DNA of 64,000 bases from Sedimentibacter sp. zth1 (GTDB taxonomy: Bacteria; Bacillota; Clostridia; Tissierellales; Sedimentibacteraceae), in the NCBI RefSeq assembly GCF_017352195.1, contig NZ_CP071445.1, forward strand, positions 1,302,001-1,366,000, given 5' to 3'. The translations under genes were made by a program, and so were the position numbers. Positions within the stretch are counted from its first letter, which is position 1; each line of letters begins with the position of its first letter. The notes under the pieces were generated by a model. It did not search any database and was not told the DNA's origin. It worked only from the letters and a program-made list of their open reading frames with translations. Positions 1-64,000 of this stretch are shown here, one piece after another.

Positions 1-372
1 TTCCATTTCATCAGTTAACTTATATGAATGCTCATTGAAAAACTTAATACCATTATATTCAACAGGATTATGTGAAGCTGAAATCATAACTCCACCATCT
101 GCTTCTAGTATTCTAACAAGACAAGCAATCGCGGGTGTAGGAACAACTCCTACATATAATACATCAATTCCAGAAGAATTTAATCCTGCAGACAATGCTC
201 CTTCGAGCATATCTCCTGAAATTCTTGTATCCATCCCTACTACCATTTTAGGTCTTTCTTTTCCTTTTGTTAAGAAAAAACCTCCAATTCTACCTAATTT
301 ATATGCCAATTCTGATGATAGGTCTACATTAGCCACTCCTCTAACTCCATCAGTTCCGAACAATTTACCCAT
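1..372 (-). CDS. glmM: phosphoglucosamine mutase, 3' part cut by window edge
   Basis: Converts glucosamine-6-phosphate to glucosamine-1-phosphate, a step towards UDP-GlcNAc and peptidoglycan. Only the N-terminal 124 residues are visible. They begin [15 protein letters not shown], contain TRISG (residues 49-53), and carry the phosphoserine loop MISASHNP with the catalytic serine at about residue 100, which is the GlmM form of this loop. The start is ATG at 370-372 with GGAGG at 381-385 ahead of it. The stop codon of the upstream gene at 385-387 overlaps this ribosome binding site, so the two genes are probably co-transcribed. The rest of the gene lies outside the window. Confidence 0.95.
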
Positions 373-384
373 ATTTATTCCCTC

Positions 385-936
385 CTAATATTTTTGGTTC
401 ACATAATAATCAATAACTGATTTTTTTGTATTGGTATCAAATACCCCTTCTTTTTTCAAAGCATTAAGTATCCACTCTGATTGAGAATGTAAAATTGCAA
501 ATTCATAATCATTTAAAACTATTTCATAGAGCTTTCCTTCTAAAAAAGAGGACTCCATTTTAATAAAATATGCATCTACATTTTTATACTTTAAAAACCT
601 TAATAATCTGAAGGTAGTTTTATCTTTCTCATCATAATAATATTTAATATCATCCAAGAACTTACTGTAAAAGGTTACTCCCTTTCCATTTAATTTTTGT
701 TCTTGAACTAATGTTTTATAATATTTAGCCATTACATTGTAAAATTGATAATTATACATACCTTTTTCAAAACTATCTATTGTCATAAATGGTTTGATTT
801 TATTATCAATCATATAATTATAATTAAGTTCTAAAAAGCTTCTTTTATCAATTTCACCATTCATATGTTTTATGATAAGATTATCTCTATTTTCAAAAAA
901 CTTATCAATAGTTTTTATATTATCTAAATCACTCAT
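385..936 (-). CDS. conserved hypothetical protein, possibly DUF6648 family
   Basis: A 183-residue soluble protein with many charged and aromatic residues and no signal peptide or membrane segment. Features visible are a KFFENRDNLI start region, a KPFMTIDSFEKGMYNYQFYN block (residues about 48-67), and a YYYDEKDKTTFRLL block. From memory this pattern resembles the DUF6648 family of Clostridia, but I could not check it. It sits between rsmF (directly abutting, stop at 937) and glmM, in the same direction, so it is likely in one transcript with them. Function unknown. Confidence 0.7.
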   Translation of the reverse strand: MSDLDNIKTIDKFFENRDNLIIKHMNGEIDKRSFLELNYNYMIDNKIKPFMTIDSFEKGMYNYQFYNVMAKYYKTLVQEQKLNGKGVTFYSKFLDDIKYYYDEKDKTTFRLLRFLKYKNVDAYFIKMESSFLEGKLYEIVLNDYEFAILHSQSEWILNALKKEGVFDTNTKKSVIDYYVNQKY

Positions 937-2283
937 TTATAACATTCTCCATTGCTTTCTATACAAATTTTTTAGCATACCATCATTAGCCTTGCCAAAT
1001 CCTAAACCAAATCCGTCTACACACACTAAATTTAAACCTTTGTTGCAATTTTCTATTTCAATTGTCTCGCCTTTTAAATATTTTATAACTCTCATATCTT
1101 CACTTGATAAATCTATTATATTACTAAAATTGTTTTTATTCAATGTCATAGCCAATTCTTGAGATGGTATAAATTTATTTCCTTTAATTTCACCTAACCT
1201 CAATCCTAGGCTCATCGTTTTAATGTTTTTCAAATCGACTAATTCTTCTGGTATCAAAAAAATATTATCATTAATATTATGAACATTTTTTTGATATACA
1301 TCGTTTGCTAAAAATTCTTCTACAAAATCATAATATTTATCAAGGCGTATATTATTTTTTTTAAATTTATTAAAATTAGTGACTTTATTATTTTGCATTT
1401 TTTTTAGTTTTGCAATAAAATGACCTTCTCCTCTAATTTTATGTGGCCATGCACGCCTTACCTTTTGAATACTATTATCTCCATCTATCCATTCAGGTCT
1501 TCCATGATCAAGATTATCAATATTTATATCTATAACTTCATATTCCTTGAATGTATTTATAAACCACTTTATTATACCTTCATTTTCTTGTGGATTAAAT
1601 GTGCAAGTTGAATACACCATTTCTCCACCGTCTGCTATCATTTCATGAACAGATGTTAATATTTGTTTTTGCATGTTAACATATTTTTCATGGTCATCTT
1701 CAAAATTTTTAATATCTTTTTTTATTAGTCCCTCACCTGAGCAAGGTGCATCAACTAAAACCTTATTAAAATATCTTGGAAAAATATTAGCTAGAGTATC
1801 TGGTCTTTGATTTGTCACAACGCTATTTTTCACACCAAAAATAGAAATATTTTTGTTTAATGCTATAGTACGTTTTGGATTAATATCATTAGATACTAAA
1901 ATTCCTTCACCATTTAACTTTGCTGCTATCTGCGTTGATTTGCCACCTGGTGCTGCACTTATATCTAAAACCTTATCTCCGGGCTTAATATCCAAAGCTT
2001 CAACAGGTATCATTGCGCTAGGCTCTTGTAAATAATATAGTCCTGCATAATAATATGGATGTTTGCTTGGCCTTTCTTGCATATTTTCTAGAAAAAATCC
2101 TTCATTACACCAAGCTACATCCTCAAGTTCAAAAGGAATTATTTTCTTAAAATTTTCTCTATTTATTTTCAAACTGTTTAATCTAATACCTTTATTTAAA
2201 TTTGTTTCTAATGCTTTTATAAATTCATCAAACTCATTGTCTAAAAGCATTTTCATTCTTTCATAAAATAATTGTTTTTTCAT
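937..2283 (-). CDS. rsmF: RsmB/RsmF-type rRNA m5C methyltransferase (NOL1/NOP2/sun family)
   Basis: Uses S-adenosylmethionine to make 5-methylcytosine in rRNA. The SAM motif DISAAPGGKSTQ is near residues 106-117. The two catalytic cysteines of the family are visible: motif IV VDAPCSGEG and motif VI STCTF. The C-terminal part after residue 300 (LIPEELVDL, LRLGEIKGNKFIPSQELA, LKGETIE) fits the extra RNA-binding domains of RsmF rather than the shorter RsmB core. At 448 residues the length is normal. The start is ATG at 2281-2283 with a weak ribosome site (GGTG). Leads an rsmF / small protein / glmM unit. Confidence 0.9.
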   Translation of the reverse strand: MKKQLFYERMKMLLDNEFDEFIKALETNLNKGIRLNSLKINRENFKKIIPFELEDVAWCNEGFFLENMQERPSKHPYYYAGLYYLQEPSAMIPVEALDIKPGDKVLDISAAPGGKSTQIAAKLNGEGILVSNDINPKRTIALNKNISIFGVKNSVVTNQRPDTLANIFPRYFNKVLVDAPCSGEGLIKKDIKNFEDDHEKYVNMQKQILTSVHEMIADGGEMVYSTCTFNPQENEGIIKWFINTFKEYEVIDINIDNLDHGRPEWIDGDNSIQKVRRAWPHKIRGEGHFIAKLKKMQNNKVTNFNKFKKNNIRLDKYYDFVEEFLANDVYQKNVHNINDNIFLIPEELVDLKNIKTMSLGLRLGEIKGNKFIPSQELAMTLNKNNFSNIIDLSSEDMRVIKYLKGETIEIENCNKGLNLVCVDGFGLGFGKANDGMLKNLYRKQWRML

Positions 2284-2322
2284 ATTTCACCATTCGTAAA
2301 TATTTAATCTAATTATTCTATC

Positions 2323-2349
2323 AAAAAAAAAGAGTTTTATCAACTCTTT
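2323..2349 (-). terminator. hairpin followed by a T tract, minus strand
   Basis: An inverted repeat AAAGAGTT / AACTCTTT (arms 2329-2336 and 2342-2349) is followed on the minus strand by nine T residues (2323-2331). It ends any transcript coming from the relic region to the right, just ahead of rsmF. Confidence 0.6.
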
Positions 2350-2514
2350 AATTTTTGTGGTTCTTGTCAATAGTTGGGGTAAGAATTGATAAAATCCTTG
2401 CTCCATCAATACAAAGAGCATTTTTTATGTTAAATAATAAAATGATGAAAAAAAGGTACAAAAAACAAACTGCTAGTTAGTTGTAACAGCTTTAAATTAA
2501 GCTAGTCTATGTAG

Positions 2515-2706
2515 TGAAAAGAAAACTGCATTAATTACTTAAACACATTGCAAGTAGGAAATTGTAACTTCAGTACGCTCCATAATCGTCAAATGCGCGG
2601 GACGGGGTACAGGCACGTCTACCTTGACAAAGAACATTCCGCTTAACTTCGTACAATTTCAGCTACACTCCATGGATGTTACGAAATCAATTCCGTTTTC
2701 TTTTCA
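2515..2706. mobile_element. small inverted-repeat (MITE-like) element, about 190 bp
   Basis: The segment starts with TGAAAAGAAAAC (2515-2526) and ends with its perfect reverse complement GTTTTCTTTTCA (2695-2706). The symmetry continues imperfectly inward for about 16 more bases. It has no open reading frame, and its core (about 2587-2640) is much richer in G+C than the surrounding DNA. TTCAG-TACGCTCCAT at about 2570 recurs as TTCAGCTACACTCCAT at about 2658. No second copy is in the window and no target duplication is clear, so mobility is inferred only. Confidence 0.35.
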
Positions 2707-2709
2707 AAG

Positions 2710-2742
2710 CTGAGATTATCCTGCTAAAACAGATAGTCTCAG
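2710..2742. repeat. hairpin at the broken end of the transposase relic
   Basis: Arms CTGAGATTATC (2710-2720) and GATAGTCTCAG (2732-2742) pair with one mismatch. It lies between the inverted-repeat element and the ISL3 relic. It has no T tract on either side, so it is not a clear terminator. It may be part of an old element end. Confidence 0.35.
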
Positions 2743-3100
2743 AAGTTAAAATTAGTTAAAACAATGTAATATACGATTTTTAAATCTATTAAAGTTATGT
2801 ACACCATAAGATATACGTATCTTCTTAAATCAACAGGCATTTGTTTTTGAAGCCTTTTTCTCACGTTTTCAATAGCCCAAGTAATTTGTCTAATAAAGTG
2901 ATATTTATCAATAACAATTTTAGCATTAGGAAAAAGAGATTTAGCTAACTCAGTATAAGTGCTGCCACATATCACATACAAAGAAATTAACATTTTTACG
3001 TACTTGCCTTGTATACTTTGTAAAGTAACTAATAAAGTGAGATTGACACCTATCAGTTAAAATATCAATCCCAACATTTATTATAGAACCTTTTTTGTGG
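2740..3100 (-). pseudogene. ISL3-family transposase relic, frameshifted and truncated at both ends
   Basis: On the minus strand two pieces of one transposase can be read in different frames. The first (about 3100 down to 2965) reads VGIDILTDRCQSHFISYF...YTRQVRK...FFVCDMW. The second (about 2976 down to 2815) reads ELAKSLFPNAKIVIDKYHF followed by RQITWAIENVRKRLQKQ. Together they match the central DDE region of ISL3 transposases, where the DMW and IVIDKYH segments hold catalytic Asp residues. The frame changes near 2960-2968. After DLRRY (about 2818) the resemblance stops. N- and C-terminal parts are missing, so this is inactive. Confidence 0.65.
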
Positions 3101-3547
3101 AGCATTGGTAAGAATTGTACAAAGCAAAACGAGCGTTTTAAGCCAATTAGTCTTGCTTAAAAACTTATCCACGTATTTGGCTTATGCGAGTGAAGCTACA
3201 GTTTCAATTTTCAATGCGTAACATATCTGAAGAAAGAAAATTATTCTTTCATTTTTTAAAGAACACCAAAGGATAACATATAAATTCTTGCAAAGACTAG
3301 CTATATCAAGACCACAAAGGTATTATCTGTAGAAAGTGTAATTTTAAAACAAAGCATGGACAAAAGCAAACATTTTTGTTGAAATTTGCTTGCCTAAATT
3401 TTGTAAGTTTTAAAAAAAAGTATGAAATTTTTGCATTATATTTAAAAATATTTTGAAAAAAAGTATGAAAAAATTTCTATCCTTATAATACTATAATTAT
3501 TCTACATATTAATCTGAATGCCTACTTTCCAATTTATTTAAGTTAAA
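3101..3547. other. gene-free relic DNA
   Basis: No gene is supported here. The bases GGTAAGAATTGTACAAA at 3106-3122, preceded by TTTTTTGTGG, resemble 2357-2393 (TTTTTGTGG ... GGTAAGAATTGATAAAA), possibly two decayed element ends in direct orientation. The rest is low-complexity AT-rich sequence with a direct repeat listed separately. Confidence 0.5.
3239..3319. repeat. direct repeat, copy A
   Basis: About 80 bp running from AATTATTCTTTC through ACATATAAATTCTTGCAAAG and ACTAGCTATATCAAGAC. It recurs at 4392-4494 with a few differences. It codes for nothing visible and is probably debris of an insertion or of a segmental duplication. Confidence 0.7.
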
Positions 3548-3655
3548 CTTCAGATTGCGCCTCGCTACGACACCATTGGTATTAGCTATGCACTTCCCAC
3601 TACTAGGGTGTACTCAGGACTTTTACCTGTTAGATTGTGCCCATGCTGAGCGCAC
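3548..3655 (-). mobile_element. truncated 5' end of a group IIC intron (fragment 1)
   Basis: Read on the minus strand from 3655: GTGCGCTCAGCATGGGC, then AACAGGTAAAAGTCCTGAG, then AGTAGTGGGAAGTGC, a GGTGTC segment and AATCTGAAG. This order is the start of domain I in class C bacterial group II introns such as the one from Oceanobacillus iheyensis. The likeness stops after AATCTGAAG (about 3548); catalytic domains V-VI and any reverse transcriptase are absent. Upstream on the minus strand a CCAGTT / AACCGG stem and a TTTTTT tract precede the intron start. That fits the class C habit of inserting after terminators. Confidence 0.7.
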
Positions 3656-3814
3656 ATTCAAAAAACCGGTTCAAATTATTAAACTGGGCTTCAATACAAA
3701 TTAGTACTCATTTCTGCACCCTCTACTATTAGCTTTATGTGAATATAAAATTTCTCATTAATTATTACATATTTTACAATATCGTCCATATGATTATACA
3801 AGGAGATGTGAATT

Positions 3815-4120
3815 ATGGAAGAGAAATTTAATATAAAAACCTTAGAAAAATTTGGTTGTTTAGGTTATCTTGGTTATCTTGGTTCCTTGGGATTTATCTT
3901 GAATGATGCTAATCTTTTTAGATTATTTGGGTTATTTGGATTTTTGGGATTTTACAGTGCAAAATCAGATACTAAAAATATCTTAAGAAAATTTGGTTGT
4001 TTAGGTTTTCTAGGTTTTCTTGGATTCTTGGGATATATCTTTAATAATACTAATCTTTTTGTATTATTTGGAATATTTGGATTTTTAGGACTTTACGGAA
4101 TAAAATCAGATACTTTGTAA
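3815..4120 (+). CDS. small hydrophobic LGF-repeat protein, internal tandem duplication
   Basis: A 101-residue protein made of two near-identical units of about 46 residues. Each unit has FGCLG(F/Y)LG(F/Y)LG, then N(D/N)(A/T)NLF, then LFG(L/I)FGFLG, and ends KSDT. The duplication is also obvious in the DNA (about 3845-3978 against 3987-4120). Each unit should form two short membrane segments. The ribosome site AAGGAGATGTGAATT before ATG is excellent, so it is probably expressed. It recalls short LGFLGF membrane proteins of Firmicutes (DUF3796-like), but that is not certain. It lies between two intron fragments, and its stop codon directly abuts fragment 2. Function unknown. Confidence 0.65.
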   Translation: MEEKFNIKTLEKFGCLGYLGYLGSLGFILNDANLFRLFGLFGFLGFYSAKSDTKNILRKFGCLGFLGFLGFLGYIFNNTNLFVLFGIFGFLGLYGIKSDTL

Positions 4121-4171
4121 TAGGGTTTACTCAGGACTTTTACCTGTTAGATTATGCCTATGTTGGCGCAC
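4121..4171 (-). mobile_element. truncated 5' end of a group IIC intron (fragment 2)
   Basis: Read on the minus strand from 4171: GTGCGCCAACATAGGC, ATAATCTAACAGG, TAAAAGTCCTGAGTA, then CCCTA, ending exactly against the stop codon of the LGF-repeat gene. It matches fragment 1 base for base over most of its length. The similarity continues about 16 bases beyond the intron start into the flank (AAC-C/G-GTTTTTTGAAT). Everything downstream in the intron has been lost. Confidence 0.65.
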
Positions 4172-4506
4172 ATTCAAAAAAACGGGTTTCTAGCCAATCT
4201 TTGTACTTCCCATAACCTAATAGGACTACCATTGTTAATCATATCATCTATAATTAATCTACTCTTACGTATTCTAAATTTTTCAACACTTTCACTACTC
4301 CATCTAGATATTCTTTTGTCATAGGGTTATTTTAATTTTTCCTAGGGGATTTTTTAACTAATATTTGGGGTATTATTAGAATAACATAAACAATTATTCT
4401 TTCCTTTTCAAAAGACACCAAAGAATGACATATAAATTCTTGCAAAGACTAGCATATTAAGACCTCAGAGACTAGCTATATCAAGACTACAAAGACTACT
4501 TTTGAT
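4172..4506. other. gene-free DNA downstream of intron fragment 2
   Basis: No coding region is supported. Apart from the first bases, which copy the flank of intron fragment 1, and repeat copy B at 4392-4494, nothing recognisable is seen. Confidence 0.5.
4392..4494. repeat. direct repeat, copy B, with an internal duplication
   Basis: Matches copy A at 3239-3319. It contains an extra partial duplication: AGACTAGC-ATATTAAGACC (4446-4465) is followed at once by AGACTAGCTATATCAAGAC (4469-4487). Non-coding. Confidence 0.7.
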
Positions 4507-4540
4507 AAAAAAAGAAAAGGCTACTTTTCGCAGCCTTTTC
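4507..4540 (-). terminator. Rho-independent terminator of the P-loop protein gene
   Basis: Stem GAAAAGGCT (4514-4522) / AGCCTTTTC (4532-4540), followed on the minus strand by TTTTTTT (4507-4513). It starts one base after the stop codon of the gene at 4542. Confidence 0.85.
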
Positions 4541-4541
4541 A

Positions 4542-4958
4542 TTATGCATATATTTTCTCTTTCAAATCCTGTGGAACTTCATCTATATTGAAATTTAAGC
4601 TTAGAACAAAGTTAACTTTAAACTTTGCTGCAAGTTCTTCTAATCCATCGATTATACTCTTAGTTTTTTCTTTATTACAAGCATCTGTAATCTTATACAA
4701 TCCGTCGATAAACACCATCTCTATATCATAGTCCGTTGCAAGTAATCCACAAACAAAACCTCTGAATTGTTCTGCATTAATTAATCCATACTCTTTCGTG
4801 TTAATATAACGAATTTTATAGTCAAGGTCGTATATATGTTTGTTGTTAACTTCAATAAATACCATTTTACCTTGTACTTTATTGATTTCATTATTTGCCA
4901 TTTCAATCATTCTACGTGTCTTGCCAGTGCCATTTGGGCCACAAATTAAACTCACCAT
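4542..4958 (-). CDS. small P-loop ATPase-like protein, function unknown
   Basis: A 138-residue soluble protein. A Walker A motif GPNGTGKT is near the N-terminus, at about residues 6-13 of the chosen start. A Walker B-like strand MVFIDGL lies near residue 83, and a second strand NFVLSLNFN follows near 117-125. It looks like a minimal RecA/PilT-like core without the other domains of those families. The start is taken as ATG 4956-4958, because AGGAG at 4969-4973 is 10 bases upstream; a GTG three codons earlier would leave no room. It is a single-gene unit with its own terminator. Confidence 0.75.
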   Translation of the reverse strand: MVSLICGPNGTGKTRRMIEMANNEINKVQGKMVFIEVNNKHIYDLDYKIRYINTKEYGLINAEQFRGFVCGLLATDYDIEMVFIDGLYKITDACNKEKTKSIIDGLEELAAKFKVNFVLSLNFNIDEVPQDLKEKIYA

Positions 4959-5075
4959 GATAATCACTCTCCTAAGTTTATTTTTTTGTGTAGCATAAAA
5001 ATTCTATGTATATTCATATACTATCATATTATAAAAATGTTTGCACGAGTTTTTTGAATTCTTTTATGTAAAAAA

Positions 5076-5990
5076 TTATTTTGATTTTTTGCCTTGATAA
5101 CTTTCACGTTTTGTCATTTTATCTTCTATTTCTTCTTTTATTTTCCACCAGCTAGTTCCCCAATTTACAAAAAGTGAATTTTCCTTTGGAGCTCTACCAA
5201 TCAATCGCTGTACTATAATATTTTTATCCAAATATTCTAAAAATATTATAACTCTTTCAATGTAATCATCCTTTGATAAAAGTGTAATTTCACCTTTCTT
5301 GAGTAGTGTACCCATAACAGTATTTTCTATTACATATAATGAATGTAATTTTACCTGTTCAACATGCAAAGCAGACAAAATTTTCGAAGTTTCGACAACA
5401 TCATCCATATCATCATATGGCAAATTTAAAATTAAGTGTGTACAAATTTCAAATCCATATTTTTTTATTCTGAGAACAGCATCAATAAATTCAGCAAGTG
5501 TATGACCTCGATTTATCTTTTTTAAAGTATGATAATTTACTGTTTGAAGACCAAGTTCTATTGATACATTAATATTATTTTTTTGCCTAAATTCACTTAA
5601 AAAATCTAAATATTCATTACTTACGCAATCTGGTCTCGTAGAAATAGCCACTTCTACAATATTCTGAATAGCAGTTTGATTTACATATTCTTTAAATTTT
5701 TCAAGCTCTAAATATGTGTTTGTATAATTTTGAAAATAAGCTATATACTTATTAGCCTTGTACTTTTTTTTAATATACTCCATGTTTTTTTTGAGTTGCT
5801 GTTCTACAGACAATGTATTCTCTAACATTTCAAATCCAGTTCCAACTTCTGCACAAAATGTGCATCCACCTACTCCTAAAGTACCATCTCTATTAGGACA
5901 TGTTACTGGTATATTAATTGGTAACTTATAAACTTTCTCACCGTACTTATTTTTAAGATATTTTGAATATTCATTATATAATTCACTCAT
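5076..5990 (-). CDS. radical SAM protein, TIGR01212/YhcC family
   Basis: A 304-residue radical SAM enzyme of unknown substrate. The cluster-binding region CPNRDGTLGVGGCTFC lies around residues 31-46, in the unusual wide spacing typical of this family rather than the standard CX3CX2C. Further family motifs visible are AYFQNYTNTY (near 85), ISTRPDC (near 117), ELGLQT (near 146) and HLILNLP (near 186). It is transcribed alone. E. coli YhcC is the best known relative; its reaction is not established. Confidence 0.85.
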   Translation of the reverse strand: MSELYNEYSKYLKNKYGEKVYKLPINIPVTCPNRDGTLGVGGCTFCAEVGTGFEMLENTLSVEQQLKKNMEYIKKKYKANKYIAYFQNYTNTYLELEKFKEYVNQTAIQNIVEVAISTRPDCVSNEYLDFLSEFRQKNNINVSIELGLQTVNYHTLKKINRGHTLAEFIDAVLRIKKYGFEICTHLILNLPYDDMDDVVETSKILSALHVEQVKLHSLYVIENTVMGTLLKKGEITLLSKDDYIERVIIFLEYLDKNIIVQRLIGRAPKENSLFVNWGTSWWKIKEEIEDKMTKRESYQGKKSK

Positions 5991-6133
5991 TTTTTTCGCC
6001 TCTGTAATTTATTTTTCATAATTTTAACTAATTTTGCAATTTTGCAATTTTTTTCGTAATTTTATATAGCATTATTTTTATAAAATTTCAAACAATATAA
6101 GTAGATAATAAAATATTATATTGGAGGTTAAAA

Positions 6134-6349
6134 ATGCATATTAAACAAGGTTTAGTCCCAACCGTTTTAGGTACAGCTGTAACTGCTACAGGTCTTGTGT
6201 TAAGAAATTCTATACCAAAGGTGTATAGTAGTGGAATAGTTGGTTATGGTCTAGCACACATAGTTTTAGGTTCAGTAGATATGATTCATGAAAAAGGTAA
6301 TCATAATACTGCCAAACAATTTAATAAAGTATTAAATGCTTTTAAATAA
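6134..6349 (+). CDS. small hydrophobic hypothetical protein
   Basis: 71 residues with two weakly hydrophobic glycine-rich stretches (about 7-24 and 33-50), VPTVLGTAVTATGLVLRN and GIVGYGLAHIVLGSVDM, which could span or lie on the membrane. The tail NHNTAKQFNKVLNAF is polar. A strong ribosome site GGAGG at 6122-6126 precedes ATG at 6134, and a terminator follows, so expression is likely. I do not recognise a family. Confidence 0.6.
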   Translation: MHIKQGLVPTVLGTAVTATGLVLRNSIPKVYSSGIVGYGLAHIVLGSVDMIHEKGNHNTAKQFNKVLNAFK

Positions 6350-6360
6350 TTTTATTAAAT

Positions 6361-6391
6361 AAGGACGTTGTAAAAACCAACGTCCCTTTTA
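6361..6391. terminator. bidirectional terminator between convergent genes
   Basis: Stem GGACGTTG / CAACGTCC with loop TAAAAAC, followed by CTTTTACTTT on the plus strand. It separates the plus-strand gene ending at 6349 from the convergent DUF378 gene. Confidence 0.75.
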
Positions 6392-6396
6392 CTTTG

Positions 6397-6588
6397 CTAA
6401 ACAATTATGATATACAATAAAGAATAAATACCTGCCAAACCTATAAGTATATATAAAATTCTACCTACGAGTTTGTTTTTACCTCCAAAGAATTTATCAA
6501 TTAAGTCAATCCCAAACAGGCCATACAATCCCCAGTTTAATGCTCCAATAACTATTAATATAGAAGCAAGTGCGGTAATCAATCTCAT
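6397..6588 (-). CDS. DUF378 family membrane protein (YuzA-like)
   Basis: 63 residues with two membrane helices. It has the family signature: ALNWGLYGLFGIDLID around residues 16-31 and an LYILIGLAGIYSLLY second helix. Function unknown in all species. GGGGG at the usual distance precedes ATG at 6586-6588. Stands alone. Confidence 0.85.
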   Translation of the reverse strand: MRLITALASILIVIGALNWGLYGLFGIDLIDKFFGGKNKLVGRILYILIGLAGIYSLLYIIIV

Positions 6589-6645
6589 TTTATTATCCCC
6601 CGTTACTTTTTTATTATATTATATTAGCATAAGTAGATAATATGA

Positions 6646-9600
6646 TTAATATTTTATTACCTTTTCTATTCTTATTAAATTTTGTATATCATTATCAATA
6701 TAAGACGATACCTTTTTATTTAAATCATAAGACATATTATACCCTTTAATAGGGAATCTAGGTGACTTAATTATTTCCGAAACATTTCTAAGAACAAGAT
6801 TCTTTTCAAATACTTTTTCGTATTCATACTCAATCTTCTCAAATATATTTTTTGTGTTTTGCAAACACAGCATAGATAAATTATATATTACATCCTTACT
6901 AGCACCATCCATAAAGCTTGGTGTCACATATGGTAGTATATGGTTTATTGAAGGTATTAAATTGTTTTCAAGACTTTCAAAACATTTTACTGTATAACCT
7001 CCTATAAATGGGTATAACATACTTTCCTTAAGCCATAATCTAAGATTAGGTATAAAATAAGCATATTCTACTTTTCTATCCTGCATATCCATTAAATCTT
7101 TTCCGCTACTTGATAAAATCGCAACAATAATTTTTTCTACATTAATATTTTTGCTTTTTAATATTTTATCTATACCTTTTATTTCATTGCCATAGTGAAG
7201 AATATCATCAGCTAAAATTATTGGTCTGTTAAATGATTTTATTGTGTCTATCTGTCTCTCTATACTAGCATATGAAGGAGACTCTAAAACATTAAAGTTT
7301 CTCATATCATAGTTATAGTATTTCTCAACATGCAATGATTTTGTTGCTGTGTTTGGTATATATTTTCCTTTAAGTATATTGCCATATGGTACACAAATAT
7401 AGTCTCCAATACCTTTACCATTTTCGATTGTCTCAACATTATTAGAATTACATATCTGCTCTACAAGAGCAGAATTAAGCATATTTACATCAAATGAAAG
7501 TACTAAACTATTTGGATATAGTTTAGTTAAAAATTTTTGTAGTTTTTTCCTTGATTGTTTTACTGTTTCTTTAATCTCTTCATTTAGCATCAAAGGTTCT
7601 TTTATAAAATTTTCTATATCTAATGTTAAACATACTGGAAATTTCATATCAACAGCATAAATATCCTTCTTAAAATCTCCTACCTCTAACTTAGAAAATC
7701 CATGTAATTCTAATTCTTCATATATTTTTTTACTATTATAATTTAAAAGTGTATTGTAATATAATGCATATGTAAAATCATTTTTTAAGCAATACGACAA
7801 AGTTTCAATTAACAATATTTGCTCTAAATTGTTTACCGATGTTGATGGATTACTATACAAGCCATCTATAATTATTATTTTACCAGATGTGTTTTTTCTT
7901 ACATAATTTGCAATATCAACATTTCTAAACTCACTAAACAAATCTTTAAGACTAATATGGTGAAATGCTGAAAACCCTATCAATTTATTTGAAGTATTAT
8001 TTTCCCTAATAACCAATAAACTTATGTTTTTACTAGATAATTCTTCGCCAATATTCTCATACAAATCAGTATACATAAATATATAGCGACCTATTTCATC
8101 AACGATATTCTTACTTAAATCATTTATTATCTCTACATTAAATGTTCTTTGACTAACTGGCTTTTTATTTATATTTTCTCTTTTATACAAACATTTATCT
8201 TGAATATATTTCAATACATTTGTACTTACATAATTACTATTAGCATTATTTCTTAAAATATTTATATTATTTACTATTTCATTTTGCACATGATATACTG
8301 TTTGAAGTTCAATATATCTGCCTTTAATTTTTTTCTTTATATCATTATATTCATCTATATAATTTTTATCGTTATTTTCATTTCTATATATTAAATATTC
8401 ATAATTTATAAAAGTATTTCTATTGGATTTAATCTTATTCTGACAGTTCTCAACAAGAGTATCACTATCAATAACAATTTTAAATTCAGTACTATTCAAA
8501 ATTTTACTCAATAGCTTTAAATCATCAATATTCAAAATATTTATAGAAATATCACTTGGAAATATAAATACGTTAAATTCATCTGCTATTGACATTCTAA
8601 TAATTTCTTTTCTTATATCAAAAGATTGTAAATTCTTTTTCCAACTAAATTCATCCATTGATAAATATACATCATACCCTAAATCTGTTATTTCTTTAAT
8701 GATTTTTTTATGCTCTAATGAAAAAGGGTTAAAGATGTTGCTGAAAAAAGCAACTTTATTATTAGATATTATTTCGAGATTCCCATATTTTAAACTATAA
8801 TTTATAATAAATTGATATATATAATTAAAACTTACTGCGCTGCTAAAAATAAACCTGTTATCATCACTCAATTTCAGTAAATTTAACACTTTTTTGATAA
8901 TATAATCAAAAATAACTTTTTTATCAATATAACTTAATACATCAGAATCAAAAATTTGACTACCAATTAAAGAAATTGTATAATTTCTAACATGTTCACT
9001 ACTATTTATCAATCCACTTGTTATTATGCCTAAAACCTTTAGTAATCTTTGATTATAATCACTTACACTTTCATCAAAGTTTACTTTGTATTCACTATAA
9101 TATTGCAGAATAAAGCCAAGTGTTTGCAATGCTAATGAGCTTACATTTGGGTTTGATTCATTATATAACGTATTTATTTCTTCAATTAATTCATCAAGCT
9201 CTTTAGGATGTAATAGTAGAGAAAATCTTCCTAAATAGTAAGGTATGTATTTTGAAAAATCAAGTTCATTTATCTCTAGTCCTTTTAACAATTCAACTGA
9301 TATTTCATTTCTCTGATCTATTGATAAATAAGTACCAATACTTAAAAGTACTTTTCCTGCTTTATTTCTTACTATTTCCTTTGCACTAACTTTTACTAAA
9401 TTGCATAAGTGTGCTGCTACATGCAAAAGTACAACTTCATGAGCATCTTTTATTGCATCTATAAGAAAATCTATATTTATAATCTTCTCTAACCAATATG
9501 TTGCTGATTTTAAATTTTTTAAAAATATTTCTGATATATTTTTCCTGTTTTCAGACATAAAATTATTGTATTCTACTTGAATAGAATCAGAATAATCAAT

Positions 9601-11439
9601 TAATAATTTAATATTATATTTTAAATAGTTTATACTTACATTTGTTTTATCTGTTATCTTATCAATATGAATTATTATTTTTTCATAACAATCACTTAAT
9701 ACAACATTTTGCTTTAATGCATAGTAAATAAAATTAAGCAATACCAATCTTAATTCATCATTACATTTATCTATATAATAATACACATAATCAAATATCA
9801 ATTTTAACTGATACTTAGAAAATAATTTCAAATCTATTGATTGTAACACCAACAATAGCATTAAAGATGATGATTGATTATCGTTTACTTTATCTAAGTA
9901 ATTCAGCATACATTGCAAATACTCTCTTTTATCATTTATTTCTATTACTTTTAAGTTAGATATAAATGATTTTATAAAATTTCTAAAACAAAACACTAAT
10001 TCATCGTTATCACTTTTATCATCAAAGAGCATTAATTTAATATATTTGTCAAACAGTGTATAACTTAATCTATGCTTAATTTCAACTAAATCTTTATTGA
10101 TATTATAAAATTCAAATAATGCAATCATTTTTCCTAGAAGGTTAGCTGAAATTTCTTTTATTTCACCATCTGTATTTTTTATCAAATAATAGGATAAAAT
10201 TATTAATTCTTTCCTCTTGTCTTTGTCTAAATATATAGCATATTCATTAAAAACATTTAAATACATTTTTACTGTTTCTTTTGAATTACATATTTTCATA
10301 CTTTCAAGTATATCATTAAATTTTTTACTATCATTTAAAATAATCATAATTTTTGCATTATTGCTTAATGAAATATTTTTAACATATTTAACAATATCAT
10401 TACCAGTTAAAAGCGCAACATATTTTTCACTTATAATTGTACCATCAAAATCAAGACTATCAATATTAATACCACAACTAGATAAAAATCCTTCAAAATC
10501 ATGTATTTTTATCCTTATATTATTTTGCAAATCTTTATTCGATATATTAGATAATACTTCATCACATTCACTAACAGATTTAATTACTGCTAAATCATTT
10601 TTGCAACTAAGCCTAAATTTAGAATATATAAGGATTTGAGATTCTATTGGGATATGTTTCTTCATCAAATCAGGTAAATCCTTATTTATAGAAATATTGC
10701 CTATATTATATAATTTATATTTTTCAAACCAATAATTAATATAAAAATTTTCATTTTCAATATTATCACAGTTTATCAGTGCTAATTCACCTAAATACTG
10801 ACCAATTATAGTTGCATATAAATTACCCGTATTTACTTCAATATTTAATGATTTTAATACATTGCATAAATTTTTGCATATATTCAAAATGCCATTTATA
10901 TTAGAAATAACATCATTTTTAGTAAGTTCATGGTTTAATAATATAAGTTCATATATATAATTATTTTTATAAACTTTCACAAATTGATTATACTCCTCAC
11001 CCGAAGCATCACATATTTCATCGCATAAAATACTACTGTTAAATGATTCTTCTGCACTTTCATCCAATTTTTCTAAATATATAAAAGTGGTTTTTAATAA
11101 TTCTAAATATATTAAAACAGCATTGTCGTATTTTGGATCTAATTTTGTAGAAACTAAATTTGGAAATGATTTATTTAAAATGAATTGATATATATAATCA
11201 AGCTCAATATTCGCAAAGGACAAATCCATCAATGAGTATATCACAGATACTAATTCTCTTATATCAACACAAGTAATATTATTTTTAGAAATTATAAAAG
11301 ATAATTTTGTGATAAAAGTTCTATTTAATAACGATGATTGCATTTTCTCTTCTGTTACATTAATTCTGTTGATGAACTCTTTATTTGTCAATTTTTTTAA
11401 TATTTCTTCATGCAATTTGGTTAACGAAATTTTATTCAT
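6646..11439 (-). CDS. 1597-residue multidomain protein: helical repeats, nucleotidyltransferase-like, GNAT-like and phosphoribosyltransferase-like regions
   Basis: The largest gene here. Residues 1 to about 880 are an all-helical, HEAT-like scaffold. Around 895-1030 is a NadD/cytidylyltransferase-like fold: VAFFSNIFNPFSLEHKKI, then DVYLSMDEFSWKK and IRMSIADEFNVFIFPSD; the first His of the HxxH motif is Ser (SLEH). A YVSTNVLKYIQDK segment near 1080 sits where this family has ISST-x-IR. Around 1130-1280 is a GNAT-like stretch (ISLLVIREN, KLIGFSAFHHI, IIIIDGLYSNP). Around 1300-1500 is a phosphoribosyltransferase-like part with the PRPP-loop-like PIILADDILHYGNE near 1405. There is no signal peptide. 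It resembles giant proteins loosely labelled cytidyltransferase in Clostridia; substrate and role are unknown. It is a single-gene unit. Confidence 0.7.
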   Translation of the reverse strand: MNKISLTKLHEEILKKLTNKEFINRINVTEEKMQSSLLNRTFITKLSFIISKNNITCVDIRELVSVIYSLMDLSFANIELDYIYQFILNKSFPNLVSTKLDPKYDNAVLIYLELLKTTFIYLEKLDESAEESFNSSILCDEICDASGEEYNQFVKVYKNNYIYELILLNHELTKNDVISNINGILNICKNLCNVLKSLNIEVNTGNLYATIIGQYLGELALINCDNIENENFYINYWFEKYKLYNIGNISINKDLPDLMKKHIPIESQILIYSKFRLSCKNDLAVIKSVSECDEVLSNISNKDLQNNIRIKIHDFEGFLSSCGINIDSLDFDGTIISEKYVALLTGNDIVKYVKNISLSNNAKIMIILNDSKKFNDILESMKICNSKETVKMYLNVFNEYAIYLDKDKRKELIILSYYLIKNTDGEIKEISANLLGKMIALFEFYNINKDLVEIKHRLSYTLFDKYIKLMLFDDKSDNDELVFCFRNFIKSFISNLKVIEINDKREYLQCMLNYLDKVNDNQSSSLMLLLVLQSIDLKLFSKYQLKLIFDYVYYYIDKCNDELRLVLLNFIYYALKQNVVLSDCYEKIIIHIDKITDKTNVSINYLKYNIKLLIDYSDSIQVEYNNFMSENRKNISEIFLKNLKSATYWLEKIINIDFLIDAIKDAHEVVLLHVAAHLCNLVKVSAKEIVRNKAGKVLLSIGTYLSIDQRNEISVELLKGLEINELDFSKYIPYYLGRFSLLLHPKELDELIEEINTLYNESNPNVSSLALQTLGFILQYYSEYKVNFDESVSDYNQRLLKVLGIITSGLINSSEHVRNYTISLIGSQIFDSDVLSYIDKKVIFDYIIKKVLNLLKLSDDNRFIFSSAVSFNYIYQFIINYSLKYGNLEIISNNKVAFFSNIFNPFSLEHKKIIKEITDLGYDVYLSMDEFSWKKNLQSFDIRKEIIRMSIADEFNVFIFPSDISINILNIDDLKLLSKILNSTEFKIVIDSDTLVENCQNKIKSNRNTFINYEYLIYRNENNDKNYIDEYNDIKKKIKGRYIELQTVYHVQNEIVNNINILRNNANSNYVSTNVLKYIQDKCLYKRENINKKPVSQRTFNVEIINDLSKNIVDEIGRYIFMYTDLYENIGEELSSKNISLLVIRENNTSNKLIGFSAFHHISLKDLFSEFRNVDIANYVRKNTSGKIIIIDGLYSNPSTSVNNLEQILLIETLSYCLKNDFTYALYYNTLLNYNSKKIYEELELHGFSKLEVGDFKKDIYAVDMKFPVCLTLDIENFIKEPLMLNEEIKETVKQSRKKLQKFLTKLYPNSLVLSFDVNMLNSALVEQICNSNNVETIENGKGIGDYICVPYGNILKGKYIPNTATKSLHVEKYYNYDMRNFNVLESPSYASIERQIDTIKSFNRPIILADDILHYGNEIKGIDKILKSKNINVEKIIVAILSSSGKDLMDMQDRKVEYAYFIPNLRLWLKESMLYPFIGGYTVKCFESLENNLIPSINHILPYVTPSFMDGASKDVIYNLSMLCLQNTKNIFEKIEYEYEKVFEKNLVLRNVSEIIKSPRFPIKGYNMSYDLNKKVSSYIDNDIQNLIRIEKVIKY

Positions 11440-11519
11440 TTTCTCACTTCCATCTGTTAATTTCCAAGTTTTATATTAACAGTATAACATTGAGATTAAT
11501 AAAAAACAAGAATTTACAA

Positions 11520-11903
11520 TTAAAAAATGTTTTCTAAAGTCAAGCATTCATTTCCTCTTACTTTTATAATCAAAGACATTAATTGCTCAATTTCTCCCAA
11601 TGAATAAACTGTACTGTTCACCTCTATGCTTCTATATAATTTATTTATTGATGCTCGAATACTATCAATATCCTCTTGATGAACAAAAAACACCCATACT
11701 TTTTCAATTTTATCCCACTCGCTCATAATTTTTACAGTAAGCTCATACGCTTCATTATATTCATTTTGCAATACAAAATCTGATAACATGTCTAGATTAG
11801 TGGAAAAAAATTCATATGCACTACTAATAGAAAAGTAATAAAAACAAAACCAAATTGATATTATAATTATTAAACACAACAATGATATTAAAATATATTT
11901 CAT
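11520..11903 (-). CDS. DUF4363 family membrane-anchored protein
   Basis: 127 residues. One N-terminal membrane helix (about 4-25) is followed by a helical extracytoplasmic domain with an AYELTVKIMSEWDKIEKVWVFF segment and a VHQEDIDSIRASI segment, which mark DUF4363. The ATG overlaps the stop of the DUF421 gene by four bases (ATGA), so the two are translationally coupled. This pairing recurs in Clostridia. Function unknown. Confidence 0.8.
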   Translation of the reverse strand: MKYILISLLCLIIIISIWFCFYYFSISSAYEFFSTNLDMLSDFVLQNEYNEAYELTVKIMSEWDKIEKVWVFFVHQEDIDSIRASINKLYRSIEVNSTVYSLGEIEQLMSLIIKVRGNECLTLENIF

Positions 11904-12556
11904 ATTATTTCTCCTAAATTTTTCTTTATTAATATATAGTTTTCATCTTCATCTACATATCCATAAATAACATCTTTAAGCTCTAATTTATTTTTCTCTA
12001 ATGCATTATTTAATTTTTTATTAGATAACCTAAATTTCTCCATATTATCATTTGATATTTTCCCATCAACAACAATAGAAATAGGTAATCTTTTACATTT
12101 ATTGGATTTTATATCTTGATTTGCTATTACACTTATTTGCCCATTAGTCTCCATTATCAAGTAATCTATATCTTCAATGTTAGTAAAACCTTTTAATCTT
12201 ATTTGACCTAATATATCATTTACATTTACTCTTAAATCTCTCATTTTTTTTAAATTGAATTTTCCATGTGAAACTAATATACTAGGATTTCCAGATAAAA
12301 ATCGTCTTGCTTTTGAACTTTTTAATGAAATAAATGACGTAAAACACTGTAAAAACATAAGTGTTACAATTGCTGTTATACCATGAGAAATAGGTGAGTT
12401 TAAATCTTCAATAGGCATTGCTGCCAATTCAGCTATCATTAGTGAAATCACAAAATCAAATGGCTCTAGCTCGCCTAATTGTCCCTTGCCCATTATTCTT
12501 AGTGAAAACAAGACAACTACATATAAAACTACAGCTCTTAATAATACTATAATCAT
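11900..12556 (-). CDS. DUF421/YetF family membrane protein
   Basis: 218 residues. Three membrane helices lie in the first 85 residues, with the family motif RIMGKGQLGELEPFDFVISL around 19-38. The cytosolic part follows, with FLSGNPSILVSHGKFN near 89 and LRVNVNDILGQIRLKGF near 109. Bacillus homologues have been connected to spore or membrane functions, but no reaction is established. GGAGATAGAAT precedes ATG. Together with the DUF4363 gene it forms a two-gene operon. Confidence 0.85.
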   Translation of the reverse strand: MIIVLLRAVVLYVVVLFSLRIMGKGQLGELEPFDFVISLMIAELAAMPIEDLNSPISHGITAIVTLMFLQCFTSFISLKSSKARRFLSGNPSILVSHGKFNLKKMRDLRVNVNDILGQIRLKGFTNIEDIDYLIMETNGQISVIANQDIKSNKCKRLPISIVVDGKISNDNMEKFRLSNKKLNNALEKNKLELKDVIYGYVDEDENYILIKKNLGEII

Positions 12557-12601
12557 ATTCTATCTCCAATCTACATACTATTTATTACCATAGTTTTACC
12601 T

Positions 12602-12634
12602 AAAAAAAAAAATCTATAACATTTGTTATAGATT
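12602..12634 (-). terminator. Rho-independent terminator after the PIN-TRAM gene
   Basis: Perfect 10-bp stem AATCTATAAC (12611-12620) / GTTATAGATT (12625-12634), then about ten T on the minus strand (12602-12611). Confidence 0.85.
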
Positions 12635-12651
12635 TCATCACTTATATTATA

Positions 12652-13755
12652 TTAGCTAACTTTTCCCTTTAAAATTGTTTTAATCTTTGCAAATATCATT
12701 CTTCCAGCTGCAGTTTGCAATACACTTGTTACAGTAACAATAACATTAACGCCTATAAATTTTTTACCGCCTTCAACTACAATCATTGTTCCATCATCCA
12801 AATATGCCAACCCTTGATTTGATTCCTTACCATCTTTAGCAATGGTAATATTCATTTCTTCACCTGGTAAAACAATAGGTTTAACTGAATTAGCAAGTTC
12901 ATTTATATTTAAAACTTTTACACCTTGAAACTCAGCAACTTTATTTAAATTAAAATCATTTGTTAGAACTTTTCCACCAAGCTCTTCTGCCAATTTCAAA
13001 AGTTTAATATCAACCTCGACTTCATCCTCAAAATCTCTAGTTTCTATTATAACTTCTATAATTCCTTCTTTTTGTAAATGATTAAGAATATCAAGACCTC
13101 TTCTCCCTCTGTTCCTTTTCAACGAATCCGAAGAATCAGCTATATGTCTAAGCTCCTTTAAAACAAACTCAGGAATAACCAAAGGTCCCTCCAAAAATCC
13201 TGTTTTACATATATCAGTAATTCTACCATCTATAATTACACTAGTATCCAATATTTTAGGATAAATACCCGATTTAGAGGATTTTGAATTTTTAAATTTA
13301 AATCCGTTTTTCTTGAAATTCAAAGCACCAAATAATACGTCTTCCTTTTTCATAGTTGCAATTCTTATACCCAAATATCCTAGTAATATATATAAAAGAG
13401 ACGATATAATAACACCTATGTAAGCAATTTGTATACTTAAAAAAGGTTGACTAATCAAATATGCAATAATAAAACCAAAAATCAAACCTATTGCACCATA
13501 TATAATTTCACCAGCAGAATATTTTAGTATTTCTTTTTCTAAGCTATTTGCAATTTTAGCAATAATACTTATTATTATGGGAGTTAAAAAATAAAAAATA
13601 ATTCCAAAAACAGCACCGCTGACTGCTATAACAACTTGCTTTTGCCAAACGATGCTTAAATTGCTAATCCCAAGTTTATTGATAAAGATTCCAATAAGAA
13701 CTCCTAATACAACTCCTAATAATGAAGTAATTATCCTAATAATTCTTTTTAGCAC
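12652..13755 (-). CDS. PIN/TRAM domain membrane protein (YacL type)
   Basis: A predicted membrane-anchored ribonuclease-like protein. Four membrane helices occupy residues 1 to about 130. A PIN domain follows (from about 167, with [22 protein letters not shown] and LTNDFNLNK supplying the acidic metal ligands). A C-terminal TRAM RNA-binding domain comes last ([16 protein letters not shown]). The start is taken as GTG at 13753-13755, which has GGGGG 8 bases upstream; a GTG three codons earlier would overlap the ribosome site. It follows carD, an order common in Clostridia. RNA targets are unknown. Confidence 0.9.
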
Positions 13756-13842
13756 TAAATCCACCCCCTTTCTTTCTAATTAAATGTTATATTTATCATA
13801 TTGTGTAAACATTAATTATATCTTAAATATAGCATGATAATA

Positions 13843-14328
13843 CTAAATTATTTTTTCAATCACATCATCTAAGTGCTCTGAAACAACAATTCCATCTTCA
13901 TCTGTTGATAACGCTATCTCGCTTATAAGCATTTGCTTTGCGTTTACAAGCATTTTCTTTTCACCAGTAGACAATCCTTTCTCTTTATCCCTAAAGGCTA
14001 AATCTCTTACGACATGTGCTAATTGAAAAATATCACCAGTCCTCATTTTTTCCATATTTTCTCTATACCTTTTATTCCAATTAGCAGTATTTTCTTCTGC
14101 TTCCTGCTCAAAAACTGATAAAACCTCTTTTACCTTATCTTTATCAATAATATTTCTCAAACCCATTCTATTAACATTATCAACAGGTATCATAAGTTTA
14201 ATTTCTCCTATTGGCATCTTAAGTATATAATATTTTCTGATTTCACCAAGAATTTCTTTTTCTTCGACTGATTCAATCTTACCCGCCCCATGCATTGGGT
14301 AAACTACCTTATCACCTAAATTATACAT
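13843..14328 (-). CDS. carD: CarD family RNA polymerase-binding regulator
   Basis: 161 residues. The N-terminal Tudor-like domain (MYNLGDKVVYPMHGAGKIE) binds the beta subunit of RNA polymerase. The C-terminal helical domain (WNKRYRENMEKMRTGD, LAHVVRDLAFRDKEKGLSTGEKKML) contacts DNA at the upstream edge of the bubble. CarD/CdnL proteins stabilise open promoter complexes, especially at rRNA promoters. AGGAGG lies 6 bases before ATG, and a good sigma-A promoter lies about 20 bp upstream. Confidence 0.92.
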   Translation of the reverse strand: MYNLGDKVVYPMHGAGKIESVEEKEILGEIRKYYILKMPIGEIKLMIPVDNVNRMGLRNIIDKDKVKEVLSVFEQEAEENTANWNKRYRENMEKMRTGDIFQLAHVVRDLAFRDKEKGLSTGEKKMLVNAKQMLISEIALSTDEDGIVVSEHLDDVIEKII

Positions 14329-14347
14329 TGCACTACCTCCTATTATT

Positions 14348-14376
14348 AGTATAAACTATAATTGTTAAAAAGTCAA
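14348..14376 (-). promoter_or_regulatory. sigma-A promoter of carD
   Basis: On the minus strand TTGACT (14371-14376), 17 bases, TATACT (14348-14353). The ATG lies 20 bp downstream. Confidence 0.7.
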
Positions 14377-14441
14377 ATACATAATTATATACTTGACTAA
14401 CGAACTTGTCAACATATTTTTACACATTGGTTTCGTTTTTC

Positions 14442-14467
14442 AAAATGGTTATAAAAAAACCATTTTA
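14442..14467. repeat. hairpin in the carD / MazG-like intergenic region
   Basis: AAAATGGTT and AACCATTTT form a 9-bp stem around a 7-base loop. It lies between two divergent promoters, so it is not a gene terminator. Role unknown. Confidence 0.4.
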
Positions 14468-14521
14468 TATTACTATACCCAATATTTCTGTTAATATTTA
14501 ATAATTATTTATATATTTTGT

Positions 14522-14551
14522 TTGACATTAATGCTTGTCAATGCTTATAAT
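14522..14551 (+). promoter_or_regulatory. promoter of the MazG-like gene, with an inverted repeat over the -35 box
   Basis: TTGACA (14522-14527), 18 bases, TATAAT (14546-14551). The -35 box is the left arm of an inverted repeat TTGACA-N8-TGTCAA (right arm 14536-14541) that fills the spacer, a layout that suits a repressor site. Confidence 0.6.
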
Positions 14552-14604
14552 TTAACTAAGGGGATTTATAAATTTTTAAATAAAATATGTAGAGGAGTAT
14601 ACTT

Positions 14605-14997
14605 ATGTCAAGTGAATGTTCAAATTTTCAGGAATGTGTATCTAATGTTCAATTTAGGAATAAAAGTATTCTAGATATTTCATCTAAATTAAGTGAGCAA
14701 ACAGCCTTACTAAATAGAGCACTAGTAAAATCAGCTACTTATTGTGGTTGTATTAGCATTAATGCACAAAAACAAATAATTGATAACAATAAATCAATTG
14801 ATGAAAATAGAAAATGTCTAAAAAGTCATATAGAAGGACGTCTATGCGAAAAATGCAAAGAAAAAATTGAAGAAGAAATGGGTGATGTACTTTATTATTT
14901 AGTTTCATTATGCGATGCACTTGATTTAGAATTAGATGAAGTTATGAAGCAAAAACAAAAATATATTAAAACTTTAGGAATTTACAGTTTACTATAA
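14605..14997 (+). CDS. small MazG-like protein
   Basis: 130 residues, all helical. The C-terminal half reads EEEMGDVLYYLVSLCDALDLELDEVM, the EExxGD...L pattern of the MazG/dUTPase all-alpha pyrophosphohydrolases. The usual EExxE helix is replaced by a cysteine-bearing region (ATYCGCIS near 51, LCEKCKEKIEEE near 95). Similar short Clostridia proteins exist with unknown substrate. Without the full acidic set I would not assign catalysis. The ribosome site GAGGAG precedes ATG. Convergent with radA. Confidence 0.7.
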   Translation: MSSECSNFQECVSNVQFRNKSILDISSKLSEQTALLNRALVKSATYCGCISINAQKQIIDNNKSIDENRKCLKSHIEGRLCEKCKEKIEEEMGDVLYYLVSLCDALDLELDEVMKQKQKYIKTLGIYSLL

Positions 14998-15007
14998 TAT
15001 ATATAAT

Positions 15008-15036
15008 AGAAGAGCTATCAAAATAGCTCCTCTATT
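15008..15036. terminator. shared hairpin at the 3' ends of the MazG-like gene and radA
   Basis: A stem AGAGCTATC / GATAGCTC-type repeat (about 15011-15031) includes the radA stop codon. T tracts on both sides are poor, so its strength is doubtful. Confidence 0.4.
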
Positions 15037-16379
15037 ACTTGATTTATATTATTAGCACTAAATAATTTGATTTCTTTTACTTCTTTAGCTGCCTTGAAAT
15101 TAGCTTCTGGAATTATTGCTTTTGTAAATCCCATTTTTTGTGCTTCAATTAGCCTATTAGTTATCGAATTTATACCTCTTATTTCACCTGTAAGTCCTAT
15201 CTCTCCCATTATGATAGTTTGACAATTAATTGGCTTTTCTTTAAAGCTTGATGCAATTGCACAAACCACAGCTAAGTCACTAGCAGGTTCTTTTAATTGA
15301 AGACCACCAGTTACATTAATAAAAATATCACAATTTTGCAAAGTTAATCCTATTTTTTTCTCTAAAACAGCTATTAAAATTGCTGCTCTATTATTATCAA
15401 TTCCAGTAGTTATTCTTTTTGAAAATCCTACTGGAGAATAACTTACAAGTGATTGTATCTCAAGTAACATTGGTCTTGTTCCCTCAAGTGCTGCCGTTAC
15501 CACGGTACCATACGCATCCTTAGGTCTACCATCTATAAATATTTCAGATGGATTGTCTACCTCTACAAGTCCTTTATCTCTCATCTCAAATATACCGATT
15601 TCATTTGTAGAACCAAATCTATTTTTAACTGCTCTTAGTATTCTATAAGAAAAATGTCTTTCTCCTTCAAAGTAAAGCACTGTATCAACCATATGCTCAA
15701 GAACTCTAGGCCCAGCAATATCACCTTGCTTTGTAACATGTCCCACTATGAATGTAGCCATTTGTTTTGATTTTGTAATTCTCATAAAAATTGATGTTAT
15801 CTCTCTTACTTGACTTACGCTTCCCGGGGCTGAAACAATTTCTGGACTATATATAGTTTGTACTGAATCAAGAATTAAAATATCAGGCTCTTCTCTATCA
15901 ATGAAATTCTTGATTACCTCTACATTTGTTTCTGATAAAATGTATAATTCTCCACTTGATACACCTAGCCTATCAGCTCTTAACTTTATCTGTTCTGCTG
16001 ATTCTTCTCCAGACACATATAATACTTTTAAGTCTTGTAACGACGCATTGTTAGCAACCTGTAATAGAAGAGTAGATTTGCCTATTCCAGGGTCACCGCC
16101 AACCAGTATCAATGAACTTTTAACAATCCCTCCTCCTAAAACCCTATCTAATTCTTTGATGCCTGTTTTAACTCTTGATTGAATAATAGTAGCTATGCTA
16201 TCAATTCTTTCAACTTTTCCTTTGTTACTCAATCCTCTTTGATTTTTCACGTCTTTTGCTTTAATATCAAGCTCTTCAACAAATGAATTCCACTCACCAC
16301 ATGATGAGCATTTCCCCATCCACTTTGGGCTTTCATATCCACAGTTTTGGCATACAAATTTACTTTTAACCTTAGCCAT
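15018..16379 (-). CDS. radA: DNA repair protein RadA (Sms)
   Basis: A 453-residue branch-migration helicase in recombinational repair. An N-terminal zinc ribbon has Cys at 10, 13, 24 and 27. A RecA-like ATPase has Walker A GGDPGIGKST (94-103), followed by a Walker B DILILDSVQ and the RadA-specific KNRFG motif near 255. The C-terminal Lon-protease-like domain has SPVGFSKRITTGIDNNR and NVTGGLQLKEPASDLA. Full length. It precedes carD and the PIN-TRAM gene on the same strand, with the MazG-like gene between on the other strand. Confidence 0.97.
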   Translation of the reverse strand: MAKVKSKFVCQNCGYESPKWMGKCSSCGEWNSFVEELDIKAKDVKNQRGLSNKGKVERIDSIATIIQSRVKTGIKELDRVLGGGIVKSSLILVGGDPGIGKSTLLLQVANNASLQDLKVLYVSGEESAEQIKLRADRLGVSSGELYILSETNVEVIKNFIDREEPDILILDSVQTIYSPEIVSAPGSVSQVREITSIFMRITKSKQMATFIVGHVTKQGDIAGPRVLEHMVDTVLYFEGERHFSYRILRAVKNRFGSTNEIGIFEMRDKGLVEVDNPSEIFIDGRPKDAYGTVVTAALEGTRPMLLEIQSLVSYSPVGFSKRITTGIDNNRAAILIAVLEKKIGLTLQNCDIFINVTGGLQLKEPASDLAVVCAIASSFKEKPINCQTIIMGEIGLTGEIRGINSITNRLIEAQKMGFTKAIIPEANFKAAKEVKEIKLFSANNINQVIEELF

Positions 16380-16505
16380 ATGTTTTTCTCCTATTTATTG
16401 TACATCTTATATATAGTTAATTATACCATTTTATTATAAATTTTAAAAGAAAATAAAATGTTTAATAATAAAACAAACCAATTTAGTGCTTAAATATTAA
16501 TATTT

Positions 16506-16542
16506 TTAATATCTATATTAATATTTTTAATATAGATATTAA
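16506..16542. repeat. perfect 16-bp palindrome upstream of the DUF2089 operon
   Basis: TTAATATCTATATTAA (16506-16521) and its exact reverse complement (16527-16542) flank a 5-base loop. It ends 19 bp before the -35 box of the next operon and lies in the divergent region shared with radA. A T run follows on the plus strand, but no plus-strand gene is upstream, so an operator is likelier than a terminator. Confidence 0.6.
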
Positions 16543-16560
16543 TTTTTTTAATATTAAGTA

Positions 16561-16589
16561 TTGACAAATTAATTTTATGAACATATAAT
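16561..16589 (+). promoter_or_regulatory. consensus sigma-A promoter of the SHOCT/DUF2089 operon
   Basis: Perfect TTGACA (16561-16566), 17-base spacer, perfect TATAAT (16584-16589). It is one of the few exact consensus promoters in the window and lies 53 bp before the first start codon. Confidence 0.85.
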
Positions 16590-16642
16590 GTAAATATAAT
16601 AAATAATATTAATTAATGGTTTAATATTTGGAGGTGGAAGTA

Positions 16643-17077
16643 ATGGAAAATGATATGTTAGAAATTTTGAATAACGTATCCAATAAAAAATGTAATGTTG
16701 ACAATGCTATAAAAAAAATTAGCAACATTACATTTAAGGAAAATATTGTTTCAAATGACAAAATTCAATATGCTAAAAAAATAAAAATATATATAAACGT
16801 AATTGATGATAAAAAAGACGGTAAAAGGTTGAAAATTAATTTACCAGCTATTTCATTAAAATTTTTAAAACGAGTTGGTATGTTTGGCATTAAGATAGCA
16901 TCTAAATATTCAAAGAATGATAATAAGAATAGCAATCAAAATGAACATATTAAAAACATGAGTTTTAATGATTTAGAAAATATAAAATATGTATTTGATG
17001 CACTTGTGATGTTACCTCCATTTGAAATTATAAATGTAGATTCAAATGATGCTAAAGTACACATTTACACATGTTAG
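16643..17077 (+). CDS. SHOCT-like regulatory protein, first gene of the DUF2089 operon
   Basis: 144 residues, not a well-known family. The N-terminus (LEILNNVSNKKCNVDNAIKKIS) looks like a divergent SHOCT bihelical motif. The middle KKIKIYINVIDDKKDGKRLKINLPAISLKFLKR matches the corresponding region of the third gene (IKIKVFGSDDNTKVNVNLPIALV), so the two are paralogues. The start is ATG 16643, 8 bases after GGAGG; an upstream TTG would overlap the ribosome site. Its stop codon TAG overlaps the ribosome site of the next gene. No membrane segment. Confidence 0.7.
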   Translation: MENDMLEILNNVSNKKCNVDNAIKKISNITFKENIVSNDKIQYAKKIKIYINVIDDKKDGKRLKINLPAISLKFLKRVGMFGIKIASKYSKNDNKNSNQNEHIKNMSFNDLENIKYVFDALVMLPPFEIINVDSNDAKVHIYTC

Positions 17078-17086
17078 GAGGATATA

Positions 17087-17455
17087 ATGAAAAGAGACGT
17101 AATTGGAAAATGCCCTATTTGTAACAATGAATTAATAGTTACAGAACTGTCATGTAAATCCTGCAAAACGAAAATAAGTGGCGAATTTTTCCTAGACAAA
17201 TTTTGCAGACTAGATAAAGAAAAAAGGTATTTTGCAGAAATATTTATTAAAAACAGAGGTAATATTAAAGAAATTGAAAAAGAGTTAGGTATTTCTTATC
17301 CCACTGTCAGAAAATTATTAGATGAGGTAATTATTGCACTTGGATATAACACAAAATCAGAACCTAGTGATTCTGAAAAAAACGAGGTACTTGAAAAGCT
17401 TAGCAAAGGTGAAATTAGTTCAGACGAAGCATTAAAATTAATAAGTGATTTATAA
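17087..17455 (+). CDS. DUF2089 family protein: zinc ribbon, HTH and SHOCT-like tail
   Basis: 122 residues. A four-cysteine zinc ribbon (CPICNNEL ... CKSCKTKI, residues 9-29) leads. A helix-turn-helix follows (NIKEIEKELGISYPTVRKLLDEVI, about 62-85), then a SHOCT-like tail LEKLSKGEISSDEALKLI (about 103-120). This matches DUF2089. The HTH makes it the candidate DNA-binding partner of the operon. Similar operons in Firmicutes carry DUF2089 beside YvlB-like SHOCT proteins. AGGAGG is well placed. Confidence 0.85.
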   Translation: MKRDVIGKCPICNNELIVTELSCKSCKTKISGEFFLDKFCRLDKEKRYFAEIFIKNRGNIKEIEKELGISYPTVRKLLDEVIIALGYNTKSEPSDSEKNEVLEKLSKGEISSDEALKLISDL

Positions 17456-17484
17456 AAAAAATAAAAATCTTGGAGGATATTAAA

Positions 17485-17868
17485 ATGGAAGAAAAATTAA
17501 CAATTTTAAAAATGGTTGAAGAAGGAAAAATAACAGTAGAGGAAGCTTCAAAATTATTACAGGCAATCGAAAACAAAAAAGAAGAGTTAAGTCTTGTTAC
17601 TACTAACGAAGGTAGAACTGCAAAATGGATAAAAATAAAAGTTTTTGGTTCAGACGATAATACTAAAGTAAATGTAAATCTACCAATTGCTTTGGTTGAC
17701 ATAGCTTTCAAAATAGCAAAGTCAAGCGATAAAAATTTCGATGTAAATCTAGGTAATTTAAATGTTGATATCAATGATGTTATCAAAATGATTCAAGAAG
17801 GTGCTGAAGGTAAAATAGTAGATATTGAATCAGAAAATGGTGACAAAGTAGAAATAGTTGTTGAATAG
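17485..17868 (+). CDS. YvlB-like SHOCT protein, third gene of the operon
   Basis: 127 residues. The N-terminal SHOCT-like motif LKMVEEGKITVEEASKLLQAI (about 7-27) is followed by a beta-rich region IKIKVFGSDDNTKVNVNLPIALVDIAFKIAK that parallels the first gene. The C-terminus is acidic and short, without the DUF4097 beta-helix of full YvlB/LiaX proteins. Start ATG 17485 with GGAGG 8 bases upstream. A terminator follows. In Bacillus such genes belong to cell-envelope stress responses; that role is only inferred here. Confidence 0.75.
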   Translation: MEEKLTILKMVEEGKITVEEASKLLQAIENKKEELSLVTTNEGRTAKWIKIKVFGSDDNTKVNVNLPIALVDIAFKIAKSSDKNFDVNLGNLNVDINDVIKMIQEGAEGKIVDIESENGDKVEIVVE

Positions 17869-17889
17869 ATAAACATCAAAATTATTAAA

Positions 17890-17932
17890 AAAATACTCCT
17901 TCTTAGTAAATACTAAGGAGGAGTATTTTTTT
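17890..17932 (+). terminator. Rho-independent terminator of the DUF2089 operon
   Basis: Long stem AAATACTCCTTCTTAGT / ACTAAGGAGGAGTATTT with a 4-base loop, then T7. Confidence 0.9.
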
Positions 17933-18035
17933 GCTAAATGTAAATTTATATATTAATTGTTTAGTTATATTAAACACATTAATTAGTTGTAGTAACTATT
18001 TATATATAAAATATCCAAATTTTAATAATTTAATC

Positions 18036-18064
18036 TTGACATTAATATGACACATATGTATAAT
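18036..18064 (+). promoter_or_regulatory. consensus sigma-A promoter of the pot operon
   Basis: TTGACA (18036-18041), 17 bases, TATAAT (18059-18064), both exact, 84 bp before the regulator gene. Confidence 0.85.
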
Positions 18065-18071
18065 ATTTTCG

Positions 18072-18105
18072 AACGTTAAAGTTTAATAAATATAAACTTC
18101 GTGTT
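18072..18105. promoter_or_regulatory. probable operator over the pot transcription start
   Basis: Inverted repeat AAGTTTA (18079-18085) / TAAACTT (18093-18099), with weaker outer symmetry AAC...GTT, lies just after the -10 box, spanning the likely start point. Autoregulation by the cupin repressor is inferred. Confidence 0.5.
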
Positions 18106-18147
18106 TAATATTAAATACATTTTTAACAAAAAAAGAAGTAGGTATAT

Positions 18148-18687
18148 ATGATGAATATAGGAAATAAAATCAAAAGACTTAGAACTGCTAATTTTTTGAC
18201 GCAAGAAGAACTTGCTGATAGGTGTGAATTAACAAAAGGATATATATCTCAATTAGAAAGAGATCTAACCTCGCCTTCTATAGCTACGTTAGTTGATATT
18301 CTAGAATGTTTGGGCACCGATTTAGCAAATTTTTTTAATGAAGCTGCTGAAGATAAAATCGTTTTTAAAGAAAAGGATATTTTTGTAAAAGAAACAGATG
18401 ATAATTATATAATTAATTGGCTAATACCAAATGCACAAAAAAATAAAATGGAACCTATACTTGTTGAACTAGATAGCTATAGTAAAACTAAATTAGAAAC
18501 GCCACATGAAGGTGAAGAATTTGGATATGTACAAGCTGGAACTATTATACTTCATTATGGACATGCACTTTTTAAAGTGAAAAAAGGAGAATCTTTTTAT
18601 TTCAAAGCAAATAAAAATCATTTTATTGAAAATACTGGCAAAAACACATGCAAGATATTATGGGTAAGTTCACCCCCAAATTTCTAA
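18148..18687 (+). CDS. XRE family regulator with cupin domain (PuuR-like), polyamine operon regulator
   Basis: 179 residues. The helix-turn-helix (residues about 5-60, with NFLTQEELADRCELTKGYISQLER) is followed by a cupin sensor domain (about 105-178: ETPHEGEEFGYVQAG and KKGESFYFKANKNHFIENTG). This architecture is common for repressors that sense small metabolites. It is the first gene of an operon with potABCD (13 bases before potA), so polyamine-dependent control of the importer is the likely job. A second ATG directly follows the first; either could be used. Confidence 0.85.
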   Translation: MMNIGNKIKRLRTANFLTQEELADRCELTKGYISQLERDLTSPSIATLVDILECLGTDLANFFNEAAEDKIVFKEKDIFVKETDDNYIINWLIPNAQKNKMEPILVELDSYSKTKLETPHEGEEFGYVQAGTIILHYGHALFKVKKGESFYFKANKNHFIENTGKNTCKILWVSSPPNF

Positions 18688-18700
18688 TTAGGAGTAATTT

Positions 18701-19744
18701 ATGAGCAAAAAAATTATTGAACTTAAAAATATAACAAAGAAGTTTGATGGAGAAACTATATTAAACAGTATTAACCTTTATGTACGGGAGAATGAATTTA
18801 TAACATTTCTCGGACCAAGTGGATGTGGAAAAACAACTACGCTTAGAATAATAGGTGGATTTGAAACTCCTACTGAAGGTAACGTTTATTTCGACGGACA
18901 TGTAATCAATACACTACCTCCATATAAAAGACAAATAAATACTGTGTTCCAAAAATATGCGCTTTTCCCACATATGGATGTGTTTGAAAATATAGCTTTT
19001 GGTTTAAGAATTAAAAAAATAAACGAATCAATTATAAAAAACAAAGTAGAAAGAATGCTTTCACTATTTAATATGAAAAAGTATGCTAAAAGAACTATTG
19101 ATTCATTGAGTGGTGGTCAACAGCAAAGAATTGCTATCGCTAGAGCTTTAGTTAATGAGCCTAAGGTTTTATTACTTGATGAACCATTGGGTGCTTTAGA
19201 CTTAAAATTAAGAAAAGAAATGCAAACTGAACTAAAAAATATGCAACGCCAACTTGGCATAACATTTGTTTATGTTACTCATGATCAGGAAGAAGCATTA
19301 ACAATGTCAGACACTATAGTTGTTATGAATAATGGTATTATTCAACAAATTGGCACTCCTATAGATATATATAATGAACCAGGAAATGCTTTTGTTGCTG
19401 ATTTTATCGGAGAGAGCAATATAATAGATGGAATAATGATAGATGATTATGAAGTAGAATTTCTAGGTAAAAGATTCAAATGTGTTGATACTGGTTTTGG
19501 TAGAATGGAAGAGGTTGAAGTTGTTATTAGACCTGAAGATTTAGTTATAACTGAAGTATCTTACGGCATGTTAACCGGTATAGTTAAATCAGTTACATTT
19601 AAAGGTGTGCACTATGAAATGATAATTGATATTTCTGGATTTGATTTTATGGTTCATAGTACTATACAATCACCAATTAATTCAACTGTTGGATTATCTT
19701 TAACACCTGATGATATTCATATTATGGTAAAAGGAGATAGATAA
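18701..19744 (+). CDS. potA: spermidine/putrescine ABC transporter ATPase
   Basis: 347 residues. Walker [10 protein letters not shown] is near 39, the signature [15 protein letters not shown] near 135, and Walker [13 protein letters not shown] near 158. The C-terminal TOBE-like domain ([17 protein letters not shown]) is typical of PotA/MalK type ATPases. It powers polyamine import through PotBC. Its TAA stop shares the A with the potB ATG. Confidence 0.95.
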
Positions 19745-20586
19745 TGAAAAACAAATCTAAGTATTATGCATATCCATATATAGTTTGGATAATAATGTTT
19801 ATTTTGTTGCCTGTTTTCCTAGTTTTTTTATATAGCTTTACAAAGAAAAATGTAGGAGGAACTGCTAATATTTCATTCACATTAGAAAACTATAAATTGT
19901 TTCTCAATACCATGTATATACGTATTTTGCTTAAATCATTATTACTAGCAGCCGTTTCAACTATACTATGTCTACTTATTGGTTACCCTGCTGCCTATCT
20001 AATTTCAAAGGCACCAATATCAAGAAAAAGCACAATGCTGTTTCTTTGTGTAGTTCCAATGTGGATGAACATGTTATTAAGAACATATGCTTGGATGACG
20101 ATACTTGGTAATAACGGTATTATAAATCATTTTTTAATTAATATTGGTCTTCCAAAGTTAAGCTTATTATATAATGATTTTGCTGTTGTACTTGGTATGG
20201 TTTATAATTTTTTACCTTTTATGATTTTACCTATATATACTGTATTAAGCAAGCTAGACAATAGTTTAATACAAGCTGCTGAAGATTTAGGTGCTAATAG
20301 TAGAACTACTTTTAAAAAGGTTATATTTCCTCTAAGCATGCCTGGTGTTATAACAGGTATTGTTATGGTGTTTATGCCTGCTGTAAGCACATTTATAATT
20401 CCAAGGCTCTTAGGTGGTCAAAAAGATTTCTTTATCGGAAGTTTGATTGAAAATTTATTCTCTGTTGGCTCAAACTGGAACTTTGGTTCTGCAGTTTCTA
20501 TAATAATGATGATAATTATATTAATTTCAATGTCTATAATGAATAAATTTGATGTGGATAAAGAAGGAGGTGCTGGATTATGGTAA
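19744..20586 (+). CDS. potB: polyamine ABC transporter permease PotB
   Basis: 280 residues with six membrane helices. The EAA loop that docks to the ATPase reads AAEDLGANSRTTFKKVIFPLSMPG (about 178-201). Translation starts in the potA stop (TAATG). Its 3' end overlaps potC by 7 bases. Confidence 0.93.
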   Translation: MKNKSKYYAYPYIVWIIMFILLPVFLVFLYSFTKKNVGGTANISFTLENYKLFLNTMYIRILLKSLLLAAVSTILCLLIGYPAAYLISKAPISRKSTMLFLCVVPMWMNMLLRTYAWMTILGNNGIINHFLINIGLPKLSLLYNDFAVVLGMVYNFLPFMILPIYTVLSKLDNSLIQAAEDLGANSRTTFKKVIFPLSMPGVITGIVMVFMPAVSTFIIPRLLGGQKDFFIGSLIENLFSVGSNWNFGSAVSIIMMIIILISMSIMNKFDVDKEGGAGLW

Positions 20587-21383
20587 AAAAACATCTATCA
20601 AGGTTTTATATGGCACTAATTTATATATTTCTATATGCACCTATTATTGTATTGGTTATTAATTCGTTTAATGGCTCAAAAACACAGGTTAATTGGGGAG
20701 GTTTCACTTTAAAGTGGTATTTTGAACTTTTTCAAGATAGAAATATAAAAACAGCACTCTACTATACAGTTATAGTTGCAGTACTCTCTGCGATTATTTC
20801 TACTGTTTTAGGTACTATGGCAGCCATAGGTATTCACAGTCTTAAGGGTAAAAAGAAAGCATTGATTGTAAATGCTAACTATCTACCTATAGTTAATCCT
20901 GATATAGTTACTGGTGTTGCCTTAATGATTTTATATTTGTCATTCAATGTACATTTAGGATTTAAAACGATGTTGTTATCACATATAGCATTTGGCACAC
21001 CATATGTTGTATTATCAGTTTTACCTAAATTAAAGCAGCTAAATGTTCATTTGTCAGAAGCTGCCATGGATTTAGGCGCTACACCATTTTACGCGCTTAG
21101 AAAGGTTATTATTCCCGAAATAATGCCTGGTATTATTACGGGATTTTTAATGGCACTAACATTATCTATCGATGATTTTGTTATCAGCTTCTTTACTACT
21201 GGAAATGGTGTTACTAATCTTTCAATAGTAATATATTCAATGGCTAGACGTGGAATAAAACCGACTATTAATGCTTTATCAACATTAATGCTAGTAAGTG
21301 TCTTAACATTAATGTTAATAATAAATAGTAGAAAAAATTCTACTAAAAATAAAAAAATTAAACGTAACGGAGGAAACAATTGA
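20580..21383 (+). CDS. potC: polyamine ABC transporter permease PotC
   Basis: 267 residues with six membrane helices. The EAA loop AAMDLGATPFYALRKVIIPEIMPG lies around 160-183, and LSIDDFVISFFTTG near 197 is typical of PotC. GGAGG inside the end of potB serves its ATG. Confidence 0.93.
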   Translation: MVKKHLSRFYMALIYIFLYAPIIVLVINSFNGSKTQVNWGGFTLKWYFELFQDRNIKTALYYTVIVAVLSAIISTVLGTMAAIGIHSLKGKKKALIVNANYLPIVNPDIVTGVALMILYLSFNVHLGFKTMLLSHIAFGTPYVVLSVLPKLKQLNVHLSEAAMDLGATPFYALRKVIIPEIMPGIITGFLMALTLSIDDFVISFFTTGNGVTNLSIVIYSMARRGIKPTINALSTLMLVSVLTLMLIINSRKNSTKNKKIKRNGGNN

Positions 21384-22423
21384 AAAAGAAAATTTGCTTA
21401 ATTCTTGTATTAACATTGGTATTATCTGTGTTTGTAGGATGCTCAAATTCTGACAAACCAACTTTAAATGTTTTAAACTATGGAATCTATATGGATCCAA
21501 GCCTTGTAACGCAATTCGAAAAAGAAAATAATGTTAAAATTATATATGATGAATATGCTGCACCTGAGGACATGTATACAAGGGTTAAAGCCGGAGGAAC
21601 AGATTATGATGTAATTATCACCGGCGAATACATGATTGAACGTATGGTAAACGAAGATATGCTTGCAGAACTTGATTTTAATAATATACCAAATTTCAAA
21701 TATGTTGGAGAAGAATATAAAAACCAACCATATGATAACGAAAACAAATATGCTGTACCTTATTTTTGGGGAACATTAGGTATTCTTTACAATAAAGAAA
21801 CAGTAGATGTTTCATCAAATAGTTGGAATATTTTATGGGATGAAAAATACAAGGACCAAATTGTTATGATGGACAGTCAAAGAGATACATTTGCAGTAGC
21901 TCTTAAGTTACTTGGATATTCATTGAATACTACTGATATAAATAAACTTGATGAAGCTAAGAGATTGCTTATAGATCAAAAACCTTTGGTTATGGCATAT
22001 GTAGTTGATAGAGCTGGCCAAATGATTTCAAGTGGTGAAGCTGAGTTGGGTCTTGTATGGTCAGGCGAAGCAACAGTTGCAATGCTTGATGATAGTGAAA
22101 GAGATTTAGGATTTATAATACCCAAAGAGGGTAGTAATATTTGGATAGATGCAATGTGCATACCTAAAACTTCCAATCAAAAAGAATTAGCAGAAAAGTT
22201 TATTAACTTTATTACAAGTAAAGATGCTACTTTAAAGGATATAAATGAAGTAATGTACTCAACAGTTCATACTGAAGCAATAAAGGAATTACCAGATGAG
22301 TTAAAAAATAATAATGCCTATAATGTGCCTTCTGACGAAGTTAAAAATCTAGAAATGTTCAGAGACTTAAAAGATGACATAAAACTATACAATACAAGAT
22401 GGACTGAGGTTTTTGGTAAATAA
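21380..22423 (+). CDS. potD: spermidine/putrescine-binding lipoprotein
   Basis: 347 residues. Signal peptide with lipobox VFVGC (acylated Cys at 21), then a class D-type solute-binding fold (LNVLNYGIYMDPSL, YDVIITGEYMIERM, PYFWGTLGILYNK, VWSGEATVAM). It captures polyamines outside the cell and hands them to PotBC. The start is TTG at 21380, 6 bases after GGAGG and overlapping the potC stop. A terminator follows. Confidence 0.95.
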   Translation: MKKKICLILVLTLVLSVFVGCSNSDKPTLNVLNYGIYMDPSLVTQFEKENNVKIIYDEYAAPEDMYTRVKAGGTDYDVIITGEYMIERMVNEDMLAELDFNNIPNFKYVGEEYKNQPYDNENKYAVPYFWGTLGILYNKETVDVSSNSWNILWDEKYKDQIVMMDSQRDTFAVALKLLGYSLNTTDINKLDEAKRLLIDQKPLVMAYVVDRAGQMISSGEAELGLVWSGEATVAMLDDSERDLGFIIPKEGSNIWIDAMCIPKTSNQKELAEKFINFITSKDATLKDINEVMYSTVHTEAIKELPDELKNNNAYNVPSDEVKNLEMFRDLKDDIKLYNTRWTEVFGK

Positions 22424-22427
22424 AAAT

Positions 22428-22461
22428 AGAGGTAAGCTGAATAATTATTTAGCTTACCTCT
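22428..22461. terminator. bidirectional terminator between potD and the GGDEF/HD-GYP gene
   Basis: Stem AGAGGTAAGCT (22428-22438) / AGCTTACCTCT (22451-22461). On the minus strand it is followed by ATTTTTATTT, on the plus strand by a weaker TAATATTTT. Confidence 0.8.
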
Positions 22462-22468
22462 TAATATT

Positions 22469-24127
22469 TTACATTAATTTGTCTATAGCATAAATAAATT
22501 TATCTACTAAATCAGGATCAAACTGTGTACCCTTGCAACGCCTTAATTCCTCAAAAGCATCCTCGTAGTTTTTCTTGCGTTGATATGGTCTGTTTGCAGT
22601 CATTGCATCAAAACTATCTGATATTGACAACATCCTAGATAGTTCGTTTATGTTATTACCCTTTAATCCATATGGATATCCAGAGCCATCAAATCTCTCA
22701 TGATGCTGACGAACAATGTCTACAATATTGTTATCAATTTGATGCATCTGTCCAATAATATCTGCACTGTCAATTGGATGCTTTTTAATCTCATCCCATT
22801 CCTCTTTTGTAAGTTTCTTGTTCGAAATCAATATATCTTTAGAAATATTTATCTTGCCTATATCGTGTAAATACGCACCATAGACTAATTGCTTTTTTTC
22901 CTCATTACATAGCTTTAAATAATCAGCAAAAATCTGGCAGTAAATAACTACACGCTCTGTATGGCTATATGTATAATGGTCTCTTGAGTTTACAATAGTA
23001 ATTAGTGCTTTTACTGATGTCATACCCTTATCGTTATCAATATCCAAGTCAGAAAACTGCTCAAATACAGATGTATACAACTCAACTCTATTTTTACGAA
23101 AAAACTTTGCCCTGTACAATGCAATATCAGCACGTTCAATAAAGTTTCTAACATTATCATCACTTTTTTTTCTTTCTGAAACCCCAATAGAAATCGTTAA
23201 ATTATGATTAGGCATAAGCTCCTGACCTTTAAATTTATGGTCATATATTTTTTCCCTTATATTGTTGGCAAATTCAATCGCCTTTTTCTGATTTATACCA
23301 GGGTAAATTACTGTAAATTCTTCTCCGCCATATCTGCAAATTATATCTTTTTGTTCTGAACTACTTTTAATCACATAGGCTATTTCCTTTAATATATCGT
23401 CACCAACCTGATGTCCATATAAATCGTTGTAAGACTTAAAATAATCTATATCAATCATTATAACTGAAATAGCTTTTTCACATTCAGGGTCATTTTTAAA
23501 CATATTTTCTAAAGTTTCATAAAAATAACAATGGTTATATAAACCTGTTAAAAAATCTATATTGGCACGGTTTTTCAATTCAGATATATGTTCACCTTCA
23601 ATTTTTACATAGAAACCAACCACCCAAGCTACTAAATAGAACATTGCAGTCAATGCTATGTCTGACTGAAAATAAGGATTTACACCATCACTTTTATACA
23701 TAATCAAATCCATCGCTAATATAGTAATTGAGGATATTGTCGCAACATATGAGCCTAAATTAAACCCATACTCCATAGTATATACAACTATCATAAACAA
23801 GAACATATACTTATAATAACTTTCATATCCTCCACTATATAACAGTGCACATAAACATATTAAATAGTAGACTACTATTTCAACGTATTTGCAAAATTTA
23901 TTATTAACAAACTTAATATTGACTACAAACCACAAAATAACAACTGCAATTATAACAACCAAAAATACTACTGGCATTAGAATATTAAAATTTGACCAAA
24001 TGTGAAATGCATTTTCAGTAAAATAATATTGAAAAACTGGTGTTGTACAAAAAAGCAATGCCAAAATTTTCAAGGTGAAAAACATACTGTTAAATTTTTT
24101 TTGCTTTTCATTGTCCCATTCGTGCAT
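22469..24127 (-). CDS. membrane GGDEF and HD-GYP protein (cyclic-di-GMP turnover)
   Basis: 552 residues. Five to six membrane helices (about 15-180) precede a GGDEF domain with an intact active site RYGGEEF (near 266), so it can in principle make c-di-GMP. An HD-GYP phosphodiesterase follows, with YSHTERV (near 386), LHDIGK (near 422) and HHERFDGSGYP (near 474), so it can also degrade it. The start is ATG 24125-24127 behind GAGGTG; a GTG 42 bases upstream lies inside a hairpin and is less likely. It is the last gene behind agrD on the same strand, with that hairpin between them. Confidence 0.92.
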   Translation of the reverse strand: MHEWDNEKQKKFNSMFFTLKILALLFCTTPVFQYYFTENAFHIWSNFNILMPVVFLVVIIAVVILWFVVNIKFVNNKFCKYVEIVVYYLICLCALLYSGGYESYYKYMFLFMIVVYTMEYGFNLGSYVATISSITILAMDLIMYKSDGVNPYFQSDIALTAMFYLVAWVVGFYVKIEGEHISELKNRANIDFLTGLYNHCYFYETLENMFKNDPECEKAISVIMIDIDYFKSYNDLYGHQVGDDILKEIAYVIKSSSEQKDIICRYGGEEFTVIYPGINQKKAIEFANNIREKIYDHKFKGQELMPNHNLTISIGVSERKKSDDNVRNFIERADIALYRAKFFRKNRVELYTSVFEQFSDLDIDNDKGMTSVKALITIVNSRDHYTYSHTERVVIYCQIFADYLKLCNEEKKQLVYGAYLHDIGKINISKDILISNKKLTKEEWDEIKKHPIDSADIIGQMHQIDNNIVDIVRQHHERFDGSGYPYGLKGNNINELSRMLSISDSFDAMTANRPYQRKKNYEDAFEELRRCKGTQFDPDLVDKFIYAIDKLM

Positions 24128-24154
24128 TTTATAATTCACCTCATTAAATAATTT

Positions 24155-24187
24155 GGTAGGAGAGAACACAATTTCTCACCTACCCTA
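24155..24187 (-). terminator. hairpin between agrD and the GGDEF/HD-GYP gene
   Basis: GGTAGG-A-GAGAA and TTCTC-A-CCTACC form an 11-bp stem with one A/A mismatch. The sequence after it on the minus strand is AT-rich but not a pure T tract. It may terminate partly or protect the upstream mRNA, leaving some read-through into the next gene. Confidence 0.5.
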
Positions 24188-24200
24188 CTGAAAAATAACT

Positions 24201-24326
24201 TTACTTATCCTGCAATGATTTTGGCTCTACAGGTTGGTAAGCCCACCAAAAGCAAGCAGAAGTCGCAACTAGAGTTGCTACTAAAGTAGCTAGAATCGAA
24301 ATGATAGATAATAATTTTTTTTTCAT
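24201..24326 (-). CDS. agrD: AgrD-type cyclic thiolactone autoinducer peptide precursor
   Basis: A 41-residue peptide directly after agrB. The N-terminus MKKKLLSIISILATLVAT is an amphipathic membrane-seeking helix. The core is TSACFWWAYQP and the acidic tail is VEPKSLQDK. It closely follows the known Clostridium AgrD pattern (ATSACLWF-x-QP-x-EPKSL in C. perfringens, from memory). The ring would be the five residues CFWWA, Cys25 to Ala29, with AgrB cutting before Tyr30. The start ATG 24324-24326 has AGGAGGAG 7 bases upstream. Confidence 0.92.
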   Translation of the reverse strand: MKKKLLSIISILATLVATLVATSACFWWAYQPVEPKSLQDK

Positions 24327-24353
24327 ATTAAGCTCCTCCTATATTATTTTCTA

Positions 24354-24995
24354 TTAGGTTTGATATACTCCTAATAATTTATCAATAGCTTTAATAAAAC
24401 TATGACCTATTTTAGTAAGCATTATTACCTGCCACAAAACAGAAAGTGAAAGGCTTATAGCATAACTTATATAATACCCTCCGTAAATCATCTGCAATAA
24501 TGCTAGAAATATGGTGATAACTGTAAAAAGAAGCAATACTATAAGTGCTTTCTTTCTTAGTCTTTTAATTTTTTCTGTATTTTTTATAGGTTTATTAGGG
24601 TTATCCACCGGAGCAAATTTATAAACTAATATGTAAGAACCTATATAAATAGCCATCATCCCCATATATATGTATATCATGCTAACATAAGGTATTATAA
24701 TAAACCTTGATATATATGAAAATAAATCTATAAAAACAACACTGATTATTACACAACTGTTAAGGCTAGCTGAATGAGCCCCTCCTATAACTCTTCTTAA
24801 TAATCCTACAGAAATAAAAATAATTAATGCTTCAATAAAAAAACCAAATACTAGCGCTATTGTACATGATAGTATAAAAATAGTCATAAATTGAATTATT
24901 GCAACAAGACCATATGATATAACACTAATTTTTTCTTCATCTGCTTCTATTGATTTTCCAATGCTTCGAGCTATTTTTTTACTCAACCACTCCAT
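24354..24995 (-). CDS. agrB: AgrB, processing protease for the autoinducer peptide
   Basis: 213 residues with about six membrane helices. The cysteine protease residues are visible in LLRRVIGGAHSASLNSC: His74 and Cys81. It removes the AgrD tail and helps close the thiolactone ring. The start ATG overlaps the end of the upstream gene by 17 bases. agrD follows after a 27-base gap. Confidence 0.93.
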   Translation of the reverse strand: MEWLSKKIARSIGKSIEADEEKISVISYGLVAIIQFMTIFILSCTIALVFGFFIEALIIFISVGLLRRVIGGAHSASLNSCVIISVVFIDLFSYISRFIIIPYVSMIYIYMGMMAIYIGSYILVYKFAPVDNPNKPIKNTEKIKRLRKKALIVLLLFTVITIFLALLQMIYGGYYISYAISLSLSVLWQVIMLTKIGHSFIKAIDKLLGVYQT

Positions 24996-25488
24996 TTAAC
25001 ATTCCTTTTTTTCTTTTAATATTTAATTTATAAAAAACAAACATAACCAATACTAATACTACATTTGTTGGAGCTCCAAGTAACGATTTATAGATTCTAC
25101 TAGATATATTACCATTACTATTTAAAATTAACATTATAATATCATGTCCAATAATAAAATTTAATACTTTTAAATTTATTAGTTCAAGAATTAATATAGA
25201 CATTGTAGTAGTTAACGCACTTAGAACGGTATAAAATGTCGAAGTTTTCAATAAAACTACTGACAGTAATATGTCTGAAATTATTATGAGAACTGTATGA
25301 TATCCAAAGCTTATAACCGATATTTGACGAATTCCAAACATAATAACAGCTAATATTATTGCTGCTAACAGCATAGTTTTAACGTCAGCCTTCCTCCTAT
25401 TAAATGCATATAGTGATAAAACATATCCTAAAGACTGTAAGAAATAACCTAAAACGCCATCAGCTAAAAAAAGAACAACATAATTCAA
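24979..25488 (-). CDS. AgrC-like membrane sensor stub without kinase domain
   Basis: 169 residues, five or six membrane helices, ending just after the last one with a short basic tail (NIKRKKGMLNG). Topology and motif style (a GYHTVLIIISDILLSVVLLK helix, then LTTTMSILILELINLKVL) recall the N-terminal sensor part of AgrC/HPK10 kinases, but no dimerisation His box or ATPase follows. The next bases are agrB, overlapping by 17 bases. TTG start behind GGGGG. It could be a receptor, an AgrB partner or an immunity-like protein. Confidence 0.65.
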   Translation of the reverse strand: MNYVVLFLADGVLGYFLQSLGYVLSLYAFNRRKADVKTMLLAAIILAVIMFGIRQISVISFGYHTVLIIISDILLSVVLLKTSTFYTVLSALTTTMSILILELINLKVLNFIIGHDIIMLILNSNGNISSRIYKSLLGAPTNVVLVLVMFVFYKLNIKRKKGMLNGVVE

Positions 25489-25500
25489 AATTTTACCCCC

Positions 25501-26124
25501 TCAGTTTAGTTTTGCTTTGTTTAAATTTAATGTTTTTATTGTATAAAAAACTATTATTCCTAAAAAAGAGTGTATAAGAATATCTCCGATACTCATAATA
25601 CTAAAACCCAAATCAATATAGTCACCAAAAAAATTAAGAGATGTTGAAGAACTCATCAATATATGTAAGTTATCAACACCTTGCGACAAAATACCATTTT
25701 TATAAAAGCCCGTTATATTTGATAAAGTTGGATAAACAGGCATTTTGCCATTATTACATGCTATAACAGCTCTATTTAATATACTCCCGATAATTACAAA
25801 GACTGAACCACATATAGCCGGACTGTAAAGCTTTCTATATATAATAGGTACAAGTAATGAAATATTAAACGCATATTGTATATATACTGCGTACCTCACA
25901 AAACTATAATTTCCAAACAAAGCATTAATTTGAAAAAATAAATGCACCAATTCTATCATAATAAGAGGGTATAAATCGTACGCCTTTATAAGATTTTTAC
26001 AATCATATTTTTTTATACGTGCAATTAATAATGGTATAACTAATATAAACAAAAGCATACATGCACTCCATTCGACAATTTTATACATAATTTTCAAAAA
26101 AACATCAATTATATAATAGCACAC
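25501..26124 (-). CDS. DUF5317-like membrane protein
   Basis: 207 residues with five or six membrane helices. The pattern NRAVIACNNGKMPV in the middle, the later FGDYIDLG and the terminal MSIGDILIHSFLGII fit DUF5317. Function unknown. It is the first gene of the agr cluster, 12 bases before the AgrC-like stub. The start is uncertain: GTG at 26122-26124 has no clear ribosome site, and an ATG 36 bases later is possible. Confidence 0.65.
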   Translation of the reverse strand: MCYYIIDVFLKIMYKIVEWSACMLLFILVIPLLIARIKKYDCKNLIKAYDLYPLIMIELVHLFFQINALFGNYSFVRYAVYIQYAFNISLLVPIIYRKLYSPAICGSVFVIIGSILNRAVIACNNGKMPVYPTLSNITGFYKNGILSQGVDNLHILMSSSTSLNFFGDYIDLGFSIMSIGDILIHSFLGIIVFYTIKTLNLNKAKLN

Positions 26125-26230
26125 TAGAAAATAACATGCAATATTAAATATAGCAAACTTAATAGACTAAAAATCGTTATGAAGTTAACAAATAATCATT
26201 ATCAATAAAACATTAATACATAATAATTTA

Positions 26231-27550
26231 CTACAAATATTTTTTTCTAACATAATCTGACAATATTTCTTTTGTATTGTATTCAGGGTTATCAAGTACC
26301 AAATCTAATAGATTTCTCAATATCTCAGTATAAACCTTTCCCTGCTCTATTCCCAGCTCTTTTAGCTTCATACCTCCAATTGCTAAATCCTTTATGCATA
26401 TAGGTTCATTTCTTGAAATGATTTTATTGCATTTACATCTTAGAACTTCCACTTTTTCAATATTTGTAGTATCTTTCTTTCCTTTTATATCTGCAATATT
26501 TAATTTAAACATATCATCAAGTCTTGATATTCCCACATTATTTATAAACCTCTTTACGCCCTTATCCTTCATATCAATTTCTTTCAGATAATGATACCTT
26601 ACCAAAGTACTTACATCCTCAATCCTTTCATTTGAATAACGTAATCTTTTCATTATTATTTTTGAAGCTTCTGCTGACATGATATGATGGCCATAAAAAT
26701 GTCCTCTACCAGTATCGTCAACTGTAAAACACTCAGGTTTACTTATATCATGTAAAAGAGCTGCGAGTCTTAAATTCAGTTTTGGTTCAATATTATCAAG
26801 CACAGTCATAATGTGTTCAAATACGTCCTTATTGTGATATTGATTCTTTTGTTCAAATCCCACAGTACCAATAATCTCTGGTAAAATAAAATCTATAAGG
26901 TGAGTTTCAACAAGTTTCTTAATACCTAATGATGGCTTTTTACTTAGTAATATCTTATTAAGCTCATCCTGAATTCTTTCTATACTTACTAACTGTATCA
27001 AAGAACTATTATTTTTTATTGATAATAAAGTATCTTTATGTATACTAAATCCGAGCTGACTCATAAATCTGACTGCTCTAAGCATACGTAATGAATCCTC
27101 TTTAAATCTATCATCAGGATTGCCAATACATCTAATTATCTTATTTTTTAAGTCATGTTTCCCATCAAATTTATCAATCAATATCTCATTGATATCACAG
27201 CACATTGCATTAACTGTAAAATCTCTTCTTTTTAAATCTTCACTCAATTCACATGAAAAATTAACATTATCTGGTCTTCTACCATCTGAATACTTTCCAT
27301 CGCTTCTAAAAGTAGTAACCTCATACAAATTTTTATTTATAACAACTGTAATTGTACCATATTTCAATCCTGTAGGAATTGTTTTTTCAAATATAGATTT
27401 TATTTGATTAGGCATTGCACTCGTAGTAATATCAAAATCTTCAATTTTTTTATTTAATAAATAATTTCTTACCGCACCACCAACAACGAATGCTTCAAAG
27501 TCGCTATTTATTAATTTATTCAATATATACTTAACGTCTTCATTTAACAT
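26231..27550 (-). CDS. cca: CCA tRNA nucleotidyltransferase
   Basis: 439 residues. Class II nucleotidyltransferase head with GGAVRNYLL (24-32) and the metal-binding DFD (38-40). RRDFTVNAM near 108 and EDSLRMLRAVRF near 148 are family motifs. An HD domain (ALLHDISKPECF) follows. It adds or repairs the 3' CCA of tRNAs. GGGAG precedes ATG. Transcribed alone. Confidence 0.92.
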   Translation of the reverse strand: MLNEDVKYILNKLINSDFEAFVVGGAVRNYLLNKKIEDFDITTSAMPNQIKSIFEKTIPTGLKYGTITVVINKNLYEVTTFRSDGKYSDGRRPDNVNFSCELSEDLKRRDFTVNAMCCDINEILIDKFDGKHDLKNKIIRCIGNPDDRFKEDSLRMLRAVRFMSQLGFSIHKDTLLSIKNNSSLIQLVSIERIQDELNKILLSKKPSLGIKKLVETHLIDFILPEIIGTVGFEQKNQYHNKDVFEHIMTVLDNIEPKLNLRLAALLHDISKPECFTVDDTGRGHFYGHHIMSAEASKIIMKRLRYSNERIEDVSTLVRYHYLKEIDMKDKGVKRFINNVGISRLDDMFKLNIADIKGKKDTTNIEKVEVLRCKCNKIISRNEPICIKDLAIGGMKLKELGIEQGKVYTEILRNLLDLVLDNPEYNTKEILSDYVRKKYL

Positions 27551-27659
27551 AATTTCTCCCTAATAATATACTATAATATAATTATTATACCCCTATTAAA
27601 GCATTATTAAAATATTATTTTATATAAAAAAGTTCTAGGCGAAGTAGAACTTTCTAGTA

Positions 27660-27696
27660 TATAAAAATAGAATCAGAAGCATTATGCTACTGATTC
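27660..27696 (-). terminator. terminator of ctpA
   Basis: Stem GAATCAG-A-AGCAT / ATGCT-A-CTGATTC (27670-27696), then TATTTTTAT on the minus strand. Confidence 0.8.
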
Positions 27697-27714
27697 ATTT
27701 TTAATTAATCATAT

Positions 27715-28947
27715 TTATTGTACTAATTTTTCTTTAATAACTTCTATTCCCTTTTGCAATTGGTTATCAGTATCTAAATAATCAACACCTATTCCTTTAA
27801 TATCTTCCGGTAACTCTACAACTAAATCTGGTTCAATTCCTATACCATGAATATTTACTCCACTTGGTGTAAAATATTCTGAAATAGTCATTTTTACACC
27901 TGCTCCATCATCACCAAATCTTGAGATTCTTTGGACTATACCTTTGCCAAATGTCTTAGTTCCAATTAATGTTCCTGATTTTGTATCCTTAACTGCACCT
28001 GACATAATTTCCGAGGCACTTGCACTTCCACCATCAACTAACATAACTAACGGAATATCTATTTTATCTTTATCTGAAGGATAATATTCCTTTTCTCCAG
28101 CCTTTGTCTTGGTATATGTAACAAAACCCTCTCCCATAAACATATCTGTTATTTCAACCGATGTATCAATTAATCCACCTGGATTTCCTCTTAGGTCAAC
28201 TATTATTCCCTTCATTCCTTCTTTTTTGAGTTCATTATACTGTGTTTTAAAATCAGCAGCTGTTTCACTATCAAAAGTTGTAATTCTAATATACCCTATT
28301 TGATCTGGAAGCATTTGTGATTTAACAGAAACAATTCTGATTTTTTCTCTTACTATATCTACATCAAATACATTTTGTTTTCCATCTCCATCAATTCTAA
28401 GTATTGTAATTTTAACACTTGTATTTGGAGCACCCTTCATTACTTTTACTGCAACATCCATTTTATCTGCAGGATATTCTTCACCATTTATTTTAATTAT
28501 ATAATCTCCTGACTTCAATCCAGCTTTTTCTGCTGGTGTATCCTCAATAGGAGCTATAACCATAATTTTATTATCTATACTAGGAGCTATATAAACACCT
28601 ATTCCGTCAAATGAACCAGCAGTATGTTCCATCAATGATTTGTACTCTTCTTTTGACATATATTCTGTATATGGATCATCTAGTGCATTAAGCATTCCTT
28701 TAAGCCCACCACTTAGCATTTCAGATTGGTCTACTTCATATAAAAAGTTATTTTCTGCATAATTTATCAACGACTCAAATTGTCCATATTTTGCTACAAA
28801 AGACTTCATAAAATTAAAATCATCGTTTGACACTAATACTTTACCACCAGCTTCTACCAATGCGTAATTACCAAAAGTAAATGTAACAAATGCTGTTAAC
28901 AATATAGCTACTACTATTGATAATATAAATTTTTTTCTAGAAATCAT
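27715..28947 (-). CDS. ctpA: carboxy-terminal processing protease, S41 family
   Basis: 410 residues. A membrane anchor at 5-27 is followed by an N-terminal helical part, a PDZ domain (GVYIAPSIDNKIMVIAPIE..., about 95-180) and an S41 protease core. The catalytic Ser is in VDGGSASASEIM and the Lys in TKTFGKGIVQ. It acts outside the membrane. The start is ATG 28945-28947, with AGGAG 8 bases upstream; an in-frame GTG nine bases earlier overlaps that site. Confidence 0.93.
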   Translation of the reverse strand: MISRKKFILSIVVAILLTAFVTFTFGNYALVEAGGKVLVSNDDFNFMKSFVAKYGQFESLINYAENNFLYEVDQSEMLSGGLKGMLNALDDPYTEYMSKEEYKSLMEHTAGSFDGIGVYIAPSIDNKIMVIAPIEDTPAEKAGLKSGDYIIKINGEEYPADKMDVAVKVMKGAPNTSVKITILRIDGDGKQNVFDVDIVREKIRIVSVKSQMLPDQIGYIRITTFDSETAADFKTQYNELKKEGMKGIIVDLRGNPGGLIDTSVEITDMFMGEGFVTYTKTKAGEKEYYPSDKDKIDIPLVMLVDGGSASASEIMSGAVKDTKSGTLIGTKTFGKGIVQRISRFGDDGAGVKMTISEYFTPSGVNIHGIGIEPDLVVELPEDIKGIGVDYLDTDNQLQKGIEVIKEKLVQ

Positions 28948-29057
28948 GTTTATCACTCCTACTCTATTATTATAATTATATATTTATGCGACTATAAAAA
29001 CATTTATCCGTACTATTTATATTATATTATATTTTACCTAAATAGTATAGAAAAATA

Positions 29058-29086
29058 TTGATAATAAAGAAATATTATATTATAAT
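29058..29086 (+). promoter_or_regulatory. promoter of tRNA-Arg
   Basis: TTGATA (29058-29063), 17 bases, TATAAT (29081-29086), 13 bp before the tRNA. Confidence 0.75.
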
Positions 29087-29099
29087 AATAATTGTGTAT

Positions 29100-29176
29100 G
29101 CGCCATTAGCTCAATTGGATAGAGTAGCGGACTTCGAATCCGAAGGTTGTGGGTTCAATTCCCTCATGGCGTACCA
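29100..29176 (+). tRNA. tRNA-Arg, anticodon TCG
   Basis: Acceptor arms GCGCCAT / ATGGCGT (first pair G-U), D arm GCTC...GAGT, anticodon loop CTTCGAA, T arm with GGTTCAATTCC, discriminator A and an encoded CCA. The anticodon TCG reads CGA-type arginine codons. The outer pair of the anticodon stem is a G-A mismatch. Confidence 0.95.
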
Positions 29177-29178
29177 AC

Positions 29179-29213
29179 AAAGAAGGTGTACATATTCCAC
29201 CTTCTTTATTTTT
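29179..29213 (+). terminator. terminator of tRNA-Arg
   Basis: Stem AAAGAAGGTG (29179-29188) / CACCTTCTTT (29198-29207), followed by ATTTTT. Confidence 0.88.
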
Positions 29214-29251
29214 ATATTTAATTTGAAATAAAATAATAACGGAGAATAGAA

Positions 29252-29602
29252 ATGTATGAAAATGAAAAAGAAATTATAAATTTTGAAACAGGACTTAATA
29301 GATTTGTAGGCTCCAAAGATTTATATATAACATGCCTAATAAAATTTATAGAAGATAAAAGTTTTGATTTAGCAAAAGAAGCTATGTTTTTAAAATCATA
29401 TGATAAAGCATTTGAAAATCTTCATGCCCTTAAAGGATTAAGCGGAAATTTAAGTTTGGATTTATTATATGATTGCTGCTGTAATATTGTAGATGAACTT
29501 AGAAGCAAAAAACACAATAATTTAGATAAACAATTTTCTGATTTATCTAATAAGTATTATAAAACAATAGAATATATTAAGTTTTTATATACTAATAAAT
29601 AG
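29252..29602 (+). CDS. orphan Hpt phosphotransfer protein
   Basis: 116 residues, all helical. The Hpt motif NLHALKGLSGNLSLDLL puts the phosphoacceptor at His58 and the conserved Lys at 61. Such proteins relay phosphate between a hybrid kinase and a response regulator. No kinase or regulator gene is nearby, so partners must be elsewhere. An ACGGAGAATAGAA ribosome site precedes ATG. Confidence 0.85.
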   Translation: MYENEKEIINFETGLNRFVGSKDLYITCLIKFIEDKSFDLAKEAMFLKSYDKAFENLHALKGLSGNLSLDLLYDCCCNIVDELRSKKHNNLDKQFSDLSNKYYKTIEYIKFLYTNK

Positions 29603-29739
29603 AACTATAAGAACTTAAGTTTTATATATGTATATATTGTCGTAATTTTTAGTAATTTTATGGCATATTGTAACATCTTTTTAAATAATAAGATTATATA
29701 ATAGCTTTGTAATTTTACTATTTGGAGGATAATTATAAC

Positions 29740-30300
29740 ATGAAATATTATACTAATATTAACAATGATAACATTATAAAGCAACCTAAAATTCATGACT
29801 TGAATTATGCAAATATAGATGAAGAATATAGACTGCGCAATAAGAATGTTCAAAAGAATTTTTTTGTTGTTGGAACACCTCAACTAAGTATTGGCAAATT
29901 TCAATGGAGTGCATTATATAATCCAAAAAACTCAAAAACTTCACTTTTTGTTGATGAAACTTGCGCAGTAAATTTTTCTTCTTCTCCAATTATAGAAAGT
30001 TTCTATATAAATCCATCAGTCTGCTATGAAGGTCTTAGATATATGTATGGAACACCAAGTAGCTTAGAGTACCAATATAATTCAAGTGGAGTTGTAATAA
30101 TGTATCAAGGAAGTAATAACATGTTATCTAGTAACGAATCAAATTCACTCAGAATCTTACAACCATATTATACCGATACTGTACAAAGAAAAGGAACCAT
30201 AGTTATTTCGCCAGGAAAATCAATATTACTACTAGTTAGTTCTATTAATTCTTCTTCACCATCCTGTGCATTTAGCTTTTATTGGTGGGAAGAAAAATAA
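29740..30300 (+). CDS. DUF6143-like protein
   Basis: 186 residues, soluble, no signal peptide. VVGTPQLSIGKFQWSALYNP (about 44-63), the nearby NSKTSLFVDE and a beta-rich C-terminus ending FSFYWWEEK suggest a jelly-roll-like beta domain. I recall this pattern as DUF6143, known mainly from spore-forming Clostridia, but could not verify. The start is ATG 29740 behind GGAGG; an upstream TTG overlaps the ribosome site. A terminator follows. Confidence 0.65.
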   Translation: MKYYTNINNDNIIKQPKIHDLNYANIDEEYRLRNKNVQKNFFVVGTPQLSIGKFQWSALYNPKNSKTSLFVDETCAVNFSSSPIIESFYINPSVCYEGLRYMYGTPSSLEYQYNSSGVVIMYQGSNNMLSSNESNSLRILQPYYTDTVQRKGTIVISPGKSILLLVSSINSSSPSCAFSFYWWEEK

Positions 30301-30343
30301 AAAATACTACTATGAGAAAATAATCCCATAGTAGTATTTTTTT
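30301..30343. terminator. bidirectional terminator between the DUF6143-like gene and glnA
   Basis: Perfect 14-bp stem AAAATACTACTATG (30301-30314) / CATAGTAGTATTTT (30327-30340), T-rich on both outer sides. Confidence 0.88.
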
Positions 30344-31769
30344 AGCAATTATAATATTTTATAAATTCTTCTGGATGAGGCATACGATTAACTTCGTAAA
30401 AATCATTCTTAATTTTGTTAATATGATTTTTAATTATATTTTCTGTAAAAACGTCACCAATAAGCAAAAATTCATGGTCTTTTTCTAGTTCGTTTGCTGC
30501 ATCTAATAGGCTTGTTGGCAAGCTAGCCATTTTTTCAAGTTCTTCCTTAGATAACTTATATAAATTTGCATCCATAGGACCAAATTCTTTATAATCTAAT
30601 TTATTTATTATACCATCAAAAGCTGCCATCATAACTGCTGCATAAGTTAAATAAGGATTACATGTTCCATCTGGAGAACGCAACTCAAATCTTTTTTCAT
30701 CTGGTTCAATAGTATACCCTGGTACTCTTATTGATGCACTTCTATTTGAAGCTCCAAAGCATATATTTAATGGTGCTTCATAACCTGGTACTAATCTTCT
30801 GTATGAATTAGTTGAAGGATTAGCAATAGCAGTCAGCGCTTTAAGGTGTTTTAAAATGCCTGCAATTGCATATAAAGCTGTATCTGATAAATCTGAGTAT
30901 CCTCCCTTTTCAAAGAAAATATAATTTTCTCCATTTTTAAGTTGAATATGTATATGCTGTGAACTACCACACTCATTTGCAAATGGTTTTGGCATGAATG
31001 TCACAGTTTTATTATGTTTAACAGCACAATTATTAAGTAAATTTTTAAGTTTCATTGTTCTGTCTCCCATTTCCTTAACTCCTGCAAAATTAAGCTCTAT
31101 CTCTGCTTGACCAGGTCCACCATTTTCTGCATGGCAATACTTAATTGGAATATTTACTTTTTCTGCTTCAACACATGCCTCAGTTCTAAAATCATATCCT
31201 GCATCAAATGGTGAATCCAAATGATATGCTGCATCTTCTTCTACTTTAAATCCTAAATTTTGTGTGTCCTTCTTACCCATATTCCATTTAGCTTGTTTTG
31301 AATCTAACAATACTTCCATATGATTATCTAAATTTTCATATGACGCATGGTCTAATACATAAAATTCAAACTCAGGTCCTAATAAACACTTATCTGCTAT
31401 ATTATTTTTAGCCATATATATTTCAGTCTTTTCTGCAATATATCTAGGATCATCTTCAAATCTTTCTAGTTTCCCATTTACTATCTTATAAATATCCGCT
31501 ATAACTACAAGAGTTTTATATTTTTTATAAGAATCAATATAGGCAGTAGACAAATCAGGCATCATTACCATATCAGATTTTTCTACGGTTAGAAAACCAT
31601 AACTTGAGCCATCAAAACCTATACCCTTATTCATAATATCTTCTGTAAGCTTTTGAGAGGTAATTGAAAGTCTATGCCATCTACCTGATAAATCTACAAC
31701 TTTAAAATCAATTACTTCAATTTTTTCGTTTTTACAATACTTTATCATGTCATTGATATTCTTAAACAT
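30342..31769 (-). CDS. glnA: glutamine synthetase family enzyme
   Basis: 475 residues. Type I glutamine synthetase fold: DLSGRWHRLSI (beta-Grasp), GFDGSSYG, GPEFEFYVLD with metal-binding Glu, ENGGPGQAEIEL, FMPKPF near 260, and NRSASIRVPG with RFELRSPDGTCNPYL. It makes glutamine from glutamate and ammonia. The start is ATG 31767-31769 behind GGGAG, ten codons after an earlier possible start without ribosome site. It has no neighbours in operon. Confidence 0.88.
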   Translation of the reverse strand: MFKNINDMIKYCKNEKIEVIDFKVVDLSGRWHRLSITSQKLTEDIMNKGIGFDGSSYGFLTVEKSDMVMMPDLSTAYIDSYKKYKTLVVIADIYKIVNGKLERFEDDPRYIAEKTEIYMAKNNIADKCLLGPEFEFYVLDHASYENLDNHMEVLLDSKQAKWNMGKKDTQNLGFKVEEDAAYHLDSPFDAGYDFRTEACVEAEKVNIPIKYCHAENGGPGQAEIELNFAGVKEMGDRTMKLKNLLNNCAVKHNKTVTFMPKPFANECGSSQHIHIQLKNGENYIFFEKGGYSDLSDTALYAIAGILKHLKALTAIANPSTNSYRRLVPGYEAPLNICFGASNRSASIRVPGYTIEPDEKRFELRSPDGTCNPYLTYAAVMMAAFDGIINKLDYKEFGPMDANLYKLSKEELEKMASLPTSLLDAANELEKDHEFLLIGDVFTENIIKNHINKIKNDFYEVNRMPHPEEFIKYYNC

Positions 31770-31971
31770 AACTAATCTCCCTTTATAATTAATTAACATT
31801 TGTGAAAATGTTTTCTTAATTCTAGCACTTATTACTTGTTATGTCAATTTAACATATATTATCTGAAAATAATATATGTTTCTAATTTATATACAATATA
31901 TTATTGTTAATCTTGAAATATAGTAATGTTTACTATATAATATATATATATAAAACATTAGGAGAAAATAT

Positions 31972-32718
31972 ATGGAAAATAAAGATATATTAAATCTACT
32001 AAATAATTTTTCATTAGATAATAATATCCAATATAATAAAATACCAAATATAGCTTTATATATGGAGCAAGTTTTAACTTTTTTGAATGAGGAGTTAGAG
32101 CAATACAAAACGAATGACGATGATAAACTTTATACAAAATCTATGATTAATAATTACGTTAAAGCACAGATATTGACTAAACCTAATAACAAAAAATATA
32201 CATCTAATCAAGTTGTTGAAATTATAATTATATTTTATTTGAAGCAAATATTGACAATAGATGATATAAAAAGTTTATTTGATAATACACTTGATAAAAA
32301 TAATATAAAAAATGTATATGATTTATATTTAAATTATACTACCAAAGCGTTATCTAATACAAATTCTGAAATTGAACAATACTTGGATTTATTAAGCTCA
32401 GATGAAAACATCAAAAATGATGACGAAAGAATTTTTACACTTATTGGATTACTTACAGCTAAAGCTAATTACTACAAATTATTTTCGCAAAAACTAATAA
32501 ATACATTAAGAAATGATTTTGAGGAAAAAAATAAAGATAATGAAAAGAAAAGTAAAGAGTTAGCAAAACAATCCAAAGATGCTGAGAAAGAAAAAAAGGA
32601 AAAAGAAAAGATAGAAAAGCAAAAAGAAAAAATAGAAAAACAAAAAGAAAAATGTCAAAAGCTTGAAATTAAGCACTCTGAAAAACTTAATATAAATACA
32701 AACCTAAAGTCTGAATAA
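31972..32718 (+). CDS. DUF1836 family protein with charged coiled-coil tail
   Basis: 248 residues. The N-terminal domain (about 20-170) has the DUF1836 pattern (LYTKSMINNYVKAQIL, NKKYTSNQVVEIIIIFYLKQIL, IDDIKSLF), which includes a winged-helix/MerR-like fold, so DNA binding is possible. The C-terminal 65 residues are almost only Lys, Glu, Gln and Asp, with a repeated KIEKQKE unit, predicted to be a long coiled coil. AGGAG precedes ATG. Confidence 0.75.
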   Translation: MENKDILNLLNNFSLDNNIQYNKIPNIALYMEQVLTFLNEELEQYKTNDDDKLYTKSMINNYVKAQILTKPNNKKYTSNQVVEIIIIFYLKQILTIDDIKSLFDNTLDKNNIKNVYDLYLNYTTKALSNTNSEIEQYLDLLSSDENIKNDDERIFTLIGLLTAKANYYKLFSQKLINTLRNDFEEKNKDNEKKSKELAKQSKDAEKEKKEKEKIEKQKEKIEKQKEKCQKLEIKHSEKLNINTNLKSE

Positions 32719-32736
32719 ATTTCAGGCTTTTTTTCT
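32705..32736 (+). terminator. terminator of the DUF1836 gene
   Basis: Stem AAAGTCTGAA / TTTCAGGCTTT (one G-T pair), followed by a run of T to about 32733. The stem includes the stop codon. Confidence 0.7.
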
Positions 32737-32841
32737 TGTGTTTTAATCTAAATCACAATTAAATTCATCCGCTAATTTAAATATATTTTATCACTATAAA
32801 TATTAGTTATAATTCCATTCTTTTGTATGAATTTGTTTTAT

Positions 32842-32870
32842 TTTACATATATGCTAAGAGTGCATATAAT
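32842..32870 (+). promoter_or_regulatory. promoter of the yedE operon with a palindrome in the spacer
   Basis: TTTACA (32842-32847), 17 bases, TATAAT (32865-32870). The spacer and -10 box contain the perfect inverted repeat TATATGC (32848-32854) / GCATATA (32862-32868), exactly between the two boxes, as expected of a repressor operator. Confidence 0.65.
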
Positions 32871-32907
32871 TATAGCGTTATAATAATAAATATAAATTGG
32901 AGGATTT

Positions 32908-34008
32908 ATGATGAAAGATAAACATGAAATTAAAAAGCCTTTCATTGAAAGTAAAAAGTTTATAGCATTATCTGGAGCAATCATAGGGATTATTGCTGTA
33001 ATATTAGTTAAACTAGGCAATCCGTTAAATATGGGATTTTGCATAGCCTGTTTTGAAAGAGATATTGCCGGAGCAATTGGATTACACAGAGCAAATGTAG
33101 TTCAATATCTAAGACCAGAAATTATAGGACTTATTTTTGGAGCATTTATTTGTGCTATAGCATCTAAAGAATTCAAATCAAAGGGTGGCTCTTCACCTGT
33201 TACAAGATTTTTCCTAAGTATCGCAGTAATGATTGGAGCATTAATGTTTTTAGGATGTCCACTTAGAATGGTTCTTAGAATAGCTGGAGGTGACCTAAAT
33301 GCAATTGTTGGTTTAGTTGGGTTTGTCATTGGAATACTTATTGGAATTTTATTTTTAAATAAAGGGTTTACACTTAAAAGAAACTACAAAACATCAAGCT
33401 TCGATGGATATGTAATGCCAATTATAATGATAGGAATGTTAGCACTTTTAGTAGTGAAGCCTGCATTCATATTCTTTAGTGAAAGTGGGCCAGGAAGCTT
33501 ACATGCACCTATCGTAGTTTCTCTTATTGGTGGTTTAATTGTTGGCGCAATAGCTCAAAAATCAAGAATTTGTATGGTTGGTGGAATAAGAGATGCTATA
33601 CTTTTTAAAGAAACTCATCTCCTTATAGGATTTATGTCTATTTTGGTAGTTACTCTTATTGGTAATTTGATAACTGGAAACTTTAATTTAGGGTTTTTAA
33701 ATCAACCAGTTGCACATAATGATTGGTTATGGAATATTCTTGGCATGGCACTTGTTGGTTGGGCTTCTGTATTATTAGGTGGATGTCCATTAAGACAGCT
33801 TATACTTACTGGCGAAGGCAATGTAGATTCTGCAGTTTCAGTTTTAGGTATGATAATTGGTGCAGCAATAGTACATAATTTTTCACTTGCTTCAAGTCCT
33901 GATGGACCTACTTCTAATGGAAAAATTGCTGTAATAATATGCTTTATATTTGTTTTTATCGTTTCTATAGTTAACTCGATAACAAAAAAGCAAATTAAAA
34001 ATAATTAA
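32908..34008 (+). CDS. yedE: YedE family putative selenium (or sulfur) transporter
   Basis: 366 residues with about ten membrane helices in two homologous halves. Each half has a conserved cysteine motif: FLGCPLRMVLR in the first, LLGGCPLRQLI in the second. GFCIACFERD near the N-terminus adds two more Cys. This is the YeeE/YedE fold. With a TusA-like and a DUF3343 protein downstream it matches gene sets tied to selenium use, but the transported species is inferred. GGAGG precedes ATG. Confidence 0.88.
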   Translation: MMKDKHEIKKPFIESKKFIALSGAIIGIIAVILVKLGNPLNMGFCIACFERDIAGAIGLHRANVVQYLRPEIIGLIFGAFICAIASKEFKSKGGSSPVTRFFLSIAVMIGALMFLGCPLRMVLRIAGGDLNAIVGLVGFVIGILIGILFLNKGFTLKRNYKTSSFDGYVMPIIMIGMLALLVVKPAFIFFSESGPGSLHAPIVVSLIGGLIVGAIAQKSRICMVGGIRDAILFKETHLLIGFMSILVVTLIGNLITGNFNLGFLNQPVAHNDWLWNILGMALVGWASVLLGGCPLRQLILTGEGNVDSAVSVLGMIIGAAIVHNFSLASSPDGPTSNGKIAVIICFIFVFIVSIVNSITKKQIKNN

Positions 34009-34034
34009 TTTTAAATTGAATGGAGATAAATAAT

Positions 34035-34241
34035 ATGATAAAAATAGATACATGTGGAACATCATGTCCACAACCAATATTAATGACAAAAAAATCAATT
34101 AATAATGATACTAAAAATATAGAAGTAATTGTAGATAACAATACTTCAAAAACTAATGTAAAGAAATACTTAATTAACCAAGGATTCAATGTTATCATAG
34201 ACGAAAATAAAGATAATTTTGTTGTAAGAGGTTCTAAATAG
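34035..34241 (+). CDS. TusA/SirA-like sulfur (selenium) carrier protein
   Basis: 68 residues. The active-site motif CGTSCPQPILMTKKSI places the conserved CPxP cysteine at residue 11. It resembles the N-terminal half of YedF. The start is ATG 34035, 8 bases after GGAGA; an earlier ATG 15 bases upstream overlaps the ribosome site. It presumably takes the chalcogen brought in by YedE. It lies 26 bases after yedE and two before the next gene. Confidence 0.88.
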   Translation: MIKIDTCGTSCPQPILMTKKSINNDTKNIEVIVDNNTSKTNVKKYLINQGFNVIIDENKDNFVVRGSK

Positions 34242-34242
34242 C

Positions 34243-34485
34243 ATGAATTATATCGTAATATTCTTTTCTCAATCTGGAGCAATAAAATTTAACAAACAAA
34301 TGATTAATAAAGGTATTAAATGCATATTATCTCCAACTCCAAGAACATTAAGTTCAAGCTGTGGGACTTGTGCAAATATACTCTTTGAGAGTGATATAAA
34401 TGAATTAATTGAAGACGAGATAGAGAGCATATATTCAGTTGATAACAAAAGAAATTATATGTTATTATTTGATAATCACAATTAA
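34243..34485 (+). CDS. DUF3343 putative selenium/sulfur relay protein
   Basis: 80 residues. The family core is SPTPRTLSSSCGTC, with Cys40 and Cys43. DUF3343 proteins accompany YedE and YedF in anaerobes with selenium metabolism. The gene starts two bases after the TusA-like gene and has no separate clear ribosome site, so coupling is likely. Confidence 0.85.
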   Translation: MNYIVIFFSQSGAIKFNKQMINKGIKCILSPTPRTLSSSCGTCANILFESDINELIEDEIESIYSVDNKRNYMLLFDNHN

Positions 34486-34486
34486 A

Positions 34487-34516
34487 TAAAGGAGCTTTAA
34501 ACAGCTCCTTTATTAT
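34487..34516. terminator. bidirectional terminator between the yedE operon and marR
   Basis: Stem AATAAAGGAGCT / AGCTCCTTTATT with a 6-base loop. It overlaps the last codons of the convergent marR gene. Confidence 0.8.
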
Positions 34517-34982
34517 CTTTGTTTCTCAATTTGTCGATTTTATAGTTAAGATATAACTGATAATTGCCTAGAAACTCATTTACAATATCTAATTCTTCAT
34601 TAGTATATTTATCAAAAAATAGAGTACTTCTTTTCTCCCAATCGACATGCCATTGCTCGTGTACTTTATATAATTCGCTACCTTTATCAGTCAATCTAAA
34701 ATATATTTCTTTTTTATTGCAATCTAATTGATAACTTACTATGACATTCTTCTCCATCAATTTTCTTGTAATCTTACTGATAGCACCTCGAGTCATATTC
34801 ATTTTTTCAGCAATCTTGGTAACATTAGCATATTCAATTTTACCTATTATATCAACGCAATGAACCTCTGAATTACAGAAATTACTCATCATGTCTTTTT
34901 CAGTTAACTTTTGTATAGTTTTAATTTTTTCATCAATACTGTTGAACTGTTTAAGTACAGCAATTAAAGTAGATTTATTCAA
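34497..34982 (-). CDS. MarR family transcriptional regulator
   Basis: 161 residues. Winged helix with recognition helix EKMNMTRGAISKITRKLMEKNVI (about 59-81) and wing VSYQLDCNKKEIYFRLTDKG. It follows the MATE gene by 26 bases on the same strand, so it probably controls that pump and itself. TTG start at 34980-34982, 8 bases after GGAGG. Confidence 0.88.
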   Translation of the reverse strand: MNKSTLIAVLKQFNSIDEKIKTIQKLTEKDMMSNFCNSEVHCVDIIGKIEYANVTKIAEKMNMTRGAISKITRKLMEKNVIVSYQLDCNKKEIYFRLTDKGSELYKVHEQWHVDWEKRSTLFFDKYTNEELDIVNEFLGNYQLYLNYKIDKLRNKDNKGAV

Positions 34983-35008
34983 AATCTATTCCTCCCTAGT
35001 TTACACGC

Positions 35009-36355
35009 TTAGTTATTTTTATAAAGCCAATTAACTTTTTTATAATATATTATTAATATAATAGCACTTAAAACCCAAGTTACTGGCCACCCCATAAATA
35101 CAAATCTTATGTTATTAAATATTTTAGCTGTTACAGTAATCCATATTACCCTACAAACACACCAACATGAAACCATAACATACATAGGCACTTTAGTAAG
35201 TCCTGCACCTCTCATAACTCCAGCTATAGTATGTGAAATTGCTAATAATAAATATCCTGGAACTACAGTGTTCATCATTAATTCACCAATTGCTATAAAA
35301 TCTTGATTATCTGTAAATATAGACATGATTTGTGGTCCAAATATAATTAATAAAACTGATACAAATAATATTGTACTACAACTCATAATTAAACCTATTT
35401 TAGCTCCTTTTTTGACTCTCTCATATTTTTTAGCTCCAATATTTTGACCTACAAAAGTTGTTAAAGCCATTGAAAAACTCATTACAGGCATTAAGGCAAA
35501 TCCAGCAACCTTAGTATAACATCCAGCACCAGCCATTGCAACTTTACCAAAACTATTGATATTAGCCTGAACTACAACATTTGAAAATGATACTACGGCA
35601 TTTTGAATTGCACTTGGAAAACCAATTTTCAATATTTTTATTAGAATTTCTTTATAGAACTTAATTTTTTTTAAGTCTAGCTTATATGTTTGGTCTGTTT
35701 TTATCAATAATCTAATTGTCAAAATAGCACTTATAAATTGAGCTATTATTGTCGCATAAGCTACTCCAGCTATACCAAAATTAAATACTGCAACAAACAA
35801 TAAATCTAGAACTATATTTAATACAGATGATATAATAAGAAAATATAAAGGATGTTTAGAATCTCCTACAGCCCTTAGCATACCCGTGCAAATGTTATAA
35901 ATAATTAATCCTAATATACCAGCAAAAAAAATTTTTAAATATAAAATACTATCTGGCATAACTTCAGGGTCAACATTTACCCATTTCAATATAATTGGAG
36001 TTAATAGTACACCAATAATTGTGACAATTATTCCTGAAACTATAGTAAGTGCAAAAGTTGTATGAACAGCTTTATGTACACCAAGCTCATCCTCAGCTCC
36101 AAAGTAGTTAGAAATTACAACTCCACCGCCCATAGATAACCCCATAAAAAAACTAACCAATAAATTTATTACAGCTCCACTTGAATTTACTGCTGCCAGT
36201 GCATTATCTCCTATAAAATTTCCTACAACTATACTATCCACTGTATTGTATAATTGTTGAAATATGTTACCAATAAGTAACGGTGTTGAAAAATACAATA
36301 ATTTCTTAAAAATACTTCCTTCTGTCATCAATCCTTTTTGTTTTGTGCATTCCAT
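35009..36355 (-). CDS. MATE family efflux transporter
   Basis: 448 residues with twelve membrane helices. The family features GNIFQQLYNTVDSIVVGNFIG, LAAVNSSGA and a duplicated second half (FVGQNIGAKKYERV) are clear. It exports drugs or metabolites in exchange for Na+ or H+; the substrate is unknown. The start is ATG 36353-36355 behind GAGG; 24 further codons upstream read through the promoter and operator and are not likely translated. Confidence 0.9.
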   Translation of the reverse strand: MECTKQKGLMTEGSIFKKLLYFSTPLLIGNIFQQLYNTVDSIVVGNFIGDNALAAVNSSGAVINLLVSFFMGLSMGGGVVISNYFGAEDELGVHKAVHTTFALTIVSGIIVTIIGVLLTPIILKWVNVDPEVMPDSILYLKIFFAGILGLIIYNICTGMLRAVGDSKHPLYFLIISSVLNIVLDLLFVAVFNFGIAGVAYATIIAQFISAILTIRLLIKTDQTYKLDLKKIKFYKEILIKILKIGFPSAIQNAVVSFSNVVVQANINSFGKVAMAGAGCYTKVAGFALMPVMSFSMALTTFVGQNIGAKKYERVKKGAKIGLIMSCSTILFVSVLLIIFGPQIMSIFTDNQDFIAIGELMMNTVVPGYLLLAISHTIAGVMRGAGLTKVPMYVMVSCWCVCRVIWITVTAKIFNNIRFVFMGWPVTWVLSAIILIIYYKKVNWLYKNN

Positions 36356-36379
36356 ATATATGCGCCTCACTATAATATA

Positions 36380-36397
36380 TTGTTTCTTAAGATACAA
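36380..36397. promoter_or_regulatory. palindromic operator, probable MarR site
   Basis: 18-bp palindrome TTGTTTCTTAAGATACAA with a single asymmetric pair, 25 bp before the MATE start. On the minus strand its left part can serve as -35 (TTGTAT) with TATAGT 17 bases further as -10, so binding would block RNA polymerase. Confidence 0.6.
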
Positions 36398-36440
36398 TAT
36401 AATACTTTTTTGTTTCCTTGTCAACATAATGTTACAACAT

Positions 36441-36477
36441 AAAAAAAGTTGTAGGCTATTTAACTCACCTACAACTT
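36441..36477 (-). terminator. terminator of gdhA
   Basis: Stem AAGTTGTAGG (36446-36455) / CCTACAACTT (36468-36477), then T7 on the minus strand. Confidence 0.85.
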
Positions 36478-36545
36478 CTTAAAATATTTAAGTTCACTTA
36501 TTAAGTGCCTCTTAATATAGGTCTACATTTTTATAAAATTTGTTA

Positions 36546-37892
36546 TTAGATAATACCTTGAGCCATCATTGCAGCTGCAACTTTTTTGAAACCAGCTAAG
36601 TTAGCGCCAGCAAATAAGTTGTATCCTAAACCAACTTCTTCAGCAGCATCAGCAGACATTTGATGAATATCATGCATAATTCTTACTAATTTGCTATCTA
36701 CTTCTTCAGCAGTCCAAGATAATCTCATTGAGTTTTGACTCATTTCAAGAGCTGAACAAGCAACACCACAAGCATTAACAGCTTTTGATGGAGCAACTAC
36801 CATATCTTTAGACATTAAAAATGCTACTGCATCATTTGTAGAAGGCATGTTAGCAACTTCTATAAAGTATTTAACTCCGTTATTAGCTATTTGTTCTGCT
36901 TCTTTCATTCTAATTTCATTTTGGAATGCACTTGGCATACAGATATCAACTTTTCTACCCCAAGGTTTTTCTCCAGGGAAGAATTCAACGCCAAATTTAT
37001 CAGCATAATCTTTAACTTTATTTCTGTTAGAAGATCTCATTTCTAACATATAATCAATTTTTTCTTCTGTAACAACACCATCTTTATCATATATATATCC
37101 GTCTGGTCCTGATAAAGTAACAACTTTTGCACCTAAAGCAGCAGCTTTTTTAGCAACTCCCCATGCAACTTGTCCGAAACCTGAAATAGCTATTGTTTTT
37201 CCTTTTATAGTATCTTTTTGATGATCTAATACTTCATTTAAGTAATAAACAGCACCATATCCAGTAGCTTCTGGTCTTCCTATACAGCCACCAAATGATA
37301 ATCCTTTACCAGTAAATGTACCGTTTTCGAAAGCTCCTCTTAATCTCTTATACTGTCCATACATATAACCAACTTCTCTTCCACCAACACCCATATCTCC
37401 TGCTGGTACATCTATGTCTGGTCCAATATGTCTATATAATTCACTCATGAAAGCTTGACAGAATCTCATTATTTCTCCGTCAGATTTTCCAGTTGGATCA
37501 AAGTCAGAACCACCTTTGCCTCCGCCTATTGGAAGACCTGTTAATGAGTTTTTAAATGTTTGTTCAAATCCTAAAAACTTCATTGTACTTACTGTAACAT
37601 TTTTGTTAAATCTAATACCACCTTTGTATGGTCCAATAGCACTGTTAAATTGTACTCTGTATCCTCTGTTAACTTGTACATTTCCTTGATCATCTACCCA
37701 TGAAACTCTAAAAGAAATTTGTCTTTCAGGTTCTACTAATCTTTCTAATAGTCCTGCTTTTTCATATTCTGGATGAGCTTCAATTGCTGGTTCTAATGAA
37801 GATAAAACTTCTTCAACTGTTTGAATAAATTCTTCTTCACCGGCATTTCTTACTTTTACTTGATCAATAACTCTTTTAATATAAGCGTTCAT
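36546..37892 (-). CDS. gdhA: glutamate dehydrogenase
   Basis: 448 residues, the hexameric bacterial type. PYKGGIRFN (near 88), FKNSLTGLPIGGGKGGSDFDP (near 112), PAGDMGVGGREVGYM, and the Rossmann motif SGFGQVAWG (near 239) are all present. It interconverts glutamate and 2-oxoglutarate with ammonia. This may serve amino-acid fermentation or ammonia assimilation; the cofactor is not evident by eye. Codon use looks like a highly expressed gene, GGAGG is strong, and the mRNA leader is long. Confidence 0.96.
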   Translation of the reverse strand: MNAYIKRVIDQVKVRNAGEEEFIQTVEEVLSSLEPAIEAHPEYEKAGLLERLVEPERQISFRVSWVDDQGNVQVNRGYRVQFNSAIGPYKGGIRFNKNVTVSTMKFLGFEQTFKNSLTGLPIGGGKGGSDFDPTGKSDGEIMRFCQAFMSELYRHIGPDIDVPAGDMGVGGREVGYMYGQYKRLRGAFENGTFTGKGLSFGGCIGRPEATGYGAVYYLNEVLDHQKDTIKGKTIAISGFGQVAWGVAKKAAALGAKVVTLSGPDGYIYDKDGVVTEEKIDYMLEMRSSNRNKVKDYADKFGVEFFPGEKPWGRKVDICMPSAFQNEIRMKEAEQIANNGVKYFIEVANMPSTNDAVAFLMSKDMVVAPSKAVNACGVACSALEMSQNSMRLSWTAEEVDSKLVRIMHDIHQMSADAAEEVGLGYNLFAGANLAGFKKVAAAMMAQGII

Positions 37893-38270
37893 TAATGAAT
37901 ACCTCCAAATATATTTAATTAATTATAATCTTAACAATTAACCTCAATTTTTTTTACAAAAAATATAAGTAATTGATGTAATAATAATATATCATTACTA
38001 TCTAATTATAGCAAAATAGCTTGTCTTTACAACCTAAATTTGATTGTAATATATTAATTATTTGTTATTATATGTATATAAAATTAGCAATTATACTATT
38101 TATAGTATTTTATTAATTATTTGTTAATATTTTTAATTTATAGTTAATAATATATTAAGTATTTGTAACACTAGACCGATTTATTTCTTTTTTTTGCTTT
38201 TAAAATATATTAAATACAATTATAATCGTATTCAATATATTTTCGGTACTAAGAAATGACATTTTATTAA
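37893..38270. other. long AT-rich regulatory region upstream of gdhA
   Basis: No gene is supported. It holds the gdhA promoter and a leader of roughly 100 bases. A direct repeat ATTAATTATTTGTTA occurs at 38051-38065 and 38112-38126; the second continues as TTTGTTAATATTTTTAA, half of a Rex-type site (TTGTTAA-N4-TTAACAA). Rex control is speculative. Confidence 0.45.
38005..38032 (-). promoter_or_regulatory. probable promoter of gdhA
   Basis: On the minus strand TTGTAA (38027-38032), 16 bases, TATAAT (38005-38010). Confidence 0.6.
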
Positions 38271-38310
38271 CAAAACAAAAAGCAAAGGTAATCCCTTGCT
38301 TTTTGTTTTG
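38271..38310 (-). terminator. terminator of rex
   Basis: Stem CAAAACAAAAAGCAA / TTTGCTTTTTGTTTTG around a short GC-containing loop, T-rich on the minus strand. Confidence 0.75.
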
Positions 38311-38317
38311 TTTTATT

Positions 38318-38953
38318 TTATTGTTGTTTTTTGTTATAATAATATGTCAATGAAAATAGACTCTCATTTAGGTGCACATTTTCAATAACTACATCTTTGG
38401 ATACTTTAATATCTGTAGGTGCAAAATTCCATATACCCCTAATTCCATTTTCTACTAAGACATTTGCTGTAGCTTGGCACGCATTTTTAGGTGTGCAAAT
38501 AACTGCTAGGTCAACTGCATTATGTTCTAAAAAATCAGCTATTTCATCAATATCCTGAATTATCACATTTCTAATTGATAAACCTACAATCTTAGGATTC
38601 TTGTCAAATATTGCTACAAGTTTGTAACCATTTTCATAAAATCCTGTATAATTCGCAATTGCTTGACCTATATTACCTGCTCCAACAATAATAATATTAT
38701 AGCTTTTATCCGTTCCGATAATTTTTCCTATTTCATTACTTAAATTGTATACATCATAACCGAAACCTTGTTGTCCAAATCCTCCAAAATTATTTAAATC
38801 TTGTCGTATTTGAGATGCTGAAAAGCCAGTCATTTGACTTAATTCTTTTGAAGACGTTTTATAAATGTCTTTTCTTAGCAGTTCCTTTAAATATCTGTAA
38901 TATTTAGGCAATCTTCGTATTACGGCAGATGAGATTTTTTTTTCCTTATCCAT
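38318..38953 (-). CDS. rex: redox-sensing transcriptional repressor Rex
   Basis: 211 residues. The N-terminal winged helix (SSAVIRRLPKYYRYLKEL, then SASQIRQDLNNFGGFGQQGFGY) binds DNA. The Rossmann domain with GAGNIGQAI (91-99) senses the NADH/NAD+ ratio. The C-terminal swap helix is present. It usually represses fermentation genes. Start ATG 38951-38953 behind AGGGGGG. Confidence 0.96.
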   Translation of the reverse strand: MDKEKKISSAVIRRLPKYYRYLKELLRKDIYKTSSKELSQMTGFSASQIRQDLNNFGGFGQQGFGYDVYNLSNEIGKIIGTDKSYNIIIVGAGNIGQAIANYTGFYENGYKLVAIFDKNPKIVGLSIRNVIIQDIDEIADFLEHNAVDLAVICTPKNACQATANVLVENGIRGIWNFAPTDIKVSKDVVIENVHLNESLFSLTYYYNKKQQ

Positions 38954-39082
38954 AAGCCCCCCTAAATTTAAAATATACATCAAATACATTTTACCATATT
39001 TTAAAGCTTTTGCAACATTTTTTTATCAATTAGCAACAAATTTATGTATTTGATTTATTAAATTTAAATAAATTATACAACT

Positions 39083-40801
39083 TTATTTCGAAGGTATTAC
39101 AATAATTTGATTAGGGAATATCAAGTTAGGATTTTTAAGTTTGTTGTATTCAGCAAGTATTTGCCATGTTGTATTATATTTTTGAGCTATTCTCCACAAA
39201 CAATCTCCAGATACAACTATATATGTTATATCTTCAGTTTTTTCTGGTTCTGTTACTACTAGTTCTACTTCTTTGGTAACAACTTCTATTCTTCCAGAAA
39301 CTTCACAACCTTTTGTACCATTGACATTTAAATATCTAGCAATTATTTCTTCATATGAGCCAAATTCAGCAATTACTAATTTTCCATTAAATACTTCATA
39401 ACCATCTCCACCGATTGCTAAATAATCATTTAATGCAACAGTGTATGTTTTTGCTAGCTCTTCAGCAGTATCAATTAATTCACCATTAATAGTTACTTCT
39501 TGTACTCTGTTTCCAGGTTCTAAGTTTTCAGCAAATTTAAATGTTAATCCACTAACTTGTAAAAATCCACCTTTTGTTGCTGGATATCCTGCCACTGATA
39601 ACTCAAGTGCTTGAATAATTTCGCTACCTGTTAATTCTACAACTTGCATTCTATTTCCAAACGGGAATAATTTAGCTAAATCGCCTTGTGTTATATCCCC
39701 TACTGGAATAGAAATTCTGATATTACCACCATTTACAAACGCTATGTCAGCTTTAGTTTCATTTCTAACAGCATCTGCAGATAAGTTTCCTAAATTAGTT
39801 TCTTTTGTTCTAACATTTTCTCTAGCTCCATCTAATTCAATATCAGTTTTAGCAACAACTTCTGAAAAAAACTCTTCATTTTCTGAAGATATAGAATCTA
39901 AAACAGCTTGAACGTCTGCATCTGCTTCTACATCAGTCATTTCTTTTGAACATAATAATTTAGCTTCTTTATTAACAATTTTGCCATTAGAAATTTCAAT
40001 ATTAACAATTCCTAAATTTTTATCATATTCACCAGTTTGAGCTATTAAAGTATTATTAACTAATTTACCATCTTTTAGAGCTGTATGACTATGACCATCA
40101 ATGATTACATCAATTCCATCAACTTGCTCTGCAATTTTATCAGATGTAATTTCTGTACTTTTATCTAATCCAACGTGTGTTATTGCTATAATTATATCTG
40201 TTTTATCTTGTAACTCTTCAACTATTTTTTTAGCAGTTTCTATTTCATTAGCAAATGTTATACCTTTAACATTATTAGGACTTGTTTTAAAAGTAGTTTC
40301 AGTTGTTGTTAAGCCAAATATACCAACTTTAACTCCATCAATCTCAACTATTTTGTAAGGATCAAATAGATTTTTATTATTCGAATCATATATATTAGCA
40401 CTTAACATTTCAAACTCAGCCATATCTTTTAATTCTAATAATCTTTCATACCCATAATTAAAATCATGGTTTCCTGGAACCATAAAATCATATCCAACGG
40501 CATTTAAAACCTTTACTGCTCCTTCACCTTTACTTATGTTAATGATTGGCAAACCATGTAGTGTATCTCCAGCATCAACTACTAAAGTGTTAGGATTTAA
40601 TGCCTTTTGCTCTTTTATAAGAGTAGCAATTTTGGCAAAACCAAATCCTCCATCTGAATCTAATACTCTAGCATGAGTATCGTTAGTATGTACTATAGTT
40701 ATAGTTTTTGTTTCTGGTGCTACATCTTCAGCAAAAGCGAATGAAAAGCTACTTAAAATCAACATTACAACTAAAGATAAGCTTAAAAGTTTTTTCTTCA
40801 T
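39083..40801 (-). CDS. secreted 5'-nucleotidase/UDP-sugar hydrolase family protein with C-terminal LysM
   Basis: 572 residues. Signal peptide 1-24 (cut after FAFA). A calcineurin-like metallophosphatase domain shows HTNDTHARV, DAGDTLHG, GNHDFNYG and DGHSHT. The 5'-nucleotidase C-terminal domain shows NLSADAVRNETKADIAFVNGGNIR and LNDYLAIGGDGY. A LysM module (about 527-570, YIVVSGDCLWRIAQKYNT) would bind peptidoglycan. It probably salvages nucleotides at the wall. The ribosome site is folded into a hairpin, listed separately. Confidence 0.92.
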   Translation of the reverse strand: MKKKLLSLSLVVMLILSSFSFAFAEDVAPETKTITIVHTNDTHARVLDSDGGFGFAKIATLIKEQKALNPNTLVVDAGDTLHGLPIINISKGEGAVKVLNAVGYDFMVPGNHDFNYGYERLLELKDMAEFEMLSANIYDSNNKNLFDPYKIVEIDGVKVGIFGLTTTETTFKTSPNNVKGITFANEIETAKKIVEELQDKTDIIIAITHVGLDKSTEITSDKIAEQVDGIDVIIDGHSHTALKDGKLVNNTLIAQTGEYDKNLGIVNIEISNGKIVNKEAKLLCSKEMTDVEADADVQAVLDSISSENEEFFSEVVAKTDIELDGARENVRTKETNLGNLSADAVRNETKADIAFVNGGNIRISIPVGDITQGDLAKLFPFGNRMQVVELTGSEIIQALELSVAGYPATKGGFLQVSGLTFKFAENLEPGNRVQEVTINGELIDTAEELAKTYTVALNDYLAIGGDGYEVFNGKLVIAEFGSYEEIIARYLNVNGTKGCEVSGRIEVVTKEVELVVTEPEKTEDITYIVVSGDCLWRIAQKYNTTWQILAEYNKLKNPNLIFPNQIIVIPSK

Positions 40802-40807
40802 AATAAA

Positions 40808-40842
40808 ATATCCTCCTAATTTTTTGTTAATTACGAGGATAT
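40808..40842 (-). promoter_or_regulatory. leader hairpin covering the ribosome site of the 5'-nucleotidase gene
   Basis: In the mRNA, AUAUCCUC (40842-40835) pairs perfectly with GAGGAUAU (40815-40808), which is the ribosome binding site AGGAGGAUAU, across a 19-base loop. The structure could hide the site until bound or melted. Confidence 0.5.
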
Positions 40843-40897
40843 TGTATATATAAAATTATAAAAATTCAAGTATAATTTGGTAAATTTTTTATTATCT

Positions 40898-42055
40898 TTA
40901 ATATGTTGCTCTAATTAAATTTACATCATCAATAAAATTGTTTACACTATACATAATTAACACATCATCAAAATCACAAGTTTCCATGATTTCACTCACT
41001 TTTTTAGAGTTTGATCTAAGATCAAGTACATATACCTCATCATAATTGTATGTCAAATATGGTACAAAAGAGTTTCCGAATGAATCTTTTATGATTAGCA
41101 CTTTTGTTTTTTTATCTTCAGATTTATTTAATGAACCCTTATTCTTAATTACAGTTAAGTCATTATTACCATATATAAACGCAGCATACTTATCGCGAAC
41201 ATTAAATTTTTCATAATCATAAATATCCTTATATTCTTTATCACCTATCAGCATATTTGCAATTTCAACATCATAATAAGTTATATCATCAAACTGTGCA
41301 TTGAATTTTTTTGCTTTTGAATAATAAGTTCCTAAGAAAAATTCAACTTCATTAGTCTTCAAATCATCTACATCAACATATTGTTTATCGACACTTTTCA
41401 TAAAATCTATATAAGCATAATATGCACCAAGTGTTGTCCAGTGGTGATCTGTCTTATAATATATATATTCATTTTCGTGCTCATTCATTAAGCTAAGAAA
41501 ATCTAGTGTAGTTACATTATCATAAGTTGAATATTCATTGTAAACATTCTCTATTAAACCTGCTTGATTATATAATTTTAACCCTAGGGGTAATTTTTCT
41601 TTTAATACCTCATATGAGTTAGGTATAAGTGCAAATTTGATATTAGCATCACTGTACATCTCTATAAACTTTTTGATACTTTCAATGTTCCTTTTTAATT
41701 GTTTTTCATTGATATTTTGAGTTTTATCTAATAAATACCCATCTTTTCCATAAACAATTCCATTATTTTCAGTCTTTCCTAAATAAAATTCAGATCTAGA
41801 CTTTAAGTTAATCCACTTATTTCTAAATAAAAATTGTTCATTTATATAGCGTTCATATTTTGGTACATACTCATTTTTTACAAACTTATCGTATGAAAAT
41901 TCTGGCGTCATCTGTAAAAATTTATTTTCAAGGTCTGAAAATTCTTTATCTGGTGATATTATATCAATAATGGTAAAAGACAATATAAAGGTGAAAAACA
42001 ATAATAGTAAAGGATAATTCTTGAGTTTTTTTATTTTGTTAAAATAATTTTTCAT
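40898..42055 (-). CDS. DHHW family protein (AlgX/AlgJ-like SGNH O-acetylation partner)
   Basis: 385 residues. One N-terminal membrane helix (about 15-33), then an extracytoplasmic SGNH-like domain. It has YYKTDHHWTTLGAYYAY, the DHHW motif, and KVLIIKDSFGNSFVPYL, carrying the candidate nucleophile serine. It sits 12 bases after an MBOAT gene on the same strand, so the pair probably O-acetylates a surface or secreted glycan. Start ATG 42053-42055 with GGAGG 8 bases upstream. Confidence 0.88.
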   Translation of the reverse strand: MKNYFNKIKKLKNYPLLLLFFTFILSFTIIDIISPDKEFSDLENKFLQMTPEFSYDKFVKNEYVPKYERYINEQFLFRNKWINLKSRSEFYLGKTENNGIVYGKDGYLLDKTQNINEKQLKRNIESIKKFIEMYSDANIKFALIPNSYEVLKEKLPLGLKLYNQAGLIENVYNEYSTYDNVTTLDFLSLMNEHENEYIYYKTDHHWTTLGAYYAYIDFMKSVDKQYVDVDDLKTNEVEFFLGTYYSKAKKFNAQFDDITYYDVEIANMLIGDKEYKDIYDYEKFNVRDKYAAFIYGNNDLTVIKNKGSLNKSEDKKTKVLIIKDSFGNSFVPYLTYNYDEVYVLDLRSNSKKVSEIMETCDFDDVLIMYSVNNFIDDVNLIRATY

Positions 42056-42067
42056 ACATTCCACCTC

Positions 42068-43447
42068 CTAAAATCTAAAATACAAAAATGGATTATAAGT
42101 TGCATCCACTAGATAAGCTACAGACAAAATAAGTATAATAGCAGTTACAGAAATCCTAATCCAGTTTGCATCTTTTGATACTTTATTAAATATGTTTTTT
42201 AATACTGGAGTAGACAATATTCCTGCTATAACAAGTATGACAAAATAGTTTCTGATATAGTATATAAAATCTAGTCCTCCGGTAAAAATAAACATTTTTT
42301 TATATAGTTGAGCTACTTGTCCTAAATCAGTTAAACTGAATAGTACCCAGCTAAGCATAACCATTAATATTAAGTAAATATGTGAAAAAACTCGATACTT
42401 ATCTAAAAACTTATTAAAGCCTCTTTTTTCTACTATTAGCAATACGGCAAACATAAGTCCCCATAGCATAAAGTTAAAATTAGCACCATGCCAGAATCCA
42501 GTTAAAAACCATATTAATACAATGTTAAAATATTTTCTAAATGGTCCAACTCTATTACCACCGAGAGGAATATATACATATTCTCTAAACCATGAACCCA
42601 AAGTCATATGCCATCTTCTCCAAAACTCTGTTGCACTTCTTGATATGTAAGGATAATTAAAGTTTTGAGGAAAATTAAAACCTAACATTTTACCAAGCCC
42701 TATCGCCATTAATGAATAACCGCTAAAATCAAAGTATATTTGAAATGTAAAAGCTAAAACACCAAGCCACGCAAGAGGCGTAGATATGTTTGAAAAACCT
42801 AATGTCTGAACTTCATCCCATAGCATACCAACATTATTTGCAATTAAAACCTTTCTGCCTAATCCCAAAATGAACGTTTCAGCTCCATCTTGAATTTGAG
42901 AATAATTTATTTTTCTTTCCTTTAATTCTACATTTATATCTGTATATTTAACAATCGGACCTGCTATTAGCTGTGGAAACATAGTAACAAACGTTCCAAA
43001 GTTAATAATATTTCTTTCAGCTTTAACTTTCCCTCTATAAACATCTATTGTATAAGACATTGTCTGGAATGTATAAAAACTAATTCCCAATGGTAATATT
43101 AATCTTAATAAACTTATGTTAAGTCCAAATACCTTATTTATGTTAACAATAAAGAAATCATAATATTTAAAGAATAATAACATTCCCAAATTGAACATTA
43201 TTGAAAGTAAAAGTGCTACTTTGCAAAGCAATTTTTTATCTCTATTGTTGTCTATAATTAATGATAATGTATAATCAACACAGATAGAAGCTATCATTAT
43301 AAAAAAGTATTTTGGTTCTCCCCATGAATAAAACAATAAGCTAAAAAATAATAAAGATAGATTTTTGCATTTATTAGGTATAAGATAATAAATTAATAAT
43401 ACTATCGGTAAAAATCTAAATAAAAAAACAATACTACTAAATACCAT
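42068..43447 (-). CDS. MBOAT family O-acyltransferase (DltB/AlgI type)
   Basis: 459 residues with about eleven membrane helices. Family motifs: LPLGISFYTFQTMSYTID, FPQLIAGPIVKY, FDFSGYSLMAIGLGKMLGF, then FWRRWHMTLGSWFREYVYIPLGG and the catalytic-His segment FLTGFWHGANFNF. It moves an acyl group across the membrane onto an acceptor handled by the downstream DHHW protein. Start ATG 43445-43447 behind AGGAG. Confidence 0.92.
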   Translation of the reverse strand: MVFSSIVFLFRFLPIVLLIYYLIPNKCKNLSLLFFSLLFYSWGEPKYFFIMIASICVDYTLSLIIDNNRDKKLLCKVALLLSIMFNLGMLLFFKYYDFFIVNINKVFGLNISLLRLILPLGISFYTFQTMSYTIDVYRGKVKAERNIINFGTFVTMFPQLIAGPIVKYTDINVELKERKINYSQIQDGAETFILGLGRKVLIANNVGMLWDEVQTLGFSNISTPLAWLGVLAFTFQIYFDFSGYSLMAIGLGKMLGFNFPQNFNYPYISRSATEFWRRWHMTLGSWFREYVYIPLGGNRVGPFRKYFNIVLIWFLTGFWHGANFNFMLWGLMFAVLLIVEKRGFNKFLDKYRVFSHIYLILMVMLSWVLFSLTDLGQVAQLYKKMFIFTGGLDFIYYIRNYFVILVIAGILSTPVLKNIFNKVSKDANWIRISVTAIILILSVAYLVDATYNPFLYFRF

Positions 43448-43549
43448 GTAATATCTCCTTCTAAGGTTCTGTACTAAAATATTTATTTTGTCATAAATAT
43501 TTTGTCCCATAATATATAGACGGGACAAAATATTATAAGTTTCTGAAAA

Positions 43550-45490
43550 TTACAATGAAATATTTTCCATTTGATCAATCCATATTTTCACTGATGCATC
43601 AGTAGGCATTCTCAAATCACCTCTAGGAGATAAGCAAACACTCCCAACCTTTGGTCCATCAGGCATACAGGTTCTTTTATATTGCTGTGAAAAAAATCTA
43701 TAATAAAAATTTTTCAACCACTTGTAAATTATTTCCTTGTCATATTTTTTTTCAAACGCTTTACATGCAAGGTAAAAAACCTTATCTGGTCTATATCCAA
43801 ATCTTAAAACATTATATATAAAGAAATCATGCAGTTCATAAGGTCCTACTATTTCTTCGGTTTTTTGTGAAATCTTTCCTTCTTTATCAGGTGGTAATAA
43901 TTCTGGACTAACAGGAGTATCTAATACATCCAATAACACATTTTTGATATTATCATTAAATTCATTATCTGCAATCCATTTAATTATATATCGTATTAAT
44001 GTTTTAGGAATCGATGCATTAACTCCATACATAGACATTTGGTCACCATTGTATGTTGCCCATCCAAGTGCTAATTCTGATAAATCTCCTGTACCAATTA
44101 CAAACCCACCTTCTTGATTAGCAATATCCATAAGTATCTGAGTACGTTCTCTAGCTTGAGAATTTTCATAAACAACATTTGCGTTTTTTAAATCGTGCTT
44201 TATATCTTTAAAATGTTGTAATACTGAATTTGTTATGTTTATTTCTCTAAATGTTGCACCAATTTTTTTTATCATTTCTACAGAATTATTATATGTTCTA
44301 TCAGTAGTTCCAAAACCTGGCATTGTTATTGCTTTAATCATTTTTCTATCTAACCCAAGTTTATCACAAGTTTTTGCACAAACAAGCAAGGCAAGAGTTG
44401 AATCTAATCCCCCTGATATTCCAACTATCAAAGCTTTTGCACTTATATGTTCAATCCTTTTAGCAAGTCCACTAATTTGTATATTGAATATTTCATTACA
44501 TCTTTCATTTCTTATATTTTTGTTTTTAGGTATAAATGGTGTTGCATCAACTAGTCTAGTCAATTCAAAATTATCGATATTTGCATTAAAGTATACTTTT
44601 TCGTATTCGATATCATACTTTCCTGCACAATCTGCAAACGTGTTATTTCTTTGTCTATATGTAGCTAGCTTTTCAGTATCAATCTCCGTATATATATATT
44701 GGCTCACCATTTTATATTTTTCTGTTTCTGCTAACAATAAGCCGTTTTCATATATTACACTTTGCCCTCCAAATACCAAATCAGTACTAGACTCACCAAA
44801 TCCAGCAGAAGAATAAATATATGCACACATACATTTTGATGATTGTGATTCTACTATTGCCTTTCTATATTCGCCTTTTCCAACATAATCATTGGACGCT
44901 GATAAATTAAGAATCAAGCTTGCACCTGCCAAGGTCTGAAATGTACTTGGTGCAATAGCACTCCATAAGTCTTCGCATATTTCTATTCCTATACATAAAT
45001 CCTTAATAGTTTCATGTTGTATCAACACTTTTGTAGATATGAAAGTATTTTGTCCACAATAATTGACACTTAATGTATTCAAATCATCTGCCATACTAAA
45101 CCATCTTTTCTCGTAGAATTCACCATAATTAGGTAGATAAGATTTAGGAACAATACATAATATTTTCCCCTTATACATTGCAATTGCACAATTATATAAT
45201 GTTGAACCCATCTTTACAGGAGCTCCAACTACTATTAACATATCAATATTACTTGTCATATCCAATAAATCATTTATAGAATTTTCACATTCATCTATCA
45301 AAGATGCCTGATAAAATAAATCTGCACATGTATATCCAGTTACACAAAGTTCAGGAAAATTCAAAACCATTACTTTATTTTTTTCCGCATCTTTTATAAT
45401 TTCAAATATACTTTCTATATTAAATTTACAATTTGCTACCTCAATTTTTGGAACTGCTGCTCCAACTCTAACAAAATTATAACCTTTCAA
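43550..45490 (-). CDS. nadE: glutamine-dependent NAD+ synthetase
   Basis: 646 residues, the long form with two domains. The N-terminal nitrilase/amidohydrolase domain has NFPELCVTGYTCADLF and GIEICEDLWSA with the catalytic Cys replaced or shifted within that segment's CED core, and VPKSYLPNYGEFYEKRWF. The synthetase domain has the P-loop VGISGGLDSTLALLV. The last step of NAD synthesis is amidation of NaAD. Start TTG at 45488-45490, 7 bases after GGAGG; earlier codons would lie upstream of that site. Confidence 0.93.
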   Translation of the reverse strand: MKGYNFVRVGAAVPKIEVANCKFNIESIFEIIKDAEKNKVMVLNFPELCVTGYTCADLFYQASLIDECENSINDLLDMTSNIDMLIVVGAPVKMGSTLYNCAIAMYKGKILCIVPKSYLPNYGEFYEKRWFSMADDLNTLSVNYCGQNTFISTKVLIQHETIKDLCIGIEICEDLWSAIAPSTFQTLAGASLILNLSASNDYVGKGEYRKAIVESQSSKCMCAYIYSSAGFGESSTDLVFGGQSVIYENGLLLAETEKYKMVSQYIYTEIDTEKLATYRQRNNTFADCAGKYDIEYEKVYFNANIDNFELTRLVDATPFIPKNKNIRNERCNEIFNIQISGLAKRIEHISAKALIVGISGGLDSTLALLVCAKTCDKLGLDRKMIKAITMPGFGTTDRTYNNSVEMIKKIGATFREINITNSVLQHFKDIKHDLKNANVVYENSQARERTQILMDIANQEGGFVIGTGDLSELALGWATYNGDQMSMYGVNASIPKTLIRYIIKWIADNEFNDNIKNVLLDVLDTPVSPELLPPDKEGKISQKTEEIVGPYELHDFFIYNVLRFGYRPDKVFYLACKAFEKKYDKEIIYKWLKNFYYRFFSQQYKRTCMPDGPKVGSVCLSPRGDLRMPTDASVKIWIDQMENISL

Positions 45491-45634
45491 AATATTACCT
45501 CCAAAGCTATTAAATATACTTAAATTTAACACATTACATCTTATAATGTCAATTTTTTATAATATTATACATAACATGTACAGTATATAATAAACCTATA
45601 ATTAATGGAATTAGTTTTTAATAGTTACTTAGTG

Positions 45635-45663
45635 TTGACAAAATAATATATCTATTTTATAAT
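45635..45663 (+). promoter_or_regulatory. consensus promoter of the T-box leader
   Basis: TTGACA (45635-45640), 17 bases, TATAAT (45658-45663), both exact. Confidence 0.85.
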
Positions 45664-45674
45664 TGAAAAAACAA

Positions 45675-45936
45675 ATATAGTGCAATGATAGGAAATAGTA
45701 AATATATATTTATTTTTAGAGAGTTCTTGCTTGGTGAAAAAGAATAATATATATATATATTGAACACATCTTAGAGCTAGTTACTGAAATAATAGTAGGA
45801 TAACTCGGTTTCACCCGTTATAGTGAAAAAGTATTTTATACTTTATGAGATTAGTGTTGTGAGATACTAATAAAAAGAGGTGGAACCACGGATATAACCC
45901 GTCCTCTTAGTGAAAACTAAGAGAATGGGTTTTTTA
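45675..45936 (+). ncRNA. T-box riboswitch, histidine-specific, upstream of hisS
   Basis: The T-box sequence AGAGGTGGAACCACG (45876-45890) pairs into an antiterminator with CCTCT. The rival terminator is a stem from 45897 to 45931 (AACCCGTCCTCTTAGT / ACTAAGAGAATGGGTT) followed by T6. In the stem I specifier loop, GAA-CAC-A at 45762-45768 gives codon CAC for histidine, agreeing with the gene downstream. Uncharged tRNA-His should bind and allow read-through. Confidence 0.9.
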
Positions 45937-45976
45937 TTTATAAAAATATATAATATAAAATAAAAGAGGTAATAAA

Positions 45977-47227
45977 ATGAAAGTTAATGTTAATCCAGCA
46001 AAAGGCATGAGAGACTTTTTGCCTAAAGAGAAAGAAATAAGAGACTATGTAGAAAATGTCATCATAAATACCTATAAGCAATCAGGATTTGAACTTATTG
46101 AAACACCAGTAATTGAAAACATTGAAAATTTAGTAAGCAGTAATGGTGGAGATAATTTAAAGCTAATATACAAAATTCTAAAACGTGGGAATAAGCTTAG
46201 CAATTTTTCTGATATGAATGAAAGTGATTTATCAGATTTAGGTCTTAGATATGACTTAACTGTTCCACTTAGCAGATTTTATTGTAACAATAAATCTAAA
46301 CTATCTACAATATTTAAATCTTTACAGGTTGGAAATGTTTTTAGAGCTGAAAGAGCGCAAAAGGGAAGGTATAGAAGCTTCAAACAATGTGATATTGATA
46401 TTATAGGCGATAACACTTCAAATGCAGAAATAGAACTTATAACAACAACTTCTAAAGCATTAAGTACACTAAATGTAAATAAATTTTCCATAAGAATTAA
46501 TGATAGAAGAATATTGAAGGGTGTAATTTTATCATGTGGCTTTACTGAAAGTGAATTTGACAATGTTTGTATCATTGTAGATAAACTTGATAAGATTGGC
46601 ATTGAAGGTATAGAAAAAGAACTTTTAGCTAAAGAATACAATTCTGACAACATTAATAAATTAATTTGTGCACTGAATGATATAAATGCAACTGGAACAG
46701 CTTCTCTAAATCAATATGGAGTAGATAATAAAGTTATAGAAAATATAGACTATATCATAAATTCTGTTAAAGAAATTTCAGAAGGCAAATATAACATTGT
46801 ATTTGATTTTACATTGGTTAGAGGAATGGGCTACTACACAGGTACAATATTTGAAATTCAATATGAAGGTCTTGGCTACTCAATCGGCGGTGGTGGACGA
46901 TATGATAAAATGATAGGCAAATTTATCGGTGAAGACATACCTGCTATTGGTTTTTCTATAGGTTTCGAAAGACTTGTTAATCAGTTAATTGAAGAAAATT
47001 TTAAAGTCCCAAATCTTCAAAAAATAGTTTTATTGTACAATAACGAAGATAGTTATACTGAAGTAGTAAAAAAAGCTAATGAACTTAGAGAAAAAGGATT
47101 CTCTGTTTCTACTTATGAAAAAGCTAAAAAGCTTGGAAAACAGCTTTCACAATTTGAAACATTAGGATTTAGAGGATATGCAATATTTGAAAAAGATGAC
47201 ACAAATGTTAAAGATTTTAATAAATAA
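45977..47227 (+). CDS. hisS: histidine-tRNA ligase
   Basis: 416 residues, class II aminoacyl-tRNA synthetase. N-terminal NPAKGMRDFLPKE, motif 2 NVFRAERAQKGRYRSFKQCDIDIIG, histidine-binding LVRGMGYYTGTIFEI (usually LDYYTG), motif 3 SIGGGGRYDKMIG and GFSIGFERL, then a short C-terminal anticodon-binding domain. It charges tRNA-His and is controlled by the T-box leader. AAAGAGG precedes ATG. Confidence 0.93.
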   Translation: MKVNVNPAKGMRDFLPKEKEIRDYVENVIINTYKQSGFELIETPVIENIENLVSSNGGDNLKLIYKILKRGNKLSNFSDMNESDLSDLGLRYDLTVPLSRFYCNNKSKLSTIFKSLQVGNVFRAERAQKGRYRSFKQCDIDIIGDNTSNAEIELITTTSKALSTLNVNKFSIRINDRRILKGVILSCGFTESEFDNVCIIVDKLDKIGIEGIEKELLAKEYNSDNINKLICALNDINATGTASLNQYGVDNKVIENIDYIINSVKEISEGKYNIVFDFTLVRGMGYYTGTIFEIQYEGLGYSIGGGGRYDKMIGKFIGEDIPAIGFSIGFERLVNQLIEENFKVPNLQKIVLLYNNEDSYTEVVKKANELREKGFSVSTYEKAKKLGKQLSQFETLGFRGYAIFEKDDTNVKDFNK

Positions 47228-47231
47228 AGTA

Positions 47232-47273
47232 AAAATGTTGAGAATTGTTTTATTGAAATTCTCAACATTTTCT
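47232..47273. terminator. bidirectional terminator between hisS and the aminopeptidase gene
   Basis: Stem AAAATGTTGAGAATT / AATTCTCAACATTTT, with T on both outer sides. Confidence 0.85.
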
Positions 47274-47283
47274 TACTTAATAT

Positions 47284-48525
47284 TTATTTCATAAAGTTTT
47301 CAATATCATTAACTGTTTTTATAATATCTTTAGATAAGTTAATATTACCGTTTTTAGTTACTAATACATCATCTTCAATTCTTATACCAATACCTTCTTC
47401 AGCTATGTATAGTCCTGGTTCAACAGTATAAATATTGTTTTCTGCCATTTTTCTATCTCTACATCTTAAATCATGAAGATCAAGGCCTAATGGATGTCCA
47501 ACACTATGATAGTAGTATTTCGAAACTTCGCTATCATCACTTATAAGTTTTATAGCTTTTAGTTCTTTGGCAAAATATTTAATTACAGCATTATTTACAT
47601 CAATTTCAGATATTCCTGGTTTCATAATATCCATTGTTACATCTTGTGCACCTAAAACTATGTTATATATATCCTTTTGTCTTTGAGTAAATTTACCGTT
47701 AACTGGATAAGTTCTTGTAATATCTGATGCATACATATTTGATAACGCACCTAAATCACATAATACTAATTCACCGTCATGAATTTGATTTTTCAAATCT
47801 ACATGGTGAAGTATAACACCACTCTTACCTGAAGCGGCTATAGTTGCAAAACTTGGTGATGAGTTTCTTAGCATTAACTGATATTCATAATGCGCTCTTA
47901 CCTGATACTCATACATATCAGGCTTCATATTTTTCATTAAAAACTCTAATGCTTCTTTTGTGTATTTTATTGAAGTTTTAACTTCTTCTATCTCTTCAGG
48001 TTGTTTATGTACTCTTAACTCCATCATTAAACCTAAACTGTTTAATATATTAACTGATGGTAACTGATTTTTAACCTTTTTAGCTATCGCTCTGTATTCA
48101 TCATCAAACTCTTCCATATTTGCATAAGCTGTAACTATATAAAGATTTTCAAATAAATCCATTGAAGAAAGTTTTGAACATAAAGTTGACTCAAAACTAT
48201 CTCTATCAACTATATTTTGTATACCTGAAATTTCTTGAGCTTCTTCTTTTCTTAAAACAATTCCAAACCACTTTTCAAATGTTTCATTTACTGGAGGAAT
48301 AAATAATTGCTCAGTTACAACACCATTAACTTTAGAAATAGCTAAAACCATATTTTCTTTATTAATACCTGTTAAATAAAAAAAGTTCCTATCTACTACA
48401 AATTTATGACTTTGATCCAAGCTTTCTCTTGGAGCTTCCTTTGAAAAGAAAACTGCTACTGAATAATCTTTCATTTTTTCAGCAAATTTTTTTCTATTAT
48501 TGATAAAAAATTCTTTGTTCATCAT
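47284..48525 (-). CDS. Xaa-Pro aminopeptidase (aminopeptidase P family, M24B)
   Basis: 413 residues. The N-terminal AMP_N domain (HKFVVDRNFFYLTGI) precedes a pita-bread metallopeptidase. The dinuclear metal ligands are visible: CDLGALSNMYASDITRTY (two Asp), HSVGHPLGLDLHD (His), TVEPGLYI (Glu) and GIRIEDDVLV (Glu). It cuts N-terminal residues before proline. Single gene with its own ribosome site AGGAG. Confidence 0.92.
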   Translation of the reverse strand: MMNKEFFINNRKKFAEKMKDYSVAVFFSKEAPRESLDQSHKFVVDRNFFYLTGINKENMVLAISKVNGVVTEQLFIPPVNETFEKWFGIVLRKEEAQEISGIQNIVDRDSFESTLCSKLSSMDLFENLYIVTAYANMEEFDDEYRAIAKKVKNQLPSVNILNSLGLMMELRVHKQPEEIEEVKTSIKYTKEALEFLMKNMKPDMYEYQVRAHYEYQLMLRNSSPSFATIAASGKSGVILHHVDLKNQIHDGELVLCDLGALSNMYASDITRTYPVNGKFTQRQKDIYNIVLGAQDVTMDIMKPGISEIDVNNAVIKYFAKELKAIKLISDDSEVSKYYYHSVGHPLGLDLHDLRCRDRKMAENNIYTVEPGLYIAEEGIGIRIEDDVLVTKNGNINLSKDIIKTVNDIENFMK

Positions 48526-48616
48526 ATTCTCCTTTATATATTAATTAATATACCGTGTAAACTTTTATCATGCAAAATCTATTATACACAAATTTACGAT
48601 AAATGTAAATATTGAA

Positions 48617-50152
<1,536 letters not shown>

Positions 50153-50246
50153 TTATAAAATATTTTATCATAATAATTATTTATTTGAAAGCAATTTTGT
50201 ATTAAACAACTTTTTAGTAATTTTTAAACAATTTAATAAAAACCTC

Positions 50247-50276
50247 TTTACTAATCATACATTCATATGCTATAAT
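50247..50276 (+). promoter_or_regulatory. probable promoter of greA
   Basis: TATAAT at 50271-50276 with a poorer -35 TTTACT (50247-50252), 18 bases apart. Confidence 0.5.
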
Positions 50277-50328
50277 ATCTAAATTAAACTATATAATAAT
50301 AAACATATATATGTACGGGGTGAATAAT

Positions 50329-50811
50329 ATGAGTATTAATAAAGATCAAATACTAGTAACAGAAGATGAATTTAAACAATTAAATGAGGAATTGGAATAC
50401 AGAAAAGTTACATTAAGAAAAGAAATTGCTGCTAAAATAAAAATTGCTTTAGGTTTCGGAGATTTAAGTGAAAATGCAGAATATACAGAAGCTAAAGAAG
50501 AGCAAAATCATAATGAATCTAAAATAATTGTACTCGAAGATAAGTTAAAAAGAATTAAGGTTGTTAAGCACGATACTTCAGTAAAAGGTATAGTTCAAAT
50601 GGGATCTAAGGTAAAAATATATGACATTGAATTTGATGAAGAATTAGATTATACAATAGTTGGAACAATTGGTGCAGACCCTTTCTCTGGAAAAATTTCT
50701 CAAGAATCTCCTTTAGGAAAAGCTTTACTTGATAAAAAAGCGAATGATACTGTAGAAGTAACTTCTCCTGGTGGAGACATCATTAAGTATAAAGTATTAG
50801 AAATTAATTAA
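50329..50811 (+). CDS. greA: transcription elongation factor GreA
   Basis: 160 residues. The N-terminal coiled coil carries the acidic tip residues in GFGDLSENAEYTEAKEEQ. The C-terminal FKBP-like domain has GTIGADPFSGKISQESPLGKALL. It rescues backtracked RNA polymerase by stimulating transcript cleavage. ATG 50329 follows GGGGTG; an ATG six codons earlier precedes this ribosome site and is rejected. Confidence 0.95.
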   Translation: MSINKDQILVTEDEFKQLNEELEYRKVTLRKEIAAKIKIALGFGDLSENAEYTEAKEEQNHNESKIIVLEDKLKRIKVVKHDTSVKGIVQMGSKVKIYDIEFDEELDYTIVGTIGADPFSGKISQESPLGKALLDKKANDTVEVTSPGGDIIKYKVLEIN

Positions 50812-50816
50812 AATAT

Positions 50817-50847
50817 AAAAAATGGCTGAATATTTCAGCCATTTTTT
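50817..50847. terminator. bidirectional terminator between greA and the superoxide reductase gene
   Basis: Stem AAAAATGGCTGAA / TTCAGCCATTTTT, followed by T on the plus strand and by A/T on the other. Confidence 0.85.
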
Positions 50848-51235
50848 ATACCTCTACTTCCCACAAACCATGTATATTGCAATATGCATAAACCTTTATA
50901 GGTTTATCTCCATTTACAAGTGAAAATTCAACTTCTGGAGCTTTATTTATTCTAAGATATTTGAGTTGCTCGCCTTCCTGCGAAACTATAAATACCCATT
51001 TGATACTATGTTCTTTTACCATTGGATGAGGTATATTTCCAATCTTAACCCTAAGTGTGTTTCTATTAAAATCTATTTCTGGAATGTGTTTTTCATGTGA
51101 TGCATCCTCAATATTAGGAACCATTTCTCTCATTGTTTCCCCACAACAAACAATTGGAACTCCCTCATCTCTAATCATTCTCATAATATTTCCACAATGA
51201 TCACAACTATAAAATTTATTCTCTTTTCTTACCAT
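50846..51235 (-). CDS. dfx: superoxide reductase (desulfoferrodoxin, two-iron type)
   Basis: 129 residues. Center I ligands are Cys11, Cys14, Cys30 and Cys31 (desulforedoxin-like rubredoxin-type iron). Center II, the catalytic iron, has His50 in the EKH motif, His70, His76, Cys119 and His122. Reduces superoxide to peroxide without making oxygen, a hallmark of anaerobes. Single-gene unit. Confidence 0.95.
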   Translation of the reverse strand: MVRKENKFYSCDHCGNIMRMIRDEGVPIVCCGETMREMVPNIEDASHEKHIPEIDFNRNTLRVKIGNIPHPMVKEHSIKWVFIVSQEGEQLKYLRINKAPEVEFSLVNGDKPIKVYAYCNIHGLWEVEV

Positions 51236-51375
51236 ATTACACTCCTAATTATATTTATTTATGAAGTACATAATTTATAATTAATATCTACTTTTAAAAA
51301 CTTTTTATACACTTATATTTGAATTATAAATAATAATGTGCTATTATTAGCTAATCAATTAGAAAGGTAAAAAAA

Positions 51376-52479
51376 ATGGAATTTAATCAATTAGGAATAA
51401 ATGAAAATTTTATAAATATTCTAAAAAAGAGTGGAATTACAACTCCTACACCCATTCAAAATGAATGTATAGCAATTGTAAAAAATCACAATGATGTAAT
51501 TGCAGAGGCTCAAACAGGAACTGGTAAAACATTAGCTTTCTTATTACCCATTTTTGAAAACACATCATTAGTAGATGATCATATTCAATCTCTTATAATT
51601 ACGCCAACAAGAGAACTTGCAATACAAATAACTAATGAAGCAAAAAAACTATGTGAAGCAAAAAACATTAATATTTTAGCTGCTTATGGTGGAAAAGATG
51701 TTGCATCTCAACTGAAAAAGCTAAAAAAGAACGTTCATATGCTTATTGCAACACCTGGGAGACTTCTCGACCATCTTCAAAGAGGAAGTATAAATTTAAG
51801 CAATCTAAAAACTTTAGTTATAGATGAAGCTGATCAAATGCTACTTATGGGATTTAAAAAAGAGGTAGAGGATATAATTAAGGCTACACCTTCCTCAAGA
51901 CAAACATTATGTTTCTCTGCTACTATTAGTTCAGAAGTGAAAAAGTTAGCATACAGATATGCTAAAAATCCATTTAATATATCTATTAAAAAAGAAAATA
52001 TAACTCTTGATACTATAAAGCAAGAAGTTATTTTTACTACTGATAGACACAAACAAGAAGCATTATGCAAAGCATTAGATGAGGATAATCCATTTATGGC
52101 TATAATCTTTTGCAGAACAAAAGTAAGAGTTAATAAATTAGAAGAGGATTTATCTACGAAAGGATATAATTGTGAAAAACTTCATAGTGATATACCTCAA
52201 GCAAAACGCGAAAGAATAATGAAATCATTTAGAAAGTGTGACATCCAGTATTTAATTGCAACAGATGTAGCCTCAAGGGGGCTTGATATATCAGGAGTTG
52301 ACAATATTTATAACTATGATTGTCCAGAAAATGCTGAAAGTTATATTCATAGAATAGGTAGAACTGGGCGTGCAGGAAACAAAGGATATACATGCGTATT
52401 TGTAGCATCTAAAGACAAAAGAAATTTTGAAGGAATTGAAAATGAAATAGAATATGAAATACCTGAAAGAACAATTTAA
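51376..52479 (+). CDS. DEAD-box RNA helicase, short form
   Basis: 367 residues. Q motif (GITTPTPIQ), Walker A AQTGTGKT (45-52), PTRELA, TPGRLLD, VIDEADQML, SATIS, ATDVASRGLD and HRIGRTGRAG are all present, so both RecA domains are intact. It stops soon after the core with no C-terminal RNA-binding extension, unlike DbpA or CshA. It is likely a general RNA chaperone for cold or ribosome assembly. AGAAAGGTAAAAAA precedes ATG. Confidence 0.93.
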   Translation: MEFNQLGINENFINILKKSGITTPTPIQNECIAIVKNHNDVIAEAQTGTGKTLAFLLPIFENTSLVDDHIQSLIITPTRELAIQITNEAKKLCEAKNINILAAYGGKDVASQLKKLKKNVHMLIATPGRLLDHLQRGSINLSNLKTLVIDEADQMLLMGFKKEVEDIIKATPSSRQTLCFSATISSEVKKLAYRYAKNPFNISIKKENITLDTIKQEVIFTTDRHKQEALCKALDEDNPFMAIIFCRTKVRVNKLEEDLSTKGYNCEKLHSDIPQAKRERIMKSFRKCDIQYLIATDVASRGLDISGVDNIYNYDCPENAESYIHRIGRTGRAGNKGYTCVFVASKDKRNFEGIENEIEYEIPERTI

Positions 52480-52579
52480 TTAATTTTAAGTAAAAAGCAT
52501 TTATACATGTATTTTAAAATAGCTAAACACTATTTTTTACGTATATAAATGCTTTTATTTTATATATTTCAATAATTTT

Positions 52580-53878
52580 TTATTTACCTGAAATGATTAC
52601 ATTTTTAAATGCAATATATGGAAGAACCATTTCCCCATATTCTACAACTTCTTTTGAAATATCCACTACATTATTTAATAAATCAGATAAATTACCACTA
52701 ATCATAACTTCATTAACTGCACCCTTGATTTGTCCATCCTTAACCAAAAAGCTATTTTTGGCAACACCTGAAAAATCTCCATTTTTGCTAGGCTGTCCAC
52801 CCGAAAAACGACCTACAATGATACCTTTTTTCACATTTTTAATAATATCACCTATGTTTTTATTGCCATTTTTAACTACAAGGTTATAGCTTTTATTTTT
52901 AGATCGCTCAAAACCTGTTTTGTTTGCAACATACATTGATATATAAAAGCTTTTTAATATTCCATCTTTAATTAAATCAAAGTCCTCAGATATAAATCCA
53001 TCATCTGTATAGCAATCTCCATTAACAATTCTTTCATCATTAGGTAAAAATGAAATTGATATTCTTTCATCAGCTACTTTTGAGTTAATTTTATCTCTCC
53101 ATATACTTGTTCCATTAAGTATAGTATTGTCACCAGCAAAATTTTCTATAGCACTAAGCAATATAGCTGGTAAGCAGTTTGGTGTTATTATTACTGTACC
53201 TTCTGTTTTTCCGTTTAAAGGCACTGTATTTAGCTGATTTTCAACATCAGTTAAATTCTTTTCAATACTTCCTAATTCTATAAAAGGTTTATCTAATTTA
53301 TCTATTAATACTCCTGTGCCAAAAAACGAAGTTGATTTTTCTCCATCATGGGCAGAAAACATAAGACCAATTTCATAAAAGCCTTCTGTCAATTCATATT
53401 CATTATCATTTGTATCTAAATAAAGACTTTTTAACTTATTATGACTAAATATCAGCTGTTCCATCATTATTTTTGGATGCCTTTTTTTAATATCGTTTAC
53501 TAATTCTTTACATTTCTCAAAGAATAATTCTAAATCAGGATTAATTATACCTCTTGAAAACTGTCTTTTACCAATGTGAGGCGCAATAACATGTGCTTTA
53601 TCTTCAGATGATGATTCAACTACCTCCAGGCAGTTTAGAACTGCTTTACTTATTGACTTATCATCAAGTCTGTTTATATTAATTTTACCTTTTTTATTAT
53701 CCTTAAAGGCAGTCATATATAATTTGTTATCAAAGGTTGTTCTATACAATGAAAATTCACTGCCATCTACGTTAAACTCTTGTTTTTCAGTTTCTTCTAC
53801 TTTGCATTGTGCCTTCTGACACCCCTTATCGGTTAATGAATTTATTACCTTTTTTGCAATATCATAAAAACAATTCAT
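52580..53878 (-). CDS. tldE: TldE/PmbA-type metalloprotease subunit
   Basis: 432 residues. TldD/PmbA fold, but without the HExxxH metal site that the neighbouring gene has, so this is the TldE-like partner. SIWRDKINSKVADERISI, DDGFISEDFDLIKDGILKSFY and FSGVAKNSFLVKDGQIKGAVNEVMISGN are family segments. TldD and TldE act as a complex that processes peptides. Starts one base after the tldD stop, so co-translated. Confidence 0.9.
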   Translation of the reverse strand: MNCFYDIAKKVINSLTDKGCQKAQCKVEETEKQEFNVDGSEFSLYRTTFDNKLYMTAFKDNKKGKININRLDDKSISKAVLNCLEVVESSSEDKAHVIAPHIGKRQFSRGIINPDLELFFEKCKELVNDIKKRHPKIMMEQLIFSHNKLKSLYLDTNDNEYELTEGFYEIGLMFSAHDGEKSTSFFGTGVLIDKLDKPFIELGSIEKNLTDVENQLNTVPLNGKTEGTVIITPNCLPAILLSAIENFAGDNTILNGTSIWRDKINSKVADERISISFLPNDERIVNGDCYTDDGFISEDFDLIKDGILKSFYISMYVANKTGFERSKNKSYNLVVKNGNKNIGDIIKNVKKGIIVGRFSGGQPSKNGDFSGVAKNSFLVKDGQIKGAVNEVMISGNLSDLLNNVVDISKEVVEYGEMVLPYIAFKNVIISGK

Positions 53879-53879
53879 A

Positions 53880-55265
53880 TTATCTACCTCCTATCATAAG
53901 CTTACAACGCATTTCTGGTCCACCAATACCTCCAGGCATTGGTTGTTTTTTACCACAAAACCCTGCGCTTAACCAATTCATATTATTTGATAGCATATCT
54001 ACTGTCTTAAGCATATCAAATGCTACACCTGAAATTGTAGTATCAAGCACTGCTTTTCCCAGTTTTCCTTTTTTAATTTCATATCCCATACAAACTCCAA
54101 ACATAAATTCACTAGTAGTATCAGCTTGACCATTGTTAGTATGAGTAAAATAATATCCATCCTCTACCGATGCAATTAAATCATCAAGTGTGTTTTTACC
54201 AGGTAAAAAAGCTGTATTTCTCATTCTAATTAATGGTTCATCAGAAAATTTGAATGCACTTGCATTTCCTCGTGGACACATACCAAAATGCTTTGCTGTT
54301 TCTCTATTATTCATATACTGTTTTAGAACGCCATTTTCGATTATAACTGTATCCTCTGCTTTAACTCCCTCATCATCAACATAAACAGGTAAAGGTGCTC
54401 TTTTGCCTAATGCAGTATGAGCAAAATCAACTAAATTTACTAAATCAGAACCGATTTTTTTATTTAGATTATGTGCAGCAACTGACCCTCCTAAAACCAA
54501 ATCTGCCTCAACTGTATGTCCAACAGCTTCGTGTGCAAGCATTCCTGATAAATCTCCACCCAAAATAACTGTCTGATATCCAGCCTTTGCGTGCACTCCT
54601 TCTCTTTTTTTCATCAACATTTCATAAAGCTTATCAATATCTTTATATAATGATTCAGGATTTTTAAAATTGTCTGTAAATATGCCAAAATCACCTACTA
54701 TATGAGTAAGTTCTACCGGAGTACCATCACCAGCTTCAGTAATTAAAGTAATATATATATAGCTTCTTGGCATTGCAGTATGTCCATTATATCCACTTGA
54801 TACATACAAAAGCTTTTCCATTGAATCTTCTGTCATAGTTAATGAACGGCTTTTTAGCAATGGATATTTGGTAACAATATAATTGTCTAATTCCTTTAAA
54901 AATTCTATGTATTTTTTCTGCTCTATTTCTTTAATTATTATATCAGTATTATAAACACCTTTATTTAGCAAATCCAGATTAGGCTTATTTTTATCAATGT
55001 GTTTACTCATAAAGCAAGCGTTTTCATTGGCTTTATTAAGAACCTTTTTTATTGCCTCATCATTATACTCAGCAACAGAGGAAAATCCATATAAACCATT
55101 TTTATAAACTCTAGCACATACTCCAGATTCTTCTGTTCTGATGTTCGATGTAATGTTTCCACCTATAAGTTTTACAAGGCGTTTTCTGTTTTCACTTGCT
55201 CTTAGCTCAGTGTGAACATTATCCTTAAATAAGGATATACTATTTTTCAATTTATCCTCTAACAT
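53880..55265 (-). CDS. tldD: TldD metalloprotease
   Basis: 461 residues. The metal-binding motif HEAVGHTVEAD lies in LSGMLAHEAVGHTVEADL (HExxxH). TSEFMFGVCMGYEIKKGKLGKAV near the end is a family block. It works with TldE and can mature modified peptides or degrade them; no peptide substrate is nearby. Start ATG 55263-55265 behind GGAGGG; an upstream in-frame ATG lacks a ribosome site. Confidence 0.93.
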   Translation of the reverse strand: MLEDKLKNSISLFKDNVHTELRASENRKRLVKLIGGNITSNIRTEESGVCARVYKNGLYGFSSVAEYNDEAIKKVLNKANENACFMSKHIDKNKPNLDLLNKGVYNTDIIIKEIEQKKYIEFLKELDNYIVTKYPLLKSRSLTMTEDSMEKLLYVSSGYNGHTAMPRSYIYITLITEAGDGTPVELTHIVGDFGIFTDNFKNPESLYKDIDKLYEMLMKKREGVHAKAGYQTVILGGDLSGMLAHEAVGHTVEADLVLGGSVAAHNLNKKIGSDLVNLVDFAHTALGKRAPLPVYVDDEGVKAEDTVIIENGVLKQYMNNRETAKHFGMCPRGNASAFKFSDEPLIRMRNTAFLPGKNTLDDLIASVEDGYYFTHTNNGQADTTSEFMFGVCMGYEIKKGKLGKAVLDTTISGVAFDMLKTVDMLSNNMNWLSAGFCGKKQPMPGGIGGPEMRCKLMIGGR

Positions 55266-55367
55266 TTTATCCCTCCATAATGTTATTTTAATTATAATAC
55301 ATATAAGCATTATAGATTAAATATTTAAATTTGTAAATATGTATTATGGAAAATATTATAAATATTG

Positions 55368-56210
55368 CTAATATAAAACTGCAGCTCCGCCTACTTTTAC
55401 TTCTCCTTCATCTACCCTTACACAAATTCTGCTTATCTCATTCATAAACTCTCCCTGTAAAACTTCAAAATATCCATTTAATATATTTTTACTATAAAGT
55501 AATGCTCCTAACGCTCCGTTTGAAGTACCGGTAGCACATTCTTCATTTATACCATAAAGCGGTGCAAAATTTCTTGCATAAATCTGTCCATTTTCTATTG
55601 TAAACACATGAAATCCCACTACATCATTTTTCTTAGAAATATCTGATATCATAGTAAATTGTGGATTAATTCTATTTAATAGCTCCCTGTTCCTTGCAGG
55701 AATTATAATATCCTTAATACCTGTTGAAACAATATTAGGAAGAAGAGAATTATTTTCAAGACATATGTCTTTCTTGTCTAAAGACAATGAAATAGCAATA
55801 CTTTTTACTGTAGCATCATCTACCTCACCATAAATAACCGGTTTTGCCTGTTCCATGAGAACATTATCTACATGATCATTCTTATAATAAATCTCAACCT
55901 TAAGCTTCCCCGCTTTTGTATTTTGATATAGCGTGGTATTAATTTTATGAGGTAATATATATTCTCCAATATAATAAAATGCTGCAATGGTTGCATGTCC
56001 ACATAAATCTACCTCGCATACTGGTGTAAAAAATCTGACATCATAATTTTTATCATCAACTCTCTTTACAAATGCTGTTTCAGACAAGCCTACCTGAGAT
56101 GAAATTTTAAGCATTTCTTTATCACTTAAATAATTATCAGTCATTACTACTCCTGCTCCGTTTCCGCCCTTTCCGTTGCAAGTAAATGATTTTAAAATAT
56201 TAACATTCAT
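55368..56210 (-). CDS. PhzF family isomerase/epimerase-like protein
   Basis: 280 residues. Two related diaminopimelate epimerase-like halves, with the catalytic Glu44 in SETAFV, FFTPVCEVDLCGHAT in the first half and APLYGINEECATGTSNGALGALL in the second. PhzF proper belongs to phenazine synthesis, but no other phz gene is here, so the substrate is unknown. 13 bases after hemW, same strand. Confidence 0.9.
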   Translation of the reverse strand: MNVNILKSFTCNGKGGNGAGVVMTDNYLSDKEMLKISSQVGLSETAFVKRVDDKNYDVRFFTPVCEVDLCGHATIAAFYYIGEYILPHKINTTLYQNTKAGKLKVEIYYKNDHVDNVLMEQAKPVIYGEVDDATVKSIAISLSLDKKDICLENNSLLPNIVSTGIKDIIIPARNRELLNRINPQFTMISDISKKNDVVGFHVFTIENGQIYARNFAPLYGINEECATGTSNGALGALLYSKNILNGYFEVLQGEFMNEISRICVRVDEGEVKVGGAAVLY

Positions 56211-56223
56211 TTAATACCTCCAA

Positions 56224-57360
56224 TTATTCTAAAAATTCTTCAAAAACATAATTACTAACGTCCATCCCTTTCTTAGTTAAACAAACCGAACCATTTTGAA
56301 AAATTAAAAGCTTTAATGAAACTAATTTTTCTATTTTATCCTGATATAATTCTTCAAAATCTAAATTAAATTTGCCTTTGAAATCCACTAATGTAAAACC
56401 TTTGTTCATTCGAAGTCTCAGCATTATATACTCAAATATTTTGCTATCAATATTTAGCACCTCATTTAAATGCCTAAATTTAGTTGGATTTTTTATATTG
56501 TCACAATAAAGTCTTATGTCACTTATATTATTATATCTTTTATCTTTAAAGCAGGAATGAGAAAACGGTCCAAAGCCTATATATTCCTCGCCAATCCAGT
56601 ATTTTATATTATGTCTGCATTCAAATCCTTTTTTAGAGAAGTTAGATATTTCATATTGAAAATAATTGTTTTTCTCCATAAAATCTCTTCCCGCATAATA
56701 CATAGCCCTCTCCTCTTCATCCTCAGCAAGTGAAATTTCTCCTCTTTCCTCCATTCTATACATTGGCGTTCCTTGTTCCAATTTCAATGAATAAAATGAT
56801 ATATGGTTTACGTCCTGATCTATTATTTTAGATAGGGTATCTATGATATTTTCAACATTCTGACCTGGAATATTAAATATAACATCTGCATTTATATTTG
56901 TAAAACCAGCTTTCTTTAATATTTTTATAGCATTTATAGCTTCGTCACTAGTATGAAGTCTTCCGATAAGCTTCAATATTTTATTATCCAATGACTGAAT
57001 TCCAACACTCATTCTATTTAAACCATATTTTTTATATAGCTTAGCCTTTTCAAGAGTTATTGAATTCGGATTAGCTTCCATACTAATTTCCACATCCTCA
57101 GATAAGACAAAATTATTTCTTATTTCATCTAGTATCAAGCCTATATAATCCGGTCTTAAATACGAAGGTGTTCCCCCACCAATAAAAATTGAATCTACGA
57201 TATAACCTTTGGTGACCTCTTTATAACTTTTCAATTCATACAATAAAGACTCAATATAATTAGCTTCTATTTCGTCAGTTTTTACCAGTGAGTAAAAATC
57301 ACAATAGTTACACTTTCGTTCACAAAATGGAATGTGAACATATAGTCCTAGTTTTTTCAT
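56224..57360 (-). CDS. hemW: heme chaperone-like radical SAM protein HemW
   Basis: 378 residues. The radical SAM motif is CERKCNYC with Cys13, 17 and 20, then DFYS. GGGTPSYL, MEANPNS, RMSVGIQSLD and DVIFNIPGQ are HemW/HemN landmarks. The absence of the extra N-terminal region of true HemN and the linkage to lepA point to HemW. Its exact role in heme delivery here is inferred. Confidence 0.93.
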   Translation of the reverse strand: MKKLGLYVHIPFCERKCNYCDFYSLVKTDEIEANYIESLLYELKSYKEVTKGYIVDSIFIGGGTPSYLRPDYIGLILDEIRNNFVLSEDVEISMEANPNSITLEKAKLYKKYGLNRMSVGIQSLDNKILKLIGRLHTSDEAINAIKILKKAGFTNINADVIFNIPGQNVENIIDTLSKIIDQDVNHISFYSLKLEQGTPMYRMEERGEISLAEDEEERAMYYAGRDFMEKNNYFQYEISNFSKKGFECRHNIKYWIGEEYIGFGPFSHSCFKDKRYNNISDIRLYCDNIKNPTKFRHLNEVLNIDSKIFEYIMLRLRMNKGFTLVDFKGKFNLDFEELYQDKIEKLVSLKLLIFQNGSVCLTKKGMDVSNYVFEEFLE

Positions 57361-57389
57361 ATCTTTCCTCTCATTTTGAATACAAGTTA

Positions 57390-57434
57390 AAAAATCAATT
57401 TTTCCTTTAAATAAAGATGGAAAAATTGATTTTT
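57390..57434 (-). terminator. terminator-like hairpin between lepA and hemW
   Basis: Long perfect stem AAAAATCAATTTTTCC (57390-57405) / GGAAAAATTGATTTTT (57419-57434), T-rich on the minus strand. hemW therefore needs read-through or its own promoter. Confidence 0.75.
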
Positions 57435-57441
57435 AAGAATT

Positions 57442-59253
57442 TTATTGTTTTTCGTCATCAAATTTAAGTACTGCCAAGAACGCTTCTTGCGGCACTTCAA
57501 CACTACCAATTTGTCTCATTCGTTTTTTACCTTCTTTTTGTTTTTCAAGAAGCTTTTTCTTTCTTGTTATATCTCCACCATAACATTTTGCTAAAACGTC
57601 TTTTCTTAACGCTTTTACTGTTTCACGAGCAATAATTTTATTTCCAATAGATGCTTGTATTGGTACTGCAAATAAATGTCTTGGTATAACATCTTTTAAC
57701 TTTTCAACAATCAATCTTGCTCTTTCATATGATTTCTCAGCATGAACAATTAAAGAAAAAGCATCAACCAACTCCGAATTAATTAAAATATCTAATTTCA
57801 CTAGCTCTGAACGTTGATATCCATCAAGCTCATAATCTAATGATGCATAACCTCTAGTTTTTGATTTAAGCGCATCAAAGAAATCATATACAACCTCATT
57901 TAAAGGCATTTTATAATGCATATTAACTCTTGTTGCTTCCAAGTATTCCATATTGATAAATATACCACGTCTTTTTTGACATAAATCCATAATTGCTCCC
58001 ACATAATCTGTTGGTGCCATAATATGAGCATCTACAATAGGCTCTTCCATATAATCAATTTCCTGTGGTGAAGGCATATTTGTCGGATTTTGTAAAAGCA
58101 TCAATGTTCCATCAGTTTTGTATATCTTATATATAACACTTGGTGTTGTCGCAATTATACTTAAATTAAATTCTCTTTCTAGTCTCTGTTGAATTATTTC
58201 CATGTGTAATAGCCCTAAAAATCCACATCTAAATCCAAAGCCTAATGCTACTGATGTTTCTGGTTCAAAAGTAAGTGAAGCATCATTAACCTGAAGTTTT
58301 TCAAGAGCATCTCTTACATCATTGAAATCTCCGCCCTCAGCAGGATAAACACCACAAAATACCATTGAGGTAACTTTCTTATATCCATGAAGTGGCTCGC
58401 TAGCAGGATTATTAGCTTCAGTAATTGTATCACCAACATTACAGTTTCTAACTTCCTTTATGCTTGCAGCTAAATACCCAACATCACCTGAATATAAACA
58501 TTCAACAGGTTTTTGATTTGGAGATATAATACCTACCTCCGTTACCTCAAACTCTTTACCTGTAGCCATCATTTTTATTTTTGTACCTTTTTTTACAGTT
58601 CCTTCTTTAACTCTTATAAATGCTATAACTCCTTTATAACTATCATAATAAGAATCAAAAACAAGAGCTCTAAGAGGTGCCTTTTCATCCCCATCTGGAG
58701 CTGGAATTCTTGTCACCACTGCTTCTAATACATCTTCTATATTTAAATTTTCTTTTGCTGATATTAATGGAATACCTTCACAGTCTAATCCAATAACATC
58801 TTCAATTTCTTTCTTTATCTCTTCTGGTCTTGCACTTGGCAAGTCTATTTTGTTTATAACTGGTATAATTTCCAAGTCTAAATCTAAAGCTAAATAACAA
58901 TTTGCAAGTGTTTGAGCTTCAATTCCCTGAGCTGCGTCAACTATTAGAATTGCACCTTCACATGCTGCTAAACTTCTTGAAACTTCATAGTTAAAATCAA
59001 CATGACCAGGAGTATCAATCAAATTTAATACATATTCATTTCCGTCTTTAGCCTTGTAAACAAGCCTAATAGTTTGTAACTTAATTGTTATTCCTCTTTC
59101 TCTTTCAAGATCCATATTGTCTAAAACTTGAGCTTGCATTTCTCTTGCAGTTAATAATCCCGTGTTTTGTATTAATCTATCCGCTAATGTAGATTTACCA
59201 TGATCTATATGAGCTATAATGGAAAAATTTCTTATATATTTTTTTCTATTCAC
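57442..59253 (-). CDS. lepA: elongation factor 4 (LepA)
   Basis: 603 residues. GTPase motifs [13 protein letters not shown] (G1), RERGITIK (G2), DTPGHVDF (G3) and NKIDLP (G4). The LepA-specific C-terminal domain is present: [23 protein letters not shown] and a basic end with [21 protein letters not shown]. It acts on stalled ribosomes. Normal length. Confidence 0.97.
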
Positions 59254-59388
59254 GTTGTTCCTCCTGTTAATTACCTTGTAGCATATTATAACAGAATTTT
59301 AGTAATTATTAAAGAATAAATTATCATTTAATAGTTACTACTTAAATAAAATACACATATAATGTTATATTATATGTGTATCCGCTAT

Positions 59389-60516
59389 CTAATTTAATTT
59401 TAAAAATGATTTGCACAAAATTTCCGACAAATAATCTGAAGTTACTTTAGCCTCATCTAAAGTATTTAAATGACAACCCACCTCTAAAAGCATAGCATAT
59501 TCACTTATATTTTGATTAAAATATGCTCCTTCTCTTATTATAATTCCTCTACAAAGCCCTGGATATAATTCATCTGAAACTGATTTTACAGTGTTAGCTA
59601 TTATTTTTAATTCATCTAAATTTTCGTTTGCACCACCTATAATTATTGCATATGTTGCAATGTATCTATCATTCATTTTAAGTCTAGTAACACTTTCTAA
59701 TAGTTTCTCATAATTTGATTCTGCATCTGCACCATCTCTATGAATATCAATAATGATATTCTTTTTAGTTTTATCTAAATTGTTAGTAACTAATTTCTTA
59801 GAATTAATATACGATTTATTATATGACGGCATATCATTGTGTTCAACTAAATGGATAGTATTTATTCCATTATTCTCAAGGTTTTCAGATATTATATTAC
59901 CAATACAAACAACATTTTCTTTATCATTTTCAGATCTAAAATTTGTTTTTGAACAATTATTGTATGCCTCTGTAGCATGTGTATGATATATTGTTATCTT
60001 GTATTTTTCATTAACCTTATTTGCTTCAGTCTTTAAATCTTTTGCGCTTATTCCAAGCCTTGATGCAATATCATACCCACTAACAATTGTAAAAAAATCT
60101 CTTTTTCTATTACTTGCTAGCAATACAGTAGTTTTATAAAGTTCGCTTGCATCATAGTCGCTGTTTGAATACAATTCTATGTTGTCTATACTTGTAACAA
60201 CTCCGCTCTCTACTGCTACAATTCCACCATTTAAATCATCATCCATTTTATACTCAAACATACCATTTTCATCATACTCTTTAAAAGTCTCCTTAAAGAA
60301 TATATTAAAGTACGACATGAGTTTCGCAAATAGCTTATTGTATTTCCCAGATAAATTTTCAGATTCGTCTACTAAAGAAATGGTTTTAACTTCTTTACCT
60401 TCTTTTCTTTTTTCAGAAAGGTTAAATATAAAGCCATATCCTATAAATAGAACTATTAAGCATATTAAAGAGATTACATAATATGCTCTAACTGGCGCCT
60501 TTCTTCTGCGCTTCAT
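59389..60516 (-). CDS. spoIIP: stage II sporulation protein P
   Basis: 375 residues. A membrane anchor at about 12-33 is followed by a peptidoglycan amidase/endopeptidase domain with YHTHATEAY, IIIDIHRDG and LLEVGCHLNTLDEA, which supply the metal-binding residues. It degrades peptidoglycan in the engulfment stage of sporulation. Start ATG 60514-60516 with GAGG 8 bases upstream; a GTG three codons earlier overlaps that site. Follows gpr. Confidence 0.95.
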   Translation of the reverse strand: MKRRRKAPVRAYYVISLICLIVLFIGYGFIFNLSEKRKEGKEVKTISLVDESENLSGKYNKLFAKLMSYFNIFFKETFKEYDENGMFEYKMDDDLNGGIVAVESGVVTSIDNIELYSNSDYDASELYKTTVLLASNRKRDFFTIVSGYDIASRLGISAKDLKTEANKVNEKYKITIYHTHATEAYNNCSKTNFRSENDKENVVCIGNIISENLENNGINTIHLVEHNDMPSYNKSYINSKKLVTNNLDKTKKNIIIDIHRDGADAESNYEKLLESVTRLKMNDRYIATYAIIIGGANENLDELKIIANTVKSVSDELYPGLCRGIIIREGAYFNQNISEYAMLLEVGCHLNTLDEAKVTSDYLSEILCKSFLKLN

Positions 60517-60592
60517 AAAACACACCTCATATCTTATCTATATTAGTAACTATTAATATATATGACATATGTTTAATTTTATGACTTAAGAT

Positions 60593-61531
60593 TTAGAATT
60601 CATTGCTATAAAATCCTGGATGCACTGCTACATTTATAACTTCAGATAGTACATCTGAAAGTATTTCTATAAGCTCATCAATTTCAGTTGGTGTAACATA
60701 AGTATCATTATATTTAGGGTTTAACACCTCTTTGATAAATCCAAGTTTTTCATTCTCATCTAATTGCCCTAACAATCCTAACACTTCATCAGCGACTGAT
60801 ATCTTGTGTGTAAATTTTTCTTTCATCAAATCTATAGAATCGCTAACAATAGTTGCTGTATCAACAACCGTTGGAACACCTATTGCTGCAATTTTAATTC
60901 CCATACTTTCTTTATTTAAAGAACCCTGCATATTGCCTATACCTGAGCCTGGTTCAATTCCAGCATTTGTTAATTGTATAACTGAACATAATCTTTTCAT
61001 CTTCCTAGAAGCTAATGCATCTATTGCAATAATAAGTGTAGGTTTTATTTTTTCAATAACACCCTTTATAGTATTTTGTGTTTCTATCCCTGTAACTCCC
61101 ATTACACCTGGAACTAAAATAGCTAGCTCATTATAGTCATCATCAAAATCTTTTTTATATGCTTTAAAAAATTGTCTAGTAACTTTTATTTTATCAATTG
61201 TTCTCGGTCCTAAAGAATCCGCTGTTACTCTTCTATTACCTAGTCCAACTACCAATATATGTTCTCTATCAATATCTATAATCTCTTTTAAATTACTTGA
61301 TAATGTTTCTATAATTTCTTGTCTTTTATCTTTATCCATATGTTTAAAGCTTGGAGTTTCATAGGTTACATACTTGCCTATCTTTTTACCTACAACTTTT
61401 TGTGCTTCTTCATCTGTAATCTCAATTTTTACAAGTTCTCCATATTTTAAATTTTTTGTTTCAAGTATAACTCCATCGCAATTTTTAGCCAAACCTTCGT
61501 GGGCTTCATAGGCTAAGTCTGTTCTATACAT
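60593..61531 (-). CDS. gpr: spore germination protease GPR
   Basis: 312 residues. The N-terminus MYRTDLAYEAHE resembles the self-cleavage sequence of the family and of its small acid-soluble spore protein substrates. VVGLGNRRVTADSLGPR, VPGVMGVTGIETQ, AIDALASRKMKRLC and NAGIEPGSGIGN are GPR blocks. It degrades spore DNA-protecting proteins at germination. GGAGG precedes ATG. Divergent from rpsT. Confidence 0.97.
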   Translation of the reverse strand: MYRTDLAYEAHEGLAKNCDGVILETKNLKYGELVKIEITDEEAQKVVGKKIGKYVTYETPSFKHMDKDKRQEIIETLSSNLKEIIDIDREHILVVGLGNRRVTADSLGPRTIDKIKVTRQFFKAYKKDFDDDYNELAILVPGVMGVTGIETQNTIKGVIEKIKPTLIIAIDALASRKMKRLCSVIQLTNAGIEPGSGIGNMQGSLNKESMGIKIAAIGVPTVVDTATIVSDSIDLMKEKFTHKISVADEVLGLLGQLDENEKLGFIKEVLNPKYNDTYVTPTEIDELIEILSDVLSEVINVAVHPGFYSNEF

Positions 61532-61599
61532 ATAAGTTCCTCCAAAATAATTTGTTCTCTATTTATTATTCATTTTTTTTATTTTTTTATACTTTTCTC

Positions 61600-61628
61600 T
61601 TGATTTTTGTTTGAGAAACTTGTATAAT
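61600..61628 (+). promoter_or_regulatory. promoter of rpsT
   Basis: TTGATT (61600-61605), 17 bases, TATAAT (61623-61628). The leader then holds a short repeat of AATATTAA units at about 61655-61686. Confidence 0.75.
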
Positions 61629-61708
61629 TGGTATGCTATGTTTAATAAATTGTAATATTGAATATTAAAATATTAAAATATTAAATCTCATCAGGGGAGG
61701 TGAAACAT

Positions 61709-61972
61709 TTGGCAAACATTAAATCAGCAAAAAAAAGAATTTTAGTTATTGATAAAAAAACTGCTATAAACAAAGTTAGAAAATCAGAAATAAAAACTTA
61801 TATTAAAAAATTCGAAACTGCTATTGAAAGCGGTGACGTTGAAAAAGCGAAGGAATATTTAAAAGAAGTTGAAGCTAAATTAGATAGAGCTGCTGCTAAA
61901 AACACTATTCACAAACACGCAGCTGCTAGAAAAGTTAGTAGATTACAACAAAGATTAAATAAAATAGCTTAA
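61709..61972 (+). CDS. rpsT: 30S ribosomal protein S20
   Basis: 87 residues, basic and helical. From the TTG start at 61709 it reads MANIKSAKKR, the universal S20 beginning; GGAGG lies 8 bases upstream, while a GTG three codons earlier overlaps that site. AAAKNTIHKHAAARKVSRLQQRLNK is the conserved end. It binds 16S rRNA early in small-subunit assembly. Terminator follows. Confidence 0.97.
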   Translation: MANIKSAKKRILVIDKKTAINKVRKSEIKTYIKKFETAIESGDVEKAKEYLKEVEAKLDRAAAKNTIHKHAAARKVSRLQQRLNKIA

Positions 61973-61978
61973 TCATAA

Positions 61979-62015
61979 AAGGGCTGTAACATTAAATGTT
62001 AAGCCCATTTTTATT
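61979..62015 (+). terminator. terminator of rpsT
   Basis: Stem AAAAGGGCT ... AAGCCC with extended pairing GTAACA / TGTT, then ATTTTTATT. Confidence 0.75.
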
Positions 62016-62070
62016 ATAATTAAATATATATAAAGTCTTATACATCTTTAATAATCAAATATTTATAAGA

Positions 62071-63099
62071 CTACTTTCTAATATTTTGCCATTCTAAAAG
62101 CTCACCCTTGATAACCTTGTCACATATAGTTAATTCACTTATACAAGATGAATTTGTAAGTAACATAATTTTCTTCAAATTACTTTTTAATTCTTCTATC
62201 CAGTCATTTATATTAACATTTTTAAAATATTGTTTCAATATTTCTCCAGATATACCTACCATTTTAGCACCCATTGATAAACACTTTGCAATATCAAAAG
62301 AATTTTTTATTCCTCCTGATACTATAAATCCATTTAGTCCAGCTATATTTGCTTCAACCATAGAATATGCTGTTGGTATTCCCCAATTGATTAATGAATT
62401 ATCAATAACTTTACTATGTCTTGAATATTCTATATCTATAAAATTTGTACCTCCTGCTCCACTAATATCAATGTATTTAATATCCATACTCATAAGCTCT
62501 TTTATAGTTTCAAGGCTCATACCACAACCAACCTCTTTTACAATCACTGGTACATTTATACCTTCTTTTAAATTTATTATATTTTCTCTTATATTTTCGA
62601 ATGTAGTATCTCCCTCTTTCATACTGATTTCCTGGGCTACATTCAAATGCAATTGTAAAGCATCCGCCTCTATCATCTCAACAGCAATTTTAGCATCTTC
62701 TAAAGAACAATTAGCAGATAAATTGCCAATAACTACTCCTTCAGGATTAATTTTTCTAACTATACTATATGTTTCAAAAAGATTTTTATCTTCAACTCCA
62801 GCCTTTTGAGAACCAACCGCAATTGGTATGTCAGCGTCACGTGAAACTCTTCCTAATATTTCGTTTATTTTCAAAACGTCTTTATGTCCACCTGTCATAG
62901 CGTTTATAAAAATTGGTGCGCTAATTTTCTTACCTAAAAAAGTTGTATTTATTTCAATATCTTGAAGGTTATATTTAGGTAATGCCTTGTGAATAAGTAC
63001 TATATCATCAAGACCTGTTTTAGTATTATTGTTACTTTCCTTAAGTGCATATTTTATATGGTCTAATTTTCTCTTACTTCTAATTAAGTTGTTATCCAT
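62071..63099 (-). CDS. fni: type 2 isopentenyl-diphosphate isomerase
   Basis: 342 residues, FMN- and NADPH-dependent TIM barrel. INAMTGGHKD, AVGSQKAGVED, ALQLHLNVAQEISMKEG, PVIVKEVGCGMS, DISGAGGTNFIDIEY and VSGGIKNSFDIAKCLSMGAKMVGISGEIL are the Idi-2 blocks. It interconverts IPP and DMAPP for isoprenoid synthesis. The ribosome site is weak (AGAGAATAAA). Confidence 0.94.
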   Translation of the reverse strand: MDNNLIRSKRKLDHIKYALKESNNNTKTGLDDIVLIHKALPKYNLQDIEINTTFLGKKISAPIFINAMTGGHKDVLKINEILGRVSRDADIPIAVGSQKAGVEDKNLFETYSIVRKINPEGVVIGNLSANCSLEDAKIAVEMIEADALQLHLNVAQEISMKEGDTTFENIRENIINLKEGINVPVIVKEVGCGMSLETIKELMSMDIKYIDISGAGGTNFIDIEYSRHSKVIDNSLINWGIPTAYSMVEANIAGLNGFIVSGGIKNSFDIAKCLSMGAKMVGISGEILKQYFKNVNINDWIEELKSNLKKIMLLTNSSCISELTICDKVIKGELLEWQNIRK

Positions 63100-63140
63100 T
63101 TTATTCTCTATTCTAAATTAATTTATATTGTATTACTTCT

Positions 63141-64000
63141 TTAAAAAGAATTACATATTATTTCTAATCCAACTGTCTTATCTATTAACCCCGTTTTAAT
63201 TTGTCTGTCAATATTTAAAAGAGTATTCAGTATTTTTTCAGTTTTATCCATACTTATATTTTTAGATAAACTACTAAGTTTCTTCGCTATAAACGGCTTT
63301 ATTTTCATAGTATCAGAAACTTGAGAAGATGAGTAACCTTTTTTGTATAATATTTGATATTGATAAATCATTCTAACCTGCCTTGTTATCATATGCATAA
63401 TAAATAGCTCAGCCACACCATTTATTAACATGTTTCCTAGCATTTTATTTGCTTCTTTTTTCTTACCGTCACATATAAAATCAACAAGTCTAAAAATATT
63501 ACTATCAAGAGATTTTATTAAAAGAGCATCAATAACTTCTCTATTTACTTCGCCTTCATCTAATGTATATGATGCAATTTTATGAATTTCATTATTTACA
63601 TCATACAAATCAACTGTACTTTCATAATCTAAATAACCACAGTTTGTTGCAATATAGCTTGCATTCGATGATGTAATTTTAACTGAATTTTTTTTAAAAC
63701 CTTCTACTATATAGTTAGTTAACTCACCTTCATCTAATTTTTTAATTTCATATATTGCTTTATTTTCTTTGATTATTTTTACCAATTTTTTTCTATTATC
63801 AGGTTTTTTGCCTTTTAAAATAAATAATACTATCGTAGTATCTATGTTATCTTTTGTTAATTTAATAAGCTTTTCCTCTATGCTTTTATTAATAGAACCA
63901 GATGAAGTTAAAAAATCACTATCATCAACAATAATTACTTTTTTATCAGACATAAAAGGAAAAGTTGCAACTGTTTCTATAAATTCATTTTCCTTATCAT
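63141..64000 (-). CDS. holA: DNA polymerase III delta subunit, 5' part cut by window edge
   Basis: Clamp-loader subunit that opens the sliding clamp. The reading frame stays open to the window edge and reads ENEFIETVATFPFMSDKKVIIVDD, so the internal Met at 63951-63953 is not the start: TLPFM-S-x-K-R-hhhh is an internal HolA landmark. Later blocks IKKLDEGELTNYIVEGFKK, DSNIFRLVDFICDGKKKEANKML and ARQVRMIYQ-like TRQVRMIYQYQ follow the family. The first residues lie outside the window. Confidence 0.9.
   Translation of the reverse strand, partial: DKENEFIETVATFPFMSDKKVIIVDDSDFLTSSGSINKSIEEKLIKLTKDNIDTTIVLFILKGKKPDNRKKLVKIIKENKAIYEIKKLDEGELTNYIVEGFKKNSVKITSSNASYIATNCGYLDYESTVDLYDVNNEIHKIASYTLDEGEVNREVIDALLIKSLDSNIFRLVDFICDGKKKEANKMLGNMLINGVAELFIMHMITRQVRMIYQYQILYKKGYSSSQVSDTMKIKPFIAKKLSSLSKNISMDKTEKILNTLLNIDRQIKTGLIDKTVGLEIICNSF

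Follow-up and report, generated by a model that had tools for sequence, protein, structure and literature searches.

The window analysed here, a 64,000-nucleotide stretch of the closed, single-contig genome (3.13 Mb) of Sedimentibacter sp. zth1, carries on its minus strand an open reading frame at 6646..11439, hereafter gene A. It encodes a protein of 1597 amino acids, starts with an ATG at 11439, ends with a stop codon at 6646-6648 and contains no internal stop, and an RBS-like stretch (GGAAGTGAG) lies immediately 5' of the ATG. The single long reading frame reported in the preliminary description of this DNA is therefore real. Gene A is present in one copy in the genome, and full-length orthologues with about 29-44% identity occur in many other genomes, so the reading frame is far beyond chance. 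The upstream neighbours (11520..14328, minus strand; ORFs 11520-11903, 11900-12556, 12652-13764 and 13843-14328) are collinear with Sedimentibacter, which makes the window gene a positional orthologue. Directly after gene A, the site that holds two partner genes, B and C, in relatives (6397..6645, minus strand) contains a small ORF of 63 amino acids and neither partner, as determined by locus comparison and genome searches. No relatives of gene A were found in phage and viral collections, and a single 'plasmid' match turned out to be a chromosome-sized Acetoanaerobium record of 2.63 Mb, in which the gene is unannotated. A published description of the gene A family or of the A-B-C operon was not found in the literature, in line with the earlier statement that no function has been described.

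In relatives, protein A is ~1620 amino acids long and follows the order helical region, HD domain, HEAT repeats, NadD-like nucleotidyltransferase (NTase), GNAT fold and phosphoribosyltransferase (PRTase) fold. A Pfam search with the window protein alone gave zero matches, and domain detection required the family alignment. The N-terminal helical region (residues 1-150; 10990..11439, minus strand as for all domains below) is delimited by the AlphaFold2 model of a Sedimentibacter relative (pLDDT 88 overall). It is followed by a degenerate HD domain (residues 151-330; 10450..10989). The HD assignment in this family is based on sequence profile and motif: the predicted domain is present in 73/73 full-length relatives, with the metal ligands kept at the positions counted directly, and PF01966 matches 16/20 relatives (best E 2.7e-5; one example scores 17.2 bits, under the cut-off of 22) and not the window protein. 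A profile search with the HD part against PDB sequences gave zero matches, and the Foldseek list for the N-terminal model was filled by HEAT proteins. The window copy fails the HD metal-ligand motif H...HD...H...H...D (PMC8177086), since all ligands are replaced (H180N, H214Q, D215Y, H253K and D274K) and the His of LHYYYT is absent. The HEAT-repeat scaffold (residues 331-889; 8773..10449) aligns structurally to PP2A-A, karyopherins and CAND1 (Foldseek/VIA-align), and PF02985 is found in 8/15 family members.

The C-terminal half was modelled (AlphaFold2, residues 880-1597; pLDDT 84, pTM 0.86), and a Foldseek search with this model supports the NadD-like, GNAT-like and PRTase-like folds that had been proposed from the letters. 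The three quoted signatures are likewise all found in the protein: FFSNIFNPFSLEH at residues 898-910, LIGFSAFHHI in the 1150s-1160s and IILADDILHYG at about 1407-1417. The proposed 880-residue helical scaffold holds as a helical and HEAT-like region, but it also contains the HD domain, which had been overlooked. The claim of three enzyme-like domains with nucleotide, CDP- or PRPP-linked chemistry fails for this copy, because the NTase lacks its PGTFD and ISSTxIR motifs and the PRPP loop carries R1419E. Nothing in the NTase indicates CDP either; its relatives belong to the NadD (NaMN/NMN adenylyltransferase) family.

The NTase domain (residues 890-1090; 8170..8772) adopts a predicted Rossmann-like fold of the NadD type (Foldseek 4ybr, 8aii, 1nup, E ~3e-4), and its nearest structures include 3h05, 8aih, 4ybr and 1nup. 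NCBIfam NadD models match 15/15 family members, and the window NTase scores 23.9 bits against TIGR00482, for which the curated cut-off is 164 bits. Relatives keep PG[TSA]FDPF and ISSxxIR, with S/TLxH (SLSH/SLGH) in place of HxGH. In the window protein, FFPGTFDPF is changed to FFSNIFNPF and ISSTxIR is lost (P900S, G901N, D904N, S1055I, S1056V; Arg absent); where the catalytic motifs GTFDPxHxGH and ISSTxxR would be expected, it reads SNIFNPFSLEH and EIVNNIN. As judged by these motifs, the window NTase is dead. A separate, real NadD (193 bits) is encoded elsewhere in the window genome, and thus the NTase of protein A is not the housekeeping NadD. Second NadD matches in two further genomes with gene A (G197 and G338) suggest the same arrangement there.

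The GNAT-fold domain (residues 1096-1267; 7639..8154) superimposes on SpNatD (4ua3) with a Z-score of 14.9 and an rmsd of 2.6 over 149 residues (VIA-align). The acyl-CoA pyrophosphate motif Q/RxxGxG/A is absent from the window protein and from 72/73 relatives. The PRTase-like domain (residues 1290-1520; 6880..7572) has a type-I fold related to UPRT and XPRT (Foldseek, E ~1.5e-4), and PF00156 is detected in 14/20 relatives. The PRPP loop signature [DE][DE]xxx[TS]Gx[TS] is found in 0/73 relatives and not in the window protein, in which the loop reads DDILHYGNE versus DDLLHKGYR in the family and a family-invariant Arg is lost (R1419E). Because the CoA motif and the TGxT/S signature are missing throughout the family, the GNAT or the PRTase may be non-catalytic even in intact protein A. 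A C-terminal helical tail (residues 1521-1597; 6649..6879) completes the AlphaFold2 model.

The domains of the window copy have degenerated unevenly. In the HD domain, 35 of 58 invariant residues are changed (maximum in any other sequence 4), in the NTase 20 of 48 (maximum 7) and in the HEAT region 11 of 60 (maximum 5), versus 0 of 8 in the GNAT and 4 of 44 in the PRTase part (maximum elsewhere 6). Terminal branch lengths behave similarly: 3.26 for the HD domain and 1.95 for the NTase, compared with medians of 0.16 and 0.14 for the other sequences, versus 0.58 for GNAT and PRTase together (others: median 0.19, maximum 0.75). The HEAT branch is accelerated too (1.69), so relaxation is not strictly confined to HD and NTase. 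By these measures, the GNAT and PRTase parts evolve about as in relatives.

In relatives, gene A is the first gene of an operon and is followed by B, which encodes a lactate/malate dehydrogenase (LDH/MDH)-like protein, and C, which encodes an FMN-reductase-like flavoprotein with a four-Cys motif. Of 80 loci, 70 have B downstream of A (median gap ~10 bp) and 61 have C. A co-occurrence survey of 199 genomes of the order detected A in 65 genomes, B in 63 (all with A) and C in 62 (all with A and B). The presence of the three genes in the order is all-or-none apart from contig ends, and the window genome is the only real exception: A without B was observed only there and in one genome whose contig ends within A (G017). 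In a phylum sample of 398 genomes, B occurs in exactly seven, which are all carriers of full-length A except the window genome. Genome searches showed that B and C are both absent from the entire window genome, which retains full-length A at the syntenic position. The earlier remark that the gene stands alone thus applies to the window genome but not to relatives, in which B and C adjoin A, and the remark that there is no hint of a substrate is weakened by these constant partners. Adjacency is not obligatory, because two Marinisporobacter MAG loci (L089 and L098) with intact A motifs have no B or C within 3.8-8 kb. An apparent A-B fusion (L072, 2164 aa) was rejected, as its surplus length is an in-frame extension upstream. 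The cassette is distributed over anaerobic Clostridia-type Firmicutes, Atribacterota MAGs and one Calditrichales genome.

Several known functions were considered and dismissed. The PADLOC anti-phage models gave no match for A and B and one weak match for C (14.5 bits, E 0.007), and a known defence system is not convincing for any of the three. A sporulation role was rejected, as 16 of the 65 genomes with A lack Spo0A and 24 Spo0A-containing genomes lack A. A strict link to the nickel-pincer cofactor, which is NAD-derived, and LarA was also rejected: about half of the genomes with A have no LarA_N match, and about 25 genomes contain LarA without A.

Gene A of the window is a syntenic orthologue that has lost its HD metal site and NTase motifs, along with the neighbouring genes B and C, but still has an open frame and conserved GNAT and PRTase parts. 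It is an orphan, passed on vertically, of a three-gene cassette for which no description was found, and HD, NTase, B and C have been lost. Our preferred explanation, inferred and held tentatively at slightly below even confidence, is that the full cassette would synthesise a nucleotide-linked, NAD-like metabolite, edit it and carry out redox steps on it, with the HEAT repeats as scaffold and an HD/NadD pair acting like YqeK and NadD. In this scheme, synthesis or binding of the ribonucleotide would fall to the PRTase and nucleotidyl transfer to the NadD-like domain. The HD domain would remove incorrect or used product by hydrolysis, the role that YqeK has towards NadD, and B and C would act on the redox moiety, which would be nicotinamide- or flavin-like, or on the corresponding acid. 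HD, NTase, B and C would belong together functionally and would have disappeared jointly from the window lineage, a reading drawn from this one lineage. The window protein would persist with its GNAT and PRTase parts carried by the HEAT scaffold, probably as a remnant that serves in binding or regulation, or with a partial activity. A bolder version, possible but rather unlikely, regards A-B-C as a self-contained undescribed pathway for the assembly, editing and use of a non-canonical nucleotide cofactor, run by one HEAT-scaffolded megaenzyme together with two redox enzymes; the window lineage would then be a natural, domain-resolved knockout that separates the HD/NTase/B/C unit from the GNAT/PRTase unit.

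A protein of ~1620 residues with four catalytic folds, tied in an all-or-none manner to two redox genes in about 70 sampled genomes and with no function described in the literature found, points to an unrecognised part of the nucleotide/redox metabolism of anaerobes. The window genome provides a rare natural experiment, as two active sites and two genes are lost and the remainder is still constrained. Such domain-specific loss predicts which parts work as one unit and hints at the division of an undescribed pathway, and it makes the function of A testable by metabolomics and domain mutants.

Alternatively, protein A could be a sensor or regulator: NAD(P), PRPP and CoA would be ligands of its NadD, PRTase and GNAT folds, the HEAT repeats would relay the bound state, the HD domain would act on a nucleotide signal and turn it over, and B and C would be redox-sensing partners. 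The family-wide non-canonical PRPP loop, the missing CoA motif and the strong divergence of B from LDH would fit this role, but intact copies strictly keep the HD ligands and NTase motifs (PGTFDPF, ISSTxIR), as expected of working catalysts, and no conserved regulatory target gene lies nearby; we consider it fairly unlikely. That the window gene became useless after the loss of B and C and is a functionless, slowly decaying copy on its way to a pseudogene is unlikely. Its accelerated HD, NTase and HEAT regions, the missing partners and R1419E are what decay would produce; however, neutral simulations to the observed HD/NTase divergence yield about 7-13 stops in each domain (lowest counts 1-5), and the window gene has 1597 codons without a stop or frameshift. 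The changes in its GNAT and PRTase parts stay within the range of functional relatives, GC bias by codon position is retained in most domains, and an RBS-like sequence is present. Remodelling of the HD and NTase regions for a new ligand would explain many substitutions in an intact frame, yet it is quite improbable, as the HD ligands and the phosphate-binding residues of the NTase have all changed to dissimilar residues or gaps and B and C were lost as well. The initial view of a working three-enzyme NTase-GNAT-PRTase protein agrees with the folds and with the conserved GNAT and PRTase parts, but the substituted NTase motifs make it very improbable.

The orphan-cassette explanation draws on a known precedent. 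The HD hydrolase YqeK proofreads the products of NadD, with which it either shares one fusion protein or is found in a gene cluster (PMC9426524). Like the bifunctional NadD-YqeK protein (JCVISYN3A_0380 type, PMC9426524), protein A unites a NadD-family NTase with an HD phosphohydrolase domain in a single chain. It differs in its N-terminal HD domain, in the ~560 HEAT residues between HD and NTase, in the additional GNAT and PRTase parts, in the tie to B and C and in the separate NadD of its host genomes (shown for the window, suggested for G197 and G338); in the window copy, moreover, both the HD and NTase sites are dead by motif. With NadD/NMNAT (TIGR00482), the NTase shares fold and family, but it scores far under the curated cut-offs and its relatives have SLSH/SLGH for HxGH. 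The C-terminal part has the predicted fold of type-I phosphoribosyltransferases (XPRT, UPRT, HPRT; PF00156), with DDLLHKGYR instead of DDxxxTGxT and extra conserved C-terminal segments. Compared with L-lactate/malate dehydrogenases, B has an N-terminal extension of ~110 amino acids and scores about 30 bits where family cut-offs are near 300, but several B proteins exceed the PF00056 cut-off, and the conserved segments DVR, SDPVD, MNARA and GPHG resemble LDH catalytic segments.

Gene A of the window (6646-11439, minus strand) is an open reading frame of 1597 codons without internal stop, whose ATG at 11439 is preceded by a purine-rich stretch resembling a ribosome-binding site. It is present as a single copy in a genome of one 3.13 Mb contig, and a bona fide NadD is encoded elsewhere. 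The preliminary description had proposed NadD-, GNAT- and PRTase-like regions and a structure prediction of residues 880-1597. The resulting model (alignment of 55 rows; pLDDT 84, pTM 0.86) bears these regions out: Foldseek against the PDB returned GNAT, NadD/NMNAT and XPRT/UPRT matches, with the GNAT fold at residues 1096-1267 (VIA-align Z 14.9, rmsd 2.6, 149 residues), and NCBIfam NadD and APRT models match 15/15 and 12/15 A members, respectively. The 880-residue helical scaffold described earlier stands only in part. The N-terminal part, predicted on a Sedimentibacter relative (pLDDT 88), is nearly all helical, with HEAT-like matches spanning ~376-902 in the numbering of that model, but an HD domain was overlooked. 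In A relatives, the segments TLDHICGVH, AAGHDIGKYG, LHYYYT, NHSTWDLELEN and IYSDFRVK at residues ~151-330 are, as judged from sequence, an HD signature, and PF01966 matches 16/20 relatives there (best E 2.7e-5).

Near-full-length relatives (~29-44% identity) occur in 26/27 genomes of the family and 65/199 of the order, and full-length A in 8/398 genomes of a phylum sample. Among the best 80 of 309 stretches, the named genomes are Sedimentibacter, Dethiosulfatibacter, Clostridium, Caloramator, Alkaliphilus, Tepidibacter and Anaerotignum, together with several Atribacterota MAGs and one Calditrichales genome. Neither sporulation nor LarA tracks A; a sporulation role and a strict link to LarA were rejected.

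The gene was said to stand alone, which holds for the window genome but not for its relatives. Of 80 loci, 70 carry B (~410 aa) and 61 carry C (~350 aa) downstream of A in the same orientation, with gaps of about zero or overlaps, forming an operon; the majority of loci without B or C stop too early to judge. The LDH/MDH NAD-binding domain is recognised in B (PF00056; PDB LDH1, E 7e-8), which retains DVR, SDPVD, MNARA and GPHG segments. C falls into the FMN_red group (PF03358, ~70-80 bits), and we infer that its invariant DCxGC...C...C cluster resembles that of iron-sulfur flavoproteins. The proposed co-occurrence analysis, run on the order and the phylum sample, revealed all-or-none linkage. 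In the order, A (65/199), B (63/199) and C (62/199) form nested sets; A lacks B/C only in the window genome and in G017, at a contig end, and G190, also at a contig end, lacks C. In the phylum sample, B occurs in the same genomes as full-length A, the window genome excepted. Since the four genes upstream of A are collinear with Sedimentibacter, window A is a positional orthologue from which B and C are missing.

Two Marinisporobacter MAG loci (L089, L098) carry A with intact HD/NTase motifs and no B/C in the fetched flank, and in McD2.5 a second copy (L091) is accompanied by both; thus, an A-only paralogue may exist. Loci L071 (Fonticella) and L103 (Clostridiaceae MAG) are A-B pairs without C within 8 kb downstream, and C may be replaceable or sited elsewhere. 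A short ORF at 2739-2993 (-), between A and an RNA methyltransferase gene, resembles an ISL3-type transposase fragment and might mark the rearrangement by which B and C were deleted. At 3815-4120 (+), a 101-aa ORF with two similar halves and many LGFLGFLG repeats encodes a probable small membrane protein.

Window A has lost all HD ligands (H180N, H214Q, D215Y, H253K, D274K and the LHYYYT His), which are kept in 73/73 other full-length sequences, and its NTase lacks P900, G901, D904 and the ISSTxIR residues. Among positions identical in 72 relatives, it has changed 35/58 in HD (maximum in any other sequence 4), 20/48 in NTase (7), 11/60 in HEAT (5), 4/44 in PRTase (6; including R1419E in the PRPP loop) and 0/8 in GNAT. 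Terminal branch lengths agree: 3.26 versus a median of 0.16 for HD, 1.95 versus 0.14 for NTase, 1.69 versus 0.26 for HEAT and 0.58 versus 0.19 for GNAT+PRTase. In contrast to this ruined HD domain, a 566-aa protein at 22469-24169 (-) apparently combines a GGDEF diguanylate cyclase with an intact HD-GYP domain.

Had they diverged neutrally from the nearest relative to the extent seen, the HD and NTase regions would each be expected to contain ~7-13 stops (minimum 1-5 in 200 simulation runs); none is found, and the GNAT/PRTase part is conserved. Selection thus appears to maintain the frame, most probably on account of the C-terminal domains, and a recent loss of function is less likely.

Because HD, NTase, B and C all vanished in this one lineage, we infer that they form one unit. 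Nearly the whole family is missing the CoA motif in its GNAT fold and the usual PRPP loop in its PRTase, so both may be binding domains. By analogy with YqeK and NadD, the product of the NTase would be a nucleotide-linked, NAD-like compound, which HD would edit or recycle; the PRTase would supply or sense the ribonucleotide, and B/C would perform redox steps.

Neither A nor the A-B-C set turned up in any curated family searched or in the open-licence papers covered; the parts are known folds, their combination and obligate partners lack a description there, and a new pathway is possible. A can be likened to bifunctional HD + NadD proteins. As a precedent, YqeK fits best: this HD diphosphatase, which occurs as a fusion or in a cluster with NadD, breaks down incorrect dinucleotides (PMC9426524). 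Different from ordinary NadD, the A family consistently carries Ser/Thr in place of the first His of HxGH (window residues 907-910; SLSH, SLGH or TLGH in 73/73 relatives checked).

Follow-up and report, generated by a model that had tools for sequence, protein, structure and literature searches.

The closest described systems to the locus reported here are the classical agr/fsr loci (AgrBDCA) of Staphylococcus, Enterococcus, and clostridia, which it resembles in possessing AgrB, an AgrD whose core contains a Cys, and, within the locus, a sensor domain of the AgrC type. Many clostridia-type bacteria have agrBD without AgrC/AgrA and thus lack an identified reader of their peptide. Such orphan agrBD loci, which lack AgrCA as our locus does and whose receptor is unknown, include agr-1/agr-2 of Clostridium botulinum (PMC9229411, PMC3673130) and agr1 of C. 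difficile (PMC3754575). The core of C. botulinum AgrD1 (ACYWVYQP) resembles the YQPEEP-type AgrD discussed below. Among orphan kinases, CBO0336 and CBO0340 have been listed as 5TM-PAS-HisKA-HATPase proteins (PMC11210211).

The window that we analyzed, a stretch of 64,000 nucleotides from Sedimentibacter sp. zth1, contains five genes on the minus strand encoding, in this order, a DUF5317 membrane protein, a membrane protein labeled an AgrC-like stub, AgrB, AgrD, and a GGDEF/HD-GYP enzyme. Both this layout and the gaps of 12, −17, 27, and 73 bases given in a preliminary description were reproduced exactly, provided that the enzyme starts at the ATG at 24127. The claim that AgrC kinase and AgrA are missing also holds, LytTR genes being found elsewhere in the genome. 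When the locus is set against the components of an agr system, the AgrD precursor is present (24201-24326, TIGR04223, E = 2.8e-14), the AgrC kinase is represented only by a sensor half with no HATPase, and the AgrA LytTR regulator is absent. The first gene (25501-26124; PF17248, E = 7.8e-20) also comes first in ~25 cassette loci, but its presence in 122 of 150 relatives rules out DUF5317 as an agr-specific gene. At the other end, a symmetrical terminator-like hairpin with a 15-pair stem (22428-22461, no strand assigned) separates the operon from convergent transporter genes.

The peptide-processing membrane protease AgrB (24354-24995; PF04647, E = 2.9e-36), whose gene overlaps that of the stub by 17 bases, is the only AgrB in the genome and, by inspection, retains the His/Cys pair and its spacing in the segment GGAHSASLNSC. 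In AgrD, the cyclic peptide precursor, the predicted peptide core is SACFWWAY (24237-24260), in which Cys25 is the predicted thiolactone-forming residue, followed by the tail QPVEPKSLQDK. This assignment relies on a pattern, SAC....YQPEEPxxL, shared by ~33 cassette AgrD, and the end of the ring is placed by inference.

As for the stub (24979-25488), it has no match in Pfam or NCBIfam, and its AgrC-like label could not be judged from the single sequence. Profile comparison, however, bears the label out. The stub matches the N termini of AgrC proteins encoded beside agrB elsewhere with an hhalign probability of 98.8% (E = 7.6e-17), and the match remains positive, if weaker (72%, E = 3e-5), with an AgrC set that was not chosen by the stub profile. 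Whole-genome matches to the stub profile are mostly N termini of GHKL kinases adjoining agrB, and in some loci AgrC is naturally split into a stub ORF and a GHKL ORF. The AlphaFold2 model of the stub (pLDDT 94) has five transmembrane helices; a fold search in the PDB found no similar solved structure. The family shares a conserved R-x-L-P-I-x-F-G-V-H-T motif. On the strength of this homology, the stub is an AgrC sensor half lacking its kinase.

The last gene encodes a 6TM-GGDEF-HD-GYP enzyme (22469-24127, with a longer ORF from a GTG at 24169) that is 47% identical, over its full length, to the protein at the equivalent place in another genome (G101). Its GGDEF (23090-23566; PF00990, 2.1e-43) and HD-GYP phosphodiesterase (22508-23008; PF13487, HD_5, 1.5e-35) domains carry intact RYGGEEF, HDIGK, and HHERFDGSGYP motifs. 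The active sites are thus intact as judged by motif, and the cyclase and phosphodiesterase activities themselves are inferred. The inhibitory-site Arg of the GGDEF domain is replaced (EQKD, by motif comparison). When 90 family proteins were compared, the HD-GYP ligand residues were invariant in 89-90 of them, while the GGDEF domain was degenerate in 19, which suggests that c-di-GMP breakdown is likely to be the core output.

The N-terminal part of the enzyme (23597-24127), a 6-TM sensor/transducer domain, is modeled by AlphaFold2 (pLDDT 89) as six helices, the last of which continues into the GGDEF domain. A fold search in the PDB with this 6-TM domain returned no match. Homology to the stub or AgrC was looked for and not detected, and the domain is regarded as unrelated to AgrC. 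The resemblance to 6TM_PilS and DUF4118 is weak and below cut-off; for PF25323 (PilS-like 6TM), 19 of 58 relatives match weakly (best 2.8e-6) and the window protein does not match. PilS-type 6TM (PF25323) and MASE-type sensors likewise place six transmembrane helices ahead of a signaling output, but the agr-linked 6-TM forms are a distinct set.

Next to the enzyme gene lies an intercistronic hairpin (24155-24184, minus strand; centroid −16.4 kcal/mol, z −2.9). Since the GTG at 24169 falls in its loop, the ATG at 24127 is the better start. Hairpins of at least 8 pairs occur at this junction in 44 of 48 loci, compared with 23% of shuffles, and are followed by a U-run in some loci, though not in the window. 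RNAalifold found no consensus among the intercistronic hairpins because the alignment was out of register, and the evidence for these hairpins therefore comes from folding single sequences and comparing them with mononucleotide shuffles. The preliminary description would have been contradicted by a promoter and a complete stop of transcription at this junction combined with an agrCA pair elsewhere that responds to the peptide. As regards the stop, the evidence is partial, a hairpin being present there almost always and a U-run sometimes. The hairpin may lower transcription of the enzyme gene, possibly limiting co-transcription.

The proposed linkage would also have been refuted by a lack of conservation in relatives. 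Instead, the five-gene order recurs in another family of the order, with unrelated flanks, and in ~24 further named contigs, while the four-gene core (stub, agrB, agrD, and enzyme) is conserved across the phylum. Culturable, non-pathogenic carriers include Sedimentibacter saalensis, [Clostridium] fimetarium, Anaerobium, and Parasporobacterium. We searched for the linkage using the 6-TM domain alone as the query. All seven order-level matches adjoin agrB, and at the class level 17 of 23 are found with agrB or agrD and one more with the stub only. At the phylum level, the linkage is present for 18 of the best 20 matches and 42 of the next 60. Overall, agrB or agrD flanks 109 of 140 6-TM proteins of all types, the stub also being present at 101 of these 109 loci, and 93 of 102 GGDEF-type proteins. 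This last proportion shows that the linkage is far above chance. The agr-linked GGDEF-type arrangement occurs in ~54 of 398 phylum-sampled genomes (about one in seven). Its recurrence in dozens of distant clostridia-like bacteria suggests that cell-density signaling and c-di-GMP are probably directly wired together. The 6-TM superfamily is not exclusively an agr sensor, since 25 of 140 proteins have neither agr nor stub; the agr-free members are mostly kinases. Mobile-element cargo was ruled out, as no match to the 6-TM sensor was found in plasmids or phages.

The enzyme is not the only protein found in its slot. At 13 loci, it is replaced by a histidine kinase that joins this 6-TM domain to PAS/GAF-HisKA-HATPase(-REC), which shows that the output is swappable, and at least 13 output changes can be placed on the sensor tree. 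CBO0340 may carry the 6-TM domain of the enzyme and adjoin agr.

Together, these findings lead us to consider it probable, though far from settled, that the locus is a quorum-sensing operon of the agr type whose receptor is split and whose output is c-di-GMP. AgrB would cut and cyclize AgrD to yield a thiolactone peptide. The stub, which corresponds to the AIP-sensing half of AgrC without the kinase, would sense this peptide at the outer face and act on the 6-TM domain of the neighboring enzyme, the last helix of which would relay the signal to the GGDEF and HD-GYP domains and thereby set the cellular c-di-GMP level. Because the HD-GYP domain is invariant and the GGDEF domain is not, the peptide would most likely promote c-di-GMP breakdown at high density. 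In keeping with this reading, conserved polar residues of both membrane proteins lie in loops predicted to face outward. Gene content, the conserved order, the homology of the stub to AgrC sensors, the exchange of the output module for kinases, and the intactness of the active-site motifs are established by the sequence data. In the absence of binding, co-purification, or c-di-GMP data, the binding of peptide, the contact between stub and 6-TM domain, and the direction of the c-di-GMP change are all inferred, as is the functional link between agr and c-di-GMP.

Could the 6-TM domain of the enzyme bind the peptide alone, with the stub aiding AgrD processing or export beside AgrB? The overlap of the stub gene with agrB in many loci is compatible with this, as are the conserved polar residues that the 6-TM domain has in its predicted outer loops. 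We nevertheless consider it unlikely, since the stub shares homology with the sensor domains of AgrC rather than with processing factors and accompanies 6-TM kinases even where no agrB/agrD is seen. Six kinase proteins are of this kind, which ties the stub and the 6-TM domain together. It also cannot be excluded that an unlinked AgrC/AgrA-like pair reads the peptide, with the GGDEF/HD-GYP gene merely co-expressed or a target. Outside the locus, the genome encodes seven PF14501 proteins and three LytTR proteins, including two GHKL/LytTR pairs at ~1.519 and ~3.033 Mb. However, these pairs are distant from the agr genes, and apart from the stub no protein of the genome has the AgrC-type sensor that occurs beside agrB. 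The stub is the only genome-wide match for a stub-type sensor, so none of these GHKL proteins carries one. As the agr-enzyme linkage also holds across the phylum, we regard this explanation as distinctly unlikely. Control might also run in reverse, the enzyme sensing another cue and c-di-GMP regulating peptide production or export. Co-transcription would permit this, as would the existence of 6-TM proteins away from agr, but we find it very unlikely because the presence of histidine kinases in the enzyme slot is easier to reconcile with a receptor role than with c-di-GMP acting on AgrB, and no c-di-GMP riboswitch was found in the window. Neutral neighbors or chance linkage can practically be dismissed, since no support was found and the order is conserved in different families and classes whose flanks are unrelated, which contradicts it.

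We hold it to be an even question whether the split receptor is general, that is, whether the AIP-sensing half of AgrC is a separate subunit with interchangeable 6-TM outputs (GGDEF/HD-GYP, PAS-histidine kinase, or hybrid kinase), giving many Bacillota a direct pathway from cyclic peptide to c-di-GMP. If true, the receptors so far missing for orphan agrBD loci would be identified, and the output half of the receptor would be exchangeable like a cartridge. The operon already offers orphan agrBD a candidate receptor pair, and its predicted output, c-di-GMP breakdown, is measurable with standard assays. A literature search for agr with GGDEF/HD-GYP returned only general reviews and a C. difficile agrA study; an earlier mention in subscription journals is possible. 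To our knowledge, no direct link from a cyclic peptide to c-di-GMP has been described. In Gram-negative bacteria, RpfC/RpfG, RpfR, and AI-2-sensing cyclases couple a quorum signal to GGDEF, EAL, or HD-GYP outputs, but their signals are fatty acids or AI-2 instead of cyclic peptides, and their receptors are unrelated. In contrast to classical agr/fsr systems, this locus has the AgrC sensor as a separate kinase-less gene, lacks AgrA, and uses as its output a GGDEF/HD-GYP enzyme connected via an unrelated 6-TM domain.

The operon lies on the minus strand at 22469-26124, where the five same-strand genes of the preliminary description were recovered in the order DUF5317 protein, 169-aa membrane protein (the stub), AgrB, AgrD and 6TM-GGDEF-HD-GYP protein (the enzyme). 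The intergenic spacing given there is correct, provided that the enzyme gene begins at ATG 24127, which we favor over an upstream GTG because a stable hairpin has the latter in its loop. AgrB retains its His/Cys pair, AgrD has the core SACFWWAY, with its Cys, followed by a tail of the YQPVEP type, and all of the enzyme motifs are intact (GGEEF, HDIGK, and HHERFDGSGYP). The stub and agrB genes overlap in most loci. Between agrD and the output gene, 44/48 loci have a hairpin of 8 or more pairs, vs. 23% of shuffles. The window copy (24155-24184) has no U-run; in some loci a U-run follows, and some copies resemble intrinsic terminators. In the absence of read-through data, this hairpin suggests that expression is uneven or that processing takes place, and not that the units are separate. 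Hairpin sequences differ between loci (window and agrD-output gaps of L065-L123). Elsewhere in the window, Rfam identifies a T-box leader (45676-45909) and a tRNA gene (29100-29173).

We searched relatives with the enzyme's membrane domain (6-TM domain) alone, so agr linkage was not selected for. Both the five-gene order and a four-gene core (stub, agrB, agrD, output gene) recur. At the order level, the domain occurs in 7/249 genomes, and all seven matches adjoin agrB. At the class level, agrB or agrD is found at 17/23 matches, and the stub only at one more. In the phylum sample, 71/398 genomes carry the domain, the loci being agr-linked in 18 of the 20 best and 42 of the next 60 (counted as ~54 genomes). 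When pooled, agrB/agrD adjoins 93/102 GGDEF-type and 13/32 kinase-type proteins with the domain, and the stub is also present at 101 of the 109 agr-linked 6-TM proteins. The identical five-gene set occurs in G101, a genome from a different family of the taxonomic order, with proteins 30-47% identical to those of the window and unrelated flanks. Named genome contigs provided 37 loci, of which ~24 show all five genes in order and others the four-gene core; among the taxa are Clostridium sartagoforme, C. cadaveris, C. beijerinckii, [Clostridium] fimetarium, Anaerobium, Parasporobacterium, Herbinix, Proteiniclasticum, and Sedimentibacter.

The stub matched no Pfam or NCBIfam family. A profile built on 45 stubs hits GHKL kinases adjoining agrB at their N-termini, and 14 of its 17 matches outside the cassette (249 relatives) lie within ~2 kb of an agrB. 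By hhalign, the stub aligns over its full length with these profile-found AgrC N-termini (98.8%, E 7.6e-17) and also with a second AgrC kinase set, most members of which were not picked by the stub profile (72%, E 3e-5). AgrC is naturally split at L131, L136, L140, and L147, where a stub-type sensor ORF precedes a separate GHKL ORF, adjoining agrB. The earlier "AgrC-like" label is thus borne out and, from these sequence comparisons, we conclude that the stub is the AgrC sensor half as a free protein. It has five predicted TM helices (AF2 confidence 94). Between TM2 and TM3 it carries the conserved motif R-LPI-FGVHT, which, as inferred from charge distribution, faces outside. Two stub genes per locus occur at L161, L218, L226, and L228, those of L161 being in tandem; this locus has agrD and no recognised agrB. 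In Clostridium tetanomorphum (L120, 5167-7593), the order is stub, agrD, GGDEF/HD-GYP, agrB being missing between stub and agrD. G101 has a second, free-standing stub (L047, 6796-7335), distant from agr genes; close by are an ABC export cluster of three genes and a TetR-type regulator.

The 6-TM domain is predicted to have six helices (AF2 confidence 89), the last continuing into the catalytic part. It weakly resembles 6TM_PilS and DUF4118; no PDB match was found for it, and comparison with the stub and AgrC revealed no relation to either. Its fusion partner in this slot of the operon can also be a kinase (PAS-HisKA-HATPase, GAF-HisKA-HATPase-REC, or PAS-HK-REC), and a quick tree of the domain, in which many forks are weak, shows 13 or more changes of output. 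Six 6-TM histidine kinases (L118, L121, L085, L170, L193, and L225) adjoin a stub with agrBD absent from the fetched stretch, some near contig ends; they are possibly eavesdropping receptors. Since kinases are fused in the same slot and some adjoin only a stub, the stub and 6-TM domain are the constant pair and the output part is exchanged. Common to kinase-type 6-TM proteins L072, L074, L077, L078, L085, L118, and L121 is a conserved tail after HATPase whose final residues are (I/M)E(F/L)SDI.

Beyond gene linkage, homology, and module exchange, which are shown, the system is best read as a split receptor. The peptide would act on the stub (binding is inferred), the stub on the 6-TM domain (contact is inferred), and the latter would drive the c-di-GMP enzyme (direction is inferred). 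Alternatively, the 6-TM domain might bind the peptide directly. It is also possible that an unlinked AgrC/AgrA-like pair reads the peptide. The Sedimentibacter sp. zth1 genome (3.13 Mb, one contig) contains one agrB, the window copy, and, outside the locus, seven GHKL-type ATPase matches and three LytTR proteins, including two unlinked GHKL/LytTR pairs; the stub profile found no stub-type sensor in any GHKL/LytTR protein of this genome.

As for the output of the proposed split receptor, motif comparison of 89 agr-linked enzymes and the window protein showed that HD-GYP ligands are invariant, with GG[DE]EF lost or altered in 19. The core activity is therefore likely, as far as motifs can tell, to be c-di-GMP breakdown. 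The window enzyme retains both GGDEF and HD-GYP motifs and has lost the inhibitory-site Arg. In C. beijerinckii HUN142 (L110, 5983-7715), the gene is in two ORFs, broken between GGDEF and HD-GYP by either a frameshift or a real split. The one c-di-GMP-I riboswitch found in the window's own genome (L149 1-7988, ~938-946 kb) precedes the gene for a secreted surface protein of very large size (2592 aa), a possible downstream target. By eye, this protein is RHS/YD-like. Control of agr by c-di-GMP, rather than the reverse, is possible too.

We found no description of agr joined to GGDEF/HD-GYP in the papers searched, although earlier mention in subscription journals is not excluded. Orphan agrBD loci with unknown receptors exist in C. 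botulinum and C. difficile (PMC9229411, PMC3673130, PMC3754575). The C. botulinum agrD1 core, ACYWVYQP (PMC3673130), resembles the AgrD type of this system, and the orphan kinases CBO0336 and CBO0340 are 5TM-PAS-HisKA-HATPase proteins (PMC11210211). That these kinases and agrD1 are part of this system in its kinase form is only a lead. In C. difficile, AgrA affects c-di-GMP genes via transcription (PMC3754575), an indirect link that differs from the one proposed here.
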